A stretch of DNA of 64,000 nt from Silvibacterium bohemicum (lineage in GTDB: Bacteria > Acidobacteriota > Terriglobia > Terriglobales > Acidobacteriaceae). Shown piece by piece: positions 1-64,000 of this stretch. The translations under genes were made by a program, and so were the position numbers. Each line of letters begins with the position of its first letter. The stretch's first letter is position 1. The stretch is taken from assembly GCF_001006305.1 (NCBI RefSeq), contig NZ_LBHJ01000003.1:919709-983708 (forward strand), read 5' to 3'. The notes under the pieces are model-generated. The model was not told the origin of the DNA. It saw nothing but the letters and a program-made list of their open reading frames with translations, and searched no databases.

Positions 1-460
1 GCCAACCAGCACGGTCATCCCCGTTAACCTCCAGGCAGGATCGAACACGATTCAGTTCGGTAACGATACCGGTTATGCGCCCGCGCTGGATCGTATCGCC
101 ATCGCTCCTCCCCTCGAGTCCGCGGCCCTGAGCGGCGCGATTGTCCGCAAATCCGGAGGAGCTGGGTTGCGTGTCTGGACGATCTCGCTCAGCAATGCCG
201 GACCAGGGCGCGCAATTCGGCCCAAGATCAACACCTTCTCTCTCACCCAGACGTCGGGAGCCGGCGCATGCCATCCCAAGGTGATCGGAGCTCTGCCTCT
301 GAAGTCAGGAGATATCGCTCCCGGAGGCCATGGAGACATTACGGTTCCCATCGATTTTTCGAGATGCTCTGCAGCAGCAAAATTCAACGTGGGACTGGTC
401 TTCTCGTCGAACAACGGCGCGGATATCGGCAACCTCGTCGTGAGCAGTCAATCACGTTAA
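1..460 (+). CDS. C-terminal part of a secreted glycosidase-like protein (5' end outside window)
   Basis: The reading frame is open from base 2 to the stop at 460, so only the last ~152 residues are visible. They begin inside a beta-sandwich of the type appended to GH27/GH36 alpha-galactosidases: a run reading NTIQFGNDTGYAPALDRIAI matches the usual last strand of a CBM35/CBM6-like module ('N-x-I-x-F ... P-D-L-D-x-I'). A second beta-rich domain follows, with alternating hydrophobic strands and a CHPKV...RCSAA cysteine pair that could form a disulphide. Galactokinase starts 34 bp downstream on the same strand, so the two are probably co-transcribed. That supports a galactose-releasing enzyme, but the catalytic domain is not in the window, so the glycosidase call is inferred from the module type and context. 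Confidence 0.6.
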   Translation, partial: PTSTVIPVNLQAGSNTIQFGNDTGYAPALDRIAIAPPLESAALSGAIVRKSGGAGLRVWTISLSNAGPGRAIRPKINTFSLTQTSGAGACHPKVIGALPLKSGDIAPGGHGDITVPIDFSRCSAAAKFNVGLVFSSNNGADIGNLVVSSQSR

Positions 461-494
461 GAACAACAGCTTGGTCCAAAAAATAGGAGTTTGC

Positions 495-1709
495 ATGGTT
501 CGCGTACTTGAAGACACGTTGCGTTCGCATGCGCAGCGTTTTGGACAGGAGGGCCGGGGCTACATTGCTCCGGCCCGTGTCAATCTGATCGGCGAGCATA
601 CCGACTACACGGGCGGACTCGTCATGCCGATGGCCATCGGGTTTCAGACGGCGGGTGTAATCAGCGCCAGGACCGACGGCCGTGCAGTCTTTTATTCAGC
701 AAACTTCGACGAGGAGGTCGCGATCGAGATTGCTTCTCTGGGCCGCCAGCCGCGCGGACACTGGAGCGATTATCCTGCCGGTGTGCTGTGGTCTCTTCTG
801 CTGGAGGGAGTGGCTATCGAAGGCTTCAGCATGAGCCTTGCCGGAGATGTTCCTCTCGGCGCGGGGCTGAGTTCCTCAGCGTCAGTCGAGGTTGCGACAG
901 CAATGGCGTTGCTTGGGCACGCGGGAGCGTCGCTGCCGTTGGAGCGACTGGCTAAGGGCTGCAGGCGCGCGGAGAATGAGTACGTCGGCGCCAAGAGCGG
1001 CATCATGGACCCGTTTGTGGTGGCGGGCGCAGTCAAGCACAGGGCAATGCTGTTGGATTGCAGATCGCTGCAATTCGATCTGCTGCCGCTGCCGGAAAGC
1101 ATTCGCGTGGTGGTGTGCAACTCGATGGTCAAGCATGCCGTGGCGACTGGAGAGTATGGCGACCGTCGAGACGAGGTAGAGGCAGGGCAGGCCGTTTTGC
1201 GTGATCGCCTCGGCATTCAACTCCTGCGAGACTCCACGTTGGCGAACCTCGAAGCATGTCGCGAAGAGATGACGACCGCGAGCTTTGCCCGTTGCCGGCA
1301 CATTCTCACCGAGAATGCCCGCGTGATCGCTGCACGCGAAGCCCTATTACAGGCGGATATGATCCGCTTCGGTTCGCTGATGGTCGAGGCGCACGCCAGC
1401 ATGCGCGATGACTTCGCGGCCAGTTGTCCGGAGGTGGATACGTTGGTTGAGATCGCAATCGATCAGACGGAATGTTTCGGCGCTCGCATGACCGGCGGCG
1501 GCTTCGGCGGCTGCACTGTCAATATCGTTCAAGCCGAGAACGCAGAGCAATTTGTGTCGGCATTGCGTCGAGAGTATGCGACCAGGACGGGAATCGAGGC
1601 AGACTGTTTCGTGTGCGAACCATCAGACGGAGCTTTCGCTCTGGCCGGGCAGGAGCGAGCAATAAACTCTTTGGAGCATGAGAATCGTAGCGTCGGTTCC
1701 ATCGGCTAA
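495..1709 (+). CDS. galK: Galactokinase
   Basis: GHMP-family kinase that phosphorylates galactose at C1 with ATP, the first committed step of the Leloir pathway in the cytoplasm. All three family motifs are present. The galactokinase signature near the N-terminus reads RVNLIGEHTDYTGG (R-x-N-L-I-G-E-H-x-D-Y). The ATP-binding loop is PLGAGLSSSASVEVA, and motif 3 is TGGGFGGCTVN near the C-terminus. The length of 404 aa is normal for bacterial GalK. An in-frame TTG lies at 471, but ATG 495 is preceded by AGGAG at 485-489 with a 5-nt spacer, so 495 is preferred. It follows a secreted glycosidase-like gene by 34 bp and is followed by a GC-rich hairpin, so it is probably the last gene of an operon that starts outside the window. 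No galT or galE is seen nearby. Confidence 0.96.
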   Translation: MVRVLEDTLRSHAQRFGQEGRGYIAPARVNLIGEHTDYTGGLVMPMAIGFQTAGVISARTDGRAVFYSANFDEEVAIEIASLGRQPRGHWSDYPAGVLWSLLLEGVAIEGFSMSLAGDVPLGAGLSSSASVEVATAMALLGHAGASLPLERLAKGCRRAENEYVGAKSGIMDPFVVAGAVKHRAMLLDCRSLQFDLLPLPESIRVVVCNSMVKHAVATGEYGDRRDEVEAGQAVLRDRLGIQLLRDSTLANLEACREEMTTASFARCRHILTENARVIAAREALLQADMIRFGSLMVEAHASMRDDFAASCPEVDTLVEIAIDQTECFGARMTGGGFGGCTVNIVQAENAEQFVSALRREYATRTGIEADCFVCEPSDGAFALAGQERAINSLEHENRSVGSIG

Positions 1710-1715
1710 GAGTGC

Positions 1716-1742
1716 GGCTGGGGCAGGGAAATAGCCCCAGCC
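1716..1742 (+). terminator. Hairpin after galK
   Basis: A perfect 9-bp stem (GGCTGGGGC at 1716-1724 with GCCCCAGCC at 1734-1742) closes a 9-nt loop, 7 bp after the galK stop. No T-run follows, so intrinsic termination is plausible but not certain. Confidence 0.55.
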
Positions 1743-1925
1743 CCACGCGATGAAATAGCCAAGGGCTTCAGGCCATCGTGTACGAACACGATAAGTCAAT
1801 TTCGAAGATTGATATAGCCGCTGCGTCCTGTCATTGCCACGCATTCAAGCACTGCCTCAATTGCCCAAAATGACCCGCGCGCGGGTGCCCGTTTCATGGC
1901 AATTCGCTATCTGATGCATTCATTC

Positions 1926-1954
1926 TTGACAATGCCGTGTTCGCTGCCTAAAGT
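1926..1954 (+). promoter_or_regulatory. Sigma-70-like promoter before the DUF5107-TPR/MFS operon
   Basis: A perfect -35 TTGACA (1926-1931) is separated by 17 bp from a -10 TAAAGT (1949-1954, 4 of 6 consensus bases). The distance to the ATG at 2041 leaves a leader of about 80 nt. The spacing and the perfect -35 make this a strong candidate. The rest of the 331-bp gap after galK holds only the hairpin at 1716 and the palindrome at 1966. Confidence 0.6.
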
Positions 1955-1965
1955 TTCACTTGCGG

Positions 1966-1979
1966 TAACGTAAACGTTA
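1966..1979. promoter_or_regulatory. Palindromic operator candidate (LacI-type)
   Basis: TAACGT-AA-ACGTTA is a perfect palindrome with a 2-bp centre, beginning 11 bp after the -10 element, over or just after the expected start of transcription. Small A/T-flanked CG palindromes of this kind are typical of LacI/GalR-family operators, and a LacI-family gene lies at 13037-14170. A degenerate copy (one good half-site) lies at 7167 in a similar position relative to another TTGACA. The link to that regulator is inferred. Confidence 0.5.
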
Positions 1980-2040
1980 ATCGCCGCGTTTAAAATCGCG
2001 ATGTGCCGGAACCACCGGCTTGATATCGAGGAAATGGGAT

Positions 2041-5000
2041 ATGACAGAGCAGCACTCGGATCGCAGCAACCGCGCCGACGGCGGTGGAGAGGAAACTCCA
2101 AAGTTGGAGCTTCCTCCCGCTCCGCATTCGGAGGCCGGTTCAGTCAAGGCTTGGGAAGAGCCGGTGACGATGCGGACCTATATGCCGGCGGCCCCGGATC
2201 CGAACCCCATGTTTCTGGAAAAGCGGGTCTATCAGGGCAGCAGCGGGCGCGTCTATCCACTGCCGGTCATCGATCGCGTGGATACAGAAGGCCGTCGGCA
2301 TCAGTGGAAGGCTGTTCATATCGAAAATGAGTTTATCCGGCTAATGATCCTGCCCGAGATCGGCGGACGGATTCACGTAGGCTACGACAAGCGGAATGGC
2401 TACGACTTCTTCTATCGCCAGAATGTGATCAAGCCTGCGCTGGTCGGCCTTGCCGGGCCATGGATATCGGGCGGGGTCGAGTTTAACTGGCCGCAGCATC
2501 ATCGCCCGGCGACCTTCATGCCCGTGGAAACGACGATCGAACGGGATCCCGACGGATCGGTGACGATCTGGTGCAGTGACCACGACCCGATGGCGCGTAT
2601 GAAGGGAATGCATGGTCTCTGTCTGCATCCCGGCAAGGCTTCTCTCGAACTGAAGGTCCGCCTCTATAACCGGACGCAGGACACTCAGACCTTTCTTTGG
2701 TGGGCCAACGTTGCGACGCGCGTCCACGAGCGCTACCAATCTTTTTTCCCGAAGGATGTTCGCTTCGTCGCTGACCATGCCAAGCGTGCAGTGACGGAAT
2801 TTCCTCTCAGCCTGGGAACTTATTACGGTATCGATTATGGGCAGCGGGCACTGAATGGCGTCCCGGAGGACGAGAAGCCTACCCACTTTGTTCCGGATGG
2901 CTCGTATCCTCCTAACGACTTGAGTTGGTATGCGAACATACCTGTCCCGACCAGTTACATGGTGGCGAATTCCAAGGAAGATTTCGCAGGCGGCTACGAT
3001 CATGCGGCCGAGGCGGGAATGGTCCACGTGGCCAACCATCATATTGCGCCGGGCAAGAAGCAATGGACCTGGGGAAATCATGAGTTTGGCTACGCATGGG
3101 ATCGCAGCCTGACCGACTCCGATGGGCCTTACATCGAGCTGATGGCCGGCGTCTATACCGATAACCAGCCAGACTTCTCTTTTCTCGCTCCAGGAGAGAC
3201 AAAGACCTTCAGCCAGTTCTGGTATCCGATCCTGCAGATCGGCGTGCCCGATCTTGCAAACACCGATGCTGCGGTTCGTCTTGAGAAATCCGCAGGGAAG
3301 GTGACGGTGCATCTTCTCGTCACTCGCGAATTTCCTGATGCTGCCCTTACTCTAAAGTTCAAAGGTCAGGAAGCAACAGTGTGGCGCGGCTCGCTCACTC
3401 CCGAGACGCCGCTGCATGAAGAGTTCCCGGCTGATAGCGACGAGCTCGAGCTGTCGCTCACCGAAGAGAATGACGGCGAGGTCATCCTCCGTTACGCTCC
3501 GTCGGAGATAGTTGCCGCTCCGAGTCCTGACGTTGCCACCGAACCCGGGCTGCCCGAGACGATTCAGTCAAGCGATGAGCTCTACCTCATCGGTCTTCAT
3601 CTGGAGCAATACCGGCATGCGACGCGGGATCCGCAGCCGTACTGGCTCGAAGCTGTTCGCAGAGATGCTGGTGACTATCGCTCGAACCATGCGCTGGGAC
3701 GCTGGCATCTGAGAAGAGGCGAGTTTGTCGCAGCCGAACGCTACCTTCGGACTGCCATCGCCAGGCTCACCGAGCGCAATCCCAATCCCTACGATGGCGA
3801 GCCCCACTACAATCGGGGACTGACGCTGCACTACCAGGGAAGAACGGCCGAGGCCTACGAAGCGTTCTATAAATCCACATGGAACGCCGCCTGGCGCGGA
3901 CCAGCCTATCATCGTCTGGCCGAGATCGACTGCAGCCGCCGCCAGTGGACGAAAGCGCTCGATCATCTCGAACGTTCTCTCCGAGCGGAAACGGACAATC
4001 TGAATGCACGCAATCTCCAGTCGATGATTCTGGCGCGGACAGGCAGGGAAGCCGAAGCCGCGGCTTCGATCGAGAAGACCCGCATCCTTGACCCGCTCGA
4101 TATCTGGAGTAGATTTCTCGCCAATGGCGCGGTGCCGCGCGATGGCCAGCAGCGCCTCGATCTTGGACTCGATCTGCTGCGATGCAATTTTCTGGACGAT
4201 GCCATCGCGGTTCTCTCAGCGGATGTGCCGGAGAAGCAGGATGGATCGAAGGCGATGTTGCTGTACGCGCTCGCCCGCGCCTATGTCTTATCCGGGCGAG
4301 ATGCAGAAAGCGCGAAAACATATCGCCTCGCTGCAGATGCCGACACCGCCTACGTCTTTCCCCATCGCCTCGAGGATCTGATTCTTCTTGAAGCCGCGAT
4401 TGCGCAGAATCCCTCCGATGCTCGCGCACCGTATTATCTCGGCAACCTGCTCTACGACAAACGCCGCCATGAAGCTGCCATCGCGATGTGGGAAAGGGCT
4501 ACGGAGCTCGATCCCGATCTGCCTACAGCCTGGCGCAATCTCGGTTTTGCTTATTACAACGTTCGCCGGGACGAAAAGAAGGCGCACGCAGCATTTGCCA
4601 AGGCGCGAACCCTCGCACCGGACGATGCCCGCATTGTGTACGAGCACGACCAGCTATTGAAGCGCACCGGCGCAAGTCCCGAGCATCGTCTCGCCGCACT
4701 CAGGCAGGTTCTTGAGCTGGTGGCTTCGCGCGATGACCTCTCCGTGGAACTGGCTTCGCTCTACAACCAGGTCGGAAAACCCGAGGATGCCATCACCGTT
4801 CTGCTTTCGCGCCGCTTTCAACCCTGGGAGGGCGGGGAGGGGCTGGTGCTCTCGCAGTACGTGCGAGCGAACCTGCTGCTCGGCCAAAAGGCGCTGCTGG
4901 AAAAAGCACCTGAGACCGCGATTCAGAGGTTCGGAGCCGCGTGGAATCTGCCTGAAAGCATCAGTGAGGCGAAGCATCTGCTGATGAACCTGAGCATGAT

Positions 5001-5457
5001 CGATTACTGGCTGGGCGTTGCGTACGCCGCAGCCCAGGACGACGTTCAGGCCGCACGGCACTGGGAGCGGGCTGCACAGCATCGCGGCGACTTTCAGCAG
5101 ATGCAGGTTCGCTCCATCTCGGACATCACATACTGGAGCGCGCAAGCCCTCGTCCGGCTTGGACGAACTCGAGAAGCAGAGCAGATGTTTCAGGAAATCT
5201 ACGATTACTCCCTGGAACTGGAGCAGGAGACGCCGAAGATCGATTACTTCGCAACGTCTCTGCCAACAATGCTGCTCTTTGAAGAAGATCTCATTTTGCG
5301 TCAGGAGATCACCGCGAAGTTCCTTCGCGCACAGGCGCTGCTCGGGCTAGGACGGTCGTCGGAGGGTGAAGCTTTGCTCACGGAAGTGCGGCATCTCGAT
5401 GCAAATCATTCCGGTGCCGCGGATTTGTTGACAGTCATCGAAACGGCAGTAGGCTAG
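2041..5457 (+). CDS. DUF5107 domain plus tetratricopeptide-repeat protein
   Basis: A 1138-residue protein. The N-terminal ~470 residues match the DUF5107 type, a galactose-mutarotase-like beta-sandwich fold, with segments such as LPEIGGRIHVGYDKRNGYDFFY, GPWISGGVEFNWPQHH and a WYANIPVPTSYM region. The rest is an alpha-helical superhelix of many TPR units: repeats of the type 'A-x-Y-x-L-G-N-L-L-Y-x-x-x-R-x-x-x-A-I-A-x-W-x-x-A' continue to the C-terminus. There is no signal peptide, so it is probably cytoplasmic. ATG 2041 is chosen over TTG 2020 because GAGGAA (2028-2033) lies 7 nt before it. A sugar-porter gene starts 4 bp after its stop, so the two form an operon behind the promoter at 1926 and the palindrome at 1966. 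Such proteins recur in carbohydrate loci of Acidobacteria and Bacteroidetes, but their activity is not established. A sugar-binding or glycoside-modifying role is inferred from fold type and context. Confidence 0.8.
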   Translation: MTEQHSDRSNRADGGGEETPKLELPPAPHSEAGSVKAWEEPVTMRTYMPAAPDPNPMFLEKRVYQGSSGRVYPLPVIDRVDTEGRRHQWKAVHIENEFIRLMILPEIGGRIHVGYDKRNGYDFFYRQNVIKPALVGLAGPWISGGVEFNWPQHHRPATFMPVETTIERDPDGSVTIWCSDHDPMARMKGMHGLCLHPGKASLELKVRLYNRTQDTQTFLWWANVATRVHERYQSFFPKDVRFVADHAKRAVTEFPLSLGTYYGIDYGQRALNGVPEDEKPTHFVPDGSYPPNDLSWYANIPVPTSYMVANSKEDFAGGYDHAAEAGMVHVANHHIAPGKKQWTWGNHEFGYAWDRSLTDSDGPYIELMAGVYTDNQPDFSFLAPGETKTFSQFWYPILQIGVPDLANTDAAVRLEKSAGKVTVHLLVTREFPDAALTLKFKGQEATVWRGSLTPETPLHEEFPADSDELELSLTEENDGEVILRYAPSEIVAAPSPDVATEPGLPETIQSSDELYLIGLHLEQYRHATRDPQPYWLEAVRRDAGDYRSNHALGRWHLRRGEFVAAERYLRTAIARLTERNPNPYDGEPHYNRGLTLHYQGRTAEAYEAFYKSTWNAAWRGPAYHRLAEIDCSRRQWTKALDHLERSLRAETDNLNARNLQSMILARTGREAEAAASIEKTRILDPLDIWSRFLANGAVPRDGQQRLDLGLDLLRCNFLDDAIAVLSADVPEKQDGSKAMLLYALARAYVLSGRDAESAKTYRLAADADTAYVFPHRLEDLILLEAAIAQNPSDARAPYYLGNLLYDKRRHEAAIAMWERATELDPDLPTAWRNLGFAYYNVRRDEKKAHAAFAKARTLAPDDARIVYEHDQLLKRTGASPEHRLAALRQVLELVASRDDLSVELASLYNQVGKPEDAITVLLSRRFQPWEGGEGLVLSQYVRANLLLGQKALLEKAPETAIQRFGAAWNLPESISEAKHLLMNLSMIDYWLGVAYAAAQDDVQAARHWERAAQHRGDFQQMQVRSISDITYWSAQALVRLGRTREAEQMFQEIYDYSLELEQETPKIDYFATSLPTMLLFEEDLILRQEITAKFLRAQALLGLGRSSEGEALLTEVRHLDANHSGAADLLTVIETAVG

Positions 5458-5461
5458 GCGA

Positions 5462-6898
5462 ATGCACATTACTTCCTATCCCTCCACGAGCGACGGCACG
5501 GCACCGAAGGCGCAGAACACCGCCTACGTCTGGATGATCGCGCTGATCGCGGCGATGGGTGGATTGCTGTTCGGCTACGACTGGGTAGTCATTGGGGGAG
5601 CGCGCCAGTTCTACGAGGCCTACTTCCAGCTCACCTCCGCACAATTGATTGGATGGGCCAACAGCTGCGCGCTGGTTGGCTGCTTCGCCGGCTCACTCCT
5701 GGCTGGATATGCAGGCGAACGCTTCGGACGCCGGCGCGTCCTGTTCCTCTCCGCGGTTCTATTCGCCGTTTCATCCGGGCTCACGGGCTGGTCATATTCG
5801 TTCTCCGCATTTGTCTTCTGGCGAATCGTGGGTGGCATTGCCATCGGTCTCAGCTCCAACATCTCCCCGCTTTACATCGCAGAGATCAGTCCGGCTTCGG
5901 TTCGCGGCCGCCTCGTCAGCCTGAACCAGTTCGCAATCGTCGTCGGCATTCTGCTGGCGCAGATCGCAAACTGGCAGATCGCGCGGCCCATCCCCGAACA
6001 CATTGCGGCACTAGACTTTCTACATACCTGGAACGCGCAATACGGCTGGCGTTGGATGTTCTGTGCGGTTGTCGCTCCCGCGATCGTCTTCACGGTTTCG
6101 TCGCTCTTCATCCCTGAGAGTCCGCGGTGGCTGCTCTCGAAAGGGAAAGACGATGCGGCGAGCGAGGTTCTCACCCGCGTTGGAGGGCACTTCTATGCAG
6201 TCGCGGAAGTCGCCAATATCAGGAAGACTTTGTTGATCGAGGCGCAGAGCCAGGCATCATGGAAGGATCTCTGGCTGCCGGGAATACGCCGGGTGCTGCT
6301 GATCGGTGTGACCCTCGCCGTGCTCCAGCAATGGACGGGAATCAACATCCTCTTCAACTATGCGGCGGAGGTCTACCGAAGCGCTGGATATGGAGAGAAC
6401 GACATCCTGCTCAACATCGTCATCACCGGCGCCATCAATCTGATCTTCACCATCATCGCCATGTTGATCGTCGACAGGGTGGGCCGCCGTCCCATGATGC
6501 TCTTCGGATGTTTGGGCATAGGTGTCTCGCATCTCTTGTCCGGGCTGGCTTATCGCGCGAACTGGCACGGCAGCGCCGTCCTGCTTCTGACCCTGGGAGC
6601 GATTGCCTGCTACGCTCTCACGCTCGCGCCGGTCACATGGGTTTTGATCGCGGAGATCTTCCCCAACCGGGTTCGCTCGCAGGCGGTCTCTGTGTCTGTC
6701 AGCGCATTATGGGTCGCATCATTCATCCTTACCTATACCTTCCCGGCGATCGATAAAGCGCTGGGAAGCTCCGGTACGTTTCTAGGCTACGGAGCCATCT
6801 GCATGCTCGGTGCCCTCTTCGTCTACGCCTATGTGCCCGAGACCAAAGGCCGCACGCTCGAAGAGATCGAGGCAAGGGTGCTTTTCCCAGGACGATAA
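5462..6898 (+). CDS. Sugar-porter family MFS transporter
   Basis: A 478-residue inner-membrane protein with about 12 hydrophobic helices and the complete set of sugar-porter (XylE/GalP/GLUT) signatures. These are GLLFGYDWVVIGGA in helix 1, GERFGRRRVL in the helix 2-3 loop, PESPRWLLSKGK at the end of the N-domain, QQWTGINILFNYAAEVY in helix 7, DRVGRRPMM in the helix 8-9 loop and PETKGRTLEEIE at the C-terminus. The QQ-x-x-G-x-N segment in helix 7 is the hexose-binding motif of the family, so a monosaccharide imported with H+ or Na+ is expected. It follows the DUF5107-TPR gene by 4 bp and is co-transcribed with it. With galK and several alpha-galactosidases nearby, galactose is a likely substrate, but the sequence does not separate galactose from glucose or xylose. 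Confidence 0.92.
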   Translation: MHITSYPSTSDGTAPKAQNTAYVWMIALIAAMGGLLFGYDWVVIGGARQFYEAYFQLTSAQLIGWANSCALVGCFAGSLLAGYAGERFGRRRVLFLSAVLFAVSSGLTGWSYSFSAFVFWRIVGGIAIGLSSNISPLYIAEISPASVRGRLVSLNQFAIVVGILLAQIANWQIARPIPEHIAALDFLHTWNAQYGWRWMFCAVVAPAIVFTVSSLFIPESPRWLLSKGKDDAASEVLTRVGGHFYAVAEVANIRKTLLIEAQSQASWKDLWLPGIRRVLLIGVTLAVLQQWTGINILFNYAAEVYRSAGYGENDILLNIVITGAINLIFTIIAMLIVDRVGRRPMMLFGCLGIGVSHLLSGLAYRANWHGSAVLLLTLGAIACYALTLAPVTWVLIAEIFPNRVRSQAVSVSVSALWVASFILTYTFPAIDKALGSSGTFLGYGAICMLGALFVYAYVPETKGRTLEEIEARVLFPGR

Positions 6899-7127
6899 GA
6901 CCGGAAGCGCGGCCGTAGCGATGGGCATCCGTGGAGTGAGCTGGCCTGTCGTCTTCCCCCGTCCAGATGATCGGTCCGCATATGGGGCCCCCACTATCTG
7001 GAAATAGGCAGGATGCTCGACGCTCGATCCGTGTAAATAGAGCAACGTACACGCAAGAAGATGAACATCGAGCCGGTCCGCATAAATGCTGCTTGAAACG
7101 CCATCAATGACGCGCAAATAATTCCTA
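6899..7127. other. Intergenic region, no gene seen
   Basis: First part of the 389-bp gap between the sugar porter and the TonB-dependent receptor. Open frames here are short and have no recognisable protein features. Regulatory elements lie further downstream at 7128-7180. The last 60 bp before the receptor is purine-rich. Confidence 0.5.
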
Positions 7128-7157
7128 TTGACAGTGCTTCTATCGAGGGAATACGGT
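7128..7157 (+). promoter_or_regulatory. Candidate promoter of the TonB-dependent receptor
   Basis: A perfect TTGACA (7128-7133) is followed 18 bp later by a weak -10, TACGGT (7152-7157, 3 of 6). The -35 is about 39 bp before the partial operator at 7167, almost the same spacing as between the -35 and the palindrome at 1966 (40 bp). The leader would be about 120 nt. Confidence 0.4.
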
Positions 7158-7166
7158 GTCTTCCGG

Positions 7167-7180
7167 TAACGTACACTATC
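7167..7180. promoter_or_regulatory. Degenerate copy of the LacI-type palindrome
   Basis: TAACGTACACTATC keeps the left half of the 1966 palindrome (TAACGTA) but only three of six bases of the right half. Its position relative to the TTGACA is conserved within 1 bp. It could be a weaker operator or chance. Confidence 0.3.
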
Positions 7181-7287
7181 GCTTTCGGTAGCTGGTTCCG
7201 GTTGCGAGTGGTGTTGATGTTTGTTCTGGAGAGGCCAAGAACTGTGAGAAAAAAAGAAAAGAGATCGTTAGGTAGAGAGGGCACGAG

Positions 7288-10200
7288 ATGACCAGAAGTA
7301 TGTACCGGAAGTTATTTCCTCGAATTGGATTTCATTCGCTGTTGCTGTTGTGCCTGTTCAGTCTGACGCTATGCAGTAACCGCGCCGGCGCCCAGGTGGA
7401 CCAGGGCGCCATTACCGGCACCGTTCAGGATCGTACCGGTGCAGTGGTACCGGGTGCCCAGGTCACGGTGACAAATATCGATACCGGACTGGTCCTGCAG
7501 GGGATCTCGAACGGGAGCGGCGTCTACGTCTTCTCGCCGCTCAAGATCGGAAACTACAAGCTGAGCGCGTCGGCGAAGGGATTTGAAACGACCGTCCAGG
7601 AGAACCTTCACCTCGATGCCGAGCAGAGACTAAACGTCGTCGTATCGCTCAATCCCGGCGCTGTGTCGGAGACGGTCACGGTGAACGACGCTCCGCCGCT
7701 GCTCGAGTCGCAGACCAGCTCCGTGGCACAAGTCATCAGCAGCGAGACCATCAACAACACGCCGCTGAACGGCCGCAACTTCATTTACATCGCTCAGCTG
7801 ACCGCTGGCGTTGCGCCACCGTTCGGCAATACGCGCGGCAGCGGATCGGGAGACTTCGTTGCCAACGGACAGCGTGCCGAGCAGAACAATTTCATCCTGG
7901 ATGGCGTGGACAACAATACGAACCTGGTCGATTTCTTGAACGGTTCCAGCTATATCTTCCGCCCTCCACCGGATGCGTTGTCGGAGTTCAGCCTGCAGAC
8001 GAGCAACTTCAGCGCGGAATTCGGTCACTCGGCCGGCGCTGTGTTGAGCGCCAGCATCAAGTCCGGCACCAACCAGATCCACGGCAGCGTGTGGGAATAT
8101 GTTCGCAACACCGATCTGGATGCGAGGAACTGGAATGCGCTTACCACTCCGCCGTACCACGAGAACCAGTTCGGAGCCACGTTTGGTTTCCCGATCATCA
8201 GGAACAAGCTCTTCTACTTCGGAGATACAGAAGCCAATCGTATCGCCTTCAGCAATCCAGGAACGTACAGCGTACCCACAGCGTTGATGCGGCAGGGTAA
8301 CTTTTCCGAATTGCTCAATGCGAACCTCAACGGCCAGAGCGTTCAGCTCTATCAGCCGAATTCGGGTGGCGGCGCCGCCAATAAGCTCGTCTGCAACGGC
8401 CAGAACAACGTCTTCTGTCAGAACCAGATCGATCCGATCGCGCTCAACATCCTGAAGCTTTATCCCAACGCAAATGCGAACAACGGCAAGACGTACAACA
8501 ACTACGTGGTCAACACGCCGACGCACAACAATACCTACCAATGGGACCAGCGCCTGGACTGGAATGTCAGCGCACAAGATCAGGCTTATGCCCGCTACAG
8601 CTATGTGCACCAGATCACTGTGAATGGTCTTCCACTCGGCAATCCCCTGGATGGCAGCGGCTACGGCGGAGAGAACGATGTCAATCTTGCGCAAAACTTC
8701 GTGGGCAGCGAGACGCATATCTTCACTCCGACCCTGAGCAATGAGTTCCGCTTCAGCTTCAACGCTGGCCGGTTCTCCTTCTTGCAGCCGAATGCCAACA
8801 CAGACCTTTCGCCCACACTGGGGCTCGGCGGCGTTCCCTTCACACCCAACGAGGGCGGCCTCCCTCTGGTCGCGGTTTATGGCATCGCCAACTGGGGTTC
8901 GCAGGGAACATCCAACGAATCGCAAAATGTCTATCAGATTCTGGACAACGTATCGAAGACCCTCGGCAATCATTCGCTGAAAGCCGGAGTTTCTTTCCAG
9001 GCGATCCGGTTCTTTTACCGGTACGCACCCTCGAATCTCGGAAATTACTACTTCACCGGCCTCTACACCAGCGATCCTGCGGTGAGCGTGACAACTGGCT
9101 CGGGCATCGCAGATTTCCTCGCCGATCAGATGAACACCGGCGCGATCTCGAGCGCTCCTAACGTCAACGATGCGCAGTGGTACGATGCGGCCTATTTCCA
9201 GGATGACTGGAAGCTCACACCCCGGCTCACTCTTAATCTCGGCGTGCGGTATGACTACTACGAGCCCTTCAAGGAAAACTCCGGCAGCCAGGAGAATTTC
9301 CTTCCCGGCTCACTGGGCATCGGTACGGGCACGGGAACGGTGATCTTCCCGAAGAAAATCGAAAACACATTGAACCTCGGCAGCATATATCCGGGAATTC
9401 TGGCGAAGGATGGCATCGGAATCCAGTACGTCGGCAACGAACGCCTCACCAGCGGTCAGCTCTACAACTTTGCTCCGCGTATCGGTGTCGCCTGGCAGGC
9501 AGATCCGCTCACGGTGATCCGTGCCGGCTACGGCATCTTCTACGGAGGACTGGAAAGCAACGGCGGCACCAACATTGGCGATAACTTCCCCTTCCGCGGC
9601 CAGATCAACATCAATCCCAAGTCATGCTCACTCGGCAACTGTCCGTCGAATGGCGTCACGCTCGAGAGCGGCCTGGCGGCTTATCTCGGCAACGGAATTC
9701 TCAACGCCGTCAACACACCAGGCTTCCACGCTGTCGACAGCGAGATCAAAACGCCGTACACCATGAACTACAACCTGTCGCTGCAGCGCCAGATCACTTC
9801 GAACCTGGCGGCCACCATCAGCTATGTGGGCAACGAGTCGCGTCACCTGGGTACATATATAGATCCCAATGCGGTGCGCGCTCTTTATCCTGCTGGAACG
9901 AGCACGCAGCAATTTCAACCCTTCCCCGACCTAGGCGGGATCGGAACCATCCACTATGGCGGTGTGAGCACATACAACTCGCTGCAGGCTAAGGCAGAGA
10001 AGCGTGCTTCACATGGGTTGAGCTTCCTCACCACCTACACCTGGGCGCATGCGTTCGATGACACAGGTTCGGCCGGCGGCCTCTCATCCGGCATCGGAGA
10101 CCGGCAGCGCGCTCTCATTCCCATCATCGACGAGTTGACGAACTCAACTTACGACGTTCGCAATCGCTTCACGCTCAACGGCAACTACGCGCTGCCGTTC

Positions 10201-10806
10201 GGCAGAGGCCGCGCTTATCTGAATCACTCCGCCTGGGCTGATGAAGTAGTAGGCGGATGGTCGTCAAGTCTGACGTGGGTCGCACAGACCGGAACCCCCT
10301 TCACCGTCTACGCCAATAACACCGGCGCGGCAGGCGCGACCGACACCAGAAGAGCCAACCTCGTCGGATCAGCGTTCGGTAGCGGAGGAACTCCCGATCC
10401 ATCGAACACTGCATTGAGCGCCACTGATTGCCCGGCCCAGGTGAGGAACAAGACGAACTGGTACAACCCCTGTGCCTTTGCCAATCCTCTCTCCGGCAGC
10501 TTGATCACCACTCCGGTAACCGATACCGCGACTGCGATTCAATACCTGGGCGGGAAGTCGAACCAGATCTACGGACCCGGCTACTACGGCATCAACATGT
10601 CGCTCTTCAAAAACTTCGCAACATGGCGCGAACAGTACCTCCAGTTCCGCGCCGATGCCTTCAACGTTCTGAATCATCCGACGCTAGCCAATCCCTCCAC
10701 GAACACCAATAGTGCAAACGGTGGAGAGATTACCGGGCCGAAGACTTTCCAGAACAACACACCCGATGCTCGCTTCTTCCAGCTATCGCTGAAGTACGAG
10801 TTCTAA
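7288..10806 (+). CDS. Oar-like TonB-dependent outer-membrane receptor
   Basis: A 1172-residue outer-membrane protein. Residues ~1-36 form a signal peptide ending near GAQ. Next comes a carboxypeptidase-regulatory-like beta-sandwich (GAITGTVQDRTGAVVPGAQV ... NGSGVYVFSPLKIGNYKLSA), then a plug with the PLNGRNFIYIAQLTAGV and FILDGVDNNT motifs, and a long beta-barrel ending in the aromatic strand LSLKYEF. This layout is the Oar-like class abundant in Acidobacteria, thought to import oligosaccharides or export/bind surface ligands. No SusD-like partner is seen. A purine-rich AGAGAGG (7274-7280) lies 7 nt before ATG 7288; an in-frame ATG also occurs at 7300. A GH97 enzyme follows by 180 bp, and the gene probably starts the transcript from the 7128 promoter. 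The substrate is inferred from context to be a galactose-containing glycan. Confidence 0.92.
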   Translation: MTRSMYRKLFPRIGFHSLLLLCLFSLTLCSNRAGAQVDQGAITGTVQDRTGAVVPGAQVTVTNIDTGLVLQGISNGSGVYVFSPLKIGNYKLSASAKGFETTVQENLHLDAEQRLNVVVSLNPGAVSETVTVNDAPPLLESQTSSVAQVISSETINNTPLNGRNFIYIAQLTAGVAPPFGNTRGSGSGDFVANGQRAEQNNFILDGVDNNTNLVDFLNGSSYIFRPPPDALSEFSLQTSNFSAEFGHSAGAVLSASIKSGTNQIHGSVWEYVRNTDLDARNWNALTTPPYHENQFGATFGFPIIRNKLFYFGDTEANRIAFSNPGTYSVPTALMRQGNFSELLNANLNGQSVQLYQPNSGGGAANKLVCNGQNNVFCQNQIDPIALNILKLYPNANANNGKTYNNYVVNTPTHNNTYQWDQRLDWNVSAQDQAYARYSYVHQITVNGLPLGNPLDGSGYGGENDVNLAQNFVGSETHIFTPTLSNEFRFSFNAGRFSFLQPNANTDLSPTLGLGGVPFTPNEGGLPLVAVYGIANWGSQGTSNESQNVYQILDNVSKTLGNHSLKAGVSFQAIRFFYRYAPSNLGNYYFTGLYTSDPAVSVTTGSGIADFLADQMNTGAISSAPNVNDAQWYDAAYFQDDWKLTPRLTLNLGVRYDYYEPFKENSGSQENFLPGSLGIGTGTGTVIFPKKIENTLNLGSIYPGILAKDGIGIQYVGNERLTSGQLYNFAPRIGVAWQADPLTVIRAGYGIFYGGLESNGGTNIGDNFPFRGQININPKSCSLGNCPSNGVTLESGLAAYLGNGILNAVNTPGFHAVDSEIKTPYTMNYNLSLQRQITSNLAATISYVGNESRHLGTYIDPNAVRALYPAGTSTQQFQPFPDLGGIGTIHYGGVSTYNSLQAKAEKRASHGLSFLTTYTWAHAFDDTGSAGGLSSGIGDRQRALIPIIDELTNSTYDVRNRFTLNGNYALPFGRGRAYLNHSAWADEVVGGWSSSLTWVAQTGTPFTVYANNTGAAGATDTRRANLVGSAFGSGGTPDPSNTALSATDCPAQVRNKTNWYNPCAFANPLSGSLITTPVTDTATAIQYLGGKSNQIYGPGYYGINMSLFKNFATWREQYLQFRADAFNVLNHPTLANPSTNTNSANGGEITGPKTFQNNTPDARFFQLSLKYEF

Positions 10807-10869
10807 CCCGTGGGCTCTGAGCTCCGCGCGGGCTCCGAGTTCATGGCAAAGTTCAACCAGTAGTTTCTG

Positions 10870-10907
10870 GGGTGAGAGCCGCTGCAGCGATGCCGTGGCC
10901 CTCACCC
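10870..10907 (+). other. Imperfect stem-loop between the receptor and GH97 genes
   Basis: GGGTGAG (10870-10876) pairs with CTCACCC (10901-10907) around a GC-rich interior containing the palindrome GCTGCAGC. It could be an mRNA processing or partial termination element that sets different expression of the two genes. Evidence is structural only. Confidence 0.3.
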
Positions 10908-10986
10908 TCATCTGGCATCTATCGGTCATTCCATTCTCTTCTTTGATTCGCTGTTTACGGCCTACCTGAGGAAAGGTTGTTTTCTT

Positions 10987-12996
10987 ATGTCCTGCTGTTC
11001 TCCGGCCAAATTTCTGACCTTGGTTGCTCTCACAGTCGGTGCTTGCAGTGGAGCGTTCGCCCAATCGGCTCCGGTCTCTCTCAGCTCACCCGATCAACGC
11101 CTCGTCGTGAAGTTCGAAACCATCGCCGGCAAAGAAAATACCGGATCAGGAGGTAAGCTGACCTATTCGGTGACCTTTCGCGGCAAGCAGCTGCTCGATC
11201 CATCGGCGCTCGCGCTTGAACTCGAGGGCCAGCCCGCTCTAGGTTCGGACGTACAAATAGTCGAGAGCACGCCGGGAAAGGGAAGCGATGAGTACACGTT
11301 GCTCGCCGGAAAGGTAAGCAAGGTAAGCGATGCCTACAACAGCCTGCAGCTGCGCGCTGTCGAGAGCAAGGAGCCGAAGCGCACGCTCATCATCGAAGCC
11401 CGCGCCTACAACGACGCCATCGCCTTTCGCTATGTTCTGCCCGAGCAGGACGCGATCAAAGAGGTGAGACTGAAGCAGGAGGATACGGAGTTCCGTATCA
11501 GCACCGACGCAACCACCTGGGCACTGGCTCTTCCCAACTATCGCAGCAGCTATGAGAGCGAGTATGTGAAGCTGCCGATTACTGCGTTCAGCAACCAGGG
11601 CGGTGTGTCGAGCAACTTCCTGATCGGTATGCCTCTGCTGATGCACTCGCCGGGAACAGCATGGATGACGCTCACCGAGGCCGATCTCGAAGGCAATCCT
11701 GGGATGTACGTGACGAACCCCTCCGGAAATTGGGCGGGGCACTATTTTGTTTCGAAGCTCTCTCCGCGAATTGACGATCAGAACCTGGCGCTCAAGACGA
11801 CCCTGCCTCATCACAGCGCGTGGCGCGTGCTTCTGGTGGCCGATGAGCCGGGCAGGCTCATGGAGTCTACGGTCATCACCGATCTGAATCCGGCCAATCG
11901 AGTTCAGGACACGAGCTGGATTCATCCCGGAAAGGCCTCCTGGAACTGGTGGGCAGGTGACGTCGGCCCCGACGGCAAAGCTGCGTACACCACCAAGAAC
12001 ATGGAGTATTACGTCGACTTCGCTGCGGAGTCCGGCTTCCCGTATATGCTCCTCGATGCCGGGTGGGCGGATGGTCGCGACATCACCAAGCTGCGCGGCA
12101 ATGTCGATGTCCCAGAGCTGGTCCGTTATGCTGCCGCGAAGCATGTCAAGGTTTGGATCTGGCTCTATTCGACCCCGGTGATGGAGCAGATGAAGGAAGC
12201 CTTTCCGGTCTTCGAGCAGTGGGGCGTCGCAGGCGTGAAGATCGACTTCATCAATCGTGATGACCAGGATGGCATCAAGTTCTACTATGATGTGGCCCGC
12301 GAAGCCGCGGATCACCATCTGATGGTGGACTTTCATGGCGCGAGCAAGCCTTGGGGCATCGAGCGCACCTACCCGAATGTGCTTAGCTACGAAGCCGTCC
12401 TCGGCGCAGAGAACAGCAAAGTAGCGCGCCGGGATAGCCCGGTCGATCGCTCCGTCTTTCCCTTCACGCGTATGGTGGCTGGTCCGCTCGACTACACCCC
12501 CGGAGGCTTTAACAACGTCACCGAAGACGAGTTCATCGGACGCGATGTGAGCCCGATGCTCATGGGTACGCGGGCGCAGCAGCTCGCCCTCTATGTGGTC
12601 TTCCAGACTCCGTTTCAGATGGTGTCGGACAGTCCTCAGGCGTATGCGAATCAACCTGCGTTCCAGTTCATTCGCGACGTTCCCGCGTCATGGGACAGCA
12701 TGCATGTTCTCAACGGCGAGCCCGGCGAATTCGTGACCATCGCCCGCAGTCACGGGAGCGAATGGTATCTGGGCAGCATGACCAACTGGACTCCGCGCGA
12801 GCTTCATGTGCCGCTCAGCTTCCTTGGCGCCGGCCGCTATACGGCGGAGATCTACGAAGATGCACCGGACGCCGGCATTCATCCCAAGAATGTCACCATA
12901 CGAAAGCAGAGCGTGAGCAAGGGTGAAACGCTCACCTTGCACCTGGCCGCCGGCGGAGGATGTGCGATCCGCTTTGTACCGCAAAACGGCAGGTAG
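10987..12996 (+). CDS. GH97 glycoside hydrolase (probable retaining alpha-galactosidase type)
   Basis: A 669-residue exported enzyme with a cleavable signal peptide ending near GAFAQS. The GH97 architecture is complete. An N-terminal beta-super-sandwich (LSSPDQRLVVKFE, KRTLIIEARAYNDAIAFRYV) leads into a (beta/alpha)8 barrel with SWNWWAGD, MLLDAGWADGRDI, VWIWLYSTP, GVKIDFINRDDQ and MVDFHGASKPWGIERTYPN. A C-terminal beta-domain follows. GH97 contains inverting alpha-glucosidases (SusB) and retaining alpha-galactosidases; in the latter an Asp at the 'K-I-D-F' strand is the nucleophile. Here this is D420, so the retaining alpha-galactosidase type is favoured, consistent with the galK context. ATG 10987 follows a purine-rich AGGAAAGG. 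The gene ends 41 bp before the convergent LacI gene, with a hairpin between them. Confidence 0.93.
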   Translation: MSCCSPAKFLTLVALTVGACSGAFAQSAPVSLSSPDQRLVVKFETIAGKENTGSGGKLTYSVTFRGKQLLDPSALALELEGQPALGSDVQIVESTPGKGSDEYTLLAGKVSKVSDAYNSLQLRAVESKEPKRTLIIEARAYNDAIAFRYVLPEQDAIKEVRLKQEDTEFRISTDATTWALALPNYRSSYESEYVKLPITAFSNQGGVSSNFLIGMPLLMHSPGTAWMTLTEADLEGNPGMYVTNPSGNWAGHYFVSKLSPRIDDQNLALKTTLPHHSAWRVLLVADEPGRLMESTVITDLNPANRVQDTSWIHPGKASWNWWAGDVGPDGKAAYTTKNMEYYVDFAAESGFPYMLLDAGWADGRDITKLRGNVDVPELVRYAAAKHVKVWIWLYSTPVMEQMKEAFPVFEQWGVAGVKIDFINRDDQDGIKFYYDVAREAADHHLMVDFHGASKPWGIERTYPNVLSYEAVLGAENSKVARRDSPVDRSVFPFTRMVAGPLDYTPGGFNNVTEDEFIGRDVSPMLMGTRAQQLALYVVFQTPFQMVSDSPQAYANQPAFQFIRDVPASWDSMHVLNGEPGEFVTIARSHGSEWYLGSMTNWTPRELHVPLSFLGAGRYTAEIYEDAPDAGIHPKNVTIRKQSVSKGETLTLHLAAGGGCAIRFVPQNGR

Positions 12997-13013
12997 AACG
13001 AGGCTGTAAGCCA

Positions 13014-13032
13014 GGGCGGCGACTAGCCGCCC
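13014..13032. terminator. Hairpin between convergent GH97 and LacI genes
   Basis: GGGCGGC (13014-13020) and GCCGCCC (13026-13032) form a perfect 7-bp GC stem with a 5-nt loop in the 40-bp gap between convergent genes, so it could serve both strands. No clear T-run is present. Confidence 0.55.
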
Positions 13033-13036
13033 AAGT

Positions 13037-14170
13037 TCAGAATGGTTCCGAACCCGCAAGACCGTGAACGCGGTCGGAGAACAGAGAGAGGTTGCTGCGA
13101 AAGATAATATGCGGTGCGAGGCGCGTCATGGGAAGGGTCTTCTTCTCTTCAACCAAATAGGTGATGAGGCTTTCAAAGGCGACCTTTCCTTGTGTGAAGG
13201 GGCGCTGATAAAGAGTCGCGAGAATTTGCCCGCTCTCGATCAACGGCACCAGCTCCTGAAAGAGGTCGGTCGTCACCACTTGAATCTTGCCCAGCAGCCC
13301 TTGCTCCGAGAGAGCCTTCAGAACAGGCACGCTGTTCGCGGTGCTGATGTAAAGGCCCTGAGGCTTGTTCTCTCCCTGAAGCAAGGCCAACGTCTGCCGG
13401 TACGCTTCCTTGGGGCGCTCGTGAGATTCGATTGCAGGAAGCAGGCTGAGATGAGGGGCAAGAGTCGCCAGTGTGGCCGCGAATCCGCGCAGCTTCTCGG
13501 CATGATCGAGCGTTGCGAGCTCGCCGGTGATGGTGGCGACGTGCGCTTTGCGGTTGAGTTTCAGTGCCAGAAGCTCCGCAGCCAGCGCGCCGCTCGAATA
13601 CGCATGCGTGGATACCAGGCCGATGCGAGCACTGCTGGGCGCATCGCTGGCCACGCAGAACATCGCCGTCCCTCGCTCCGTCAAACGGTGAATGATGGAA
13701 TCGAGCTTGCGCGGGTTTCCCGGCGTGAAGACGATGCCATCATTGTTCTCCTTCAGGCGCGCTTCAAGCGCCTCCGCATCTCCGTAGCCGAGGCGAGGAT
13801 ATTCGTGAAAGGTAAGTTTGACGTTCAGGCCGACCGAGGAGGAAGCCGCAGATTGAATACCCTCCCGCAACGGATCGAAGAAGTGAGAGATCTGCTTGGG
13901 CAGAACGACGGCTATTTCGATTCGGCGATTGAGCTTCAGGGCCTGGGCGGCAAGGTTGGGACGATATCCCAGCTTGTCGGCCATCTGTTGGACCTTCGCC
14001 TTGGTTTTAAGGCTGATTCCTTTGCGGTCGTGCAACGCTCGATCCACAGTTCCGATCGAGATGCCGAGCGCCTTGGCGATCTCTTTGATGCCTGCGGTTT
14101 TTGGTGTGCTATTCATAGGTTTGGCAGCGACGAATTCCATGTTACGGCGATTCTCTACAGACTGAGCCAT
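13037..14170 (-). CDS. LacI-family transcriptional regulator
   Basis: A 377-residue cytoplasmic DNA-binding regulator. After a ~25-residue N-terminal extension comes the LacI helix-turn-helix, IKEIAKALGISIGTVDRALH, followed by the hinge-side segment ADKLGYRPNLAAQALKLN. A periplasmic-binding-protein-like sugar-sensing domain occupies residues ~65-377. The recognition helix reads 'S-I-G-T-V-D-R-A-L' in place of the common 'S-x-x-T-V-S-R-V-L', a variant found in the xylose/rhizopine-type branch. Alternative starts are ATG 14140 and ATG 14116; the latter would begin directly before the HTH. It is transcribed divergently from the GH95-GH36 genes across a short gap, a classic arrangement for a local regulator. 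The palindrome at 1966 is a candidate target. The effector sugar cannot be read from the sequence. Confidence 0.93.
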   Translation of the reverse strand: MAQSVENRRNMEFVAAKPMNSTPKTAGIKEIAKALGISIGTVDRALHDRKGISLKTKAKVQQMADKLGYRPNLAAQALKLNRRIEIAVVLPKQISHFFDPLREGIQSAASSSVGLNVKLTFHEYPRLGYGDAEALEARLKENNDGIVFTPGNPRKLDSIIHRLTERGTAMFCVASDAPSSARIGLVSTHAYSSGALAAELLALKLNRKAHVATITGELATLDHAEKLRGFAATLATLAPHLSLLPAIESHERPKEAYRQTLALLQGENKPQGLYISTANSVPVLKALSEQGLLGKIQVVTTDLFQELVPLIESGQILATLYQRPFTQGKVAFESLITYLVEEKKTLPMTRLAPHIIFRSNLSLFSDRVHGLAGSEPF

Positions 14171-14333
14171 CTTTATCGACTCAATGTATGCCGAGCCTAT
14201 CGAGAGTACCTAAGCCAGTCAATCCTGAATGCTCCTCCCGTTAGACGTTTTGATACCTGCTTCCGTTCACGCTCCCGAATGTTTCCCCATAGCTGCTTGA
14301 CTCCGCGTGAAGCGGAGCAACAACGGAGGTCGC

Positions 14334-16790
14334 TTGATCCATACCAGACGCGAATTTTTCGGGAGTTGTCTTGCCGCTGCCGCGCTGCCGTCCACAGAAT
14401 GGCCTGATCGTACGAACGAGGCTAGCTCGGAGCTGATTCTTTGGTATCCCAGCGAGGCGAAGCGTTGGTTGGAGGCTCTTCCCGTCGGGAATGGAAGGCT
14501 GGGCGCCATGGTCTTCGGCGGGGTTACCAGAGAGCGCCTCGCATTGAGTGAATCGACGGCATGGTCCGGTGCACCCGGCACTTCCGACATCAACCCGGAA
14601 GGAGCGGCGCATCTCAGCCAGATACGCCAATTGCTCTTCAACGGCGACTATCTCGGGGCGAGAAAGCTCTGCGAACAGCACCTGCTGAGTCATCCCAAGT
14701 CCTTCGGCACAAATCTACCTTTGTTCGATCTGGTGATGGCCTTCGGTCGCTCCGATAACCCGTCGGAGTATCGCCGCTCGTTGAACCTCGATGAGGGAGT
14801 GGCACAAGTGGAGTATTTAACGAACGCAGGCCGCCTGACTCGCGAGGTCTTCGCCTCGAACCCGGATGACGTCGTGATCGTACACATCAAGGGGGAAGCG
14901 CCGGGACAGTTGAACATGAAGGTCTCGTTCGACGGACCGAAGATCCCAGGCCGCTCCCTCATCTACGCTCCGAATATCTTGGCGTTTGCAGGGAACGCCT
15001 TCGAATCTCTACACAGCGACGGCAAGCAGGGTGTAGAAGTTGCATGCCTGGCGCGCGTCATCAACGATGGCGGAGAGATATCCGCTGGCCAAGACTCCCT
15101 GCAGGTCGCGCATGCCGATTCGATCACCTTGCTCATCGCTGTCGCCACCAGTTATACCGGACGCGAACCCACAGATCGTTGCCGGGAAGTTTTACAGAAC
15201 GCGTCGGGAAAGACGTACGCACAGCTTCGCCATCGGCATGTTACTGACCATCAGGCTCTCTTCAGAAGAGTACAGATCGAGCTTGGAAACCCAAAGGCAA
15301 AGACGTCGACGCCGACCGACCAAAGGCGCAAAACAGTAGAAGCCGGTGCCGATGACCCTGCTCTATGCGCGCTCTTTTTCCAATATGGCCGGTATCTCAC
15401 CATCGCAGGCTCGCGGGCCAACTCGCCGCTTCCGCTCGCGTTACAAGGAATCTGGAACGACGGCCTGGCATCGAGCATGGGCTGGACTGACGACTTTCAT
15501 CTCGACATCAATACCGAGCAGAACTACTGGCTCGCTGAGGTTGGCAATCTCTCGGAGTCGCAGACTCCGCTGTTCAGCCTGATCGAAGGAATGAGTAGAT
15601 CCGGCAGGCACACCGCAGAAGCGCTCTATAACTGCCCTGGCTGGGTGAGTCATGTGGTCACGAATCCCTGGGGCTATACCGCGCCGGGCTGGGGCTTAGG
15701 CTGGGGCCTATTCGTCACCTCAGGTATCTGGATCGCGCTGCAGATGTGGGATCACGTGCGCTTCACCGGAGATATGCAGTTTCTTCGCGAACGAGCCTAT
15801 CCGGTTTTCAAAGAGGCAGCGGAGTTCTTCCTCGCCTACATGATTGAACATCCGAAACACGGCTGGCTGGTCACCGGCCCATCCGACTCGCCGGAAAACG
15901 CCTTTCGCACGCCGTCAGGAGATTACTGCAGCGAATCGATGGGCCCAACCTGCGACCGGGTGCTCGTTTACGCGCTTTTCCGTATCTGCCTGGAGTCTCA
16001 AACCCGGCTCTCGATCGATGCCGATTTTGGCAGCAGGATAAGGCTGGCTCAACAGAAGCTGCCTCCGCTTCAGATCGGCCGATACGGACAGCTGCAAGAA
16101 TGGCTCGAAGACTTCGAAGAGGCCGAGCCAAACCACCGGCATACCTCGCACCTCATCGCGCTCTATCCGGAGAACCAGATCTCTCCAGAGAAGACTCCTG
16201 CTCTGGCCAAGGCGGCGCGCATCACGTTGGAACGGCGCATTCAGCAGCCTAATTGGGAAGATACGGAGTGGAGCCGCGCCAACCTTGTGAATTACTATGC
16301 GCGCCTATGGGATGGTGAGGCAGCGCATCGGCACGTCGTCGGGCTCATCGCGAAAGCAACCGACGATAACCTCCTCACTTACTCGCGCGGTGGGGTCGCC
16401 GGTGCGGAGCAAAACATCTTTGCAATCGACGGAAACACCGCTGGAGCAGCGGGCATCGCAGAAATGCTGCTGCAGTCGCAGGATGATGTGGTTTATCTCC
16501 TGCCCGCTCTGCCTGCGGCATGGCCGGAGGGTCGCGTGAGCGGACTCTGCGCCCGTGGCGGCTTTCAGATAGAGATGCGCTGGTCCTCCGGCCTGCTCGT
16601 TTCTGCGTCGATCATCGGCAACAAGAGCGGAAGCTGCCGCGTTCGCTACAAAGAGAACATCATCATGATTCACCTGGCCGAGGGCCGCAGCGCGCATCTG
16701 ACTGCGAGATCGTTTCGAAACGCCGGAGTGCCTCGAGAGACGCACGATGCCTACAACACGCACAGAGATGGAGACAAGAATGATGCTTGA
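14334..16790 (+). CDS. GH95 glycoside hydrolase (alpha-L-fucosidase / alpha-L-galactosidase)
   Basis: An 818-residue exported enzyme. The N-terminus carries a twin-arginine signal (TRREFFGSCLAAAAL). The GH95 entry motif LWYPSEAKRWLEALPVGNGR follows, then GAMVFGG, an (alpha/alpha)6 barrel with NTEQNYW, NPWGYTAPGWG and LQEWLEDFEEAEPNHRH, and the conserved FAIDGNTAGAAGIAEMLLQS with the IDGN aspartate. GH95 enzymes are inverting alpha-1,2-L-fucosidases, and some prefer alpha-L-galactose; the sequence alone does not separate these. TTG 14334 is chosen because GGAGGT (14325-14330) lies just before it and the Tat leader then has normal length. GTG 14307 is in frame but sits in the loop of a 6-bp hairpin (14301-14317). 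The 3' end overlaps the start of the GH36 gene by 11 nt, indicating translational coupling. Confidence 0.9.
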   Translation: MIHTRREFFGSCLAAAALPSTEWPDRTNEASSELILWYPSEAKRWLEALPVGNGRLGAMVFGGVTRERLALSESTAWSGAPGTSDINPEGAAHLSQIRQLLFNGDYLGARKLCEQHLLSHPKSFGTNLPLFDLVMAFGRSDNPSEYRRSLNLDEGVAQVEYLTNAGRLTREVFASNPDDVVIVHIKGEAPGQLNMKVSFDGPKIPGRSLIYAPNILAFAGNAFESLHSDGKQGVEVACLARVINDGGEISAGQDSLQVAHADSITLLIAVATSYTGREPTDRCREVLQNASGKTYAQLRHRHVTDHQALFRRVQIELGNPKAKTSTPTDQRRKTVEAGADDPALCALFFQYGRYLTIAGSRANSPLPLALQGIWNDGLASSMGWTDDFHLDINTEQNYWLAEVGNLSESQTPLFSLIEGMSRSGRHTAEALYNCPGWVSHVVTNPWGYTAPGWGLGWGLFVTSGIWIALQMWDHVRFTGDMQFLRERAYPVFKEAAEFFLAYMIEHPKHGWLVTGPSDSPENAFRTPSGDYCSESMGPTCDRVLVYALFRICLESQTRLSIDADFGSRIRLAQQKLPPLQIGRYGQLQEWLEDFEEAEPNHRHTSHLIALYPENQISPEKTPALAKAARITLERRIQQPNWEDTEWSRANLVNYYARLWDGEAAHRHVVGLIAKATDDNLLTYSRGGVAGAEQNIFAIDGNTAGAAGIAEMLLQSQDDVVYLLPALPAAWPEGRVSGLCARGGFQIEMRWSSGLLVSASIIGNKSGSCRVRYKENIIMIHLAEGRSAHLTARSFRNAGVPRETHDAYNTHRDGDKNDA

Positions 16791-19080
16791 GACGAAAACA
16801 AACATGGAGCGACACGATCATAGACAGAACATCGGCACAGCTCTGCTTGAAATGTCGAAGCGTGTGGCCATGCTGCTGTACATCGCATTCATGGGCTCCC
16901 TGGCTTCTGTGTCTGCGATGGGGCAGGCAAATGCAGCATCGATTGTTTTCGATAAGCAGGCGCAGGTCTTCCGCATCGATGCCGCGGATATGTCGTACGT
17001 GCTCGGAATTAACGAAAAGAAACAGGTACAAACGCTCTATTGGGGCAAGCGGCTCAATGCCACGGACACCTTCTCCGCGGCCCACTCCGATCCCGGCCTC
17101 TCAGCCTTCGACGCTTCGATCAATACCACGCAGCAGGAGTTTGTGGCGTGGGGTGGCGGCCTCTACGTCGAGCCCGATCTTAAAGTCACGTTCCCCGATG
17201 GAAACCGTGATCTCGTGCTCGAATACGTCAGCCACAGCATCGAAGGCAACCGGCTTACCCTTCGCCTCAAAGACATCTCGCGTGAGGTCTACGTTGATCT
17301 GCAGTACGAAGCGGATGGCACGACCGGCATTCTGAGAAGATCCGCGCAGGTGCTCAACAAGACCAATGCGCCCTTCACTATCGAGCAAATCGCATCGGGC
17401 ACGTGGAATCTGCCGCGCGGCACCGATTATAGGCTGCGTTATCTGACCGGACGTTGGGCCGGCGAGTGGAGTCTGCATGAGCAGATGGTTCAACCCGGTA
17501 AGACCATCCTCGAGAGCCGCCGGGGATCGACCGGAGATCAAAACAATCCCTGGTTTGCCATCGACCGTAACGGCGCAAACGATCAGGACAGCGGCGACGT
17601 CTGGTTCGGAGCCCTCGGCTGGAGCGGCTCCTGGCAGATGAGCATCGAACAGGATCAGCTCCAGCAGGTTCGCGTCACGGCGGGGCCGAACAGCTTCGAC
17701 TTCGGATATCGTCTCGCTCCTGGCGAGCATCTCGACTCGCCCGACTTCTACGCTGGATATTCTCACGACGGCATCGGAGGCGCGTCCCGCCTGCTGCATC
17801 GCTTTGAGATCGGAAGCATCCTGCCGCACGCGCCCACACCGAAGTTGCGGCCTGTTCTCTATAACTCATGGGAGGCAACGACGTTCAGCGTTGATGAGGC
17901 AGGCCAGGAAGTGCTTGCCGAGGAGGCGGCAAGCATTGGCGTGGAGCGCTTCGTCATCGATGACGGATGGTTCGGCCAGCGTGCGACCGATCACGCCGGC
18001 CTCGGTGATTGGTATGTGAATCCAACTAAGTTTCCGCATGGACTGAAGCCTCTGATCGACAAGATCCACTCACTGGGGATGGACTTCGGACTGTGGGTCG
18101 AGCCCGAGATGGTCAACCCGGATAGCGACCTCTACCGCAAACATCCAGACTGGGTGTTGAACTTCACTGGCCGTCCGCGTACGGAAGGGCGCAACCAGCT
18201 TATGCTCAATCTTGCTCGGCCGGATGTGCGGGCTTATGTCTTCCAGTTTCTCGACAAGCTTCTTAACGAGAACGACATTGCTTTTCTCAAGTGGGATTAC
18301 AACCGCAACTGGTCGGAGCCGGGTTGGCCTGCGATAGCGCAGGAGGATCAGAAGAAGGTCTACATCGATTACACCCGAAACCTCTACTCGATCCTTGCCG
18401 AATTGCGCGAGAAGCATCCTCACGTCGAGATTGAAAGCTGCTCGGGCGGAGGAAGCCGCGTCGACCTGGGCATCATGCGCTTCACTGATGAAGTCTGGCC
18501 CTCTGACAATACCGATGCTTTCGATCGTCTGCTAATGCAAGACGGTTTCACGTACGCCTATGCTCCCGGCGTGATGACGGCATGGGTCACCGACTCGCCG
18601 ACCTGGGTCAATCAGCGCGTGCTTACTCTCGAATTCCGCTTTCTCTCCTCCATGCAGGGAGCGCTGGGCATCGGCGCCAATCTGAATAACTGGAAGCCCG
18701 AAGACTTTGCGACGGCAAAGAAGATGGTCGCGCAATACAAGCAGATTCGCGAGACCGTGCAGCGTGGTTCGCTGTATCGATTGATCTCGCCGCAGAAGGG
18801 AAGCGAGCAGTCCGTCACCGAATCTGTGTCTCAGGATCAACAGAAGGCCGTCGTATTTGCTTTTCTCCACTCCAGCGAGATGCTGTATCCGTTTCCCCGC
18901 GTCTTTCTGCGCGGATTGAAACCGGATGCGATGTATAAGGTCGAGACACTCGATGGCAAACTCTCGGCCGGCACACCGGCCGTCGCCAGCGGAACGTTCT
19001 GGATGCAGCACGGCATCGATGTCGACATGCGCGGCGACTTTCAGGACGCGGCCTTGACGCTCGAAGCGACAGCGCCGTGA
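16780..19080 (+). CDS. GH36 alpha-galactosidase (secreted)
   Basis: A 766-residue enzyme of clan GH-D that removes terminal alpha-linked galactose with retention. It has a signal peptide (VAMLLYIAFMGSLASVSA), an N-terminal beta-supersandwich, and a barrel carrying VIDDGWFGQR, FGLWVEPEMVNPDSDL, FLKWDYNRNWSEPG and ESCSGGGSRVDLGIM followed by WPSDNTDAFDR. D506 in KWDYN is the expected nucleophile and D576 in SDNTD the acid/base, counting from ATG 16780. That start overlaps the GH95 stop, has GGAG (16770-16773) 6 nt upstream, and gives a sensible signal peptide. ATG 16747 is in frame but would lie deep inside GH95. The pair GH95-GH36 suggests attack on a glycan with both alpha-L-fucosyl (or L-galactosyl) and alpha-galactosyl caps. 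Confidence 0.95.
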   Translation: MMLETKTNMERHDHRQNIGTALLEMSKRVAMLLYIAFMGSLASVSAMGQANAASIVFDKQAQVFRIDAADMSYVLGINEKKQVQTLYWGKRLNATDTFSAAHSDPGLSAFDASINTTQQEFVAWGGGLYVEPDLKVTFPDGNRDLVLEYVSHSIEGNRLTLRLKDISREVYVDLQYEADGTTGILRRSAQVLNKTNAPFTIEQIASGTWNLPRGTDYRLRYLTGRWAGEWSLHEQMVQPGKTILESRRGSTGDQNNPWFAIDRNGANDQDSGDVWFGALGWSGSWQMSIEQDQLQQVRVTAGPNSFDFGYRLAPGEHLDSPDFYAGYSHDGIGGASRLLHRFEIGSILPHAPTPKLRPVLYNSWEATTFSVDEAGQEVLAEEAASIGVERFVIDDGWFGQRATDHAGLGDWYVNPTKFPHGLKPLIDKIHSLGMDFGLWVEPEMVNPDSDLYRKHPDWVLNFTGRPRTEGRNQLMLNLARPDVRAYVFQFLDKLLNENDIAFLKWDYNRNWSEPGWPAIAQEDQKKVYIDYTRNLYSILAELREKHPHVEIESCSGGGSRVDLGIMRFTDEVWPSDNTDAFDRLLMQDGFTYAYAPGVMTAWVTDSPTWVNQRVLTLEFRFLSSMQGALGIGANLNNWKPEDFATAKKMVAQYKQIRETVQRGSLYRLISPQKGSEQSVTESVSQDQQKAVVFAFLHSSEMLYPFPRVFLRGLKPDAMYKVETLDGKLSAGTPAVASGTFWMQHGIDVDMRGDFQDAALTLEATAP

Positions 19081-19174
19081 AGGTCATAGCGATCTTCGCG
19101 GCATAGTTTGAGCATTAGCCGGCACGCTCGATAACTCCAAATCAAATTCCAAGACCAGAAATGAGCACACGCCT

Positions 19175-21784
19175 TTGATCGTTCGCGCCCTGCTTCTCTC
19201 CCTCATCGTTCTTCATCCCGGCTCGCGTGCAGTGGGAGAGCTGCGGCATCGCGAACGGATACCGCTCGAAAGGTCCTGGAGCTTTCGGCAGTTGGCCGGT
19301 GATGGCATGGTCGAAAGCCAGGGTGATCATCCTCCCAGCATGGAAGGCGGTTGGATGACGGCAACAGTTCCGGGCGATGTTCACCTGGACCTGCTGAAAA
19401 ACGGCAAGGTTCAAGATCCTTTTTATCGAGATAACGAAGCCACGCAGCAATGGATAGAAAAAGCAGGATGGGAGTATCGATCCTCAATCAACGCCACAAA
19501 GGACGTCTTGTCGCGGGAGCACATCGATCTCGTCTTTGAAGGTCTGGATACGGCCTGCACCATCTATCTGAACGGCCAACGCATCGCCTCACCAGACAAT
19601 ATGTTCCGCGAATGGAGGATTGATGCAAAGCCTCTGCTTCATGCCGGTGCAAATGAGCTGCGCATCGTGTTCCCGGCGCCGATGAAAGCTGCCGAGGCAG
19701 TTGCGGAGAAGGATCCCTGGCACTCTCGAACGCATACCGATCCGAAAGGCTATATCCGAAAAGCCGTCTACGAATTCGGATGGGACTGGGGTCCGCGCTT
19801 CGCGACCAGCGGCGTGTACCGGCCGGCTTATCTTGAAGTCTGGGATGACGCCCGCGTGAAAGACGTCTTTGTGCAGCAGGAGGATGTCGCGCCGGCCTCA
19901 GCGCATCTCGACATTCACACCGAAGTCCTTGCCGCGAAAGAAATCAAAGCGCTGGTGAGTATCGACTACGGATTGAAAGAAGAGGATCAGCACACGCAAC
20001 GCATGATCACGCTCGCTCCGGGGACCAATCGCATCTCAATTCCCGTTGAGCTCGTTCATCCGCAACTCTGGTATCCGTCGGGATACGGAGCGCAGCCCAT
20101 CTATCGCTTTCACGTATCGGTGAAAGAGGATGGTCAAGAGGTAGATGCGAAAGATGTGAAGACCGGACTGAGATCGGTTGTCCTGCGCAGAGAGCTGGAT
20201 CAGTGGGGCCGTTCCTTCGAATTTGTCGTGAATGGAATTCCGATCTTTGCGAAAGGTGCAGACATCATTCCGTTCGACAGCTTTCCCAGCCGCGTGACCA
20301 ACGAGAAATATCAGCGCATCCTGCAATCGGCCAGGGACGCCAACATGAACATGGTTCGCCTCTGGGGCGGCGGTTACTACGAGACGCAGGAGTTCTACGA
20401 TCTGTGCGACGAACTGGGACTGATGGTCTTTCACGATCTGATGTTCGGCAATAACTGGCAGCCGGGCACCTACCAGTTCAAGCAGGAGATCGAACGCGAG
20501 GCGGAATTCCAGATCACGCGCCTGCGCAATCATCCCAGCATCGTTCTCTGGGATGGCAATAATGAGACCGAGTCGTTGCGGGATTGGAACGGCAACGGCC
20601 AGCTGCCCGCGCCCGTTCACGAACGAATCTGGGAGGATTACCTTACGGAGTTCAGCGGCATTCTCGCGAGAACGGAAGCGCGCCTCGATCCGCAAACGCC
20701 GTATTGGCCCAGCACGCCCAGCGCCGACTACGAAGAACTCAGCGATGCTTATCAGAGCGGCGACAATCATGACTGGAGCATCTGGCATGGCAATGCCGAC
20801 TTCGAGGAGTTCGAAAAGCGGCCGTGGCGTTTTGTCTCGGAGTATGGATTCCAATCGTTCCCGGAGATGAAGACAATCGAATCCTTCACCACACCGGAAG
20901 ATCGCGCCAGCATCTTTACTCCTGTCATGCTGGCTCACCAGAAGAATGGTGGCGGCAACAAGATCATTGAAGATTACATGACCCGGTACTTCGGGGAACC
21001 GAAGAACTTCGCTTCCTTTCTTTATGCGAGCCAGGTTCTGCAGGCAGAAGGCATCAAGGTTGGAGCTGAAGCCTTTCGCCGTGCCCGCCCAAGGACGATG
21101 GGATCGCTCTTCTGGCAACTGAACGATTGCTGGCCCGTTGCTTCATGGTCGAGCATCGATTATTACGGCCGCTGGAAGGCTCTTCAATACTATGCGCGCC
21201 GTTTCTACGCGCCAGTGCTGGTCTCGCCACACCTCGATGGAGGCACGCTCTCGGTCTATATCGTCTCCGACAAAACGGCGCCGCTCGATGGCACGCTTCG
21301 GCTGCGCATCATGGATTTCTCGGGCAAGATCATCAAGGAAACAAATCAGCCAATCCGAATCGAACCGCTCGCTTCGAAGATCTATCAACAATTGCCAATG
21401 GTGGAGCTATCTGCTGGCAATCCTGATTGGTCCAGGCTTGTGGGCGAAGCCGATCTAACTGTGGGCGGTCAGAAAGTCTCGACGAACCTCGTCTATTTTG
21501 TGCCCTCGAAGAAGATTCAGCTTCCAGCGGCCTCGATTACTTCCTCTATTCAACAGGCTGGCGATGGATTCGATGTGACCCTCAGCTCCCCGGTGCTGGC
21601 GCGCAGCACCTACCTATCGTTCGGCCAGCTGGATGTCGATTTCTCGGACAACTATATCGATCTCCTGCCCGCGGAACCCAGGATGATTCACGTTACAAGC
21701 AACGCCACGCTCAGCGATCTTAAAGCGCATATGAAAATCATCACTCTAGTGGACGCATTCTCACCGCCGATTGTAGGAAAGTGA
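19175..21784 (+). CDS. GH2 beta-mannosidase
   Basis: An 869-residue enzyme that hydrolyses terminal beta-mannosyl residues with retention. The N-terminal jelly-roll has the mannosidase-type WSFRQLAGDGM and VPGDVHLDLLKNGKVQDPFY segments. YEFGWDWGPRF, a beta-mannosidase hallmark, is at ~residue 205. The catalytic barrel holds NHPSIVLWDGNNETE (acid/base Glu in NE, ~residue 463) and RFVSEYGFQSFPE (nucleophile Glu, ~residue 556). The start is uncertain: TTG 19175 gives a hydrophobic leader (VRALLLSLIVLHPGSRA) compatible with export, but no good ribosome-binding site precedes it, and ATG 19161 is out of frame. It lies 94 bp after the GH36 gene on the same strand. With alpha-galactosidases nearby it would fit galactomannan or an N-glycan-like target. 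Confidence 0.92.
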   Translation: MIVRALLLSLIVLHPGSRAVGELRHRERIPLERSWSFRQLAGDGMVESQGDHPPSMEGGWMTATVPGDVHLDLLKNGKVQDPFYRDNEATQQWIEKAGWEYRSSINATKDVLSREHIDLVFEGLDTACTIYLNGQRIASPDNMFREWRIDAKPLLHAGANELRIVFPAPMKAAEAVAEKDPWHSRTHTDPKGYIRKAVYEFGWDWGPRFATSGVYRPAYLEVWDDARVKDVFVQQEDVAPASAHLDIHTEVLAAKEIKALVSIDYGLKEEDQHTQRMITLAPGTNRISIPVELVHPQLWYPSGYGAQPIYRFHVSVKEDGQEVDAKDVKTGLRSVVLRRELDQWGRSFEFVVNGIPIFAKGADIIPFDSFPSRVTNEKYQRILQSARDANMNMVRLWGGGYYETQEFYDLCDELGLMVFHDLMFGNNWQPGTYQFKQEIEREAEFQITRLRNHPSIVLWDGNNETESLRDWNGNGQLPAPVHERIWEDYLTEFSGILARTEARLDPQTPYWPSTPSADYEELSDAYQSGDNHDWSIWHGNADFEEFEKRPWRFVSEYGFQSFPEMKTIESFTTPEDRASIFTPVMLAHQKNGGGNKIIEDYMTRYFGEPKNFASFLYASQVLQAEGIKVGAEAFRRARPRTMGSLFWQLNDCWPVASWSSIDYYGRWKALQYYARRFYAPVLVSPHLDGGTLSVYIVSDKTAPLDGTLRLRIMDFSGKIIKETNQPIRIEPLASKIYQQLPMVELSAGNPDWSRLVGEADLTVGGQKVSTNLVYFVPSKKIQLPAASITSSIQQAGDGFDVTLSSPVLARSTYLSFGQLDVDFSDNYIDLLPAEPRMIHVTSNATLSDLKAHMKIITLVDAFSPPIVGK

Positions 21785-21895
21785 ATCTAATCCGGTTGTA
21801 TAAACAGGTCCTCGTTTCAGATTCATGCAACCTCTTATCGGATGGAATATTCTCCCATTCGAGTTGTTCTTGAAGAGGCAGGACACGAGGAGAAC

Positions 21896-22645
21896 ATGGG
21901 CAAATTAGCGAACAAGGTCGCCGTAATCACGGGCGGCAACAGCGGCATTGGATTGGCGACAGCAGAGGACTTCGTTGCGGAGGGCGCATACGTCTTTATC
22001 ACCGGACGGCGTCAGAAGGAACTAGACGAAGCTGTAAAGAAGATCGGGAAAAACGTGACCGCCGTACAAGGCGACGTCTCGAATCTCGCCGATCTCGACC
22101 GCCTGTATGCGCAGGTAGCAAAAGAGAAAGGACGAGTCGACATCGTCTTCGCGAATGCAGGGATTGGCTTCCCGGCAACCCTCGATCAGGTTACGGAGCA
22201 GCAGTTCGATCAGACCTTCAATATCAATTTGCGTGGGCTGATGTTCACGGTGCAGAAGGCGCTACCCTTGATGTCCAATGGAGGTGCCATTCTGCTCTGC
22301 GGCTCCAATGCCTCGCAAGCCGGTGTCCCTGGCTTCACCGTCTATAGCGCCACCAAGGCTGCAGTCCGCTCTTTCGCGCGCACCTGGACTGCGGAGCTCG
22401 CGCCCCGGAAAATACGCGTCAATGTGATCAGCCCCGGTCCGATTGAAACTCCCATCTGGAACTCAACTAATCTTCCGAAAGAAGTAGTCGCGCAGATCAA
22501 GGGAGAGCTTGTTTCCAAAATCCCGGCAGGGGTGATCGGAGAAGCCGTGGATGTCGCCAAGGCTGCTTCATTCCTGGCTTCGGAGGATAGCAAGTTTATC
22601 CAGGGTGTCGAACTCTTCGTCGACGGCGGGATGTCGAGCATTTAA
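21896..22645 (+). CDS. SDR family oxidoreductase
   Basis: A 249-residue classical short-chain dehydrogenase/reductase. The Rossmann glycine motif is TGGNSGIGLA near residue 15, the structural NAG motif appears as FANAGIG, and the active site is Ser in GSNASQAG followed by YSATKAA (Tyr-x-x-x-Lys). The family terminus SPGPIETPIW and a final FVDGGMSSI are present. No acidic NAD-discriminating residue is obvious after beta-2 (ITGRRQKE), so NADP(H) is likely. ATG 21896 is preferred over ATG 21842 because ACGAGGAG lies just upstream and the Rossmann strand then starts at the usual distance. It is the last gene of the GH95-GH36-GH2 run, 111 bp after GH2. The substrate is unknown; many Acidobacterial SDRs of this type are generic. 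Confidence 0.9.
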   Translation: MGKLANKVAVITGGNSGIGLATAEDFVAEGAYVFITGRRQKELDEAVKKIGKNVTAVQGDVSNLADLDRLYAQVAKEKGRVDIVFANAGIGFPATLDQVTEQQFDQTFNINLRGLMFTVQKALPLMSNGGAILLCGSNASQAGVPGFTVYSATKAAVRSFARTWTAELAPRKIRVNVISPGPIETPIWNSTNLPKEVVAQIKGELVSKIPAGVIGEAVDVAKAASFLASEDSKFIQGVELFVDGGMSSI

Positions 22646-22693
22646 TCAACTCATGGCGCGAGCCATCCAAATCTGGCTTCGCAAGTCCGACTT

Positions 22694-23938
22694 CTAGATG
22701 CGAAGAAACACCTTGTTCCTGAACATCCAGAAAAGAATAAGCCAGTAAACACCGAGAGTCAGCGTTCCGAGCAGCAGCGGTTGCAGGGAAGATCCCAGGA
22801 TATTCAGTGCAGCCGCTCCGAGATTGATGCGAAAACTGCTTTGGACAAAGTCTTCGAATAGATGCGCGATGAGATAAGCCGCCATGGAGTTCATTCCGAC
22901 AACCACGAGTGGAAACGCCAGGCGGCTTTGCTTCTTAGCATCGATGATCCAGGAAAACGCAGCCAGGAACAGGAAGCACATGCCTCCGCTGAACAGAGTC
23001 CATGCGGGTGTCCAGATGCGTTTCACGATCGGGCAGAGCCCGCTTAAATGAAGTAGCAGACCGCAGCCGATCAATGCGGCCGCTGAAAGCAAAAGCTTAC
23101 GAAACGGAATGTTCGGGGCGGAAGCGAGCAGCCATCGTCCCGCGGCCAATCCCAGAAGCATTGTGCCAAGCGTAGGGATAAAGCTCAGCGTGAGATACCC
23201 GCCATCATTGAAGAGAAAAGGTGTAGGCCGCGGGAAGAGGTTGAGAAACCATAGGTCGAAGGCCTGCCCGAGATTGCTGTTTTTGTTCCAATGCGCCGCA
23301 AACCCCGTAAGTAAGTGGTGATGCCACTCGGGCGGAACGCCGACCGCAGCATAAGGGAAGTTCAAGCCTGGAGCCGGATAGAGCGCCCATGCCAGCCAAT
23401 ACGCGAAGAGAACTGACCCGAATGCGGCCCACTGCCATCGCGGCGAGTAGAGGGTTAGCAGAAACGCGAAGGTATAGCCCAGACCGATCTGCGTCAGAGT
23501 GTCTTCAAAGGTGAAGTCCGTCGACGGGCTATGAGTGGAGCGAAGAAAGATACCCAGCGCCACGAGTAGAAAACTGCGCCAGAGCGCATGCCCCACCATA
23601 TGACGGATGCTCTCGCCTTTGCGCCGGCGGCTCCGCACAGAGTAGGGCAGCGCGACGCCGACCAGAAACGTAAAGGACGGCTGGATCATGTCGTGAAGGC
23701 TCATGCCGGTCCACTCGACATGCGACTGGTTGTAGGCCAGGATGCGCCAAAACGAACTATTGGGATAGGCCTGCGCAATCTCCGAAAAACGAAGCACCTC
23801 GCCCATCATGAGCAGCATCACGAAGCCCCGGTAGGCGTCCACGGCGATGTTGCGCTTTTGCGGCGAGCTTACCGCTGCGCCAGGCTCGTTTATTGTCGAT
23901 CCCCGCATAGATGGGGCTTGAGTAGCGGTGAGGGGCAT
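22694..23938 (-). CDS. DUF5009 / NagX-like membrane acyltransferase (HGSNAT family)
   Basis: A 414-residue inner-membrane protein with about 10-11 hydrophobic helices. The N-terminal AVDAYRGFVMLLMMGEVLRF, the loop HVEWTGMSLHDMIQPSFTFL and VGVALPYSVRSRR are typical of COG4299/DUF5009 proteins, related to lysosomal heparan-alpha-glucosaminide N-acetyltransferase. A conserved His in the 'W-x-G-x-x-x-x-D-x-I-x-P-x-F' loop would be the acetyl acceptor by analogy. NagX homologues sit in amino-sugar gene clusters of proteobacteria, though their exact reaction is unsettled. ATG 23938 is chosen because GAGG lies 8 nt upstream and the first helix then starts at a normal distance; ATG 24073 would add an unrelated 45-residue extension. 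It is divergent from the GH109 gene, which supports an amino-sugar role. Confidence 0.85.
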   Translation of the reverse strand: MPLTATQAPSMRGSTINEPGAAVSSPQKRNIAVDAYRGFVMLLMMGEVLRFSEIAQAYPNSSFWRILAYNQSHVEWTGMSLHDMIQPSFTFLVGVALPYSVRSRRRKGESIRHMVGHALWRSFLLVALGIFLRSTHSPSTDFTFEDTLTQIGLGYTFAFLLTLYSPRWQWAAFGSVLFAYWLAWALYPAPGLNFPYAAVGVPPEWHHHLLTGFAAHWNKNSNLGQAFDLWFLNLFPRPTPFLFNDGGYLTLSFIPTLGTMLLGLAAGRWLLASAPNIPFRKLLLSAAALIGCGLLLHLSGLCPIVKRIWTPAWTLFSGGMCFLFLAAFSWIIDAKKQSRLAFPLVVVGMNSMAAYLIAHLFEDFVQSSFRINLGAAALNILGSSLQPLLLGTLTLGVYWLILFWMFRNKVFLRI

Positions 23939-24066
23939 TTGGAAAACCTCTTCCGGGTTTCGGCCAGAATTTCGGCAGCCACCGTAAAGTAACGAAAGAG
24001 TAGCACGAAGATGCTGCGTTTTCCTTCGTATGGCATTCAAATGTTTTGTATTCCTTTGAAAAAATC

Positions 24067-24095
24067 TTGACACTGATAGGCCGCGCCCCTACGCT
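24067..24095 (+). promoter_or_regulatory. Candidate promoter of the GH109 gene
   Basis: TTGACA (24067-24072), 17-bp spacer, TACGCT (24090-24095). The -35 is perfect and the -10 weak. A TTTCGTT-type heptamer occurs 70 bp upstream at 23991-23998 on the minus strand, close to the divergent NagX-like gene. Confidence 0.45.
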
Positions 24096-24138
24096 AGGCG
24101 GAAACCGAGCAGGGAATTTGCAGATTTAGAGGTGAGGA

Positions 24139-25497
24139 ATGAGTCTCGAGGGAACGACCACTGGATCATGGACGCGGCGCAGATTTGTTCAGGCAGCAGC
24201 GGTAGGCGCCATGAGCGCGGGTGTCTCGCAACTTGCACATGCCGAAGTCGTGAGCGAACATGACACGATGATCGACGTTCCGTTCCAAAAACGAGATCCT
24301 CGAATTGCGATGATCGGCACCGGTGGGCGAGGCACCTCTCTGCTGGGAAACTTGCTTGCTGCTGACGGCCAGGTGGTGGCTGTGTGCGACATCGTGAAGA
24401 GTAAGGCGGAGAATGCTTCCGCGATGGTGGTCGCATCCGGCCAGAAGAAGCCGAGACTTTACGCCGATGGACCCCATGATTTCGAAAACATGCTGGCGAC
24501 CGACGATATCGACCTGGTGATCGTCGCAACTCCGTGGAACTGGCACGCCGAACAGGCGATCTTTGCGATGAAACATGGCAAGGATGTAGCCATCGAGGTC
24601 CCCGGCGTGACATCGATTGCAGATTGCTGGCAGATCGTTCGCACCTCGGAAGAGACGCGCAGGCATTGCATGATGCTGGAGAACTGCTGTTATGGCTACA
24701 ACGAGACGCTCGTCCTTCGGATGGCAAATGCTGGCCTCTTCGGCGACCTGTTGTACGGAGAGGGAGCCTACCTGCACGACCTTCGCGCGATTCTCTTCTC
24801 GGATGAGGGAGAGGGATTGTGGCGGCGCGCGGAGCATACGCAGCGCGACGGCAACTTGTATCCATCGCATGGACTTGGCCCGGTAGCGAATTATATGGGC
24901 ATCCAACGCGGAGATCGGTTTGACCGCATTGTTTCGATGAGCAGCCGGGAGCGATCACTCGACGCATATCGCAAAGAGCATCTCCAACCAAATGATCCGA
25001 GACTATCGGAGCGCTACGTGACCGGCGATATGAATACGTCGCTGATCAAAACCGCGAACGGTTTGACTATCACGGTGAAGCACACGGTTTCAACGCCGCA
25101 TCCCTATGACCGAATCAACTTGATCGCCGGCACGAAGGGAATCTTTCAGGACTATCCGCCGCGCATCTACTTCGATAATCAAAACAAGGATGAAGCCTGG
25201 GGCTCGATCGATGCATGGAAGCAGTATGCGCATCCTCTCTGGCAGCGCGAAGGGGAGATCGCAAAGAAGGTTGGCGGCCACGGAGGCATGGATTACATCA
25301 TGCTCTATCGCTTGCTGCAGTGCGTGCGGGAAGGACTTCCACCCGACATGGATGTTTACGATGCCGCGGCGTGGTCTGCGGTGGCGCCTCTGAGTGTCGC
25401 TTCGGTAAGCCGCGGCAGCGAGCCGATGGAGTTTCCCGATTTCACGAGCGGCCGGTGGCAGCAGAGAAAAGTCTCCGCAATCGCTACGCAGGTTTGA
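24139..25497 (+). CDS. GH109 alpha-N-acetylgalactosaminidase-like protein (Gfo/Idh fold)
   Basis: A 452-residue exported protein with a Tat leader (TRRRFVQAAAVGAMSAG). The N-terminal Rossmann domain has IAMIGTGGRGTSLLGNLLA for NAD. The C-terminal Gfo/Idh domain carries GH109 hallmarks: IEVPGVTSI (E153), ENCCYGYNE (Y185), and NLYPSHGLGP with Y241 and H244 spaced as in the characterised Elizabethkingia enzyme, plus the GGHGGMDYIM segment. GH109 enzymes use a bound NAD+ in a redox-elimination mechanism to remove alpha-GalNAc, for example from blood-group A structures, although the family has other specificities. GAGG at 24133 supports ATG 24139. Its neighbours NagX-like, AgaS, AgaR-like and NagB-like all point to amino-sugar catabolism. 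Confidence 0.9.
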   Translation: MSLEGTTTGSWTRRRFVQAAAVGAMSAGVSQLAHAEVVSEHDTMIDVPFQKRDPRIAMIGTGGRGTSLLGNLLAADGQVVAVCDIVKSKAENASAMVVASGQKKPRLYADGPHDFENMLATDDIDLVIVATPWNWHAEQAIFAMKHGKDVAIEVPGVTSIADCWQIVRTSEETRRHCMMLENCCYGYNETLVLRMANAGLFGDLLYGEGAYLHDLRAILFSDEGEGLWRRAEHTQRDGNLYPSHGLGPVANYMGIQRGDRFDRIVSMSSRERSLDAYRKEHLQPNDPRLSERYVTGDMNTSLIKTANGLTITVKHTVSTPHPYDRINLIAGTKGIFQDYPPRIYFDNQNKDEAWGSIDAWKQYAHPLWQREGEIAKKVGGHGGMDYIMLYRLLQCVREGLPPDMDVYDAAAWSAVAPLSVASVSRGSEPMEFPDFTSGRWQQRKVSAIATQV

Positions 25498-25519
25498 GTG
25501 GGAGCGTGAGAGTCCCGCT
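25497..25519. terminator. Hairpin between convergent GH109 and CBM9 genes
   Basis: AGTGGGA (25497-25503) pairs with TCCCGCT (25513-25519), seven pairs with one G-T, exactly filling the 22-bp gap between the two stop codons. It is a candidate bidirectional terminator. Confidence 0.45.
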
Positions 25520-26254
25520 TCAACGTCCGGAGACAGGTGTGCTGTGTGTTTTCTCGATAGGATCGGCGGCGGCGAGCTTCAACCTGCCGAACGCCTCGGG
25601 CGCATGGAAGGTCGGCTTGTGGGTCGCCTGCCACGCGATCAATTGATGATTCGCGCCCTGGCCGCGAAAAAAATTGATTCGTAGTTCGTTGCCCGGCGCT
25701 GCAGCTCGCGAATCTACCGCGCGATAGGGAATGCGCATAAATCCGTACCAGATTTTTTTCGTGGTATCGATGCGAGCGGTCACCTGGAAGTTAGAATTCC
25801 ATTTCCAGCCGTCTTCATGGTGAGGTGTATTGAGGTCGATATCGAGATCGACCCATTCGCCGCGAGGCGATAACTCGAATTCCTTATATTTCGAAATATC
25901 CTTGAAGTCCGAGCCTATAAAGACCTCCGCGACATCCCAATTCCAAAGTCCGTAGGTTTCGTTTACGGTGTCGGAATCAGGTTTCATATTCAAGTCCTGA
26001 TAAGGGCAGATAAAAAGGAAGTAAAGGTTCTCGCTGGTCCACTGCGCCCGCACTTCCGATTCATAACCTGGCGCCGGCTTTCCAAAGTTGTCATTTGCCA
26101 TGGTGACCGCAGGCGCGCCGCGCCAAAACGCTGAGTTTGGATCGGTATCGGGCTGGGATTCGTGATCCGCAAATCGCGCGATCGCTTGATTCGAGACTTC
26201 TGCGGTGACGCTATTCGCAATCATCATGCATGCCAGCAGTAGAAAGGTCTTCAT
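25520..26254 (-). CDS. Secreted carbohydrate-binding family 9-like protein
   Basis: A 244-residue protein with a signal peptide (MKTFLLLACMMIANSVTA). The mature part matches the CBM9-like domain used alone in many Acidobacterial and Bacteroidetes proteins: WRGAPAVTMANDNFG at the start, then AQWTSENLYFLFICPY, LWNWDVAEVFIG, YKEFELSPRGEWVDLDIDL and a closing IPYRAVDSR...ELRINFFRGQ. Such domains bind sugar chain ends or act as accessory proteins. ATG 26254 is preferred because GAGGA (complement of 26260-26264) lies 5 nt before it; a TTG at 26269 and an ATG at 26266 are also in frame. It is transcribed with the upstream DUF4832 gene on the minus strand, convergent to GH109, and probably helps capture the same extracellular glycan. 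Confidence 0.85.
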   Translation of the reverse strand: MKTFLLLACMMIANSVTAEVSNQAIARFADHESQPDTDPNSAFWRGAPAVTMANDNFGKPAPGYESEVRAQWTSENLYFLFICPYQDLNMKPDSDTVNETYGLWNWDVAEVFIGSDFKDISKYKEFELSPRGEWVDLDIDLNTPHHEDGWKWNSNFQVTARIDTTKKIWYGFMRIPYRAVDSRAAAPGNELRINFFRGQGANHQLIAWQATHKPTFHAPEAFGRLKLAAADPIEKTHSTPVSGR

Positions 26255-26376
26255 CGCATTCCTCATCAAGGGCTATCGGAGAATCGATCACGATTGCAAG
26301 ATATCTCAGGCGTGTCGCCACACTCCAGAATATATTTAGTCCCCCCACACATTCGTGCACGAACGAAACCGCATAT

Positions 26377-27828
26377 TCACGGACCTTGATTCACGCGGAT
26401 CATGCCCAGCGGATACCAGCCGTCTTCGCCACGTCCCTCGATTGCGAGCCTCACTGCAGGCTGCAGCGTGGTGGGGTCCAGAATTCCGACGCTCAATTGA
26501 TAGTCTCCAGCCGAAAGATCCCCGGGTGCAAAGACCGGATCTTCGAAGACAGCGTCGCCGGGAAGCCACTTGCGAAGGTCCGCGTCTGTTCGTATCACTG
26601 TGAAGTGATCCGGTGAACTCAGGCGAAATGCAAGCACGAAGGGCCTGTAAATAGGAGCTACGCCTTCGTTGACCCACCATGTCTTCAAATGAAGCGCCTC
26701 ACCCGCGCGGATCTGATCCTGCCACTCGGCGCGTCTCAGTGCAAAGCGATAACCCATCTTCCGCTGGAAGTCGTCGAACTCCGTCTTCCATGTTTTCGGA
26801 ATTGCGCTTGATTTCACGTTGACCGTGCTCACGTGCCATCGCAGAGCCTCGCCGAGGATATATCGCACGCCCCAACCCGCGCGAAACCACGACTCCGGCA
26901 CGCCGCATGTTTCAAGAGAAACCGGTGCTGTCCTCCACACATCTTGAATGCCTGTCTCGGCAATCTCTTCGGGATACTGATCCAGCATCTCCGACTCGGG
27001 CTTCTTCATATCGCCCAGGCAATCGAGACGCCAGCCTGCACCGTGTGACGTGCCATAGACCAGGGCATCTGGCTGGTCGAAGTTCATAAGCAACGGCGTC
27101 TTGCGAAATGCCTTCAAGTACACATCGATGAGTTTTTTCTGGACAGGAAACTCGGGCATATAGTCGCTCCATCCTTCGCCCCAATATCCCACGGTCGAGA
27201 TGTCAACGCTATCCAGGTCTGGATGCCCGTCGTAGCGCCTTCCCGCTTCGGTCACCAGAGCGCTCCAATATTTGAAGTACAGAGGATCACTGAAGTCCGG
27301 CTGCCAGATGTTCGCATCCTTCGCAGAGGCCGAGTTGGCGTGTCTTGCGCCCGATTCGCGATACCACTTGGGAAGTGGGTGGTCGGGATCGTACGGCATC
27401 AGGCGAATCGCGAGCCGCTGTCCATGACGTCGGGCTTCCGCCAGCGCAAGGTCGATGATCTCCCAGCGAATTTTCCCTTGCTCCGGCTCAAGGGTCGCCC
27501 AGTGCCACCGGCAGTAAGCGACAGACGATTGCGGGAAATCGACACTCTCAGCAGGGGATCGGAGTTTGTCGACCGGCCCTTCCTCTGACCATTTGACTCC
27601 GGAATTCAATGCGTCGCCGTTGTATCGCTGGAAGGTCTGAATCCCCATGCCGGGGTTCACGAGAATCTCCTGTGTCTCCACAGGCCGGACCACCGTTGTC
27701 GCCTCTTGCGCCCAGCAGGCGCCCCCGAAGGCGAAAGAGCAGAAAACAAGCGCACCCAGGAGGATCCCCGCAATCCTTCTGCTCGATTGCCCCACCAAGC
27801 TGAAAACGCTCATGTCTAGGTTATGCAA
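26377..27828 (-). CDS. Secreted DUF4832 domain protein (TIM-barrel, glycosidase-like)
   Basis: A 483-residue exported protein; the leader RIAGILLGALVFCSFAFGGA is a clear signal peptide. The central part resembles a (beta/alpha)8 barrel: VNPGMGIQTFQRYNGD, AYCRWHWATLEPEQGKIRW, RLAIRLMPYDPDHPLPKWY, VDISTVGYWGEGWSDYMPEF and LLMNFDQPDAL. The acidic 'Y-W-G-E-G-W' strand end is the sort of place where retaining glycosidases carry the acid/base Glu. The C-terminal ~150 residues fit the DUF4832 beta-domain (WVNEGVAPIYRPFVLAFRLSS). TTG 27828 is chosen because AGGAG lies 5 nt upstream of it on the minus strand; ATG 27813 lacks a site. It lies upstream of the CBM9 gene with a 122-bp gap. The activity is undescribed as far as I know, and hydrolase function is inferred. 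Confidence 0.75.
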   Translation of the reverse strand: MHNLDMSVFSLVGQSSRRIAGILLGALVFCSFAFGGACWAQEATTVVRPVETQEILVNPGMGIQTFQRYNGDALNSGVKWSEEGPVDKLRSPAESVDFPQSSVAYCRWHWATLEPEQGKIRWEIIDLALAEARRHGQRLAIRLMPYDPDHPLPKWYRESGARHANSASAKDANIWQPDFSDPLYFKYWSALVTEAGRRYDGHPDLDSVDISTVGYWGEGWSDYMPEFPVQKKLIDVYLKAFRKTPLLMNFDQPDALVYGTSHGAGWRLDCLGDMKKPESEMLDQYPEEIAETGIQDVWRTAPVSLETCGVPESWFRAGWGVRYILGEALRWHVSTVNVKSSAIPKTWKTEFDDFQRKMGYRFALRRAEWQDQIRAGEALHLKTWWVNEGVAPIYRPFVLAFRLSSPDHFTVIRTDADLRKWLPGDAVFEDPVFAPGDLSAGDYQLSVGILDPTTLQPAVRLAIEGRGEDGWYPLGMIRVNQGP

Positions 27829-28148
27829 ATTTTCTCCTGCGACGGCGGAAGGCCATGCGCCGCAAATGGCGAAATGATACAACACAAATCGGAAGGCCGC
27901 GGTTCGTGAGATTACGGTTTACATCGTTGGTGGTAATGAAAGATAATTATCCGAAACATGGCTGCATAAGGCATAATTTCAAAGCTGGTACCTATTTGGA
28001 TTTTCCAAGGCAGTGGCGGGTTTCCTGAAAAGAGCCGCAGGATGATTGTTTTGAGGCTTCAACCTGATCACATCGGCACCGGTATTTTGTAGCTTTTCAA
28101 GATGATGAACAATCAAAGGCGAAAGGCGAGTTTTGCCGCAGGGGGAAT
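27829..28148. other. Divergent intergenic region
   Basis: 320 bp between the DUF4832 gene (minus) and the PfkB kinase gene (plus). It contains the 10-bp palindrome GATAATTATC (27942-27951) and an AT-rich stretch around 27940-27990 that could hold divergent promoters. No convincing -35/-10 pair and no protein-coding frame were seen. Confidence 0.45.
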
Positions 28149-29162
28149 ATGGTTTCGTTTGACATAACAATCGCCGGCGAACTCAACCTCGATCTCGTTC
28201 TCTATGGGCTTCCGGAGAACATCCCTGTCGAGCGGGAGTTGCTCGCGTCGGGGTTTGAAGTCACCCTGGGCAGCTCGTCCGCCATCCTGGCCCATAATCT
28301 CGCGACGCTGGGGATCTCGACAGGTTTTATCACTCGCGTAGGTCAGGACGAGTTCGGTCAACTGGCCCTGCACCGGCTTGCCGAGAGCGGTGTGGATCTA
28401 TCGAAAGTTACGGTAGCGCAGGATGCGACCAAGACCGGTGTAACCATCCTGCTTCACCATGGGGACCGGCGCCGCATTCTCACTTATCCCGGCACCATGT
28501 TTGAGATGTCGCGGGCTGACCTGGACGTCGACTATCTCGCTTCTGCCCGGCATTTCCATCTTTCTTCGCTTTTCCTGCATCGGGCTCTTCAGGCCGATCT
28601 GCCCGCACTCTTCCGCGAGCTGAAGTCGAGGGGTCTGACTCTATCGCTTGATACCAATGACGATCCCGAAGATAAATGGAACGGCGTGCTTCCCCAGCTA
28701 CTGCCGCTCATCGATATTCTGCTGCCGAACAAAGATGAGCTTTGCCGCATCGCGCGTCGCACCAACGTAGATGAAGCGCTGGCTGAACTCTCATCGATTG
28801 TGCCGACCATTGTGGTTAAGTGCGGCAGCGAGGGAGCACTCATTCAGAGCGGCAAGAGCCGCGTGCAAATTCCCGGTATTACGGTTTCGCCGGTCGACAC
28901 GATCGGAGCCGGCGACAGCTTTAACGCGGGCTTCCTGGCTGCGTGGCTCTCGGGGCATAGTTTGGAAGAGAGCGCGCGCGCGGCCAATATATCGGGAGCA
29001 CTCTCGACGCAGCGATCGGGCGGCACAGAAGCTTTTCGTCTGCGCGAGGAACGCGAAGAGTTTCTTCGGCGGCATCATTTTCCGGCCATTCACAGTAGAG
29101 CTCTCCGAACGGATGCCGGCCTTGCAGAGACCACCGAGAACCAGGGGTCAAGCTCAAGGTGA
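28149..29162 (+). CDS. PfkB-family sugar kinase
   Basis: A 337-residue ribokinase-like kinase. The N-terminal strand and sugar-contact glycines appear as DITIAGELNLDLVLYGLP and FEVTLGSSSAILAHNLATLG. The PfkB signature 2 near the C-terminus is DTIGAGDSFNAGFLAAWLSG, with D256 as the catalytic base in the anion-hole loop GAGD. ATP transfer to a primary hydroxyl of a sugar or sugar phosphate is expected. GGGGGA just before ATG 28149 serves as a ribosome site. The glycosidase gene downstream begins 8 bp after the stop, so they are co-transcribed, with AgaS next. In a GalNAc pathway a PfkB enzyme could be the tagatose-6-phosphate kinase acting after AgaS. Fructokinase or 2-keto-sugar kinase specificity remains possible. 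Confidence 0.88.
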   Translation: MVSFDITIAGELNLDLVLYGLPENIPVERELLASGFEVTLGSSSAILAHNLATLGISTGFITRVGQDEFGQLALHRLAESGVDLSKVTVAQDATKTGVTILLHHGDRRRILTYPGTMFEMSRADLDVDYLASARHFHLSSLFLHRALQADLPALFRELKSRGLTLSLDTNDDPEDKWNGVLPQLLPLIDILLPNKDELCRIARRTNVDEALAELSSIVPTIVVKCGSEGALIQSGKSRVQIPGITVSPVDTIGAGDSFNAGFLAAWLSGHSLEESARAANISGALSTQRSGGTEAFRLREEREEFLRRHHFPAIHSRALRTDAGLAETTENQGSSSR

Positions 29163-29170
29163 GGAATATC

Positions 29171-31144
29171 GTGCGCAAGGTCGAATGGCGATTCCTTTCC
29201 GTGGCCGCTGCTCTTTTGTCCTTTGCAATGCCTGCTCACAGTCAGGGCGCGGCGTCACGGCAGATGGCGCAAATTTCGATCGCGGACAAGACGATGGCCG
29301 TGCATCTCGACGCATCTCCCGGTCAGCCTGAAATTCAGATACAGGATCTTATCGCTCCGCACGCAATCGCTATCGCTGAGCTTTTCACCATCACTCTTCG
29401 TGACGGCTCCATCTTGCATCCGTCGACGCTGCGGTGGATTCATCCATTTGCAGTGGAGGCTTTGTCGACAGCGCCGGCTCATCCGGGAGACAAGCAGGTA
29501 TGTGCAGATCTGCGCGATCCGCACACGGCGGCAAATTTTCACTGGTGCCTGCTGGTACACCGCGACGGCGCCTATCTGCGAGAGCGGTTACGCATTCAGG
29601 CGACCGACCGCGATCTCGGAATCTCCGAGGTCAGGCTGCTCGACTTTCAAGACCCGCAGGCTCGCGTGGAGGGAACTGTAAAGGGCTCCCCGGTCGTCGA
29701 TGCGCAAATGTTCTTCGGCTTCGAGCACCCTCTCTCATGGAGCAAGGTGGATGCCGGCCATGTCCAGGCGGGCATATCCCGGGTGCTTCCTTTGCAGAAG
29801 AATCAATCGGTCACATACTCTGCGGTCATCGGCACCGCTCAACCAGGCCAGATGCGCCGCACATTTCTCGCTTATCTTGAGGCCGAGCGCCCGCGTCCGT
29901 ACGAACCGTTCCTGCATTACAACTCCTGGTACGACATTGGCTACGAAAACCGCTACGACGAAGCAGCGGTTCTTGATCGCATTCACGCATTCGGGACCGA
30001 ACTTGTCGAGAAGCGGCATGTGAAGATCGATTCGTTTCTCTTCGATGACGGCTGGGATAATCCGAAATCCTTCTGGGGCTTCAACCCAGGTTTCCCCGAT
30101 GGCTTCAGCTCCGCCGATAAAGCCGCAGCCAATATCCATGCGGGTATTGGCGTATGGCTTTCTCCATGGGGAGGTTATGCCGAACAGAAACGGGAGCGTA
30201 TTCAATTCGGACACGAGCACGGCTACGAGATTGTTCACGACGGCTTTGCGCTCTCCGGCCCCAAGTATTTCGAGGGCTTCTCGAAGATTTGTTCTGAGAT
30301 GATCTCTCGCTACCACGTGAACCAGTTCAAGTTCGACGGCACAGGCAACGCGGATCGCGTCTTTCCCGGCTCTGCCTTCGACAGCGACTTTGACGCGGCT
30401 ATCCATCTCATCCACCAGATTCGAGAACAAAAGCCGGGCATCTTCATTAACCTCACGACGGGCACGCATCCGTCTCCGTTCTGGATTTTTTATGCTGACT
30501 CGATCTGGCGTTCAGGCGAAGACCATGACTTTGCCGGTGTCGGAACACCACGGCAGCGCTGGATCACTTACCGCGATGAGCAGACATATAAGAACATCGT
30601 TCGCGGCGGTCCGCTCTTTCCGCTGAATTCGCTCATGCTGCATGGCATCATCTACGCCAAGCAGGCGAAGGATCTCGGCAGCGATCCCGGGCATGACTTT
30701 GCCGATGAGGTCCATTCGTATTTCGGCAGCGGTACCCAACTGCAGGAGATGTACATCACTCCGTCTCTGTTGACCTCGGCCGATTGGAACGTCCTCGCAG
30801 ACGCGGCTCGATGGTCGCGCGAGAAGGCATCCATCCTGAAGGACACTCATTGGATCGGCGGAGATCCGGGCCAGCTGCAGGTTTATGGTTGGGCCGCATG
30901 GTCGCCCAATGGCTGGATCATTACTCTGCGGAATCCGTCGAACACTGCGCAGCATTATCAACTGAATTTGAGGACCGCGCTCGAGCTGCCCACAGATGCG
31001 CCGACATCGTTCAAAGTCGAACAGCCTTTCGAGTCATCTCAAAATCCTGCCCTCGATTGGCAAGCAGACCGCGTGGTATCAGTCCATCTGAAGCCCTTTG
31101 AAGTACGCACGTTCGAATCAGGCGCATCCGTAATGCATCGATAA
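29171..31144 (+). CDS. Secreted clan GH-D-like glycosidase (alpha-galactosidase-type fold)
   Basis: A 657-residue exported enzyme with a signal peptide (LSVAAALLSFAMPAHSQG). A ~230-residue N-terminal beta-domain is followed by a barrel with melibiase-like landmarks: FLHYNSWYDIGYENRYDE, DSFLFDDGWDNPKSFWGF, IGVWLSPWGGYAEQK and FKFDGTGNADRV. D389 in the 'F-K-F-D' strand takes the place of the GH27/GH36 nucleophile, and SIWRSGEDHD (D451) that of the acid/base. The order and spacing match clan GH-D, but the motifs differ from both GH27 and GH36; relatives are often mislabelled 'enterotoxin'. GTG 29171 is chosen over GTG 29159 because GAGGA (29161-29165) precedes it by 5 nt. Its position between the kinase and AgaS suggests an alpha-GalNAc- or alpha-galactoside substrate. 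Confidence 0.8.
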   Translation: MRKVEWRFLSVAAALLSFAMPAHSQGAASRQMAQISIADKTMAVHLDASPGQPEIQIQDLIAPHAIAIAELFTITLRDGSILHPSTLRWIHPFAVEALSTAPAHPGDKQVCADLRDPHTAANFHWCLLVHRDGAYLRERLRIQATDRDLGISEVRLLDFQDPQARVEGTVKGSPVVDAQMFFGFEHPLSWSKVDAGHVQAGISRVLPLQKNQSVTYSAVIGTAQPGQMRRTFLAYLEAERPRPYEPFLHYNSWYDIGYENRYDEAAVLDRIHAFGTELVEKRHVKIDSFLFDDGWDNPKSFWGFNPGFPDGFSSADKAAANIHAGIGVWLSPWGGYAEQKRERIQFGHEHGYEIVHDGFALSGPKYFEGFSKICSEMISRYHVNQFKFDGTGNADRVFPGSAFDSDFDAAIHLIHQIREQKPGIFINLTTGTHPSPFWIFYADSIWRSGEDHDFAGVGTPRQRWITYRDEQTYKNIVRGGPLFPLNSLMLHGIIYAKQAKDLGSDPGHDFADEVHSYFGSGTQLQEMYITPSLLTSADWNVLADAARWSREKASILKDTHWIGGDPGQLQVYGWAAWSPNGWIITLRNPSNTAQHYQLNLRTALELPTDAPTSFKVEQPFESSQNPALDWQADRVVSVHLKPFEVRTFESGASVMHR

Positions 31145-31219
31145 GCATTTTACTTAGAGATACAGAATTAGCAGCGAACCGGCCCATTGCGGCTTCAAGA
31201 CACTAGGAGTTTAGACAGA

Positions 31220-32407
31220 GTGAACCCTCTCATATCACTGGTTAACCTACCTTCGGCGGAAAAAGATGAACGAGGAATCGCACACACGCCCGCGGAAATC
31301 CTGCAGCAACCCTCAACCTGGATCAGCACCTGGGCTCATATCGAAGCGCGGATGCCGGAGATTCAGGCATTTCTGTCGGCTGTTGGCCTTACCGCTGCTT
31401 CGCAGGATCGGCCGACCGTCTATCTCATTGGAGCCGGAACATCGGACTATATAGGACACTGCCTGCATCACTTGCTGCGACAAAAGTGGCAATGCGAAGT
31501 TGTGCCTGTCGCAAGCACAGATCTGCTCATCGACTTCTCCGAGTACATCCTCGAAGATCGCCCCTATCTCTGGATTTCTTTTTCGCGCTCGGGTGACAGC
31601 CCTGAAGGTGTCGCCGTGCTGGAGCGGGCTCTCGCGGAGAATCCGCAGATCTCACATCTGGTCGTATCCTGCAACGCTTCCGGCCAGATGAGCCAGCTCA
31701 TCAAGGGCAAAGCAGGCTGCTTCGGCATCGTGCTCGACGAAGAAACCAACGATCAGGGGCTGGCCATGACCAGCTCTTTCACGAACATGGTTATCGCGGG
31801 GCAGGTGCTCGCGCATGCGTGGTCCGCGGCGGAGTACGAGCCGATCGTCAAATCCTTGTCGGAGGCTGCGCAGGCTTTTCTCCCTCTCGCCGCAGAGCTT
31901 GCCGAACACCTTGCCACAAAGGGCTACAGGCGAGCCTGCTTCATTGGCTCCGGGCCGGCGGCTGGAACCGCTCAGGAGTCGGCGCTCAAATTATTGGAGC
32001 TCACAGCGGGAAGGACAAAGACCATGTCACAATCCACGCTCGGTTTGAGGCATGGCCCCATGGCGGCCCTCGATCACGACACTCTTTTAGTGAGCTTTCT
32101 GTCCACGCAAAGCACAAGGCAGCGATACGAGATCGACCTGCTTCGCGAGATCGAACGCAAGCAATTGGTGGGAGCATCCCTGGCGGTCATCGGCAGCGGC
32201 ATGTCTGGATTGCCTCAGCTTGAAAGCACGCAAGTGCTGGCGCCGCAGAATCATTGGCAGATTCCGGACTCCTATCGGCCCGCAGTGGATGTGCTCTTCG
32301 GCCAGGTGCTGGGTCTCTTCTTCAGCTTGGGCAGCTCTTTGAGGCCTGACTCTCCAAGCCCGAATGGCGCTATCAGCCGCGTCGTCCAGCCAATAGAGAT
32401 TTACTAG
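31220..32407 (+). CDS. agaS: AgaS-like SIS-domain deaminase/isomerase
   Basis: A 395-residue cytoplasmic enzyme with tandem SIS (sugar isomerase) domains. The first has VYLIGAGTSDYIGHCL and WISFSRSGDSPEGVAVLE with the phosphosugar-binding SRSGDS loop. The second has ACFIGSGPAAGTAQESALKL and LELTAGRTKTMSQSTLGLRHGP. N-terminal HTPAEILQQP and the 'R-H-G-P' motif are typical of AgaS, which converts D-galactosamine 6-phosphate to tagatose 6-phosphate and ammonia. GTG 31220 is preferred (AGGAG at 31205-31209, spacer 10); TTG 31187 is an upstream in-frame alternative. It lies downstream of the kinase and glycosidase genes and upstream of a DeoR/AgaR-type regulator, a neighbourhood matching known aga clusters. 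A GlmS-like or other amino-sugar isomerase cannot be excluded. Confidence 0.85.
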   Translation: MNPLISLVNLPSAEKDERGIAHTPAEILQQPSTWISTWAHIEARMPEIQAFLSAVGLTAASQDRPTVYLIGAGTSDYIGHCLHHLLRQKWQCEVVPVASTDLLIDFSEYILEDRPYLWISFSRSGDSPEGVAVLERALAENPQISHLVVSCNASGQMSQLIKGKAGCFGIVLDEETNDQGLAMTSSFTNMVIAGQVLAHAWSAAEYEPIVKSLSEAAQAFLPLAAELAEHLATKGYRRACFIGSGPAAGTAQESALKLLELTAGRTKTMSQSTLGLRHGPMAALDHDTLLVSFLSTQSTRQRYEIDLLREIERKQLVGASLAVIGSGMSGLPQLESTQVLAPQNHWQIPDSYRPAVDVLFGQVLGLFFSLGSSLRPDSPSPNGAISRVVQPIEIY

Positions 32408-32527
32408 CGGATCACAGCCGAGCGTCTATGAAGCTCCGTCTTTGCCTCACAATAATGCGGTGCTGACGTAGCCGGCAGGTATCGATCGTAAGCTAAAGCA
32501 TTTCGGAAGCTATGGAATCCCTGTGAA
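32408..32527. other. Intergenic stretch before the DeoR regulator
   Basis: Part of the 196-bp gap between agaS and the regulator. No gene and no convincing terminator were seen; a TTTCGTTT site follows at 32528. Confidence 0.4.
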
Positions 32528-32540
32528 CTTTCGTTTATGA
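32528..32540. promoter_or_regulatory. TTTCGTTT-type operator candidate before the DeoR/AgaR gene
   Basis: CTTTCGTTTATGA lies 64 bp before the first candidate start of the regulator. The same core is found, inverted, after two matching promoters at 33652 and 38098. E. coli AgaR sites are, from memory, built around TTTCRTTT, so autoregulation is plausible. Confidence 0.5.
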
Positions 32541-32603
32541 TCGCGTCTGGCTAAGACGGCGCGCCATAGAAACGGAATTTCCGTGCGAGGTTCGAGCAGA
32601 TAA

Positions 32604-33416
32604 ATGCGAAACAAAAAGAAGGTTGGGGCGGCGAACACCAAAGAAAGGCCTGAAATGCTGATCGATGAGCGCAGGCAGCACATCCTCGAGCTCATTCAAA
32701 AACAGGGCAGGGTGTTGGTCGGCGAGCTTTCGCAGGAGCTGAGCATATCCCAGATCACTATCCGCAAAGATCTCGATTATCTACAGTCGAAAGGGCTCGT
32801 TCAGCGCTCGCATGGCGGAGCACTGCGCATTCATTCGAGCGCCCTGGTCGACCCCACCTTGCAGGAAAAGCAAAAGCATAATTTTGTGGAGAAAGAACGG
32901 ATCGCGGCCGCTGCCATCAAGATGGTGGAAGAAGGCGACTGCGTAATATTGGACTCCGGAACGACGACGACCGCGATTGCACAGGGGCTGAAGCGGTTTT
33001 CGCGGCTGACGGTTATCACCAATGCGGTGAACATTGCCGCGGAGCTTGCCGGCACCGATTTCGAGGTGATCCTCGTCGGAGGCACGCTGCGCAAGAACTC
33101 GTTTTCGCTGGTCGGTCCGCTGGCTGAGGACAATCTCGAAGAAATGCACGCCGATATCCTCTTCCTCGGCGTCGATGGCTTCGACCTCGAGGTAGGCATA
33201 ACCACTCCCAACTTCCTCGAGTCGCGTGTCAACCGGGCCATGGTAAAGGCCGCCCAAAAAGTCATAGCTGTTTGCGATTCAAGCAAATTTGGGCGGCGAA
33301 GCCTGTCTCGTATCGTGCCGCCTGGCGCGATTCATCACGTCATCACCGATCGCAATCTGCCGCACGAAATCGCCGAAGCCCTGCGTACACAGAATATCGA
33401 CGTGGCCTTGGTCTAA
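32604..33416 (+). CDS. DeoR/AgaR-family transcriptional regulator
   Basis: A 270-residue regulator. The N-terminal winged helix is ERRQHILELIQKQGRVLVGE followed by LSISQITIRKDLDYLQSKG and HGGALR, the standard DeoR HTH. The C-terminal DeoR sensor domain has VILDSGTTTTAIAQGL, TVITNAVNIAAEL, VILVGGTLRKNSFSLVGP and DILFLGVDGFD, the sugar-phosphate-binding isomerase-like fold. It probably responds to a phosphorylated sugar made by the kinase or deaminase encoded beside it. ATG 32604 and ATG 32655 are both possible; the latter has AAAGG 6 nt upstream and places the HTH at the usual distance. It sits between agaS and nagB-like genes, and three matching TTTCGTTT sites in this region are candidate targets. 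It most resembles AgaR in context, but the effector is unproven. Confidence 0.93.
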   Translation: MRNKKKVGAANTKERPEMLIDERRQHILELIQKQGRVLVGELSQELSISQITIRKDLDYLQSKGLVQRSHGGALRIHSSALVDPTLQEKQKHNFVEKERIAAAAIKMVEEGDCVILDSGTTTTAIAQGLKRFSRLTVITNAVNIAAELAGTDFEVILVGGTLRKNSFSLVGPLAEDNLEEMHADILFLGVDGFDLEVGITTPNFLESRVNRAMVKAAQKVIAVCDSSKFGRRSLSRIVPPGAIHHVITDRNLPHEIAEALRTQNIDVALV

Positions 33417-33595
33417 CGACTTAGCCGTCGTCTGCATCCCCGCATCTTTGGCCAAGGCCCTTGATTCGCCGCCCCCGCCAGCGGCTCGAGTCATTGCTCG
33501 TACCCGTTGTCGAGATCCGGACCTTCTGAAATGCCCTATCTGCGGAGCTCTTTGCGCTCTCTTTACATCCCAAAACGCCGAGCCTCGCTTGTTTC
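33417..33595. other. Intergenic region before the nagB promoter
   Basis: First part of the 422-bp gap between the DeoR gene and the nagB-like gene. No coding frame with protein-like features was seen. The promoter, operator and leader hairpin that fill the second part are listed separately. Confidence 0.45.
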
Positions 33596-33624
33596 TTGAC
33601 AGCGGAATGATTTGGAACTATGTT
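33596..33624 (+). promoter_or_regulatory. Promoter of the nagB-like gene, near-identical to that at 38041
   Basis: TTGACA (33596-33601), 17-bp spacer, TATGTT (33619-33624). From the -35 onwards, 30 of 35 bases equal those of the promoter at 38041, including all of TATGTTTTTGTA; four more bases match just upstream. Such identity outside -35/-10 suggests a shared binding protein or a duplicated promoter. Confidence 0.65.
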
Positions 33625-33651
33625 TTTGTATTATTCCGAACAGGAAGATAA

Positions 33652-33662
33652 CAAAACGAAAT
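33652..33662. promoter_or_regulatory. TTTCGTTT-type operator candidate (nagB-like gene)
   Basis: CAAAACGAAAT reads ATTTCGTTTTG on the minus strand. It starts 33 bp after the start of the -10, in the early transcribed region, and the equivalent site at 38098 is 34 bp after its -10. Confidence 0.5.
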
Positions 33663-33679
33663 CTTCAGTTCCTTGCCAT

Positions 33680-33710
33680 CCGTGGCAACGAAGGCTTTCT
33701 GTTGCCACGG
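33680..33710 (+). other. Perfect stem-loop in the nagB-like leader
   Basis: CCGTGGCAAC (33680-33689) pairs perfectly with GTTGCCACGG (33701-33710) around an 11-nt loop; a flanking T-A pair extends it to 11 bp. It lies in a leader of ~200 nt. It is too far from the ATG to hide the ribosome site, and no T-run follows. It may stabilise the mRNA or take part in attenuation. Confidence 0.5.
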
Positions 33711-33838
33711 AAATCCCTCACGCCTTTCGACTCCGAAATTGCGCTTGATTCTTGATCGACTGTTCTCACGCGCATGAGCGATCGTGATGTTCGATGCATG
33801 CGCCGCAGCATTCTGCTTATTACCCGAAGGAGTGTCAG

Positions 33839-34639
33839 ATGAACACCGCGTCCGCACAAGTAAAACATCTTCAGGTTGGGAACATGAAAGTAGAAATCCA
33901 CCCGGACCGCTCGTCGGCTGGTGCTGCCGCTGCGCTTGCCGCGGCCAAGGCAATGAAAGACCTGGAGCAGACTCGAGATTCCATAGCGGTAATCTTTGCC
34001 ACTGGAGCATCGCAGTTCGATACGCTTGAATCCCTCACCAGCATCGACAACTTGCCGTGGAATCGCGTCCGCGGCTTTCATATGGATGAATACATTGGGA
34101 TATCTCCGGATCATCCGGCGTCTTTCCGCCGCTACCTGCGTGAGAAATTGACGAGCAAGGTGAGGATGAAGGAATTCTTCGAGGTCGACGGATCGTCGCC
34201 AAATCCCAAAGAGACAAGTCGGGAATATGCCGCACAGCTCCATTCCGCCGATCCGCAACTATGTCTGCTCGGCATCGGCGAGAACGGACATTTGGCCTTC
34301 AACGACCCGCCGGTTGCAGACTTCAACGATCCTCTCGATGTGAAGGTCGTCCGTCTCGATGCTGTATGCCGGCAGCAGCAGATGGCAGAAGGATGGTTCA
34401 AGAGCGTCGAAGAAGTTCCGGAAGAAGCCATCACTCTCACGATTCCAGCGCTGTTTCGCGTACCTAAGCTGATCGCGTCTGTACCGGGAAAGCGCAAAGC
34501 TAAAATCGTCAGGCGAACCATCGAAGAGCAGATTTCTACAGCGTGCCCCGCAACGCTCCTCCGCACTCATCCGGATGTGACGGTCTATTTAGATACTGAC
34601 TCGGCGTCTGAGTTGGATGGAATCCTGGAAGGGAGGTAA
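33839..34639 (+). CDS. NagB-like glucosamine/galactosamine-6-phosphate deaminase
   Basis: A 266-residue cytoplasmic enzyme of the NagB/RpiA/SorC fold. Typical motifs are FATGASQFDTLESL (phosphate loop), VRGFHMDEYIGI with the base Asp-Glu pair, LCLLGIGENGHLAFNDPP with the active-site His and Glu, and a C-terminal SVPGKRKAKIVRRTIE. It should deaminate an amino-sugar 6-phosphate to a ketose phosphate and ammonia. ATG 33839 is firmly set by AAGGAG (33827-33832) with a 6-nt spacer. It has its own promoter and a TTTCGTTT site. With AgaS in the same cluster, two unrelated deaminases are present; this one could act on GlcN6P and AgaS on GalN6P, or be an AgaI-like enzyme. The specificity is not readable from the sequence. 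Confidence 0.9.
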   Translation: MNTASAQVKHLQVGNMKVEIHPDRSSAGAAAALAAAKAMKDLEQTRDSIAVIFATGASQFDTLESLTSIDNLPWNRVRGFHMDEYIGISPDHPASFRRYLREKLTSKVRMKEFFEVDGSSPNPKETSREYAAQLHSADPQLCLLGIGENGHLAFNDPPVADFNDPLDVKVVRLDAVCRQQQMAEGWFKSVEEVPEEAITLTIPALFRVPKLIASVPGKRKAKIVRRTIEEQISTACPATLLRTHPDVTVYLDTDSASELDGILEGR

Positions 34640-34750
34640 GGCTGAGTTCAACTGATCTTGTTTAAAACGTTCGCCGCCTGAGATGTTCACATAAGCTTCG
34701 ACAAGGTTAGGGCAACGCTGACTCTGATTAGCGAGACTAGGCTAGATGAG

Positions 34751-36049
34751 ATGGGTACGTTGAATGGCGAGCAATCGGTGACCAACACATATCGCGAGGG
34801 TAAGAGGTCAGGACGGACACGGTGGTGGGTGGCGTGGACCCTCTTTTTCTCGACGGTCATCAACTACATCAGCCGCCAAACATTCTCGGTACTGGCTCCG
34901 ATGCTCACCGAGCAGTTTCATTTGAGCCATGCCGCACTCTCCAAAATTCTTGGCGCATTCCAGATTTCCTATGCGCTTACATGGCTTCTCGGCGGAATAT
35001 TCCTCGACGCCGTAGGTACGCGCATCGGCCTTGCAGTGGCCGTGGTGTGGTGGTCGGGGGTGAATATTCTCACCGGGTTTGCAGGATCCATCTTCAGCTT
35101 TGCGGCCTTTCGTTTCATGCTCGGGATCGGAGAAGGAGTTAACTGGCCCGGAGCGAGCAAGGCAGTCGCGGAGTGGTTCCCGGGTGAAGAGCGCAGCATC
35201 GCCGTAGCTATCTTCGACAGCGGATCAAGTGTCGGAGGAGCGTTAGCTGCTCTCATCATCCCCTGGATCGCACTGGCATTCGGCTGGCGTTGGTCGTTCG
35301 TCTTTTCTGGAATGCTCGGCTTCCTCTGGCTGGCGGTGTGGCTGCGCGTCTATCATCCGGTGGACCGTCACCCTCGGGTAAAAAAAGAAGAAGTCGCTTT
35401 CATCCGCGCGGGACAAGAGATAGCTTCCGCGTCCGAAGGCAAAGGACTCGCCAGATGGCTATATCTGGCGAAGAACAGAAATGTGTGGGGCATCGTGCTC
35501 GGGCGCGCACTCACCGATCCCATTTGGTGGTTCTACGTTTTTTGGCTTCCCCAATATCTAAGCGATGCGCGTGGATTCAGTCTGAAGCGAATTGCGATCT
35601 TCGCGTGGCTGCCGTTTGTTGCCGCGGATCTGGGGAATTTCACCGGCGGCCTCATCGCTGGTTATTGCATCCGGCGCGGAGCTTCTGTGATTCGCGTCCG
35701 CACTTGGATATGCGCGGTGAGCTGCCTGCCCATTTTGTTGGGCATCCCAGTAGCCCGCGTCCACAATGTGTATGTGGCGCTGGCCATGATCTGCATAGCG
35801 CTGTGGGGCTACGCCAGCTGGTCTACGATGGGACTGACTTTGCCATCCGACCTCTTTCCTGAAGACATCGTTGCCACTGTTACAGGAATCAGCGGATTGG
35901 CTGCTGGGCTTGCTGGTGCGGCCTTTACCTTTGCGGTAGGTCTAACTGTAGATCGTTTTTCCTATGGACCGGCATTTGTAGTTGCAGGGCTAATGCCTCT
36001 TGCCGCAACGGCCTCGCTGTTCTTACTTATCCGGCCGAGACAGTCGTGA
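34751..36049 (+). CDS. MFS transporter, ACS (anion:cation symporter) type
   Basis: A 432-residue inner-membrane carrier with 12 predicted helices. The first helix region WWVAWTLFFSTVINYISRQTFSVLAP and FRFMLGIGEGVNWPGASKAVAEWFPGEER are the family's signatures, as in ExuT/GudP/UhpC relatives. The loop-4 motif W-F-P-x-x-E-R is intact. Members import hexuronates, tartrate, phosphosugars or, in carbohydrate clusters of Bacteroidetes and Acidobacteria, neutral and amino sugars. It follows the nagB-like gene by 111 bp and precedes a PQQ-like gene, so uptake of GalNAc or a disaccharide released by the surrounding hydrolases is a reasonable inference. ATG 34751 lacks a strong ribosome site, so translation may depend on the upstream GATGAG. 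Confidence 0.88.
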   Translation: MGTLNGEQSVTNTYREGKRSGRTRWWVAWTLFFSTVINYISRQTFSVLAPMLTEQFHLSHAALSKILGAFQISYALTWLLGGIFLDAVGTRIGLAVAVVWWSGVNILTGFAGSIFSFAAFRFMLGIGEGVNWPGASKAVAEWFPGEERSIAVAIFDSGSSVGGALAALIIPWIALAFGWRWSFVFSGMLGFLWLAVWLRVYHPVDRHPRVKKEEVAFIRAGQEIASASEGKGLARWLYLAKNRNVWGIVLGRALTDPIWWFYVFWLPQYLSDARGFSLKRIAIFAWLPFVAADLGNFTGGLIAGYCIRRGASVIRVRTWICAVSCLPILLGIPVARVHNVYVALAMICIALWGYASWSTMGLTLPSDLFPEDIVATVTGISGLAAGLAGAAFTFAVGLTVDRFSYGPAFVVAGLMPLAATASLFLLIRPRQS

Positions 36050-36152
36050 TCTGACAGGCTTTTAGATAATTAAATAAGAAGATACCCCGAATTGCAGCTC
36101 GATTTTTGGCTTCCCAATTAGAGTATCGCGAGTAAGAAGGAGCTAGTTGCTA

Positions 36153-38012
36153 ATGGCATCGACGGAATTCGATACATCGTCTTATTTTCATCAATTAATC
36201 CGGCACTTATTTTTCTCCTCTGCAATGCTGTTGCCGTTTGCGGCGCACGCCCAAGTCGATGTACTGACGCAGCACAATGACCTCGCGCGGACTGGGACAA
36301 ATCTGCACGAGACAATTCTTACGCCGGCAAGCGTGAACGCGAAGAGTTTTGGCATGCTCTTCAAACGAATTGTCGATGATCAGCTTTACACCCAGCCGCT
36401 CCTCGCGACGAACGTGAAGATAGGCGGCGGATGGCACGATGTCGTGTATGTGACAACGGTGAACAACAGCGTCTACGCTTTTGACGCCAACGATGCAGAT
36501 GCGAGCACGCCACTCTGGCACGTTAATTTCGGCACGCCCGCCAATGTTCACGACGCAGACTTTGGCTGCACCGATATCAACGGCAGCATGGGCATCGTCG
36601 GCGCGCCGGTAATCGACGCCGGAAAGAAGACGCTGTACGTAGTTTCTTTGACCAAAGCCGGGGGAAAGTTTGTGCAGCGCCTGCATGCTCTCGATACTGA
36701 GACAGGCGCCGACCTTCCGAATAGTCCTGTAGTTATTCAAGCGCCGGGCTTCGATCCTCTGATGCAAAATCAACGCCCGGCGCTCTTTCTCTCCGCGGGC
36801 AAGGTATACATCGGCTATTCTTCGCATTGCGACAAGGGGCCTTATCACGGATTTCTGCTGGGCTACGGCGCGGTCTCTCTCAAACAGGTGGGAGCCGTCA
36901 ACACTTCACCCGGAGGCGAGGGGGCAAGCATCTGGCAATCCGGTCAAGCCCCAGCTGTGGATGGCGAAGGGAATATTTATTTCGTAACCGGCAATGGTAG
37001 CTGGAATGGAAAAACGCAGTTCAGTGAGAGCTTCATCAAGCTCGACCCTCATATGCACATGGTGGACTGGTTCACTCCAACCAACCATTTTCAATTGGAC
37101 AAAGATGATAACGACCTCGACTCTTCTGGGGCCACGCTGATTCCAGGCAAACACCTTGTGGTTGGTGGCGGCAAGGAGGGCGTGCTTTACCTGATCGACA
37201 CCGAACATTTCGGACATCTGGGTGATGAGCATGCCGTGCAGCACTTTCACATCACGAGCTCGCATCTGCATAGCGTTGTGTACTGGAAGAGCGCCAAAAA
37301 TGGGGAGCTACTTTACCTTTGGGGCCAACGGGATAAGACTCGCGTCTACAAGTTCGACGGTGGAAAGCTCGGTGAAACCGCGCTGATGACAAGGCCGGAA
37401 ATGAATCAGGGGCATCCGGGAGCCATGCTTTCTCTTTCCGCGAATGGAGATAAGAACGGGATCTTGTGGGCTGCGATCCATGCGACCGGCGACTCATGGG
37501 AAGAGACCCGGCCCGGCATTCTTCATGCCTATGATGCAGACGACATCAATCACGAGCTCTGGAACTCGCTCGAAAATTACGGAAGAGACGATTGCAACAA
37601 TTACTCGAAGATGGCGCCTCCGACCGTGGCCAATGGAAAGGTATATCTTGCCAGCTTCGGTACGAAAAATATTGGCACCGGACAGTTGTGCGTCTACGGC
37701 TTGCTGCCCGCCGGAGCTCCTCCGGAAGCACCTGCCGGCGTACACGCGTCGATTCAACATCAGTTCGTTTCGGTAACCTGGAATCCCGTGCCGGAGGCCA
37801 GGACTTATACGGTAGAGAGAACGCAAAAGGGTGCCACTCAGATCGTCGCATCCGGCCTGACTCTGCCAAAGTTCACTGACGGGATTGTAGACAAAGGAAA
37901 GATTGAGTACACCGTTGTAGCTGTGAGTGCCAACGGGCAGAGCACGCGCTCTTCGCCGGCTGCTGTGACCATCACTGAAGCTCCCACCGAACGCATGGCC
38001 ATGCCCCAATAG
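36153..38012 (+). CDS. Secreted PQQ-like beta-propeller protein with a fibronectin type III tail
   Basis: A 619-residue exported protein; the leader LFFSSAMLLPFAAHAQ is a signal peptide. The body is a PQQ-like (pyrrolo-quinoline-quinone repeat) propeller, with recurring blades of the form 'V-V-Y-V-T-T-V-N-N-S-V-Y-A-F-D-A' and 'T-L-Y-V-V-S-L-T-K-A'. The C-terminal ~90 residues read VSVTWNPVPEARTYTVERTQ and YTVVAVSANGQSTRS, an FN3 domain. Conserved PQQ-ligand residues could not be confirmed, so it may bind ligands rather than act as a dehydrogenase. ATG 36153 and TTG 36147 share the AAGGAG at 36137-36142 (spacers 10 and 4). It lies between the transporter and the Gfo/Idh gene. Similar 'pyrrolo-quinoline quinone' proteins recur in Acidobacterial carbohydrate clusters without a proven role. 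Confidence 0.85.
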   Translation: MASTEFDTSSYFHQLIRHLFFSSAMLLPFAAHAQVDVLTQHNDLARTGTNLHETILTPASVNAKSFGMLFKRIVDDQLYTQPLLATNVKIGGGWHDVVYVTTVNNSVYAFDANDADASTPLWHVNFGTPANVHDADFGCTDINGSMGIVGAPVIDAGKKTLYVVSLTKAGGKFVQRLHALDTETGADLPNSPVVIQAPGFDPLMQNQRPALFLSAGKVYIGYSSHCDKGPYHGFLLGYGAVSLKQVGAVNTSPGGEGASIWQSGQAPAVDGEGNIYFVTGNGSWNGKTQFSESFIKLDPHMHMVDWFTPTNHFQLDKDDNDLDSSGATLIPGKHLVVGGGKEGVLYLIDTEHFGHLGDEHAVQHFHITSSHLHSVVYWKSAKNGELLYLWGQRDKTRVYKFDGGKLGETALMTRPEMNQGHPGAMLSLSANGDKNGILWAAIHATGDSWEETRPGILHAYDADDINHELWNSLENYGRDDCNNYSKMAPPTVANGKVYLASFGTKNIGTGQLCVYGLLPAGAPPEAPAGVHASIQHQFVSVTWNPVPEARTYTVERTQKGATQIVASGLTLPKFTDGIVDKGKIEYTVVAVSANGQSTRSSPAAVTITEAPTERMAMPQ

Positions 38013-38040
38013 TTTTGGGTCGAGAGAAACCAGTGTTTTC

Positions 38041-38069
38041 TTGACAGTGGAACGATCGGGAAGTATGTT
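38041..38069 (+). promoter_or_regulatory. Promoter of the Gfo/Idh gene, near-identical to that at 33596
   Basis: TTGACA (38041-38046), 17 bp, TATGTT (38064-38069). It matches the nagB-like promoter at 30 of 35 bases from the -35, and the shared TTTC directly upstream extends the match. The leader to the ATG is about 150 nt. Confidence 0.65.
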
Positions 38070-38097
38070 TTTGTACCAGAAGCGAAGGATAGGATAA

Positions 38098-38108
38098 ATA
38101 AACGAAAT
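38098..38108. promoter_or_regulatory. TTTCGTTT-type operator candidate (Gfo/Idh gene)
   Basis: ATAAACGAAAT reads ATTTCGTTTAT on the minus strand. It lies 57 bp from the start of the -35, versus 56 bp for the nagB-like site, so the module is conserved in both sequence and geometry. Confidence 0.5.
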
Positions 38109-38226
38109 AAATAGATCTTCTTCGCGACATAAGCGTGGAGACTTCTGTGGTCCCATCCGGGGCTTTATCGAAAAAGAGACATACGCAATTCAATGTGGGC
38201 GGTAGGAAGAGGCTGGAGAGGACGCG

Positions 38227-39666
38227 ATGAAAGAAAGCGATGGGATCGACCGGAGAGCATTCCTGAAAGGTGCTGGTGGAGTGTTGATGGCTACCAGCAT
38301 GGAAGCGCGTTCTTATGCCCGTATTCTCGGGGCCAATGACCGGATTCGGTTGGCGCAATTGGGGTGCGGAGACCGCAGCGAGGGGCATGTGCACATGGCG
38401 CAGCTGGCTGCAAAACAGACACCGGTGGAAGTGGTTGCCGTCTGCGATCTGTGGAGCCTCGCCCAGGAACGGCGTGCAATTCAGGTGAAAAAAGCCTTCA
38501 ATCTCGAGCCGCAAAAATATAAGTATTCGGAAGACATGCTGGCCCGGAAGGACATCGATGGCGTGATGATTGCGACCGGGGATTTTCAGCACGCCAAGCT
38601 ATGCAGCGCGGTAGTCCAAGCAGGCAAGGATTGCTATGTAGAGAAGCCTTTCGCCAACGTGCTCGCTGAGGCGAAAGAGGCGCGTGACACGGTGAAAGCT
38701 TCGAAGCAGATTGTCCAGATGGGCACTCAGCACCGCAGCCAGGCTTATCCGCTCGCAGTGCGAAATATCATCCGCTCAGGCCAGATCGGAAGCATCGTCC
38801 AGATCGAGCAGGAATGGAATGTCAATGAAGAGCGCTGGCGTTTTGTGCCTACAGATACCGGCATTTCTTCGGAGATGCTGAAGGACGAAAAGTTGGAATG
38901 GAAGAGCTGGCTCTATGGCCGGAAATCCAAGCTCCGCGAAGAGGACACCGATTGGAAACACTGGCTGCTCGGCAAGCCCGAGAGGCCATTCGATCCCCAT
39001 GTGTATCTTGAGTTCCGGTTATACAAAGAATTTTCCTCGGGCATCTTCGACCAGTGGCTCAGCCACGGCTGTGATCTGGTTCATCTATGGTCTGACGAGA
39101 GCCATCCCGCGAGCGTTGTGGCGAACGGCGGTGTTTTCGTCTGGAAGGATGGCCGCGAAAACGCCGACACCTGCGTGGCGGCGATCACCTATCCCAAGGG
39201 ATTTCTCTACACCTACAAAACTACTTTCGGAAACAGCTACCGAAGCTTTTCACGCATTCAGGGACGGGACGGGACTATCGAAAACTACGGCGGCGAGGGC
39301 GCATCGCTCTTCGTGACGACGAAGGAAGGCGGGAGAAAAGAATTCGATCCCTGGGAGTCCGGTCCTGTCTATAAGCAGACGCCCTTGCACGGGCCTTCCA
39401 CTGATGGTGAGGATGTTGTCCAGGTTCCCGGAGCAATGCCGCCCACTTCTCTTGGACCGGACGACGACGATGTGCGTCACCTGGTCGATTGGCTCGAAGC
39501 CATGCAGACGCGCAAGCAGCCCAGCGCCACGGTAGATCATGGCTTTTCCCACTCGATCGTATGCATCATGGCCGCAGAGTCCTACTGGAGCGGGAAAAGA
39601 GTGTACTGGGACAACGCGCGCGAAGAGATCGTCGATCAGCCGGTGAATACGCCGGCCACCAGTTAA
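38227..39666 (+). CDS. Tat-exported Gfo/Idh/MocA family oxidoreductase
   Basis: A 479-residue protein with a twin-arginine leader (DRRAFLKGAGGVLMATSM). The NAD-binding Rossmann domain reads IRLAQLGCGDRSEGHVHMAQ, with EKPFANVLAEAKEARD (the family's E-K-P motif) and GTQHRSQAYPLAVRNIIRSG. The C-terminal part holds QWLSHGCDLVHLW and TYPKGFLYTYKTTFGNSY. It is distinct from the GH109 gene in the window, lacking the Y-x-x-H and GHGGMD motifs. Exported members of this type are common in Planctomycetes and Acidobacteria, and some Gfo/Idh proteins are NAD-dependent glycosidases, so a redox glycosidase or sugar oxidase is possible. It shares its promoter module with the nagB-like gene, tying it to amino-sugar metabolism. 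A strong hairpin follows. Confidence 0.87.
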   Translation: MKESDGIDRRAFLKGAGGVLMATSMEARSYARILGANDRIRLAQLGCGDRSEGHVHMAQLAAKQTPVEVVAVCDLWSLAQERRAIQVKKAFNLEPQKYKYSEDMLARKDIDGVMIATGDFQHAKLCSAVVQAGKDCYVEKPFANVLAEAKEARDTVKASKQIVQMGTQHRSQAYPLAVRNIIRSGQIGSIVQIEQEWNVNEERWRFVPTDTGISSEMLKDEKLEWKSWLYGRKSKLREEDTDWKHWLLGKPERPFDPHVYLEFRLYKEFSSGIFDQWLSHGCDLVHLWSDESHPASVVANGGVFVWKDGRENADTCVAAITYPKGFLYTYKTTFGNSYRSFSRIQGRDGTIENYGGEGASLFVTTKEGGRKEFDPWESGPVYKQTPLHGPSTDGEDVVQVPGAMPPTSLGPDDDDVRHLVDWLEAMQTRKQPSATVDHGFSHSIVCIMAAESYWSGKRVYWDNAREEIVDQPVNTPATS

Positions 39667-39681
39667 CAGCTGACTGAGATC

Positions 39682-39714
39682 GAAGCAGATCGAAATCCCC
39701 TTTCGATCTGCTTC
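39682..39714 (+). terminator. Strong hairpin after the Gfo/Idh gene
   Basis: GAAGCAGATCGAAA (39682-39695) and TTTCGATCTGCTTC (39701-39714) form a perfect 14-bp stem with a TCCCC loop, 16 bp after the stop codon. The downstream sequence has no long T-run, but the stem strength favours termination. Confidence 0.65.
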
Positions 39715-40040
39715 CCGGTTCGGCTGGCGACGATTGCGAATCAAGAAATAAGATGTCGCTCCTCAGTCGGAATCATAAGGCGCAAGCGGCGCGTCAGACG
39801 CTTTTCCAGCGCGTCTCCAACGCATCCCCAAAATCGAAGCGATCCGAAGCCCGGCATCTTCCATTCCAGGTACCAATTCGACTCTTCCCGCAGCATCACC
39901 CGTTCATGTACAAGCTATTCGCAGCGTTTTTCGGACCACTCCCCGGTTCGGGTTCAAGGGAACAAAAGGGAAGCCATGTGGAGATGCTGATACTCGACAT
40001 AACGAAAAGTTCTAAACTCTCGGCGACCCTTACTTTTCGC
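39715..40040. other. Intergenic region before the second receptor
   Basis: Most of the 513-bp gap between the Gfo/Idh and receptor genes. A 99-codon open frame at 39753-40052 has no protein-like features. The region becomes AT-rich towards the promoter at 40041. Two imperfect TTTCGTTT-like sequences occur, one at 39999-40009 (inverted) and TTTCGCTT at 40035-40042, overlapping the -35. Confidence 0.4.
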
Positions 40041-40068
40041 TTGACACAGTAAAGTAGATGCTCATAAA
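40041..40068 (+). promoter_or_regulatory. Candidate promoter of the second TonB-dependent receptor
   Basis: TTGACA (40041-40046), 16-bp spacer, CATAAA (40063-40068, 4 of 6). The surroundings are AT-rich compared with the rest of the window. Confidence 0.5.
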
Positions 40069-40179
40069 ACTTCAAATACGATATAAAACGTAACAAGTTG
40101 GAACCTTCGGAAGAGAGCTCAAGCAAAACAAAAAATTGAATACGCCCGGCACCTGTCGACAGAGTAGGAAAAAGTGCAA

Positions 40180-43100
40180 ATGAAACCAGCAAATAAAAAC
40201 ATGGTTATGGCCTGCCAGATTTTTGGGCGTACGTGCGGTAAAGCAGTTTTCGCCTGTTCGCTATTGTTCCTATTCGTCAGTTCGTCGCTCGCTCAATACA
40301 CCACCGCACGGCTCAGTGGTGCGGTAGCCGACAACACCGCCGCCGCGATTCCCGGGGCAACCGTGACTGTCGAGCAGATTGGAACCGGATATAAGCAGGA
40401 AACCAAGACCGGGTCATCCGGAGACTACCTTTTTCCAAGCCTGCCGATTGGCAACTATCGATTGACTGTCGAGATGAACGGCTTCACCACATACGTGCAA
40501 AATGGGATCACCCTCAACGTTGGCCAGGCTGCTACCCAGAACGTCGCACTACATGTGGGATCGGTGAGCCAGCAAGTCACCGTCAATGCGAACGCGTCTC
40601 TTGTGACCACCGACGATCCGTCGATCGGACAACTGATCGACGCCAAAAGTATGCAGAGCCTGCCGCTGAACGGACGCGAGGCGCAGCAATTGGTCTTCCT
40701 CGTTCCCGGCGCGGTCGACGTTACAGCGCAGAACTGCGGAGCCGACTGTGAAGGCGGAGTTCTTCCCGGTGAGCAATATGCCAAAGTCAATGGCGGAGGC
40801 TCCAACGGAGTTTATTACCTGCTTGACGGCGTGGACTATAACGATACCTACATCAATACAAATCTACCGTTCCCCAGTCCGGACGCGCTGCAAGAATTCA
40901 ACGTGCAGACCGACAACATGAGCGCGACTTATGGCAACGCAACGGGCGGAGTCGTAAATGTTGTAAGCAAATCTGGCACCGATCAAATTCATGGCGATGT
41001 CTTCGAATATCTTCGCAACTACGCGATGGATGCCAAGAACTACTTCGCCACTTCGCCCAATCCGCTGAAGCAAAATCAGTTTGGAGGCACCATCGGAGGC
41101 CCGATCCTGAAGGGCAAGCTTTTCTACTTCGGGTCTTATCAGGGCACTCGACAGAGCACCGCGGTCAACGGCGAAATAGCCCAGGTGCCAACTGCTGCGG
41201 AACGAGGCGGCGACTTTACGGACTTATTGCCAACCGTATTGGCAAATCCGAACCCGCAGTCGCCCTACCAGTTCAACAACAACGTCATCAGCCCGTTGGC
41301 CTTCGATCCTACTGCGTTGTTTATTCTGAAAGGCATTCCTCTTCCGAACGATCCCTCGGGCGGCTCTCATCAGCTGCTATACAACGCCGCGCCGTCTGTC
41401 CAGAATACGAATGAGTATCTCGCGAAGGTAGACTACAACCTCGGCAAGCACCATTTAAGTGCTCGTTATTTTCAGCTGCAATATGACGTCCCGGTCATCT
41501 TACCGCCGGCCAGCAATATCCTCGAAGGCACGCCGGAAACTCCGCAGCATCTTGGTCTAAAGAACGTCAGCGTCGTCGACATCTATACCATCTCTCCGCA
41601 CATTCTTCTGAACAGCTATTTCGGGTGGACCAGCCAAACAGGTGTGACGCAATCCTCTGCACCCTACAATATCGCCCAGGCCGGCTCGAACATCGCTCAG
41701 CCTACCAACTTTCCTGCCACCCTCAACGTGGATGTATCCGGAAACTTCACTGTGGGAGACCAGCCCGCCACCGGAACCTGGGATCGCGGCGATGTATCGG
41801 ATCGCGAAATCGCTACCTTCATCAAAGGAACGAATGAAGTTCAACTGGGTGGCGAATACAAGCGTATTCGCGCTCCCATGGGAAATTCCTATCAGGCCGA
41901 CGGCAACTTCACCTTCGATAATGGCCTTACGGGTAACAACCTTTCGGACTTCATGTTGGGAGATGTGTCGAGCTTTACTCAGGGCGGCGGATTGTATCTC
42001 CACTTCACCGGAAATCTCTGGAGCTTCTTCGTTCAGGATAACTGGCACGCAACTCCGAGACTCACTATCACCGCAGGTATACGCTGGGATCCATTTTTCC
42101 CATACACGGATAGCGAAGGCCGAGTGGCTTGCTTCGTTCCCGGAGCCCAATCAGCTCGTTTCCCCAATGCTCCTCAGGACCTGATCTTCGGCGGAAGCAA
42201 TCATGATTCTGGATGTCCTCAGTCTTCTATCTACAACAATCTCGGCAACGTTGGTCCGCGTTTGGGCTTTGCGTATCAGCTGACGCAGGACGGCAAGACC
42301 AGCATCCGCGGCGGCGCGGGCTACTATTATCAATCACCCAATACCGTAGCGTTCGAGGACGTCGTAGGAGTTCCGCCATTCGCTCCGATCGTCAACATTA
42401 CGGATACTAACTTTTCTGATCCTTATGGAGCTGCGGGAGTCGCTAATCCATTTCCCGCGCAGTTTGGTCCCAGCAATCCCGGCCCCAATGCTGTCTTTCC
42501 GCAGAACATCTCCTTCACCCAGATCTTTGACCGCCATTTCCGCCTCCCTCAGATCCTGTCTTACAACTTGACCCTGGAGCGAGAGCTCGGCGCGGGCTGG
42601 CTGATGCGCGCTCAGTATGTTGGAAACAGGGGATCCCATCTGGGTGGAACAGGGGACCAGGAGGCAGGTCTGCTGCAGCTGAACCCATCGATATATATTC
42701 CGGGGCAATCGACGGAAGATAACATCCAGTCCCGGCGTATCTACCCGAACTTTGGGTTTATCGATTCGATCAACTCCGGGGTGAACAGCAGTTACAACGC
42801 CGGTCAGTTGCAGGTGGAGAAACGTCTCGGACACGGCCTCGATTTTCAATCAAACTTCGCGTGGTCGCGAGCATTGAATGACTTCGGCCCCTCCGGAGAG
42901 CCCGGCGGCCTGGCCACGAACACATGCGCCTGCGGTCGTTACTTCGACTATGGTCCCGATTCTGGCGACGACAACAAGGTCTTCAGGCTGTCGGGAAACT
43001 ATGCGTTTCCCCATGTGCCATTCAAAGGCGTCGCAGACAAGGCGGTCAACGGATGGAATCTAAGTTCGATTCTGAACTGGCAATCGGGTTTCCCCTTTAC

Positions 43101-43509
43101 GGTCTTTGCGGAAGACGATAACTCCTTCTCAGCGATAGGGGCCGATCGTCCGGCTCTTACGGTGGCCAGTATCAAGGACGCAGTGTTAAGCAACGGACGG
43201 TCCCATCCGGACTTAGTCAATGAATGGTTCGACACCACAGCGTTTGCCGCAAATCAAATAGGAACCTATGGAGATATCGGAAAGAACTCTCTGCGTGGAC
43301 CGCGGCTCTTCACTACCGACGTCGCTTTATTGAAGACCGGGCAATTCGGCGAGCGGGTCGGATACGAGTTCCGCGCTGAGTTCTACAATGTCTTCAACAA
43401 TGTCAACTTCGGCGCTCCGGATGCGGGACTGCAAGACAGCAATTTCGGACAAATCTCTTCCGCGGGGGATCCTCGGATTCTTCAGATGGCGCTGAAGGTT
43501 AAGTTCTAA
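40180..43509 (+). CDS. Oar-like TonB-dependent outer-membrane receptor
   Basis: A 1109-residue outer-membrane protein. The signal peptide ends near SSSLAQ. The carboxypeptidase-regulatory domain follows (LSGAVADNTAAAIPGATVTV, SSGDYLFPSLPIGNYRL), then a plug with SLPLNGREAQQLVFLVPG, VYYLLDGVDYNDTY and FNVQTDNMSATYGNATGG. The barrel (DNWHATPRLTITAGIRWDPF, YNLTLERELG) closes with MALKVKF. It is the same class as the receptor at 7288 but clearly diverged, so the two probably take different glycans. ATG 40180 has TAGGA upstream at about 10 nt; GTG 40174 is an alternative. A secreted GH-D-like enzyme follows after 44 bp, probably on the same transcript, suggesting a receptor-enzyme pair. Confidence 0.92.
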   Translation: MKPANKNMVMACQIFGRTCGKAVFACSLLFLFVSSSLAQYTTARLSGAVADNTAAAIPGATVTVEQIGTGYKQETKTGSSGDYLFPSLPIGNYRLTVEMNGFTTYVQNGITLNVGQAATQNVALHVGSVSQQVTVNANASLVTTDDPSIGQLIDAKSMQSLPLNGREAQQLVFLVPGAVDVTAQNCGADCEGGVLPGEQYAKVNGGGSNGVYYLLDGVDYNDTYINTNLPFPSPDALQEFNVQTDNMSATYGNATGGVVNVVSKSGTDQIHGDVFEYLRNYAMDAKNYFATSPNPLKQNQFGGTIGGPILKGKLFYFGSYQGTRQSTAVNGEIAQVPTAAERGGDFTDLLPTVLANPNPQSPYQFNNNVISPLAFDPTALFILKGIPLPNDPSGGSHQLLYNAAPSVQNTNEYLAKVDYNLGKHHLSARYFQLQYDVPVILPPASNILEGTPETPQHLGLKNVSVVDIYTISPHILLNSYFGWTSQTGVTQSSAPYNIAQAGSNIAQPTNFPATLNVDVSGNFTVGDQPATGTWDRGDVSDREIATFIKGTNEVQLGGEYKRIRAPMGNSYQADGNFTFDNGLTGNNLSDFMLGDVSSFTQGGGLYLHFTGNLWSFFVQDNWHATPRLTITAGIRWDPFFPYTDSEGRVACFVPGAQSARFPNAPQDLIFGGSNHDSGCPQSSIYNNLGNVGPRLGFAYQLTQDGKTSIRGGAGYYYQSPNTVAFEDVVGVPPFAPIVNITDTNFSDPYGAAGVANPFPAQFGPSNPGPNAVFPQNISFTQIFDRHFRLPQILSYNLTLERELGAGWLMRAQYVGNRGSHLGGTGDQEAGLLQLNPSIYIPGQSTEDNIQSRRIYPNFGFIDSINSGVNSSYNAGQLQVEKRLGHGLDFQSNFAWSRALNDFGPSGEPGGLATNTCACGRYFDYGPDSGDDNKVFRLSGNYAFPHVPFKGVADKAVNGWNLSSILNWQSGFPFTVFAEDDNSFSAIGADRPALTVASIKDAVLSNGRSHPDLVNEWFDTTAFAANQIGTYGDIGKNSLRGPRLFTTDVALLKTGQFGERVGYEFRAEFYNVFNNVNFGAPDAGLQDSNFGQISSAGDPRILQMALKVKF

Positions 43510-43553
43510 CAAGAAGCGCTGATCCAGAACAAAAACAGAAGGCGGAGGAGTTG

Positions 43554-46055
43554 GTGAGCAGGATCGGGATCGGGAAAAACGGCAGGGTGTCTGTTGCGAA
43601 TTTAACTACGGCTGTGCTGCTCTCTGGCTTCGCTATGACCGCGCTCTGCGCTCGGTCATCTGGTGAAGAGCAGGCTTTGCAAATCAAGGTAAATCCGGCA
43701 GACGGCAGGTACACCATTGCCATGCCCGGCTCCGAATCGTCTGCTTTGCGTGCCGGGATCGGAGTCGAAGTAGATGGCCGCTGGCTCCGTGCATCCGATT
43801 ACCCGCGGCATGAATTATCGCAGTCGCAGGGTCAGGGATATCTTGGGCAATTAACAGACTGGCAGGTGACTTACTCCGGAGTAAGTGGAGCGCCAGACCT
43901 GGTCTATCATCTCCGCGCCTATTCTGGAGAGCCCTTCGGCGATATCCAGGTGACGGTTCGCAATACGACCGGGAAGCTCGTTCACATCGAAGGCATTCGT
44001 TCCGTGGATGCCAGCGAAGGAGCGGTCATCGATCTGGGAGGACCGGCCGCCGAGGATCGCGTGCTCTCCGATAGCTGGAGCGAAGACCGCCCCGGCATGA
44101 CCATCCACAATCTGGCCGATACCAAGCAGCAGATGCATCGCGCGGTTGGCAGCCAATTGATCTATAACCTCGCCAGCCATGAGAGCTTGTTTCTTGGCGC
44201 GCTCTCCTCGGACCAGTTCCTCACCGTTCTGCGGCTCCGCCTCGCAGACAAGTCAGCTACCGAACCTCATCTGGCTTCCTATGAAGTCGATTCGACTGGA
44301 ACTACTGAGTTGGAGATCGAGAATTCGCTTGAGCATTCTCCTGCCGAGGATCGTATACCGCTAAGTCTGCCCGTGAATCCCGGCGCTGAACTCTCTTCCG
44401 AACGCGTGCTCTTCAGTCTGTCGAAGGATTATCACCATCAGCTTGATACCTATGGTTCGCTCATCAAGCAGATCCACCATGCGAAGACTTCAGCACCGCC
44501 GTTGATGGGTTGGTGGAGCTGGACGGCATACTACTTTGGCTTGAACGATGGAGCGGCCTTTACGAACGCCAAGTGGGAGGCGGAGCATCTCAAATCGCTC
44601 GGCTATAACATCTTCCACATTGATGAAGGCTATCAGTACGCGCGTGGAGAATACAGTACGCCGAATGCGACTCTCTTTCCCGATGGTCTCGCCCCGGTGT
44701 ACTACAAGGTGCAAGGTCTCGGCCTCGTCCCCGGGATATGGACAGCTCCTTTTGAAGTTTCCGAGCGCTCCTGGGTGTATCAGAATCGCCCCGACTGGTT
44801 GGTAAAGAATGCGTCAGGCAAGCCGATCCATGCAGGCACGGTCGAGCACCGCAAAGATCAGCTCTACGTATTGGACAACACGAACCCCGGCGCCCAGGAT
44901 TACCTGCGCAAAACCTACTCCACGCTCGTAAATCTCTGGGGCATCCGCTACATCAAGATGGACTTCATGGATGACAGCGCGATCGAAGGCTACTACTACA
45001 AGCCGAATACAACGGCTCTGGAGGCGCAGCGCATCGGGCTGAAGACGATTCGCGACACCGTCGGCGACGGCGTCCTTCTCGACAAGGATGGCAGCCCCAT
45101 GTTGAATCCGGTGGGATTGGTAGACTACGGACGCATCTCGCAAGATACCGGTCATACCTTCAGCGCCAGCAAGGAAGCAGCAACCGGAATAGCGGCTCGC
45201 TACTATATGAATAGGAATTATTTTGTGGCCGATCCGGATGCTTTTACCGTGTCGACGCAGACCATCAAAGACCAATCCTGGCACGAAAGTAAAAAGCCCG
45301 CGACCCTCGACGAAGCCAGCGTTTCCATTTCGCTCGCCGCCGTCTCAGGAGGGATGTTCGAGATAGGCGATGACCTCCCATCGTTAACGAAAGACCCCGA
45401 GCGTCTCGCACTGATCGAAAACCCAGAGCTGATCAACATGATTCGACTCGGCAAGGCATCGTTGCCACTGGACCTCATGACCTATTCGGCCGAAGACGGG
45501 CAGCCGAGCGTCTTCTTTCTGAAAGAGGATCGGCGGCAAAGCATTCTGACCGTCTTCAACTGGAGCGAGAAGTCGCGCGATCATTCGATCGATCTCGCCG
45601 CTGCGGGACTGCCTTCAGGCGGACACTATGAAGTCACCGATGCTCTCGATGCGAAAGATATCCTGGCATTGAATGGCGGCACGCTCGCATTGCAACAGCC
45701 GGCTCACTCGGTGCGCCTGATCAAGATTGTCGATACACAAATTCCGGCAACTCCTCCGAGTGTGACGATGGATCATCCTTCGGAGGGTAAGGCTGGAGAT
45801 TCGCTGGTCTTCTCCGCACAAGGCAAGGGAGACGATCCCGTGGTCACCTATCGTTGGGATTTCGGAGACGGCGTGACCTCGGAGGGGAGGGAAGTGAATC
45901 ATGCCTATACCGAACCGGGAGAATATAGCGTACATCTGACGGCCACGGGGCTCGACGGGCTGAGCTCGCAAGATCATTTCGAGCTGCGCGTCACCGGCCA
46001 CATACCGACCACCTTCGATCCGGCAAACATCAAGCGCTATCAGCCTGCCAACTAG
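43554..46055 (+). CDS. Secreted GH-D-like glycosidase with C-terminal PKD domain
   Basis: An 833-residue exported enzyme. The leader NLTTAVLLSGFAMTALCA is a signal peptide. After a ~300-residue beta-sandwich comes a melibiase-like barrel: PPLMGWWSWTAYYFGLNDGA, YNIFHIDEGYQYARGEY, VPGIWTAPFEVSERSW and IRYIKMDFMDDSAIEGYY, where D470 fits the nucleophile strand. VDYGRISQDTGHTF (D531) is a candidate acid/base. The C-terminal ~85 residues form a PKD domain (VTYRWDFGDGVTSEGREV, HAYTEPGEYSVHLTATG). Clan GH-D is clear, but the motifs depart from GH27 and classical GH36, so the substrate (alpha-Gal, alpha-GalNAc or beta-L-arabinopyranose) is open. GTG 43554 follows GGAGG (43544-43548) by 5 nt. It is co-transcribed with the receptor, and a hairpin ends the operon. 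Confidence 0.83.
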   Translation: MSRIGIGKNGRVSVANLTTAVLLSGFAMTALCARSSGEEQALQIKVNPADGRYTIAMPGSESSALRAGIGVEVDGRWLRASDYPRHELSQSQGQGYLGQLTDWQVTYSGVSGAPDLVYHLRAYSGEPFGDIQVTVRNTTGKLVHIEGIRSVDASEGAVIDLGGPAAEDRVLSDSWSEDRPGMTIHNLADTKQQMHRAVGSQLIYNLASHESLFLGALSSDQFLTVLRLRLADKSATEPHLASYEVDSTGTTELEIENSLEHSPAEDRIPLSLPVNPGAELSSERVLFSLSKDYHHQLDTYGSLIKQIHHAKTSAPPLMGWWSWTAYYFGLNDGAAFTNAKWEAEHLKSLGYNIFHIDEGYQYARGEYSTPNATLFPDGLAPVYYKVQGLGLVPGIWTAPFEVSERSWVYQNRPDWLVKNASGKPIHAGTVEHRKDQLYVLDNTNPGAQDYLRKTYSTLVNLWGIRYIKMDFMDDSAIEGYYYKPNTTALEAQRIGLKTIRDTVGDGVLLDKDGSPMLNPVGLVDYGRISQDTGHTFSASKEAATGIAARYYMNRNYFVADPDAFTVSTQTIKDQSWHESKKPATLDEASVSISLAAVSGGMFEIGDDLPSLTKDPERLALIENPELINMIRLGKASLPLDLMTYSAEDGQPSVFFLKEDRRQSILTVFNWSEKSRDHSIDLAAAGLPSGGHYEVTDALDAKDILALNGGTLALQQPAHSVRLIKIVDTQIPATPPSVTMDHPSEGKAGDSLVFSAQGKGDDPVVTYRWDFGDGVTSEGREVNHAYTEPGEYSVHLTATGLDGLSSQDHFELRVTGHIPTTFDPANIKRYQPAN

Positions 46056-46086
46056 AAAACTGCAGCGTGAGAGCCGAGAAGCAAAA

Positions 46087-46112
46087 GGGCAACGCCGGTT
46101 TCGGCGTTGCCC
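46087..46112. terminator. Bidirectional terminator hairpin
   Basis: GGGCAACGCCG and CGGCGTTGCCC form a perfect 11-bp stem with a 4-nt GTTT loop between convergent genes. On the minus strand it is followed by TTTT, a good intrinsic terminator for the small gene at 46145-46579; it may also stop the plus-strand operon. Confidence 0.8.
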
Positions 46113-46144
46113 CTATGCTGTTTACTCCGCAAAATCAAATCACT

Positions 46145-46579
46145 CTAGCGATGACCGCCGCCACCACCATGCGAGAATCCGGCTGCGTGCTCCCCGCCTC
46201 CGTCATGGCCGGCATTTCCTATGTGGCCCTGACCGTCCCTGGCCTCATTCGCATGAAAGTGATTGAACGCGCTCTCCCCACGATCCGGCATCGGTCCCGC
46301 ATACCCGTGATGAGGATCGTAACGGTTATCGACATGGCCATAGAAGCCATGCGGACCGTGGAACCAGGGACCGGCTCCAATGAAAATGCCGCCAGTAAAC
46401 CAATCAGGCCCGTAGTAGCCGTAAGGAGCGCATGGGTACGGGGCATAGTCGAAGTAGCCGTAAGGGCAGACAGGCGCGACCCCAATGTTGACGGATACCT
46501 GAGCGGGTACGACTGCACTGCTGGCGAAGAACATCCCAGCACCTAGGGTCAATGAGCTTAGAAACCTGAATTTGCGCAT
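46145..46579 (-). CDS. Small secreted Gly/His/Tyr/Pro-rich protein
   Basis: A 144-residue protein with a signal peptide (FLSSLTLGAGMFFASSAVVPA). The mature part is rich in Gly, Tyr, Pro and His: VCPYGYFDYAPYPCAPYGYY, WFTGGIFIGAGPWFHG and a C-terminal tail of His, Gly and Ala ending in HGGGGGHR. Two closely spaced cysteines could form a disulphide. AGGTGA lies just upstream of ATG 46579, and a T-tailed hairpin ends the gene. Proteins of this composition are common in Acidobacteria and are usually left as hypothetical. The histidine-rich tail suggests metal binding or surface association, which is inference only. It is unrelated in sequence to its PUL neighbours and transcribed against them. 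Confidence 0.75.
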   Translation of the reverse strand: MRKFRFLSSLTLGAGMFFASSAVVPAQVSVNIGVAPVCPYGYFDYAPYPCAPYGYYGPDWFTGGIFIGAGPWFHGPHGFYGHVDNRYDPHHGYAGPMPDRGESAFNHFHANEARDGQGHIGNAGHDGGGEHAAGFSHGGGGGHR

Positions 46580-46871
46580 ACTTTCACCTCGCGGATGAGG
46601 CTAACAGAAAGATGGTGCTCCTTTCCTCTGAGGAAACCACCGAAGGTAACCCATGCCGAAGCATCCCTGCGGGGAACTACTCAGCGTTAGCAGCGGCGAT
46701 GCATCTAAGAAGATCCACAAAGCTTCCGGACGATTGAGCCAGGAATGCGGACTATCAGCCTGGATCGTCTGAGCTACCGTCCCATCTAGTTCATGACGAG
46801 GTGCAAGCGCGGCCTCTCATCTGTGGCGGGAAGACGATTCAGTCCTCAATTGAAGCGAAGGAGAATTCATC
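46580..46871. other. Divergent intergenic region, nothing specific seen
   Basis: 292 bp between the small secreted protein (minus) and the NAD-epimerase-like gene (plus). No convincing promoter pair, repeat or coding frame was found. Confidence 0.4.
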
Positions 46872-47756
46872 ATGCGTATTTTTGTTACCGGCGCGACCGG
46901 TTTCATCGGTTCAGCCATTGTTCCCGAACTCATCAACGCCGGCCATCAGGTGATCGGGCTGACACGATCGGATGCGGGCGCACAATCCCTCGAAGCCGCT
47001 GGCGCAGAGGCGCATCGAGGCACTCTGGAAGATCCGGCAAGTTTGCGGGGTGGGGCAGCCAAGTCGGACGGTGTCATTCACTGTGCCTTCGACCATGACT
47101 TCTCGAGATTCGTAGAGAACTGCGAGAAAGACAGGCGCGCAATCGAGGCTCTGGGCGACGCACTCACCGGATCTGATCGCCCGCTGGTCATCACCTCCGG
47201 AACCGGAATGGGGAACGCCGCGCCAGGGCAGCCAGCGACCGAAGACCACTTCAATCCCGACCATCCGAATCCCCGTAAAGCTTCGGAATTGGCAGGCGTT
47301 TCGGTAGCTGGCCGTGGTGTCAACGTGTCGGTGGTGCGGCTTCCGCAGGTCCACGACCCGGTGAAGCAGGGCCTCATCACTCCCTACGTCCAGATAGCTC
47401 GCGAGAAGGGAAGTGTGGCGTATGTCGGTGACGGACTCAACCGCTTTCCCGCAGCGCATGTCCTCGATGTTGCCCGTCTCTACAGGCTGGCGATAGAAAA
47501 GCATGAAGCTGGCAGCAGATATCACGCGGTTGCGGAAGAAGGAGTGTCCGTTCGGGACATCGCTGAAGTTATTGGCCGCGGCCTGAAGCTTCCGGTAGTC
47601 AGCCTCTCACCGGAGGAAGCGCCAGCTCATTTCGGATGGCTCGCACCGTTTATGGGTTTCGACATGCCCGCTTCCAACGCGCAAACTCGGCAGCGGCTGG
47701 GATGGCTCCCAACCGGTCCCAGCCTGATCGCGGATCTCGAACAAGTGCGCTATTAG
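46872..47756 (+). CDS. NAD-dependent epimerase/dehydratase family (extended SDR) protein
   Basis: A 294-residue Rossmann-fold protein. The N-terminal TGATGFIGSAIVPELINAGH contains the extended-SDR glycine motif TGxxGxxG. The core strand GVIHCAFDHDFSRF and the stretch VVRLPQVHDPVKQGLI follow. The usual catalytic Y-x-x-x-K is not obvious; the region where it should lie reads NPRKASELAGVSV, as in the atypical SDR subgroup that includes NAD(P)-binding regulatory or reductase-like members. GAAGGAGAATTCATC upstream of ATG 46872 gives a good ribosome site. The substrate is unknown. It is flanked by the secreted small protein and the convergent winged-helix regulator and shows no link to the PULs. 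Confidence 0.85.
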   Translation: MRIFVTGATGFIGSAIVPELINAGHQVIGLTRSDAGAQSLEAAGAEAHRGTLEDPASLRGGAAKSDGVIHCAFDHDFSRFVENCEKDRRAIEALGDALTGSDRPLVITSGTGMGNAAPGQPATEDHFNPDHPNPRKASELAGVSVAGRGVNVSVVRLPQVHDPVKQGLITPYVQIAREKGSVAYVGDGLNRFPAAHVLDVARLYRLAIEKHEAGSRYHAVAEEGVSVRDIAEVIGRGLKLPVVSLSPEEAPAHFGWLAPFMGFDMPASNAQTRQRLGWLPTGPSLIADLEQVRY

Positions 47757-47852
47757 AAAATGCACTACGAGAAGTGGACTACTAGGCATGACCCCACACC
47801 CGCAACAGGCTCGTAGCCAGCACGCCCGCGCCGAATAAAGGGTTAGAGCCGG

Positions 47853-47868
47853 GGCAACTTCTGTTGCC
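47853..47868. terminator. Small hairpin between convergent genes
   Basis: GGCAAC-TTCT-GTTGCC, a perfect 6-bp stem with a tetraloop, in the 242-bp gap between the convergent epimerase-like and winged-helix genes. The remainder of the gap shows nothing else. Confidence 0.35.
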
Positions 47869-47998
47869 ATCAGCGCATGGGGAAGAGTTTTTCTGCGCTC
47901 CAACAGCGGTCGAGCCTGTTGGCCATCTTTGATGTGATCGTTTAAATCGCCTGCCGTGGCCTGGAGCGCGGAGCTACAGCAGGCGCACTTTCGCGAGC

Positions 47999-50188
47999 TC
48001 AGGGAAGCGAAATACGGTACAGGTTCCGGTGAACGGTGGTGTTCACCCAGGCATAGTGTTCGGGGTCCTTGCCCGGCACCAGATCTGCGCGCCTCACGGA
48101 TTTCGCTCCCGGAACCACGCTTGGTTCGGCCAGCGGTGCAATCCCACCCACGGGAAGATTGGACAGGCTTTCTCCCGGCCCCACTGGAATCGCCAAACTC
48201 CGCCCTGCGCTGGTCCGCGACGGATCCTCTACCGGAATGAATAGAAATCTACCGTCCGTCGACCACTTCGGGAGACAGTAGCTTGTGCATATGTGCCGCG
48301 CGCGCCCGCCATCCAGCGGAATCGCCATTACCGAGGGAAAGTCCCTGTCCGTTGTTCGGGAAACCACTGCCATCGCCCATCGCCGCCCTGGCGATACCCC
48401 CTGGAACTCGGCGATGGGATACGGGAACACCTTCGAACGGTTCGAGCCGTCTGGATTCATCCGCTCCAGGTAGTTCTTGTTTCCCTCCGTCTCCACGAAG
48501 AGAATCTGTCCATGCACCCCGAAACGCGGCCATCTTCCGCCAGGATTGCCCACTTTACGCGCCGCTGCGCTTCGGTCTAAAGGAGCCAACCACAGCTGCG
48601 TCGTTCCCCCAGGCGCCAGGGTTGTGTACACCGCCTGCTTGCCATCTGTCGACACATCGTAGGAGCTCATCGAAGTTCCTGGGAACACCGCCTCGCTTTT
48701 CCCCGAGTCGATCTCCGTGCGCCATAGCTCCGCACCCGAAGCTTCTCCATGCCGCAGCAGATAGTAGATGTTCTTGGAGTCCGGGCTGAAAGAAGGAGAT
48801 ATCCCGCCGATCACCTCACCCTCTGAAGAGAGCGGCCGCTCGTTGTTCCCATCGTGAATCCAGAGAGCGCTTTCATGCACGCCAACCGATGTGATCAGCG
48901 CCCGCCCCGTTTGTTCCACCGCAATTCCTTCCTCCTCGGTAGGTCCGGAGGTGATTTGCTCCGGCGTCCCTTCCGGAAAACGCTGCCGCCACAGGTGGCT
49001 CCGTCCTTCGACCACAGCGGTGAAATACATCCAAGCCCCGTCCGGCGACCACCCCGCAGATGTGCATGCACCTGCCGGTCCCGCCTGTCGGGCCGCGCGC
49101 CCGCCGTCCAGAGAAACCAACTTGCACGATATCCAGCCTTCGCCGTTCATCTCTACTATTAACGCCCAGTGGCGATCCGGTGATGGATACGAGTAATGTG
49201 CCATGCCGCGTTCATGCGGCGGGAAATAAATTTCGCGCAGGTCCGCGCGGGTTGCTGTCGCCGTGACCACTCCCATATGGATTCCCGAGGGGATCTCGGA
49301 AAAAAGCAGCCGCTGGGAGTCCAACCACACCAGTCCCGCCGCATTCTTCAGTAGAAGATGAGGTTCGCCTCCCAACGCCGATACCTGATAGGTGGAAAAT
49401 CCGGAACTATCGAATACCGTGTACGCGATCTGCGACCCATCCGGAGAGAATGTAAGCCCGTACTTTGCCCGATCGTCGTCGGTGACGCGCCTCGCCTCTC
49501 CGTTCGGCAGCATCTTGATATAGATTTGATCGGAGCTGAGAAATGGGTTGCCCCCTCGAACAAATGCCAGCATTCGTCCATCCGGTGACAATGCCGGCGC
49601 AACCGCCGAATCCGTGAAGTCGGTGAGCTGCGTATACCGGACCTCCGGCGGACGATGCCGCCATCGATAGAGAGCCATGCCGCCGAGCGCAAGGAAGATG
49701 CAGCTCCCAACTCCCACATACCAGGCCACCTGTTTTCTTCGCGGATGCCGCGAAATGACGGCAATCGCTTTGGGTATGTTCGGAGGCGAGGAGACCGGGA
49801 ACGGCAAGGCTGGCACAACCGTCGAAACCGATGCGACAAACCTATACCCTGCCCCGGTCACCGTCTGGATGAAGCGTGGTTCGCTGGGATCGTCGTGGAG
49901 CAGGTGCCGAAGCTTCCGGATCGCCGTATTGATCCCATGTTCGGTATCGACGAATATTTCGCTCGACCAGAGCCGCTCGGCAATCTCCGCCCGGCTGACC
50001 AGCTGCCCCTCCCGGGAAACCAGAAGGATCAGCAACTCCATCGGCTTGCGCTCTAAGCGCAGCGGCTGGCTCTTGCGCAGCAGCTCGAAGCGTCCGCAAT
50101 CCAGCCGGAATTCGCAAAATTCATACACCGCACCCTGTCCCCTGTTGGCCGCGGAACTGATCTCCGGACTGGGTACGCGATTCGACAC
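47999..50188 (-). CDS. Membrane-anchored winged-helix regulator with PD40 beta-propeller
   Basis: A 729-residue one-component regulator. Residues ~20-120 form an OmpR/PhoB-type winged helix (FRLDCGRFELLRKSQPLRLE, ELLILLVSREGQLVSRAEI, INTAIRKLRHLLHDD, FIQTVTGAGYRF). One transmembrane helix (VAWYVGVGSCIFLALGGMAL) lies at ~residues 152-172. The remainder is a periplasmic TolB-like propeller built from PD40 repeats such as ALSPDGRMLAFVRGG, FSPDGSQIAYTVF and FSPDSKNIYYLL. This CadC-like layout is a hallmark of Acidobacteria and probably couples an extracytoplasmic signal to transcription. It is divergent from the secreted 203-residue protein at 50365, a likely target by proximity. The ligand is unknown. 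Confidence 0.9.
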   Translation of the reverse strand: MSNRVPSPEISSAANRGQGAVYEFCEFRLDCGRFELLRKSQPLRLERKPMELLILLVSREGQLVSRAEIAERLWSSEIFVDTEHGINTAIRKLRHLLHDDPSEPRFIQTVTGAGYRFVASVSTVVPALPFPVSSPPNIPKAIAVISRHPRRKQVAWYVGVGSCIFLALGGMALYRWRHRPPEVRYTQLTDFTDSAVAPALSPDGRMLAFVRGGNPFLSSDQIYIKMLPNGEARRVTDDDRAKYGLTFSPDGSQIAYTVFDSSGFSTYQVSALGGEPHLLLKNAAGLVWLDSQRLLFSEIPSGIHMGVVTATATRADLREIYFPPHERGMAHYSYPSPDRHWALIVEMNGEGWISCKLVSLDGGRAARQAGPAGACTSAGWSPDGAWMYFTAVVEGRSHLWRQRFPEGTPEQITSGPTEEEGIAVEQTGRALITSVGVHESALWIHDGNNERPLSSEGEVIGGISPSFSPDSKNIYYLLRHGEASGAELWRTEIDSGKSEAVFPGTSMSSYDVSTDGKQAVYTTLAPGGTTQLWLAPLDRSAAARKVGNPGGRWPRFGVHGQILFVETEGNKNYLERMNPDGSNRSKVFPYPIAEFQGVSPGRRWAMAVVSRTTDRDFPSVMAIPLDGGRARHICTSYCLPKWSTDGRFLFIPVEDPSRTSAGRSLAIPVGPGESLSNLPVGGIAPLAEPSVVPGAKSVRRADLVPGKDPEHYAWVNTTVHRNLYRISLP

Positions 50189-50364
50189 GTCTCTTGTGCC
50201 TCGGTAAGCACCCCATGTGTATCAGGGAAAAGGCCCGCTTGGAAAGGGTTTAGAGGTTCACCAAATCTTTACCTCCGGCTTTACCCCTGCTTCATTGCCT
50301 GCTCCGGGCCCGCTCCAGTTAGCTTGCTCCTCAATCGGCCATCTTGGCCCGAGGAGGAGAAACG

Positions 50365-50976
50365 ATGAGGGCAACATATTGGAAGTGGATGTCAGTGGTG
50401 AGCGCATTTGCGCTGGCCTTTTCCCTGGTTCCTGGGGCCGCGGCGCTGTGCGGTCCGTCCAACAAACTAATCAAACCTTCAGCCTGGTCCCCGCAGTATG
50501 GCATTGCCAGTCCGCAGTTCGTCAAAGCGGGCCTTGTTGACTACGACGATCACGAACCGTCCATCGTGGGATTGTGGCACGTCGTCTTCACAGGTCAAAC
50601 CATGAACGGCGGATCGTACAGTCTGCCGGAACCCTTCGACAACTCGGTCGTCGTCTGGCACGGAGATGGAACGGAGATTATGAACTCCTCGCGTCCCGCG
50701 CAAGACGGAAACTTCTGCCTCGGTGTGTGGCAGCAAACAGGGAAGCGCCAATACTTCCTCAATCACATTCCCTGGCAGGGCAACGACCCAACGGGAACCC
50801 CTACAGGTGGAGCTCAAATGCTCGAGAAAGTCACCTTGAGCCCGGACGGAAATTCCTACACGGGCAAATTCACCTTTCAGGCCTACGACATCAACGGAAA
50901 TCCCTCACTCGAGGTTTCCGGCACACTGACGGCAAAACGCATCACTCCGGATACCCCTTTCAGCTCTCTGCTTTGA
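50365..50976 (+). CDS. Secreted protein of unknown function
   Basis: A 203-residue exported protein; the signal peptide WMSVVSAFALAFSLVPGAAA is clear. The mature protein has IVGLWHVVFTGQTMNGG, SVVVWHGDGTEIMNSSR, NFCLGVWQQTGKRQYFLN, VTLSPDGNSYTGKFTFQAYD and LEVSGTLTAKRI, successive strands that look like a small beta-barrel resembling lipocalin/DUF-type barrels with a 'G-x-W' start. ATG 50365 follows GAGGAGGAG (50351-50359) by 5 nt; the in-frame TTG 50344 is not needed. It is divergent from the winged-helix propeller regulator and may be its target. I do not recognise the family with certainty; no enzyme motif is visible. Confidence 0.75.
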   Translation: MRATYWKWMSVVSAFALAFSLVPGAAALCGPSNKLIKPSAWSPQYGIASPQFVKAGLVDYDDHEPSIVGLWHVVFTGQTMNGGSYSLPEPFDNSVVVWHGDGTEIMNSSRPAQDGNFCLGVWQQTGKRQYFLNHIPWQGNDPTGTPTGGAQMLEKVTLSPDGNSYTGKFTFQAYDINGNPSLEVSGTLTAKRITPDTPFSSLL

Positions 50977-51685
50977 GAAGTGATGACCTGCTTCGGGGAG
51001 ACGGCGGCTTCCATTTCGACGACCTCCCCGGGCAAGAATTTGGTCGATGGTTCGTCTCACTCTCGACCGACGTTCGCCGGGCTGCTCGTCAATGGGCTCA
51101 TATTCTCCTGCCTCGGAGAAGATGAAGAACCCGTCAACGCCTATGGCTTTGACCGTCGATGTACAGATAGAAGCCGAACGCGAGACCACAGACAACCAGG
51201 ACGCTTAGGAAGACGGAAAGCAGAACAGTGACGATCATTGGGATGCCTTTCAGCTGAAGAACAGAACGAGGCAAAACCGGCTGGGGAGGCCCAAACAGTT
51301 AATCGTCAAAGTGGCCGATTTCCCTTTCAGGATGTGGTGTGAGCCAAATCTGGCGCGACTGGATATTCCGAGCCGTTGAACAACTTGTGCAACGCTATGA
51401 ATTCAGTCTCGGCGGGTCTCACGACGCCAACCGAGTATCACGCGATAAGCTACAAAGCTCTCGCTCAATACCTTGCTATCGACGCCAGACTGGACCAAGG
51501 GAACGCAGCAGACTGGGTGGCACCGGAAGCAGCATTAGAGGCCGAATCCATTCGAAGGAATTGGGTGCAAGGGCAGGATAGACGCAGGTTTGGAGCGGTT
51601 TAGCGCGACTGAAGCGACACTGCGTGGTATCTCCAACTGCACTATTATCTATATCTTTTTAAATTGAACAGCCTAGATGGGTTAA
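50977..51685. other. Gene-poor stretch before tRNA-Ser
   Basis: 709 bp without a recognisable conserved gene. The only credible reading frame is the 34-codon minus-strand mini-gene at 51134-51238. A 75-codon plus-strand frame (51376-51603) has no ribosome site and no recognisable motif. No repeats or direct duplications of the tRNA 3' end were seen. Confidence 0.45.
51134..51238 (-). CDS. Putative 34-residue single-pass membrane protein
   Basis: A short frame on the minus strand runs from ATG at 51238 to TGA at 51134. The translation begins MIVTVLLSVFLSVLVVCGLA and continues FGFYLYIDGQSHRR. It has about 25 hydrophobic residues forming one transmembrane helix, then a polar, basic tail, fitting the positive-inside rule for a cytoplasmic C-terminus. 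AAAGG lies 8 nt before the ATG. Such composition is unlikely in random GC-rich sequence. It could be a small regulatory subunit of a membrane complex, but no partner is adjacent. It is too short for most gene finders and needs conservation evidence. Confidence 0.4.
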   Translation of the reverse strand: MIVTVLLSVFLSVLVVCGLAFGFYLYIDGQSHRR

Positions 51686-51688
51686 TGG

Positions 51689-51777
51689 CGGAGAGGGAGG
51701 GATTCGAACCCCCGGTAGCCTTTCGACTACGTCTGATTTCGAGTCAGGTGCATTCAACCGGGCTCTGCCACCTCTCC
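51689..51777 (-). tRNA. tRNA-Ser (anticodon CGA)
   Basis: On the minus strand the acceptor GGAGAGG (complement of 51771-51777) pairs with CCTCTCC (complement of 51690-51696). The anticodon loop CTCGAAA within TGACTCGAAATCA gives anticodon CGA, which reads UCG. A long variable arm (ACGTAGTCGAAAGGCTACC) marks a class II tRNA. The T-loop GGTTCGAATCC is intact, and the discriminator G is followed by an encoded CCA (complement of 51686-51688). Confidence 0.95.
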
Positions 51778-52138
51778 GTACCATGGCCGGCGACTGGGCG
51801 CTTCAGCGATTGTACCGAAGCGTGTCGCTGTCCTTTTCAAGCCATTCCCGATTCTCACGGCATGCGCCAATCGCTCCACCGGGACGTTTGTCATGATGAA
51901 GAGACACTCTCTTCATCGCTCCTGACCTTGACCCTGGGATTTTGCGCACGGTTTGAATCTCGATTCCGGCCTCTCTCAGTTTAGTGGCAAATGCTCGCCT
52001 ATGGCAATGCTCTCTATCCCTCCGCAGACCGTCCTTCACGAGGCGTCTGAGAGGAGTTTTCTACAGGGAATCGAAGTCATCGAAAGGGATGAGGCGCGAC
52101 GGCCTTCAGAAACCGCGGCCTGTAGTTATGCTGAAAGC
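51778..52138. other. Region between tRNA-Ser and the hydrolase
   Basis: 361 bp. The hydrolase frame stays open back to 51953, but residues upstream of ATG 52139 do not look like part of an alpha/beta hydrolase. No clear promoter seen. Confidence 0.4.
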
Positions 52139-53041
52139 ATGTCGAACGAACAAATCGCAACAGCGTTTCCCGTCGAGGACCACTCGGCCGCAGTCAATGG
52201 GATCGATCTTCACTATCGTGTGGCCGGCGACGGCCCCGTGCTCTTTCTTGTACCTCCGGGCTGGGGCGTGGGTTCCCACTATTTGCAGCGGGGATTTATT
52301 TCTCTGGCCGAGCGCCACAAGCTTATCTTCGTCGATACCAGAGCCAGCGGCCGTTCGAGCCGCCCCGCCGATCCCTCCCAGATGCGCAGTATCGATATGG
52401 CCGATGATCTGGAGGCGCTCCGCATTCATCTCGGTTTCTCCAAGGTCAGCGTGTTGGGCCACTCCAACTCAGGGGCGATTGCCTTGTCCTACGCGGAACG
52501 CTTTCCCGAGCATCTGGACAAGCTGATCGTCTCCGGCAGTCAGGTGCTTGGCTTGAGCGCCTCCGCCGATACGCAAAGAATTCTCCAGGAGAGAGCCACC
52601 GATCCGCGTTTCGAGGCAGCCGTGCAGGCGGTCTCCGCATTCTTTGGCGGTCAGGCCAGCCCTCCGAAAGACGACGAAGCTCTGGGGGCATTCATCGCTC
52701 GGGTCTTGCCGCTCTATCTTTATCAGCCGGAGAAAACGCTCTCGCTTCTGCAGCAGCAGCTCGCGGGACCGATCTCCTCGTATGCCTTCAACGCACAGTT
52801 TGCCGCCGACGCGGCCGACCGTACTGACCTTACGCAGGCTCTGAATCAGATCGCAGCCAAGACCCTTATCCTGGTGGGCCGACACGATTTCATCTGCCCC
52901 GTGGCGCTGTCAGAGCATTTGCACAAGAGAATACCGCCATCCCAGCTCGCCATCTTCGAGGAAAGCGGACATTTTCCATGGCTGGAGGAGCCGGAAAAAT
53001 TCTTTGCCACGTTGAATGATTTCCTTCGCCGGCCTGCTTAG
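52139..53041 (+). CDS. Alpha/beta-fold hydrolase
   Basis: A 300-residue alpha/beta hydrolase. The oxyanion region is FLVPPGWGVGSHYLQRG, the nucleophile elbow is VLGHSNSGAIALSYAERFP (G-H-S-N-S-G, Ser nucleophile), the acid is probably the Asp in LVGRHDFICP, and the base is His in EESGHFPWLEEPEKF. This is the layout of proline iminopeptidase and haloalkane/ester hydrolases of the AB_hydrolase_1 family. The elbow G-H-S-N-S-G resembles that of proline iminopeptidase-like proteins, but no specific activity can be assigned. ATG 52139 places the first beta strand normally; the upstream open frame to 51953 has no family similarity. It is convergent with the reductase gene, separated by a hairpin. Confidence 0.85.
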   Translation: MSNEQIATAFPVEDHSAAVNGIDLHYRVAGDGPVLFLVPPGWGVGSHYLQRGFISLAERHKLIFVDTRASGRSSRPADPSQMRSIDMADDLEALRIHLGFSKVSVLGHSNSGAIALSYAERFPEHLDKLIVSGSQVLGLSASADTQRILQERATDPRFEAAVQAVSAFFGGQASPPKDDEALGAFIARVLPLYLYQPEKTLSLLQQQLAGPISSYAFNAQFAADAADRTDLTQALNQIAAKTLILVGRHDFICPVALSEHLHKRIPPSQLAIFEESGHFPWLEEPEKFFATLNDFLRRPA

Positions 53042-53072
53042 ACGTCGACGGCCATCACGCAACGCGTCTGTA

Positions 53073-53098
53073 TAAGGGGATCTCTTCCGGTCCCCTTA
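53073..53098. terminator. Hairpin between convergent hydrolase and reductase genes
   Basis: TAAGGGGA (53073-53080) and TCCCCTTA (53091-53098) form a perfect 8-bp stem with a 10-nt loop. It overlaps the stop codon of the minus-strand gene, so it could end both transcripts. Confidence 0.6.
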
Positions 53099-53665
53099 CC
53101 TGAGGGAGGCGGCGTAGCACAGCTCAACGAAGCCATTCTTGTAAGCGGTCACGTTTTTCAAGTTCCACGTCTTCTCCGTCTGCGATTCACCGAAGAGACG
53201 AAGTCCGTCACCCAACAGGACAGGTGCGACGGTTAATCGGATCTCATCCACCAGGCCGAGTTCGAGAAAGCGCTGGCATAGCATCGCGCCACCCACCAGC
53301 CAGATGTTTCGAAATCGCGGCGCGAGTTTGGTGTGAACCAGCATTTCGAGATCGCCCGAATAGAACTCGACGCTCTCCCTCGCCGGTGGCCATTCTCTGC
53401 CGCTCACCACTACTGTCGGAGTGTCGCCATAGGGCCAGCCCAGTTCCAGCGCGTGTTCATAGGTGCGCGAACCGAGGACATAACAGTCGATGGCCTTGAC
53501 GAAGGCTGCGGCCTCGTCCTCCGAAACGGAAATGCCGGCTTCGTAGACGCTTCCATTGCCCTCCAGCCAGGAGAGGCTGTTGTCTTTCCTTGCGATGAAC
53601 CCGTCAAGGCTTGAAACCGCGTGCAGGGTGACTCTCGATTCTGTTGCATGTCCTTCGCCCGGCAT
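53096..53665 (-). CDS. Dihydrofolate reductase / RibD C-terminal family protein
   Basis: A 189-residue NADPH-dependent reductase fold. The typical start is VTLHAVSSLDGFIARKDNSL (S-x-D-G-x-I-A), followed by CYVLGSRTYEHALELG, TPTVVVSGREWPP, IWLVGGAMLCQRFLELGLVDE (V-G-G cofactor loop) and IRLTVAPVLLGDGLRLF. These are the marks of the 'dihydrofolate reductase family protein' class related to RibD-C and YyaP/YwjB, many of unknown substrate. GGAGG (complement of 53670-53674) lies 4 nt before ATG 53665, while ATG 53740 would add an unrelated 25-residue extension. It lies opposite the start of the Tat-exported glycosidase-like gene. No biosynthesis partners are nearby, so the physiological role is open. 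Confidence 0.88.
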   Translation of the reverse strand: MPGEGHATESRVTLHAVSSLDGFIARKDNSLSWLEGNGSVYEAGISVSEDEAAAFVKAIDCYVLGSRTYEHALELGWPYGDTPTVVVSGREWPPARESVEFYSGDLEMLVHTKLAPRFRNIWLVGGAMLCQRFLELGLVDEIRLTVAPVLLGDGLRLFGESQTEKTWNLKNVTAYKNGFVELCYAASLR

Positions 53666-53869
53666 ATTTCCTCCCGTCTTGACTTTGGTGAGTGCAGACT
53701 GGAGCGATGCTTTTTCGCTCACGAAAGATCGTACAGGCAATTTGCTGAAGTTCTGCCTGCTCTTGCTTTGACCTCTCGAAGAAAAAGTTTCGTCGTCGGC
53801 GACGAGAGATCGCCTCCACCTCGCGCTCCGAAATTCGATACCATCGCCAGTGAATACAGGAGCGGCCTG

Positions 53870-55579
53870 TTGAACGACGAAGCGATTTCTCTGCCTACGC
53901 GGCGATCTGTCTTACGCGGTATTGGCGCTGTAACCTGCGCGGGCATTGCCGCCAACGCGCAGCCGACTGTTGCAGCGGTTGAAACCAAGCCATCGGCCAG
54001 CTTCTTTCCGATTCTCCGCCAGCCGGATGCAGTCCGGGCCTACGCCGAAGATCCCAACGCAATCTCTCTACGCCGAAGCGGCTCGGACTGGACACAAGAG
54101 AGCCTGCGTTTCACCTGCAAAGAGAGCAGCGATAGCCTGCAGCTCACGTTGAGCGCGCCAGCGACTGCGCTCTCGCGCCTCCATCTGCGCTGGAACTTTG
54201 CGGTGCGCCCGGATCTCCGCCTGCTTGGTGACGCCTGGGAGCGCAGCTACGGAGAGCTGAGCTGGCGATCCATCCTCCCCGAGCGCCCCATGCCCTGGTA
54301 CTTCCTGGCCTTCGACGGCAGCTCCACGCACGGCTACGGCGTCAAGACCGGAGCAGCCGCGTTCGCCTTCTGGCAGTGCGATCGCGAGGGTGTTTCGTTG
54401 TGGCTCGATGTGCGAAACGGAGGCCGTGGAGTGCTGCTCAATCAGCGGTCCCTGGAACTGGCGACCGTGCTCACGCGCAAGGGGCAGCCGGGTGCAGACC
54501 CGTTCGCATCTGCGCGTGCCTTCTGCCGCGAGCTCTCACCCTCGCCGCGGCTGCCGAAGACACCCGTCTACGGCAGCAACGACTGGTACTACGCCTACGG
54601 AAAGAGCTCGGCCGAGGACATTCTGCGCGACGCCGACCTGATGGCGGAGCTGGCTCCCTCCACCGGGCCGCGGCCCTTCACCGTGATGGATGAAGGTTGG
54701 GAGCACAACCCGCGCTTTCCGCAGATGGACGAGATGGCCGCGCAGATTCGCCGCAAGGGCGTGCGGCCGGGAATATGGGTCCGTCCGTTGCGCGCCCGCG
54801 GTGAAACCAATCAGTCCCTCTTGCTGTCGGCAGAGCGCTTCGGCGCTCGCACCGAGCGGCACGCCGAAAACCTCGCCTACGATCCGACCATCCCCGAAGC
54901 CAGAGAGAAGGCCTTGGCTTCGATCCGCAATCCAGTCGCGTGGAAATACGATCTGGTGAAGCACGACTTCAGCACCTTCGATATGCTGGGCCAGTGGGGA
55001 TTCGAGATGGGCCCGTCGCCAACACTTGCAGGCTGGAGCTTTCACGACCGCTCGCTCACCAATGCCGAGATCGTCCGCGGTCTCTATCAGGAGATCCGGC
55101 AAGCAGCGGGTGAGGAGACAATTCTCGTCGGCTGCAACGTCGTCGGGCATCTGAGCGCTGGGCTCTTCGAGCTGCAGCGCACCGGCGACGACGTGAGCGG
55201 CAGGCTCTGGGAGCGCACGCGGCGCATGGGCGTAAACACGCTCGCCTTTCGGCTCCCGCAGCACAACACGTTCTTCGTGATGGACCCCGATTGCGTGCCC
55301 ATCACGGACGCAATTCCATGGACGCTAACCAAAAACTGGCTGGACGCCGTCACCGCCAGCGGCGCTTCCTTGGTCGTTTCCCCAAGCCCCGGTGTCTTGA
55401 ACGGTGATCGTCGCGACGCCGTCCGCGCGGCATTTGCAATTGCAGCATCCCAGGGATTGGAGGCCCGCCCCAAAGACTGGCTTGACTCGCGAACGCCGCA
55501 GAACTGGCAAGCCGGAGCGGGGCAGGGTCGCAGCTATGAATGGTTAGAAGATGGTGGCGCTTATCCCTTTGAGGTTTGA
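53870..55579 (+). CDS. Tat-exported GH-D-like glycosidase
   Basis: A 569-residue protein with a twin-arginine leader (PTRRSVLRGIGAVTCAGIAA). A ~210-residue beta-domain leads into a barrel with the melibiase-like order of motifs: GSNDWYYAYGKSSAEDI, FTVMDEGWEHNPRFPQMD, GVRPGIWVRPLRARG, LVKHDFSTFDMLGQWGF and LLVGCN-like strand (ILVGCNVVGHLSAGLFEL), then QRTGDDVSGR. D366 in 'V-K-H-D-F' is the nucleophile candidate and D440/D441 in 'T-G-D-D' the acid/base. TTG 53870 is chosen because AGGAG (53858-53862) lies 7 nt upstream; the longer frame from 53621 runs through the reductase start region. It is a further divergent GH-D enzyme; substrate unknown. It precedes the amine oxidase by 60 bp. Confidence 0.78.
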   Translation: MNDEAISLPTRRSVLRGIGAVTCAGIAANAQPTVAAVETKPSASFFPILRQPDAVRAYAEDPNAISLRRSGSDWTQESLRFTCKESSDSLQLTLSAPATALSRLHLRWNFAVRPDLRLLGDAWERSYGELSWRSILPERPMPWYFLAFDGSSTHGYGVKTGAAAFAFWQCDREGVSLWLDVRNGGRGVLLNQRSLELATVLTRKGQPGADPFASARAFCRELSPSPRLPKTPVYGSNDWYYAYGKSSAEDILRDADLMAELAPSTGPRPFTVMDEGWEHNPRFPQMDEMAAQIRRKGVRPGIWVRPLRARGETNQSLLLSAERFGARTERHAENLAYDPTIPEAREKALASIRNPVAWKYDLVKHDFSTFDMLGQWGFEMGPSPTLAGWSFHDRSLTNAEIVRGLYQEIRQAAGEETILVGCNVVGHLSAGLFELQRTGDDVSGRLWERTRRMGVNTLAFRLPQHNTFFVMDPDCVPITDAIPWTLTKNWLDAVTASGASLVVSPSPGVLNGDRRDAVRAAFAIAASQGLEARPKDWLDSRTPQNWQAGAGQGRSYEWLEDGGAYPFEV

Positions 55580-55639
55580 GTTTTGCAGTCAATTTCTCAA
55601 CCAATGGTTTATAGGTCTCCACCAGATTAGGAAGATGCT

Positions 55640-56896
55640 TTGAATATTTCCGATGTCATCGTGATTGGAGCCGGCATCGCTGGGCTCGCCGCCGCTCGCA
55701 GGCTTGCGGAGGCGGGCTGCAGTGTCACCGTGCTTGAGGCGCGCGAACGTGTCGGCGGCCGCATCCTGACCGTGCGTGCTCCGCAGGAGGATCTTCCCAT
55801 CGAGCTGGGCGCGGAGTTCGTACATGGCCGCCATCCGCAACTGCTCGCGCTCATTGAAGAGGCGGGACTCACGCTCTTCGAGCGGGAGGGACGGCCATTC
55901 TGCTACGAGAACGGAAAGGTGGGCGACTGTAGCTTCGGAGATTTCTTCGGTGTGCTCGACGACCTCCCGGCAGAGCCCGATCTATCCTTCACGGAATTCC
56001 TTGCCCAGGCCAAACTCCCTCCACGCGTCGCGGAGCGCACGAAGAATTACGTCGAAGGCTTCAACGCGGCCGACGCCAACCGCATCGGCACCGCCGCGCT
56101 GCGCAAGCAGCAGGAAGCCGAAGAGGCCATCGAGGGCGACCGCCTGTTTCGCGTGCTGGAGGGTTATGACCGGCTGCCCGAACACGTGCTGCAGCGGTTT
56201 CTCGCCGCCGGTGGAGAGCTTCATCGCAACACGCCGGTCACTTCCATCGATTGGAAACCCGATCAAGTGCGCGTCCAGACCGCAAACGCGGAGCTTCCCG
56301 AGTTATCCGCTCGGCGCGTGGTGATTACGCTGCCGCTGGGCGTGCTTCAGGCCGGAAGCGTGGCCATTCGTCCGCAAGCGGATGCGATGACCGCGGCGGG
56401 AAAGTTGGCGATGGGCGCGGCCACGCGCATCACTCTGCTCTTTCGCGAGCACTTCTGGGAATGCGTCACGCCGGAGTTAAGCTTTCTGCTGACACAGGAA
56501 CGGCCGCTCCCCACCTGGTGGAGCAGCTTCCCCAACAACGCATCGGCGTTGACCGGTTGGGCTGGAGGCCCTCGTGCAGCGGCCGCTCCTGCAGGCCTTC
56601 CGCTGCAGCAGGCAACGCTCGCAATGTTGTCCCGGATCTTCGAGCGAGACGATCTTCGCTCGCTCCTGATCAGCGGCCACACCCACGACTGGCAGACTGA
56701 CCCCTTCAGCCTCGGCGCATACAGCTACGCACCGAAGGGAGCGCTGCACGCCTCCGAGGAGATGACGCGGCATGCCGAGAACACGCTCTTTTTCGCCGGC
56801 GAGCACACCGATACGACGGGGCATTGGGGCACGGTGCATGCGGCGCTAGGCGCCGGACTGCGCGCCGCGGATCAGGTCCTGGATTCGCTGCGCTAG
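55640..56896 (+). CDS. FAD-dependent amine oxidase family protein
   Basis: A 418-residue flavoprotein of the monoamine oxidase type. The N-terminal dinucleotide fold VIVIGAGIAGLAAARRLAEA is followed by VLEARERVGGRI (G-G-R flavin motif) and IELGAEFVHGRHPQ. The C-terminal FAD motif is LFFAGEHTDTTGHWGTVHAA (F-A-G-E-H). The middle DRLPEHVLQRFLAAGGELHR and VVITLPLGVLQAG belong to the substrate domain. Oxidation of a primary or secondary amine (or related amino compound) with O2 is expected. TTG 55640 is used with AGGA (55629-55632) 7 nt upstream; no better ATG is in frame. It sits between two exported glycosidase genes on the same strand, with no obvious functional link. Confidence 0.92.
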   Translation: MNISDVIVIGAGIAGLAAARRLAEAGCSVTVLEARERVGGRILTVRAPQEDLPIELGAEFVHGRHPQLLALIEEAGLTLFEREGRPFCYENGKVGDCSFGDFFGVLDDLPAEPDLSFTEFLAQAKLPPRVAERTKNYVEGFNAADANRIGTAALRKQQEAEEAIEGDRLFRVLEGYDRLPEHVLQRFLAAGGELHRNTPVTSIDWKPDQVRVQTANAELPELSARRVVITLPLGVLQAGSVAIRPQADAMTAAGKLAMGAATRITLLFREHFWECVTPELSFLLTQERPLPTWWSSFPNNASALTGWAGGPRAAAAPAGLPLQQATLAMLSRIFERDDLRSLLISGHTHDWQTDPFSLGAYSYAPKGALHASEEMTRHAENTLFFAGEHTDTTGHWGTVHAALGAGLRAADQVLDSLR

Positions 56897-57020
56897 CCTT
56901 TTGGGCCGGTGATTCTTCGTACAGATATGATTGTTCGCCCTTTAACCGATTGGTGTACACTGCGCTTCGTCCTCTGATTAGCTGCTTGCCGCACTTGAAA
57001 CAGGAAGGAGTTTGTTTGCT

Positions 57021-58313
57021 ATGGCCAGGAAGTTTTCGCGTGTTCTCCCGCTGCTTTTTGTAACCGCTTACTTTTCACTCTCTGCACTCGCCCAGGGAAC
57101 ATCACCCACCCCGCCCATGGGCTGGAACAGCTGGAACCACTTCGCCGAAAAAGTAACTGACGCCGATGTGCGTGCGTCGGCCGATGCGCTGGTTTCGAGC
57201 GGGATGCGCGACGCCGGCTATGTCTACGTGAACATCGACGACACCTGGCAGGGCAAGCGCGACGCGAGCGGCGTGATCCACCCCAACAGCAAATTCCCTG
57301 ACATGAAAGCTCTCGCCGACTACGTTCACTCCAAGGGGCTCAAGCTGGGCATCTACTCCTCGCCTGGACCGACCACCTGCGCCCGCTACGAGGGCAGCTA
57401 CGGCCACGAGGTGCAGGATGCGAAGACCTATGCGGGCTGGGGGATCGATTTCCTCAAATACGATCTCTGCGGCTTCCGCGATGTGATGCGCAAAGAGGCC
57501 GGCAACGACAAGCAAAAAGCTTTTGCGATGCAGAAGGCTGCTTATCTGAAGATGCGCGACGCGCTGGTCGCCGCGGGCCGGCCCATCGTTTACAGCCTTT
57601 GCCAGTACGGATGGAATGACGTGTGGGAGTGGGGCCCGGAGGTCGGCGGCAATCTGTGGCGTACCACCGGCGACATCAATGACACCTACAGCCGTATGGT
57701 CGAGATCGGCTTCTCGCAGGTGGGGCTGTCGAAGTTCGCCGGGCCAGGGCATTGGAACGACCCCGACATGCTGGAGGTCGGCAACGGCGGAATGTCGGAA
57801 GACGAATATCGCCAGCACATGACGCTGTGGGTGATCCTGGCCGCGCCGCTGCTGGCAGGCAACGACCTCAGCAAGATGACTCCCGCGACCCTGGCCATCC
57901 TGACCAACAAAGAGGTGATCGCCGTGGATCAGGATTCGCTGGGCAAGCAGGGCGATCGCGCCTGGGCCAAAGGCTATTCGGAGATCTGGACCAAGCCGCT
58001 CAGCGGCGGAGCGACCGCAATCGGCCTCTTCAATCGCGATAAAGAGCCCGCATCCATCACGCTCAATCTTCGCGAGATCGGCCTGAGTGACACAGCGAAG
58101 CTGCGCGATCTCTGGAAGGGAAGCGATGTCGAAGTCAGCGGCGGAAAATACACGGTGACCGTTCCCGGCCACGGAGCAGTGCTGCTCAAGACCAGCGCCG
58201 AATCCATGCGAGCCGGCCAGGACTGCGACCGCCCAATGAGCGAACACCTTGGTCTGCCTTGCCGGAATAATGGGCTCGCCACAGGGCAGCTTCAGCAGTT
58301 CAACGTCCAATAA
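57021..58313 (+). CDS. GH27 alpha-galactosidase (secreted)
   Basis: A 430-residue exported melibiase. The signal peptide VLPLLFVTAYFSLSALAQ precedes the GH27 opening TPPMGWNSWNHFAEKV. YVYVNIDDTWQGKRDASGVI, GLKLGIYSSPGPTTCA and WGIDFLKYDLCGF follow, with D148 as the nucleophile in 'L-K-Y-D-L-C'. NLWRTTGDINDTY gives D218 as the acid/base, and AGPGHWNDPDMLEVGNGG and WVILAAPLLAGNDLSKM are intact. A ~70-residue beta-domain closes the protein, with a short Cys-containing tail. ATG 57021 follows AAGGAG (57005-57010) by 10 nt; an in-frame TTG at 57012 is too close to that site. It removes terminal alpha-galactose from oligosaccharides. REP-like hairpins follow the stop codon. Confidence 0.95.
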   Translation: MARKFSRVLPLLFVTAYFSLSALAQGTSPTPPMGWNSWNHFAEKVTDADVRASADALVSSGMRDAGYVYVNIDDTWQGKRDASGVIHPNSKFPDMKALADYVHSKGLKLGIYSSPGPTTCARYEGSYGHEVQDAKTYAGWGIDFLKYDLCGFRDVMRKEAGNDKQKAFAMQKAAYLKMRDALVAAGRPIVYSLCQYGWNDVWEWGPEVGGNLWRTTGDINDTYSRMVEIGFSQVGLSKFAGPGHWNDPDMLEVGNGGMSEDEYRQHMTLWVILAAPLLAGNDLSKMTPATLAILTNKEVIAVDQDSLGKQGDRAWAKGYSEIWTKPLSGGATAIGLFNRDKEPASITLNLREIGLSDTAKLRDLWKGSDVEVSGGKYTVTVPGHGAVLLKTSAESMRAGQDCDRPMSEHLGLPCRNNGLATGQLQQFNVQ

Positions 58314-58319
58314 ATAAAG

Positions 58320-58410
58320 ACGTCATTCTGCGCGGAGCGAAGAATCTCAGCGAAGCTTGGTCCAGCTACATCGCCGAGATTTTTCCTCCCGATGGCCGCC
58401 AGAATGACGT
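58320..58410. repeat. REP-like palindromic repeat, family A
   Basis: ACGTCATTCTG (58320-58330) pairs with CAGAATGACGT (58400-58410), and inside, AATCTCAGCG pairs with CGCCGAGATT with one mismatch. A second copy lies at 62711-62795 with the same GCGAAGAATCTCAGCGA core. It lies 6 bp after the GH27 stop, so it may also act as a terminator or mRNA-stabilising structure. Confidence 0.75.
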
Positions 58411-58430
58411 ACTAAAACGAAAACCAGGTC

Positions 58431-58456
58431 CCCACATCTCGATTTTGAGATGTGGG
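58431..58456. repeat. REP-like hairpin, family B
   Basis: CCCACATCTC (58431-58440) and GAGATGTGGG (58447-58456) form a perfect 10-bp stem with loop GATTTT. A related hairpin with the complementary loop (AAAATC) lies at 62651-62686, i.e. in inverted orientation. Confidence 0.7.
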
Positions 58457-58550
58457 ACTCCACATTAACAGCGGCGCCGATGGGGAGGCGTTCAACAGCG
58501 ACCATCCGCCATCCGCCTCGACACCATTCGCCGTCCCGATAGACTGAGTC

Positions 58551-59873
58551 ATGAGCGAATCCGCAGCTCCGCCCGCAGCGGCCCTGGACACACTCGATCG
58601 AGCGGCGGTTCTGCGCCGGGTCTCCTGGCGGCTGATGCCGTTTCTCTTCGCGCTCTACGTCTTCGCCTATCTGGACCGCGTGAACTTGAGCTATGCCGCG
58701 CTCTCCATTCGCCGCGAGCTGGGCTTCTCTGACACCGTGTACGGCGCGGGCGCGGGACTCTTCTTCATCAGCTACGCGCTCTTCGAGGTGCCCAGCAACC
58801 TGGTGCTGCTGCGCCTCGGGCCGCGGCGGTGGATCGCCATCATCATGACCGCGTGGGGCGTGCTCTCGACCTGCATGGCGTTGGTCCACACCCCGCACAG
58901 CTTCTATCTGATCCGCTTTCTTCTGGGCGCAGCCGAGGCGGGATTCTTTCCCGGCATCGTTCTTTATCTCACCTACTGGTTTCCCCTGGCGCAGCGGGCG
59001 CGCGCGATTGCCCGCTTTATGACCGCGACGGCAGTCGCCGGAATCATCGGCGCGCCATTCTCGACCCTTCTTCTGCGTCTCAATGGCGTGGCTCATATCG
59101 CTGGATGGAAGTGGCTCTTTGTCGGCGAGGGATTGCCCTCCATCGTTCTTGGCTGCTGCGTGCTCTTCGTGCTGACCGATCGGCCCGAGGATGCAGCGTG
59201 GCTCTCGCTTCCCGAGCGGCAATGGCTGCTCGCCGAGGTGAAGGCGCATGAGACGCAATCTGCAACTACGGCCGGTACACATCTGCTGCATGCCTTTCGA
59301 AACGGTACCGTCTGGCTGCTGGCTTCGATCTACTTTGCCATCTCCGTCGGGCTTTACGGGCTTAGCCTGTGGCTGCCGGTGGTGGTGAAGAATCTCTCCC
59401 ACGCCGCCGATCTGCATGTGATCGCGCTCACCGCGATTCCGTACCTGCTGGCCGCCGTTGCCATGCTTTTGGTCGCGCGCAGCTCGGACCGCTCGGGCGA
59501 GCGCAAGTGGCATCTCTGCGCCTGCCTCGCCGGAGGCGCGATCGCCTTCCTGCTCAGCGCCGTTCTCGTGAATCCGCTGCTGGCCATTACCGCGCTGTTC
59601 GTTGCCGCTGCCGGAATCTGGGGCGGCTTCGGCCCCTTCTGGGCGTTGCCCACCGGCATGTTGCGCGGAGCAGCCGCCGCCGGCGGCATCGCCCTCATCA
59701 ACTCCATTGGGGCGCTGGGCGGCTTCTGCGGGCCGTATCTCATGGGCCGGGTCAGCGACCTCACGCACAGCTTCCGCGCGGCCTTGCTGGTGTGCAGCGC
59801 GTTGCTGCTCATAGCTGCGATCATCGCAGCAGCATTGAAGCCGGCACGTATCTCCAGACCGGTTTCGAACTGA
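58551..59873 (+). CDS. MFS transporter, ACS (anion:cation symporter) type
   Basis: A 440-residue inner-membrane carrier with 12 hydrophobic helices. RLMPFLFALYVFAYLDRVNL is the classic ACS helix-1 motif (Y-x-x-x-Y-L-D-R-x-N). FFISYALFEVPSNLVLLRLG and FLLGAAEAGFFPGIVLYLTYWFP follow, including the 'E-A-G-F-F-P-G' and 'Y-W-F-P' signatures. The C-terminal half has ALPTGMLRGAAAAGGIAL. Members move organic anions such as hexuronates, tartrate, phthalate or allantoate with protons. There is no operon partner on the same strand. It is separated from the transporter at 34751 by motif differences and belongs to the tartrate/phthalate-like branch. The substrate is not assignable. Confidence 0.9.
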   Translation: MSESAAPPAAALDTLDRAAVLRRVSWRLMPFLFALYVFAYLDRVNLSYAALSIRRELGFSDTVYGAGAGLFFISYALFEVPSNLVLLRLGPRRWIAIIMTAWGVLSTCMALVHTPHSFYLIRFLLGAAEAGFFPGIVLYLTYWFPLAQRARAIARFMTATAVAGIIGAPFSTLLLRLNGVAHIAGWKWLFVGEGLPSIVLGCCVLFVLTDRPEDAAWLSLPERQWLLAEVKAHETQSATTAGTHLLHAFRNGTVWLLASIYFAISVGLYGLSLWLPVVVKNLSHAADLHVIALTAIPYLLAAVAMLLVARSSDRSGERKWHLCACLAGGAIAFLLSAVLVNPLLAITALFVAAAGIWGGFGPFWALPTGMLRGAAAAGGIALINSIGALGGFCGPYLMGRVSDLTHSFRAALLVCSALLLIAAIIAAALKPARISRPVSN

Positions 59874-59883
59874 CCCCTACTCC

Positions 59884-59927
59884 GTAATAAAACAGTACCC
59901 GCGTTAATAACGTATCCGCCTTATTAC
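59884..59927. repeat. Nested inverted repeats upstream of the oxoglutarate dehydrogenase E1 gene
   Basis: GTAATAA (59884-59890) and TTATTAC (59921-59927) flank a perfect CGTTA-A-TAACG palindrome (59902-59912). An AT-rich stretch to 60006 follows in an otherwise GC-rich window. The outer arms might be an operator or a cruciform; the inner palindrome is the best binding-site candidate. No canonical promoter was found. Confidence 0.4.
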
Positions 59928-60006
59928 TGGAGATGCTCCGGACGAAGGGGGGATAATAATGAAAGGGGTAAAATAATATTCAGGACGCAGGGCGAAATAA
60001 TTATTA

Positions 60007-62568
60007 GTGGAATTTATGCGGCTCTTGTGCCGTTATATACCTGCAGACATACCCTATATGACCGCGACTAAGCTGGCTTCCCGACCGACCGACGCTCAAT
60101 CTTTGGCTCAACGTGAACAGATATTTGAAGCTTTTCGGCGCTGGGGCTATCTTCAGGCTCAGCTCGATCCGCTGGAGCAGTATCTCTCTCCGGAGCGCAT
60201 CCCGGAGCTGAACCTTTCCGGTCCGGATGCGGACGAGGCGCGCGGCTATTATTGCTCGACAGTCGGCGCGGAGTTCATGCACATTCCCTCGGCCGAGCGC
60301 CGGAAGTGGATCGCCGAGCGGCTGGAGACCAATCCTCTGGCGGCGGACGAAGCCGTCCAGCACCGCATTCTGGAGCTGCTCACCCGCGCCGACATCTTCG
60401 AGCAGGTGATTCAATCACGCTATCTCGGAACCAAGCGCTTTTCGCTTGAAGGCGTGACCGCGCTGATCCCATTTCTCGACGAGCTGCTGCATCGCGCCGC
60501 CGAACACGGCGTGCAGAAGTCGGTGATGGCCATGAGCCATCGCGGACGCCTGAGCGTAATGGTCAACACCTTCGGCAAATCGGCTGCTGACATCTTCTCC
60601 AAGTTTGAAGACGTCGACCCGCGCAGCATCCTGGGCGGCGGCGACGTGAAGTATCACGTCGGTGCCACGGGAACATTTCTGACCCGCAACGGTGAATCGA
60701 TCTCGCTGCACCTCGTATCGAACCCCAGCCATCTCGAGGCGGTCGATCCGGTGGTAGTGGGTCGTGCGCGCGCTAAGCAGACTCGTTATGGAGCCGACGG
60801 TGTCAACCGCGTGCTGCCCGTCATCATCCACGGCGACGCGGCCTTCGCTGGCCAGGGCATCTGGGCCGAGACCATGAACCTCGCCTCCATCGACGGCTTC
60901 TCCGTCGGCGGCACTATCCAGATCATCGTCAACAACCTGATCGGCTTCACCGCCGAGCCGGACGAGTCGAACTCCACACGCTTTGCCTCCGATCTCGCCA
61001 AGCGCCTGCCGGTGCCCATCTTCCACGTGAACGCCGAAGATGCGGAGGCGGTGATTCGCATCGCCGCGCTGGCTGCCGAGTACCGGCATACCTTCCACAG
61101 CGACGTGGTGGTCGATCTGATCGGTTATCGCCGTCACGGCCACTCCGAGGTCGACGACCCCACCATCACCCAGCCGCTGCGCTACAACCGCATCAAGAAA
61201 CACGCTCCGCTGTACGAGATCTACGCCAAGCAGACCGGCGCCGACATCTCCGGCCGCGTAAAAGAGCTGCAGGCGGAGTTTACCGACGCCCAGAAGCGCG
61301 CGACCACCATGCAGAAGATCCCCACGCTCGCGCAGCTTCCCGAGTATTGGTCGCCCTACAAAGGTGGTCCGCACAAGGCCGAGTATGAAGTCGAGACTGG
61401 TCTGGACCGTGAGACGGTTGCCACGCTCTCGCAGGGCCTGAGCTCCTATCCGGAGAGCTTCCACGTTCATCCCAAGATCAAAAAACTGTTGGAACAGCGC
61501 GCCGAGATGGGTCGCGGAGATCGCCCCTTCGATTACGGCATGGCCGAGGCGCTGGCCTTCGGATCGCTGGTGAAGGCCGGGGTTCCGGTGCGCCTCAGCG
61601 GGCAGGATTCGCAGCGCGGCACCTTCAATCAGCGCCACTCCGTGCTCATCGACATCGAGAACGAGCAGCCCTATATTCCTCTCAACCATCTGGCCAAGGA
61701 ACAGGCGCCCTTCGATGTTTACAACTCCATCCTTTCGGAAGCCGGCGTGCTCGGCTTCGAGTATGGATACAGTCGCGACTATCCAGAGACGCTGGTGCTG
61801 TGGGAGGCGCAGTTCGGCGACTTCGCCAACGGCGGCCAGATCGTCATCGATCAATTCATCTCCGCGGGCGAAGACAAGTGGGGGCTGCTGAGCGGCCTCA
61901 CGCTGCTGCTGCCGCACGGCTACGAAGGCCAGGGGCCGGAGCACTCCAGCGCACGCATCGAGCGTTACCTGCAGCTCGCGGCGCATGACAACATCCAGAT
62001 CTGCCAGCCCTCGACGGCCGCGCAGTACTTCCATCTGCTGCGGCGGCAGGCGCTGCGCAAGTGGCGCAAGCCCCTGATCGTCTTCACGCCCAAGAGCATG
62101 CTGCGCCATCCCGATGCGATTTCACCCATCGCAGACTTCAGCCGCCCGAACTTCCAGAACGTGATTCCGGAGACCGAAATTCAGAACGCCAAGCGCCTGC
62201 TGCTGTGCACCGGAAAGATCGGCCACGAGCTGCGCGTCGAGCGCCAGAAGCGCAAGGACACCACCACCGGCATCATCTTCCTCGACCAGCTCTATCCATG
62301 GCCCGAGGCCGAGCTGACCGCCGCCATCGAGGCGCATCCCAACGCGCACGAAGTGGTCTGGGTGCAGGAAGAGCCGGTGAACATGGGCGCGCAGTGGTAC
62401 GTGATGCCCCGGCTCCGCCGCGTGGCCCGCGACCGCCAGGTCCTCAGCGTCAAGCGCTCCGAGGCAGCCAGCCCAGCAACCGGCTCAGCCAAGGCTCATG
62501 ATCTCGAACAGAAGACACTGATCGAGCTAGCGCTCAGCAGCGGTCTGCAGGACAAGGTCGCGAAGTAG
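60007..62568 (+). CDS. sucA: 2-oxoglutarate dehydrogenase E1 component (N-terminally short)
   Basis: Thiamine-diphosphate-dependent decarboxylase of the TCA-cycle 2-oxoglutarate dehydrogenase complex. Family signatures are intact: AEFMHIPSAERRKWI, RFSLEGVTALIPFLDEL, MSHRGRLSVMVNTFGK, GGGDVKYHVGATG, SNPSHLEAVDPVVVG, IIHGDAAFAGQGIWAE, NNLIGFTAEPDES, IGYRRHGHSEVDD, RLSGQDSQRGTFNQRH, EAQFGDFANGGQIVID and GYEGQGPEHSSARIERYL. The protein (~838-853 aa) starts at FRRWGYLQAQLDPL, equivalent to about residue 95 of the 933-residue E. coli SucA, so the N-terminal E2-binding region is missing. GTG 60007, ATG 60016 and ATG 60058 are all possible; none has a good ribosome site. No E2 (sucB) or E3 gene is adjacent. 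It ends exactly at an inverted repeat. Confidence 0.95.
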   Translation: MEFMRLLCRYIPADIPYMTATKLASRPTDAQSLAQREQIFEAFRRWGYLQAQLDPLEQYLSPERIPELNLSGPDADEARGYYCSTVGAEFMHIPSAERRKWIAERLETNPLAADEAVQHRILELLTRADIFEQVIQSRYLGTKRFSLEGVTALIPFLDELLHRAAEHGVQKSVMAMSHRGRLSVMVNTFGKSAADIFSKFEDVDPRSILGGGDVKYHVGATGTFLTRNGESISLHLVSNPSHLEAVDPVVVGRARAKQTRYGADGVNRVLPVIIHGDAAFAGQGIWAETMNLASIDGFSVGGTIQIIVNNLIGFTAEPDESNSTRFASDLAKRLPVPIFHVNAEDAEAVIRIAALAAEYRHTFHSDVVVDLIGYRRHGHSEVDDPTITQPLRYNRIKKHAPLYEIYAKQTGADISGRVKELQAEFTDAQKRATTMQKIPTLAQLPEYWSPYKGGPHKAEYEVETGLDRETVATLSQGLSSYPESFHVHPKIKKLLEQRAEMGRGDRPFDYGMAEALAFGSLVKAGVPVRLSGQDSQRGTFNQRHSVLIDIENEQPYIPLNHLAKEQAPFDVYNSILSEAGVLGFEYGYSRDYPETLVLWEAQFGDFANGGQIVIDQFISAGEDKWGLLSGLTLLLPHGYEGQGPEHSSARIERYLQLAAHDNIQICQPSTAAQYFHLLRRQALRKWRKPLIVFTPKSMLRHPDAISPIADFSRPNFQNVIPETEIQNAKRLLLCTGKIGHELRVERQKRKDTTTGIIFLDQLYPWPEAELTAAIEAHPNAHEVVWVQEEPVNMGAQWYVMPRLRRVARDRQVLSVKRSEAASPATGSAKAHDLEQKTLIELALSSGLQDKVAK

Positions 62569-62650
62569 GGACTGGCCGTCCAGGCATTGGCGGCTACGCC
62601 GCATTCTCCTGCTTTCCATGATCCTCGTCGCATTCGGGTGGATTTCCTGC

Positions 62651-62686
62651 GGTGCTCTACATCTCAAAATCGAGACGTGGAGCACC
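62651..62686. repeat. REP-like hairpin, family B (inverted copy)
   Basis: GGTGCTCTACATCTC and GAGACGTGGAGCACC form a 15-position stem (one G-T and one mismatch) with an AAAATC loop. The ACATCTC/GAGA core is that of 58431-58456, with the loop complementary, so the copy is inverted. Confidence 0.65.
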
Positions 62687-62710
62687 CGCTTCCCTGAGCA
62701 AAAAAGAAGG

Positions 62711-62795
62711 GTCATTCTGAGCGCAGCGAAGAATCTCAGCGATACTGGTCGCGCACATCCCTGAGATTATTCCTCCCGTTGGTCGTCAAAATGAC
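62711..62795. repeat. REP-like palindromic repeat, family A (second copy)
   Basis: GTCATTCTG (62711-62719) pairs with CAAAATGAC (62787-62795), and AATCTCAG (62732-62739) with CTGAGATT (62761-62768). The left arm and core match the copy at 58320 in the same orientation. Confidence 0.7.
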
Positions 62796-62852
62796 GTCCT
62801 GTGGAGATGGTACGGAAGAGTCGAAGCGCTTAGAGCGCCTGGACGGCCAGTC

Positions 62853-64000
62853 CTACTTGCTGTACTCATCCCGCAACCGTGTCTGGCGTGACACCATCGG
62901 GATCGCGTGGCCCTCGATGTAGACCTGCTTCACATCCGTCCGCACATCCAGAGGGTCGCCGTTCGCGATGACCACGTTCGCGAGCTTGCCTGCGTCGAGC
63001 GAGCCCAGTTTGTCGGCCACGCCCCACATCTCGGCGGGGTTCAGCGTGATCGCCTTCAGTGCCTCGTCATAAGGAAGTCCATACGCAACGGCATAGCCCG
63101 CAGCATAAGGCAGGTTGCGCTCGAAGCCTCCAGGGTTTCCGCTGCTTCCTCCGGCGGAGGAGAACGCGATCTTCACGCCGCGCTTGGAAAGCTCCGCAGG
63201 CAGGGTAAACACCGAATCGTAGCGCTCGTTGGCGGCAGGGAAGTCGTAGATCGGTCCCACGATCACCGGCACTTTGTACGCGGCGATCTTGTCCAGGATC
63301 TCCTGGCTGTGAGTCACATGGTTGAGGATCACCTTCAGGTGAAACTCCTGCGCGATCTGCATGTCGACTTCGATCTCATAGCCTTCGTAGGCGGCCAGCA
63401 CCACTGGCTTTTCGCCTCTCAGATAAGGCAGCAGCGCCTCTGACTTCAAATCGATCTTCGGCTCGGTGGGAGCAGGCTCCTTCTTGTCGCCCTTCTGCCA
63501 CTTCGCCAGCTTCGTCTGGTACTCGGCCTTGGCTGCGGCGTAAGCCTGCGCGTCGATGAAGGTCTGGCGCAGCTGTGATGCCAGGCCCATCCGGGTGCTG
63601 GGAAACTTGACGCCTCCATTGCCGCGCCGCCGCTGCTCTCCGGAGAAGTTCATGGGCAGCGCCACATCCTTACCCAGGATCATCTGGTCGCGATCGCGCC
63701 CGGCAAGCTGGATAAAGATGTCCTGCCCGGGAAGGGAATCGTCCGAGGCCGGCGCGACGATGGCGTTGGTGATGCCGTTGAGCCGGGTGATGGGAATGTG
63801 CTCCGTCTCCGCGTGAAAGGCATCGTAGACGTGCATGTTGGGAAAGATTTCGTCGCTGGTTTCGACCAGGTCGTTGCTGGCGTCGTCGGCCTCGATCTCG
63901 CTCAGCCCGAGATTCGTCTCGGAATCGATCAGCCCAGGATAGACAGTCATCCCCTTGGCATCGACAATCTGCGCTCCATCGGGGATCTTGACGGAGTCAG
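62853..64000 (-). CDS. Amidohydrolase-family protein (5' end outside window, metal motif altered)
   Basis: The frame is open from the right edge to the stop at 62853, giving ~381 residues of the C-terminal part. The first visible segment DSVKIPDGAQIVDAKG followed by MTVYPGLIDSETNLGLSE corresponds to the amidohydrolase beta-strand that normally reads 'P-G-L-I-D-x-H-x-H'; here the H-x-H is replaced by S-E-T-N. Further on are VPVIVGPIYDFPA, IAFSSAGGSSGNPGGFERNL, GLPYDEALKAITLNPAEMWG and LGSLDAGKLANVVIANGDP, the usual end of imidazolonepropionase-like members. So the fold is intact but a normal binuclear centre is unlikely. The region between residues ~130 and 160 (KAEYQTKLAKWQKGDKKE) is a Lys/Glu-rich insertion. 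It may be a non-catalytic paralogue paired with an intact copy upstream, outside the window. Confidence 0.85.
   Translation of the reverse strand, partial: DSVKIPDGAQIVDAKGMTVYPGLIDSETNLGLSEIEADDASNDLVETSDEIFPNMHVYDAFHAETEHIPITRLNGITNAIVAPASDDSLPGQDIFIQLAGRDRDQMILGKDVALPMNFSGEQRRRGNGGVKFPSTRMGLASQLRQTFIDAQAYAAAKAEYQTKLAKWQKGDKKEPAPTEPKIDLKSEALLPYLRGEKPVVLAAYEGYEIEVDMQIAQEFHLKVILNHVTHSQEILDKIAAYKVPVIVGPIYDFPAANERYDSVFTLPAELSKRGVKIAFSSAGGSSGNPGGFERNLPYAAGYAVAYGLPYDEALKAITLNPAEMWGVADKLGSLDAGKLANVVIANGDPLDVRTDVKQVYIEGHAIPMVSRQTRLRDEYSK

Follow-up and report, generated by a model that had tools for sequence, protein, structure and literature searches.

A mosaic of dispersed repeats between two convergent genes of Silvibacterium bohemicum, with units that abut stop codons

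Background

REP-like repeats tend to be regarded as scattered debris or else as passengers of RAYTs, and work on E. coli REPs near stops has reportedly been done by Liang et al. 2015. E. coli REPs lying 15 nt or less from a stop are reported to cause ribosome stalling and down-regulation of translation (PMC12306157), and the GTAG heads of REPs "often provide" a TAG stop (PMC3733652). Both stop-proximal REPs and GTAG heads supplying the TAG are already known. Among the titles and abstract openings listed in searches of the open-access literature, neither stop-abutting repeats of Acidobacteria nor the two-stem motif described here was recognised. The present report deals with a short region between two convergent genes, in which repeats of three types occur together and in which the outermost repeats are each in contact with a stop codon.

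Results

The window, i.e. the whole stretch of 64,000 nt that was analysed, corresponds to C12:919709-983708 in the 6.46-Mb genome of S. bohemicum (G000). The region under study covers 285 bp. It is preceded by a 2-oxoglutarate dehydrogenase E1 gene (60007..62568, plus strand; Pfam E1_dh, Transket_pyr and OxoGdeHyase_C) that ends with a TAG at 62566-62568, and is followed by an amidohydrolase gene (62853..63950, minus strand) that ends with a TAG at 62855-62853. The C-termini of the two products, KVAK* and RDEYTK* respectively, are conserved in G001, another genome of the genus. Immediately behind the E1 stop, at a distance of 0 nt, the plus strand carries a 17-nt core, GGAC-TG-GCC-GTCC-A-GGC (62569..62585), in which positions 1-4 pair with 10-13 (S1) and 7-9 with 15-17 (S2), and then a second hairpin, GCGGC-TAC-GCCGC (62590..62602, plus strand). 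An identical core occurs on the minus strand (62837..62853), where it overlaps the amidohydrolase TAG by one base, its own first and the codon's last (offset -1), and where the second hairpin is degenerate (62823..62836, minus strand). The covariance model described below matches unit 1 over 62569-62602 (L166:8850-8883; 47.7 bits) and unit 2 over 62823-62853 (L166:9104-9134; 25 bits, E 0.006).

The initial annotation had pointed to an intergenic element bounded by 17-bp inverted repeats that begin at two stop codons. The inverted repeat is real and not due to chance, since its two arms are perfect and 251 nt apart and 20 base shuffles of the window yielded none of this length with separate arms. 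The contact of the first arm with the E1 stop was also correctly seen. The second arm does share one base, G 62853, with the amidohydrolase TAG, although this G, which had been proposed as the first base of the codon, closes it on the minus strand; it is the first TAG base solely in the plus-strand reading. That this double contact was called odd was justified, and it is meaningful.

Both interior hairpins that had been noted exist. The first one, module B (62651..62686, no strand assigned), is a dispersed hairpin of the ACATCTCAAAA..GAGA type with a predicted fold of -22.6 kcal/mol (z -7.4), and as a family it is not anchored to stops. The second one, module C (62711..62796, plus strand), is an imperfect palindrome of ca. 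86 nt (GTCATTCTGAGCGCAGCGAAGAATCTCAG...) and a dispersed repeat as well, with ca. 40 homologous places in the genome among those scored and with pieces that also match other genera of the family. Another copy of module C, 83% identical, was observed in the window at 58322-58413 and is adjoined by a module B palindrome, CCCACATCTCGATTTTGAGATGTGGG, at 58433-58454; a repeat scan further detected a perfect 18-nt palindrome at 43869-43886. No association with a tRNA or tmRNA was found in the window, in which one tRNA-Ser is located far off (51686-51777), and 62400-63050 gave no match to known Rfam RNAs at E<=1.

When the G000 genome was searched with the 285 bp, the only full match was the region itself; the remaining matches were partial and fell mainly on its positions 143-228. 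The 17-mer is not unique in this genome, where it occurs in 44 exact copies and in 118 copies within 2 mismatches (4 for a reversed-pattern control), and with position 6 left free (GGACTNGCCGTCCAGGC) it has 76 copies (none for the reversed pattern). Since the whole is found once and the arms many times, the arms are repeat units in their own right: each heads a separate unit of ca. 34 nt that is oriented with its own upstream gene. Two further dispersed palindromes lie in the interior, so that the region as a whole is a REP/BIME-like mosaic and is neither a MITE nor an intrinsic terminator. The repetitive and REP-like character first attributed to the region is thus borne out, and the notion of a single intergenic element is half right.

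In the genus, copies with position 6 free number 93 in G001, 3 in G002 and 7 to 35 in G003-G008; of 32 genomes from outside the genus, 6 contain one or two. The covariance model yields, at E<=1, 132 matches in G000, 151 in G001, 90 in G007 and 16-43 in each of the other six genus genomes (43 in G005), counts which derive from ca. 150 scored candidates per genome, so that the values for G000 and G001 may be floors. A survey of the family (60 genomes, one per genus), run with stricter filters, found 13 genomes, including G000, with matches at E<=0.001; four other genera have 28, 23, 22 and 15 matches and eight more have 1-2. Among 11 loci inspected in other genera, five have the unit 0 or -1 from a stop, with one GTGC/GCAC stem and two CGC/GCG stems.

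The vast majority of the G000 copies with an exact core (69 of 76) lie outside called genes. Module B was found near a unit at L080, L081, L082 and L093, and module C at L074 and L081, among the G000 loci fetched; module B follows the unit by ca. 50-75 nt at L080, L082, L093 and in the window, this spacing not being fixed. Opposed units less than 500 nt apart occur at three places in these loci and span 285, 314 and 158-183 nt. The 314-nt case, L117 (C13:767167-767480), is a convergent gene pair in which both stops have a unit, at offsets of 0 and -7, and is, together with the pair in the window (0 and -1), one of two such pairs of G000. A tandem array of units with a period of 32-33 nt begins at a TAG at L071 (C4:275160-275339), and two-copy arrays were observed at L060, L073 and L099; these four loci suggest local expansion. 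By eye, the two Y1_Tnp genes of G000, L017 (C4:849185) and L018 (C12:134161), have flanking inverted repeats of their own (GGGTGCCCCATCC... and CAGGGGCCT..AGGCCCCTG) that are RAYT-like and unrelated to the unit.

The unit is dispersed through the genus, its presence being lineage-specific, and many of its copies are placed in sense orientation at ORF ends with a precision of single bases. In G000, 30 of the 76 copies have the upstream sense stop ending at -7 (3 copies), -1 (11), 0 (13) or +1 (3) from the unit. The other 46 are located behind another unit (17), behind module B (12), in called genes (3) or elsewhere (14), and in ten copies beyond the 30 an intervening partial or diverged unit was seen by eye to touch the stop. 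In G001, which has 93 copies in total, 10 of the 38 that were fetched are at -1, 0 or +1. On the far side of the unit, called convergent stops are at least 33 nt away in G000 and 53 nt in G001; a looser count based on longest ORFs places two convergent stops inside the unit span (-24 and -14) and none at -1 to +1.

The same placement is obtained when gene ends are taken as the starting point, these being defined, as around the 76 copies above, by our own hexamer caller, trained on 800 kb of G000, and not by a published gene finder. In 800 kb of G000 that include the window (601 called gene ends), the two-stem motif is absent from offsets 10-79 and is found eight times at -7, -1, 0 or +1; seven of the eight have a GGACT core, and the remaining one, which lacks the T, is probably a chance match. 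Over 1,067 gene ends fetched in the genus, a set enriched for copy-bearing loci and not for offset, the motif is found 29 times at -1, 37 times at 0, nine times at +1 and seven times at -7, with 0 to 5 occurrences at each other offset from -40 to +42; one group in this set, "others", mixes in loci of G000, G001, G002 and G008, and some ends are counted twice. In G002, where 318 gene ends in 400 kb carry only a handful of units, no stop-anchored 7- or 9-mer was seen at least three times. A test of stop-anchoring gave no peak at offset 0 for module B and two matches only for module C.

At the 30 stop-abutting sites of G000 the stop is TAG in 21 cases, TGA in six and TAA in three, compared with 199, 233 and 169, respectively, for all 601 genes, an excess of TAG that is partly explained by the -1 and -7 registers. 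In the -7 class (L108, L115 and L117 in G000; L124:9708 and L129:222 in G001), the stop codon forms the loop of the unit, GGAC-TAG-CC or GGAC-TGA-CC, so that the 5' half of S1 is coding. Relative to the gene, units start in each of the three frames, which means no single conserved peptide, and programmed read-through of the stop is therefore not favoured. Of 29 copies that are neither at a stop nor behind another unit, two display a stop triplet at the three registers, the expected fraction at random non-coding positions being 0.10. As these copies show no excess of stop triplets, insertion into the stop trinucleotide as a DNA target is unsupported; a simple trinucleotide target appears unlikely and the link is with real ORF ends.

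In silico analyses further indicate that pairing in the unit is maintained as its sequence changes. The core has the layout N4-T-N-XYZ-N'4-R-Z'Y'X' and is followed by a short GC hairpin, the whole unit measuring ca. 34 nt; two stems, S1 and S2, are interlocked within 17 nt and both covary. The covariance model was built from 38 sequences, with S1 and the second hairpin included and S2 left out, and its alignment contains four variants that had been chosen by eye from the stop-abutting ends of orthologs. Over 108 distinct hits (model hits listed to about E 0.05, one partial hit and same-place repeats having been removed by hand), S1 is 98% paired and takes the form of seven Watson-Crick helices (GGAC/GTCC, ACGC/GCGT, AGAT/ATCT, GTGC/GCAC, GCAC/GTGC, GCGC/GCGC and GAAC/GTTC). 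S2, on which the model places no constraint, shows 95% pairing in these hits, compared with 6, 34 and 44% in slid controls. The loop is not GCC in 14 hits, two of which belong to the four variants picked by eye, and S2 is kept in eight of the 14 (mean 3.0 and maximum 7 in 10,000 permutations). Single units are predicted to fold hardly better than shuffles (z +0.1 to -1.7), so that a strong folding energy fails as a proof of structure. A single nucleotide seems a short bridge across a 4-bp stem if both stems are to form at once as a pseudoknot.

Orthologs of the 30 stop sites were sought in G001, G002 and G008, giving 66 ortholog 3' ends that cover 29 of the sites. The ortholog protein stops at the same residue in 46 of these, no more than 3 residues away in 12, and at a greater distance in eight. 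GGACTNGCC is present within 60 nt of the ortholog stop in four of the 66, about nine more have, by eye, a diverged, overlapping or CTGC-type unit, and the rest are devoid of a unit. The E1 gene is an example, its G001 ortholog ending with an identical KVAK-TAG without the 17-mer. This comparison of relatives indicates that the stop is usually the gene's own and ancestral, with the unit standing behind it, and that the unit is not essential at most of these sites. An instance in which the unit is shared is the 3' end of rpsJ, where GGAC-TGGCC-GTCC in G000 corresponds to ACGC-TAGCC-GCGT in G002, both directly behind the stop. The two units differ on both sides of three of the four S1 pairs, and likewise of one pair in the second hairpin; in the G002 unit, S2 needs a spacer of two.

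At this same rpsJ end (L238-L257), a unit was observed in G000, in G002 and, by eye, in G057 (L321), GCTAAGAGCCGG-type repeats in G007 and AGCTTCTAGC-type arrays in G001 and G016, so that the site looks like a general landing spot for repeats. G001 also has a second repeat, CTGC-TGCGC-GCAG-G-GCG, that adopts the layout of the core and starts at stops. At L122-L133 this repeat (CTGCTNCGCGCAGGGCG) begins precisely at stops and often has a GGACT unit next to it downstream, and many of its copies are trailed by a CCGCTCCC..TGGTCGCG tail.

Discussion

On balance we favour, by a little, an interpretation in which the 285 bp is a mosaic whose two independent units show a preference for the stops of their upstream genes, probably act as 3' boundaries in the mRNA and have spread by some route. 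A ribosome at a stop codon covers about the first dozen nt downstream. The terminating ribosome would then hold the first ca. 12 nt of the unit open and, as a consequence of this coverage, the core would fold only after release; the second hairpin could form at once, with the ribosome still at the stop. Once free, the core might adopt a tight pseudoknot or else two mutually exclusive hairpins, each with a 5-nt loop, and in this form mark and protect the end of the message, or slow termination and recycling. By analogy with the stop-proximal REPs of E. coli, the simplest role would be that of a 3' boundary, either protecting the message or setting the pace of termination. Copies would spread from gene to gene and persist best when exactly behind a stop. 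Weighing against this interpretation are the 46 of 76 copies away from stops, the unremarkable folding energies, the scarcity of units in G002 and the many orthologs that do without them.

Selfish spread would be a rival explanation of the same data, somewhat doubtful in our opinion, in which the unit is a single-stranded DNA palindrome moved by a transposase acting in trans, with insertion directed to ORF ends or tolerated only there and with no function in the mRNA; the stems would be needed for mobilisation or would be maintained by template-switch correction of quasi-palindromes. The roughly ninefold range of copies across the genus (from 16 to 151 matches to the model, the assemblies being unequally complete), the absence of the unit from most orthologous sites and the existence of tandem and partial copies all speak for such a scenario. 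It is less easily reconciled with the lack of a stop-triplet preference away from ORF ends, and with the rpsJ layout having been kept in G000 and G002 despite double-sided changes. Nor does a candidate transposase accompany the unit: none of the 12 Y1_Tnp loci, which come from seven of the nine genus genomes, carries it, and G005 and G007, with their 43 and 90 matches, show no Y1_Tnp in assemblies that are both incomplete. Mobilisation as a RAYT-dependent REP was rejected on the grounds that no unit lies near the two Y1_Tnp genes of G000 and that the genus-wide check was negative.

Transcription termination, the other function initially put forward (as a compound bidirectional terminator), is improbable. 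A hairpin without a U-tract, or one linked to Rho, and doubled between convergent genes, would fit the window, where the genes converge and each unit is read out of its own gene; moreover, 30 of the 69 copies outside called genes lie between convergent genes, the figure being 230 of 600 for gene ends in the 800 kb. However, 26 of the 69 lie between genes that run in the same direction, the copy at rpsJ in the S10 operon being one of them. The intrinsic form is rejected, as no GC-rich stem followed by a T-run occurs in 62400-63050 and an intrinsic-terminator-like site is found within 200 nt at five of the 30 stop-abutting sites (60 of 600 G000 gene ends in the 800 kb; 6 of 200 shuffles). At three of these five (sites 12, 15 and 29), a conventional-looking terminator persists beyond the unit, and the orthologs reveal no clear trend towards replacement of one by the other (terminator-like sites at 5/30 ends in G000, 9/26 in G001, 8/19 in G002 and 3/21 in G008). 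As for the miniature mobile element also envisaged, perfect 17-bp inverted repeats around 251 nt are what a MITE would display as termini, and the opposed pair of L117, at two stops, has a similar span. This reading is nevertheless refuted for G000 and retains hardly any probability: no second copy of the whole element exists, most arms are partnerless, with opposed units at the three places mentioned above, there is no transposase inside and, by eye, no direct repeat indicative of a target-site duplication is seen beside either arm.

The preferred interpretation, a 3'-boundary element of the mRNA, can be carried further, to a view that we hold as tentative. The unit may be a dispersed RNA element that has its position at the stop codon as its defining feature, acts on the terminating ribosome and is handed on as a ready-made 3' end; the sequence of its stems would drift by lineage as its geometry stays, and several families, including the CTGC..GCAG repeat of G001, would represent one shape recognised by the machinery. 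In that event the 17-nt core is conceivably a minimal pseudoknot, or a bistable switch made of two overlapping and covarying stems. Whichever applies, this family of repeats is linked to stop codons with single-nucleotide precision and keeps its pairing as its letters change. It offers a testable case of translation termination selecting or guiding the spread of small repeats, as well as a compact 3'-end signal to test.

Relation to described repeats

By the broad definition of REP-like sequences (20-40 nt, palindromic, with many extragenic copies), the 34-nt unit belongs among them. Like the stop-proximal REPs of E. coli (PMC12306157), it is a dispersed palindromic repeat located just behind stops, but it abuts the stop at -1, 0 or +1 nt and has a 4-bp stem with a 5-nt loop, an interlocked second stem, a variable stem sequence and no GTAG head. 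It shares with the GTAG REPs and RAYT REPtrons (PMC3733652) a short length, a high copy number, an extragenic location and frequent proximity to ORF ends. Their stems of 5-13 bp (PMC3733652) compare with 4 bp in S1, no unpaired GTAG was found at the end of the unit, where the preceding bases vary (TAG, TGA, TAA, GGCA, GGCG, ...), and the stop at the unit, whether TAG, TGA or TAA, is usually that of the gene. The CGTC REPs resemble it in having no associated transposase in the survey of PMC3733652, but they possess 8-9 bp stems and a terminal CGTC, whereas CGTC is found only inside the core of the unit. Mycobacterial interspersed repetitive units (MIRU; PMC12548453) are likewise short repeats tied to a translation signal, which in their case is the start codon, with an ORF coupled at -4, and here is the stop, in all three frames.

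Finally, the 285-bp region recalls BIMEs in that repeats are combined in opposite orientations and that the association of the unit with module B or C recurs elsewhere; it differs from them in mixing three repeat families and in having outer units that are each fixed to a stop codon. Taken as a whole, what sets the unit apart from known REPs is its exact abutment on a stop native to the gene, its interlocked stems and the drift of their sequence.
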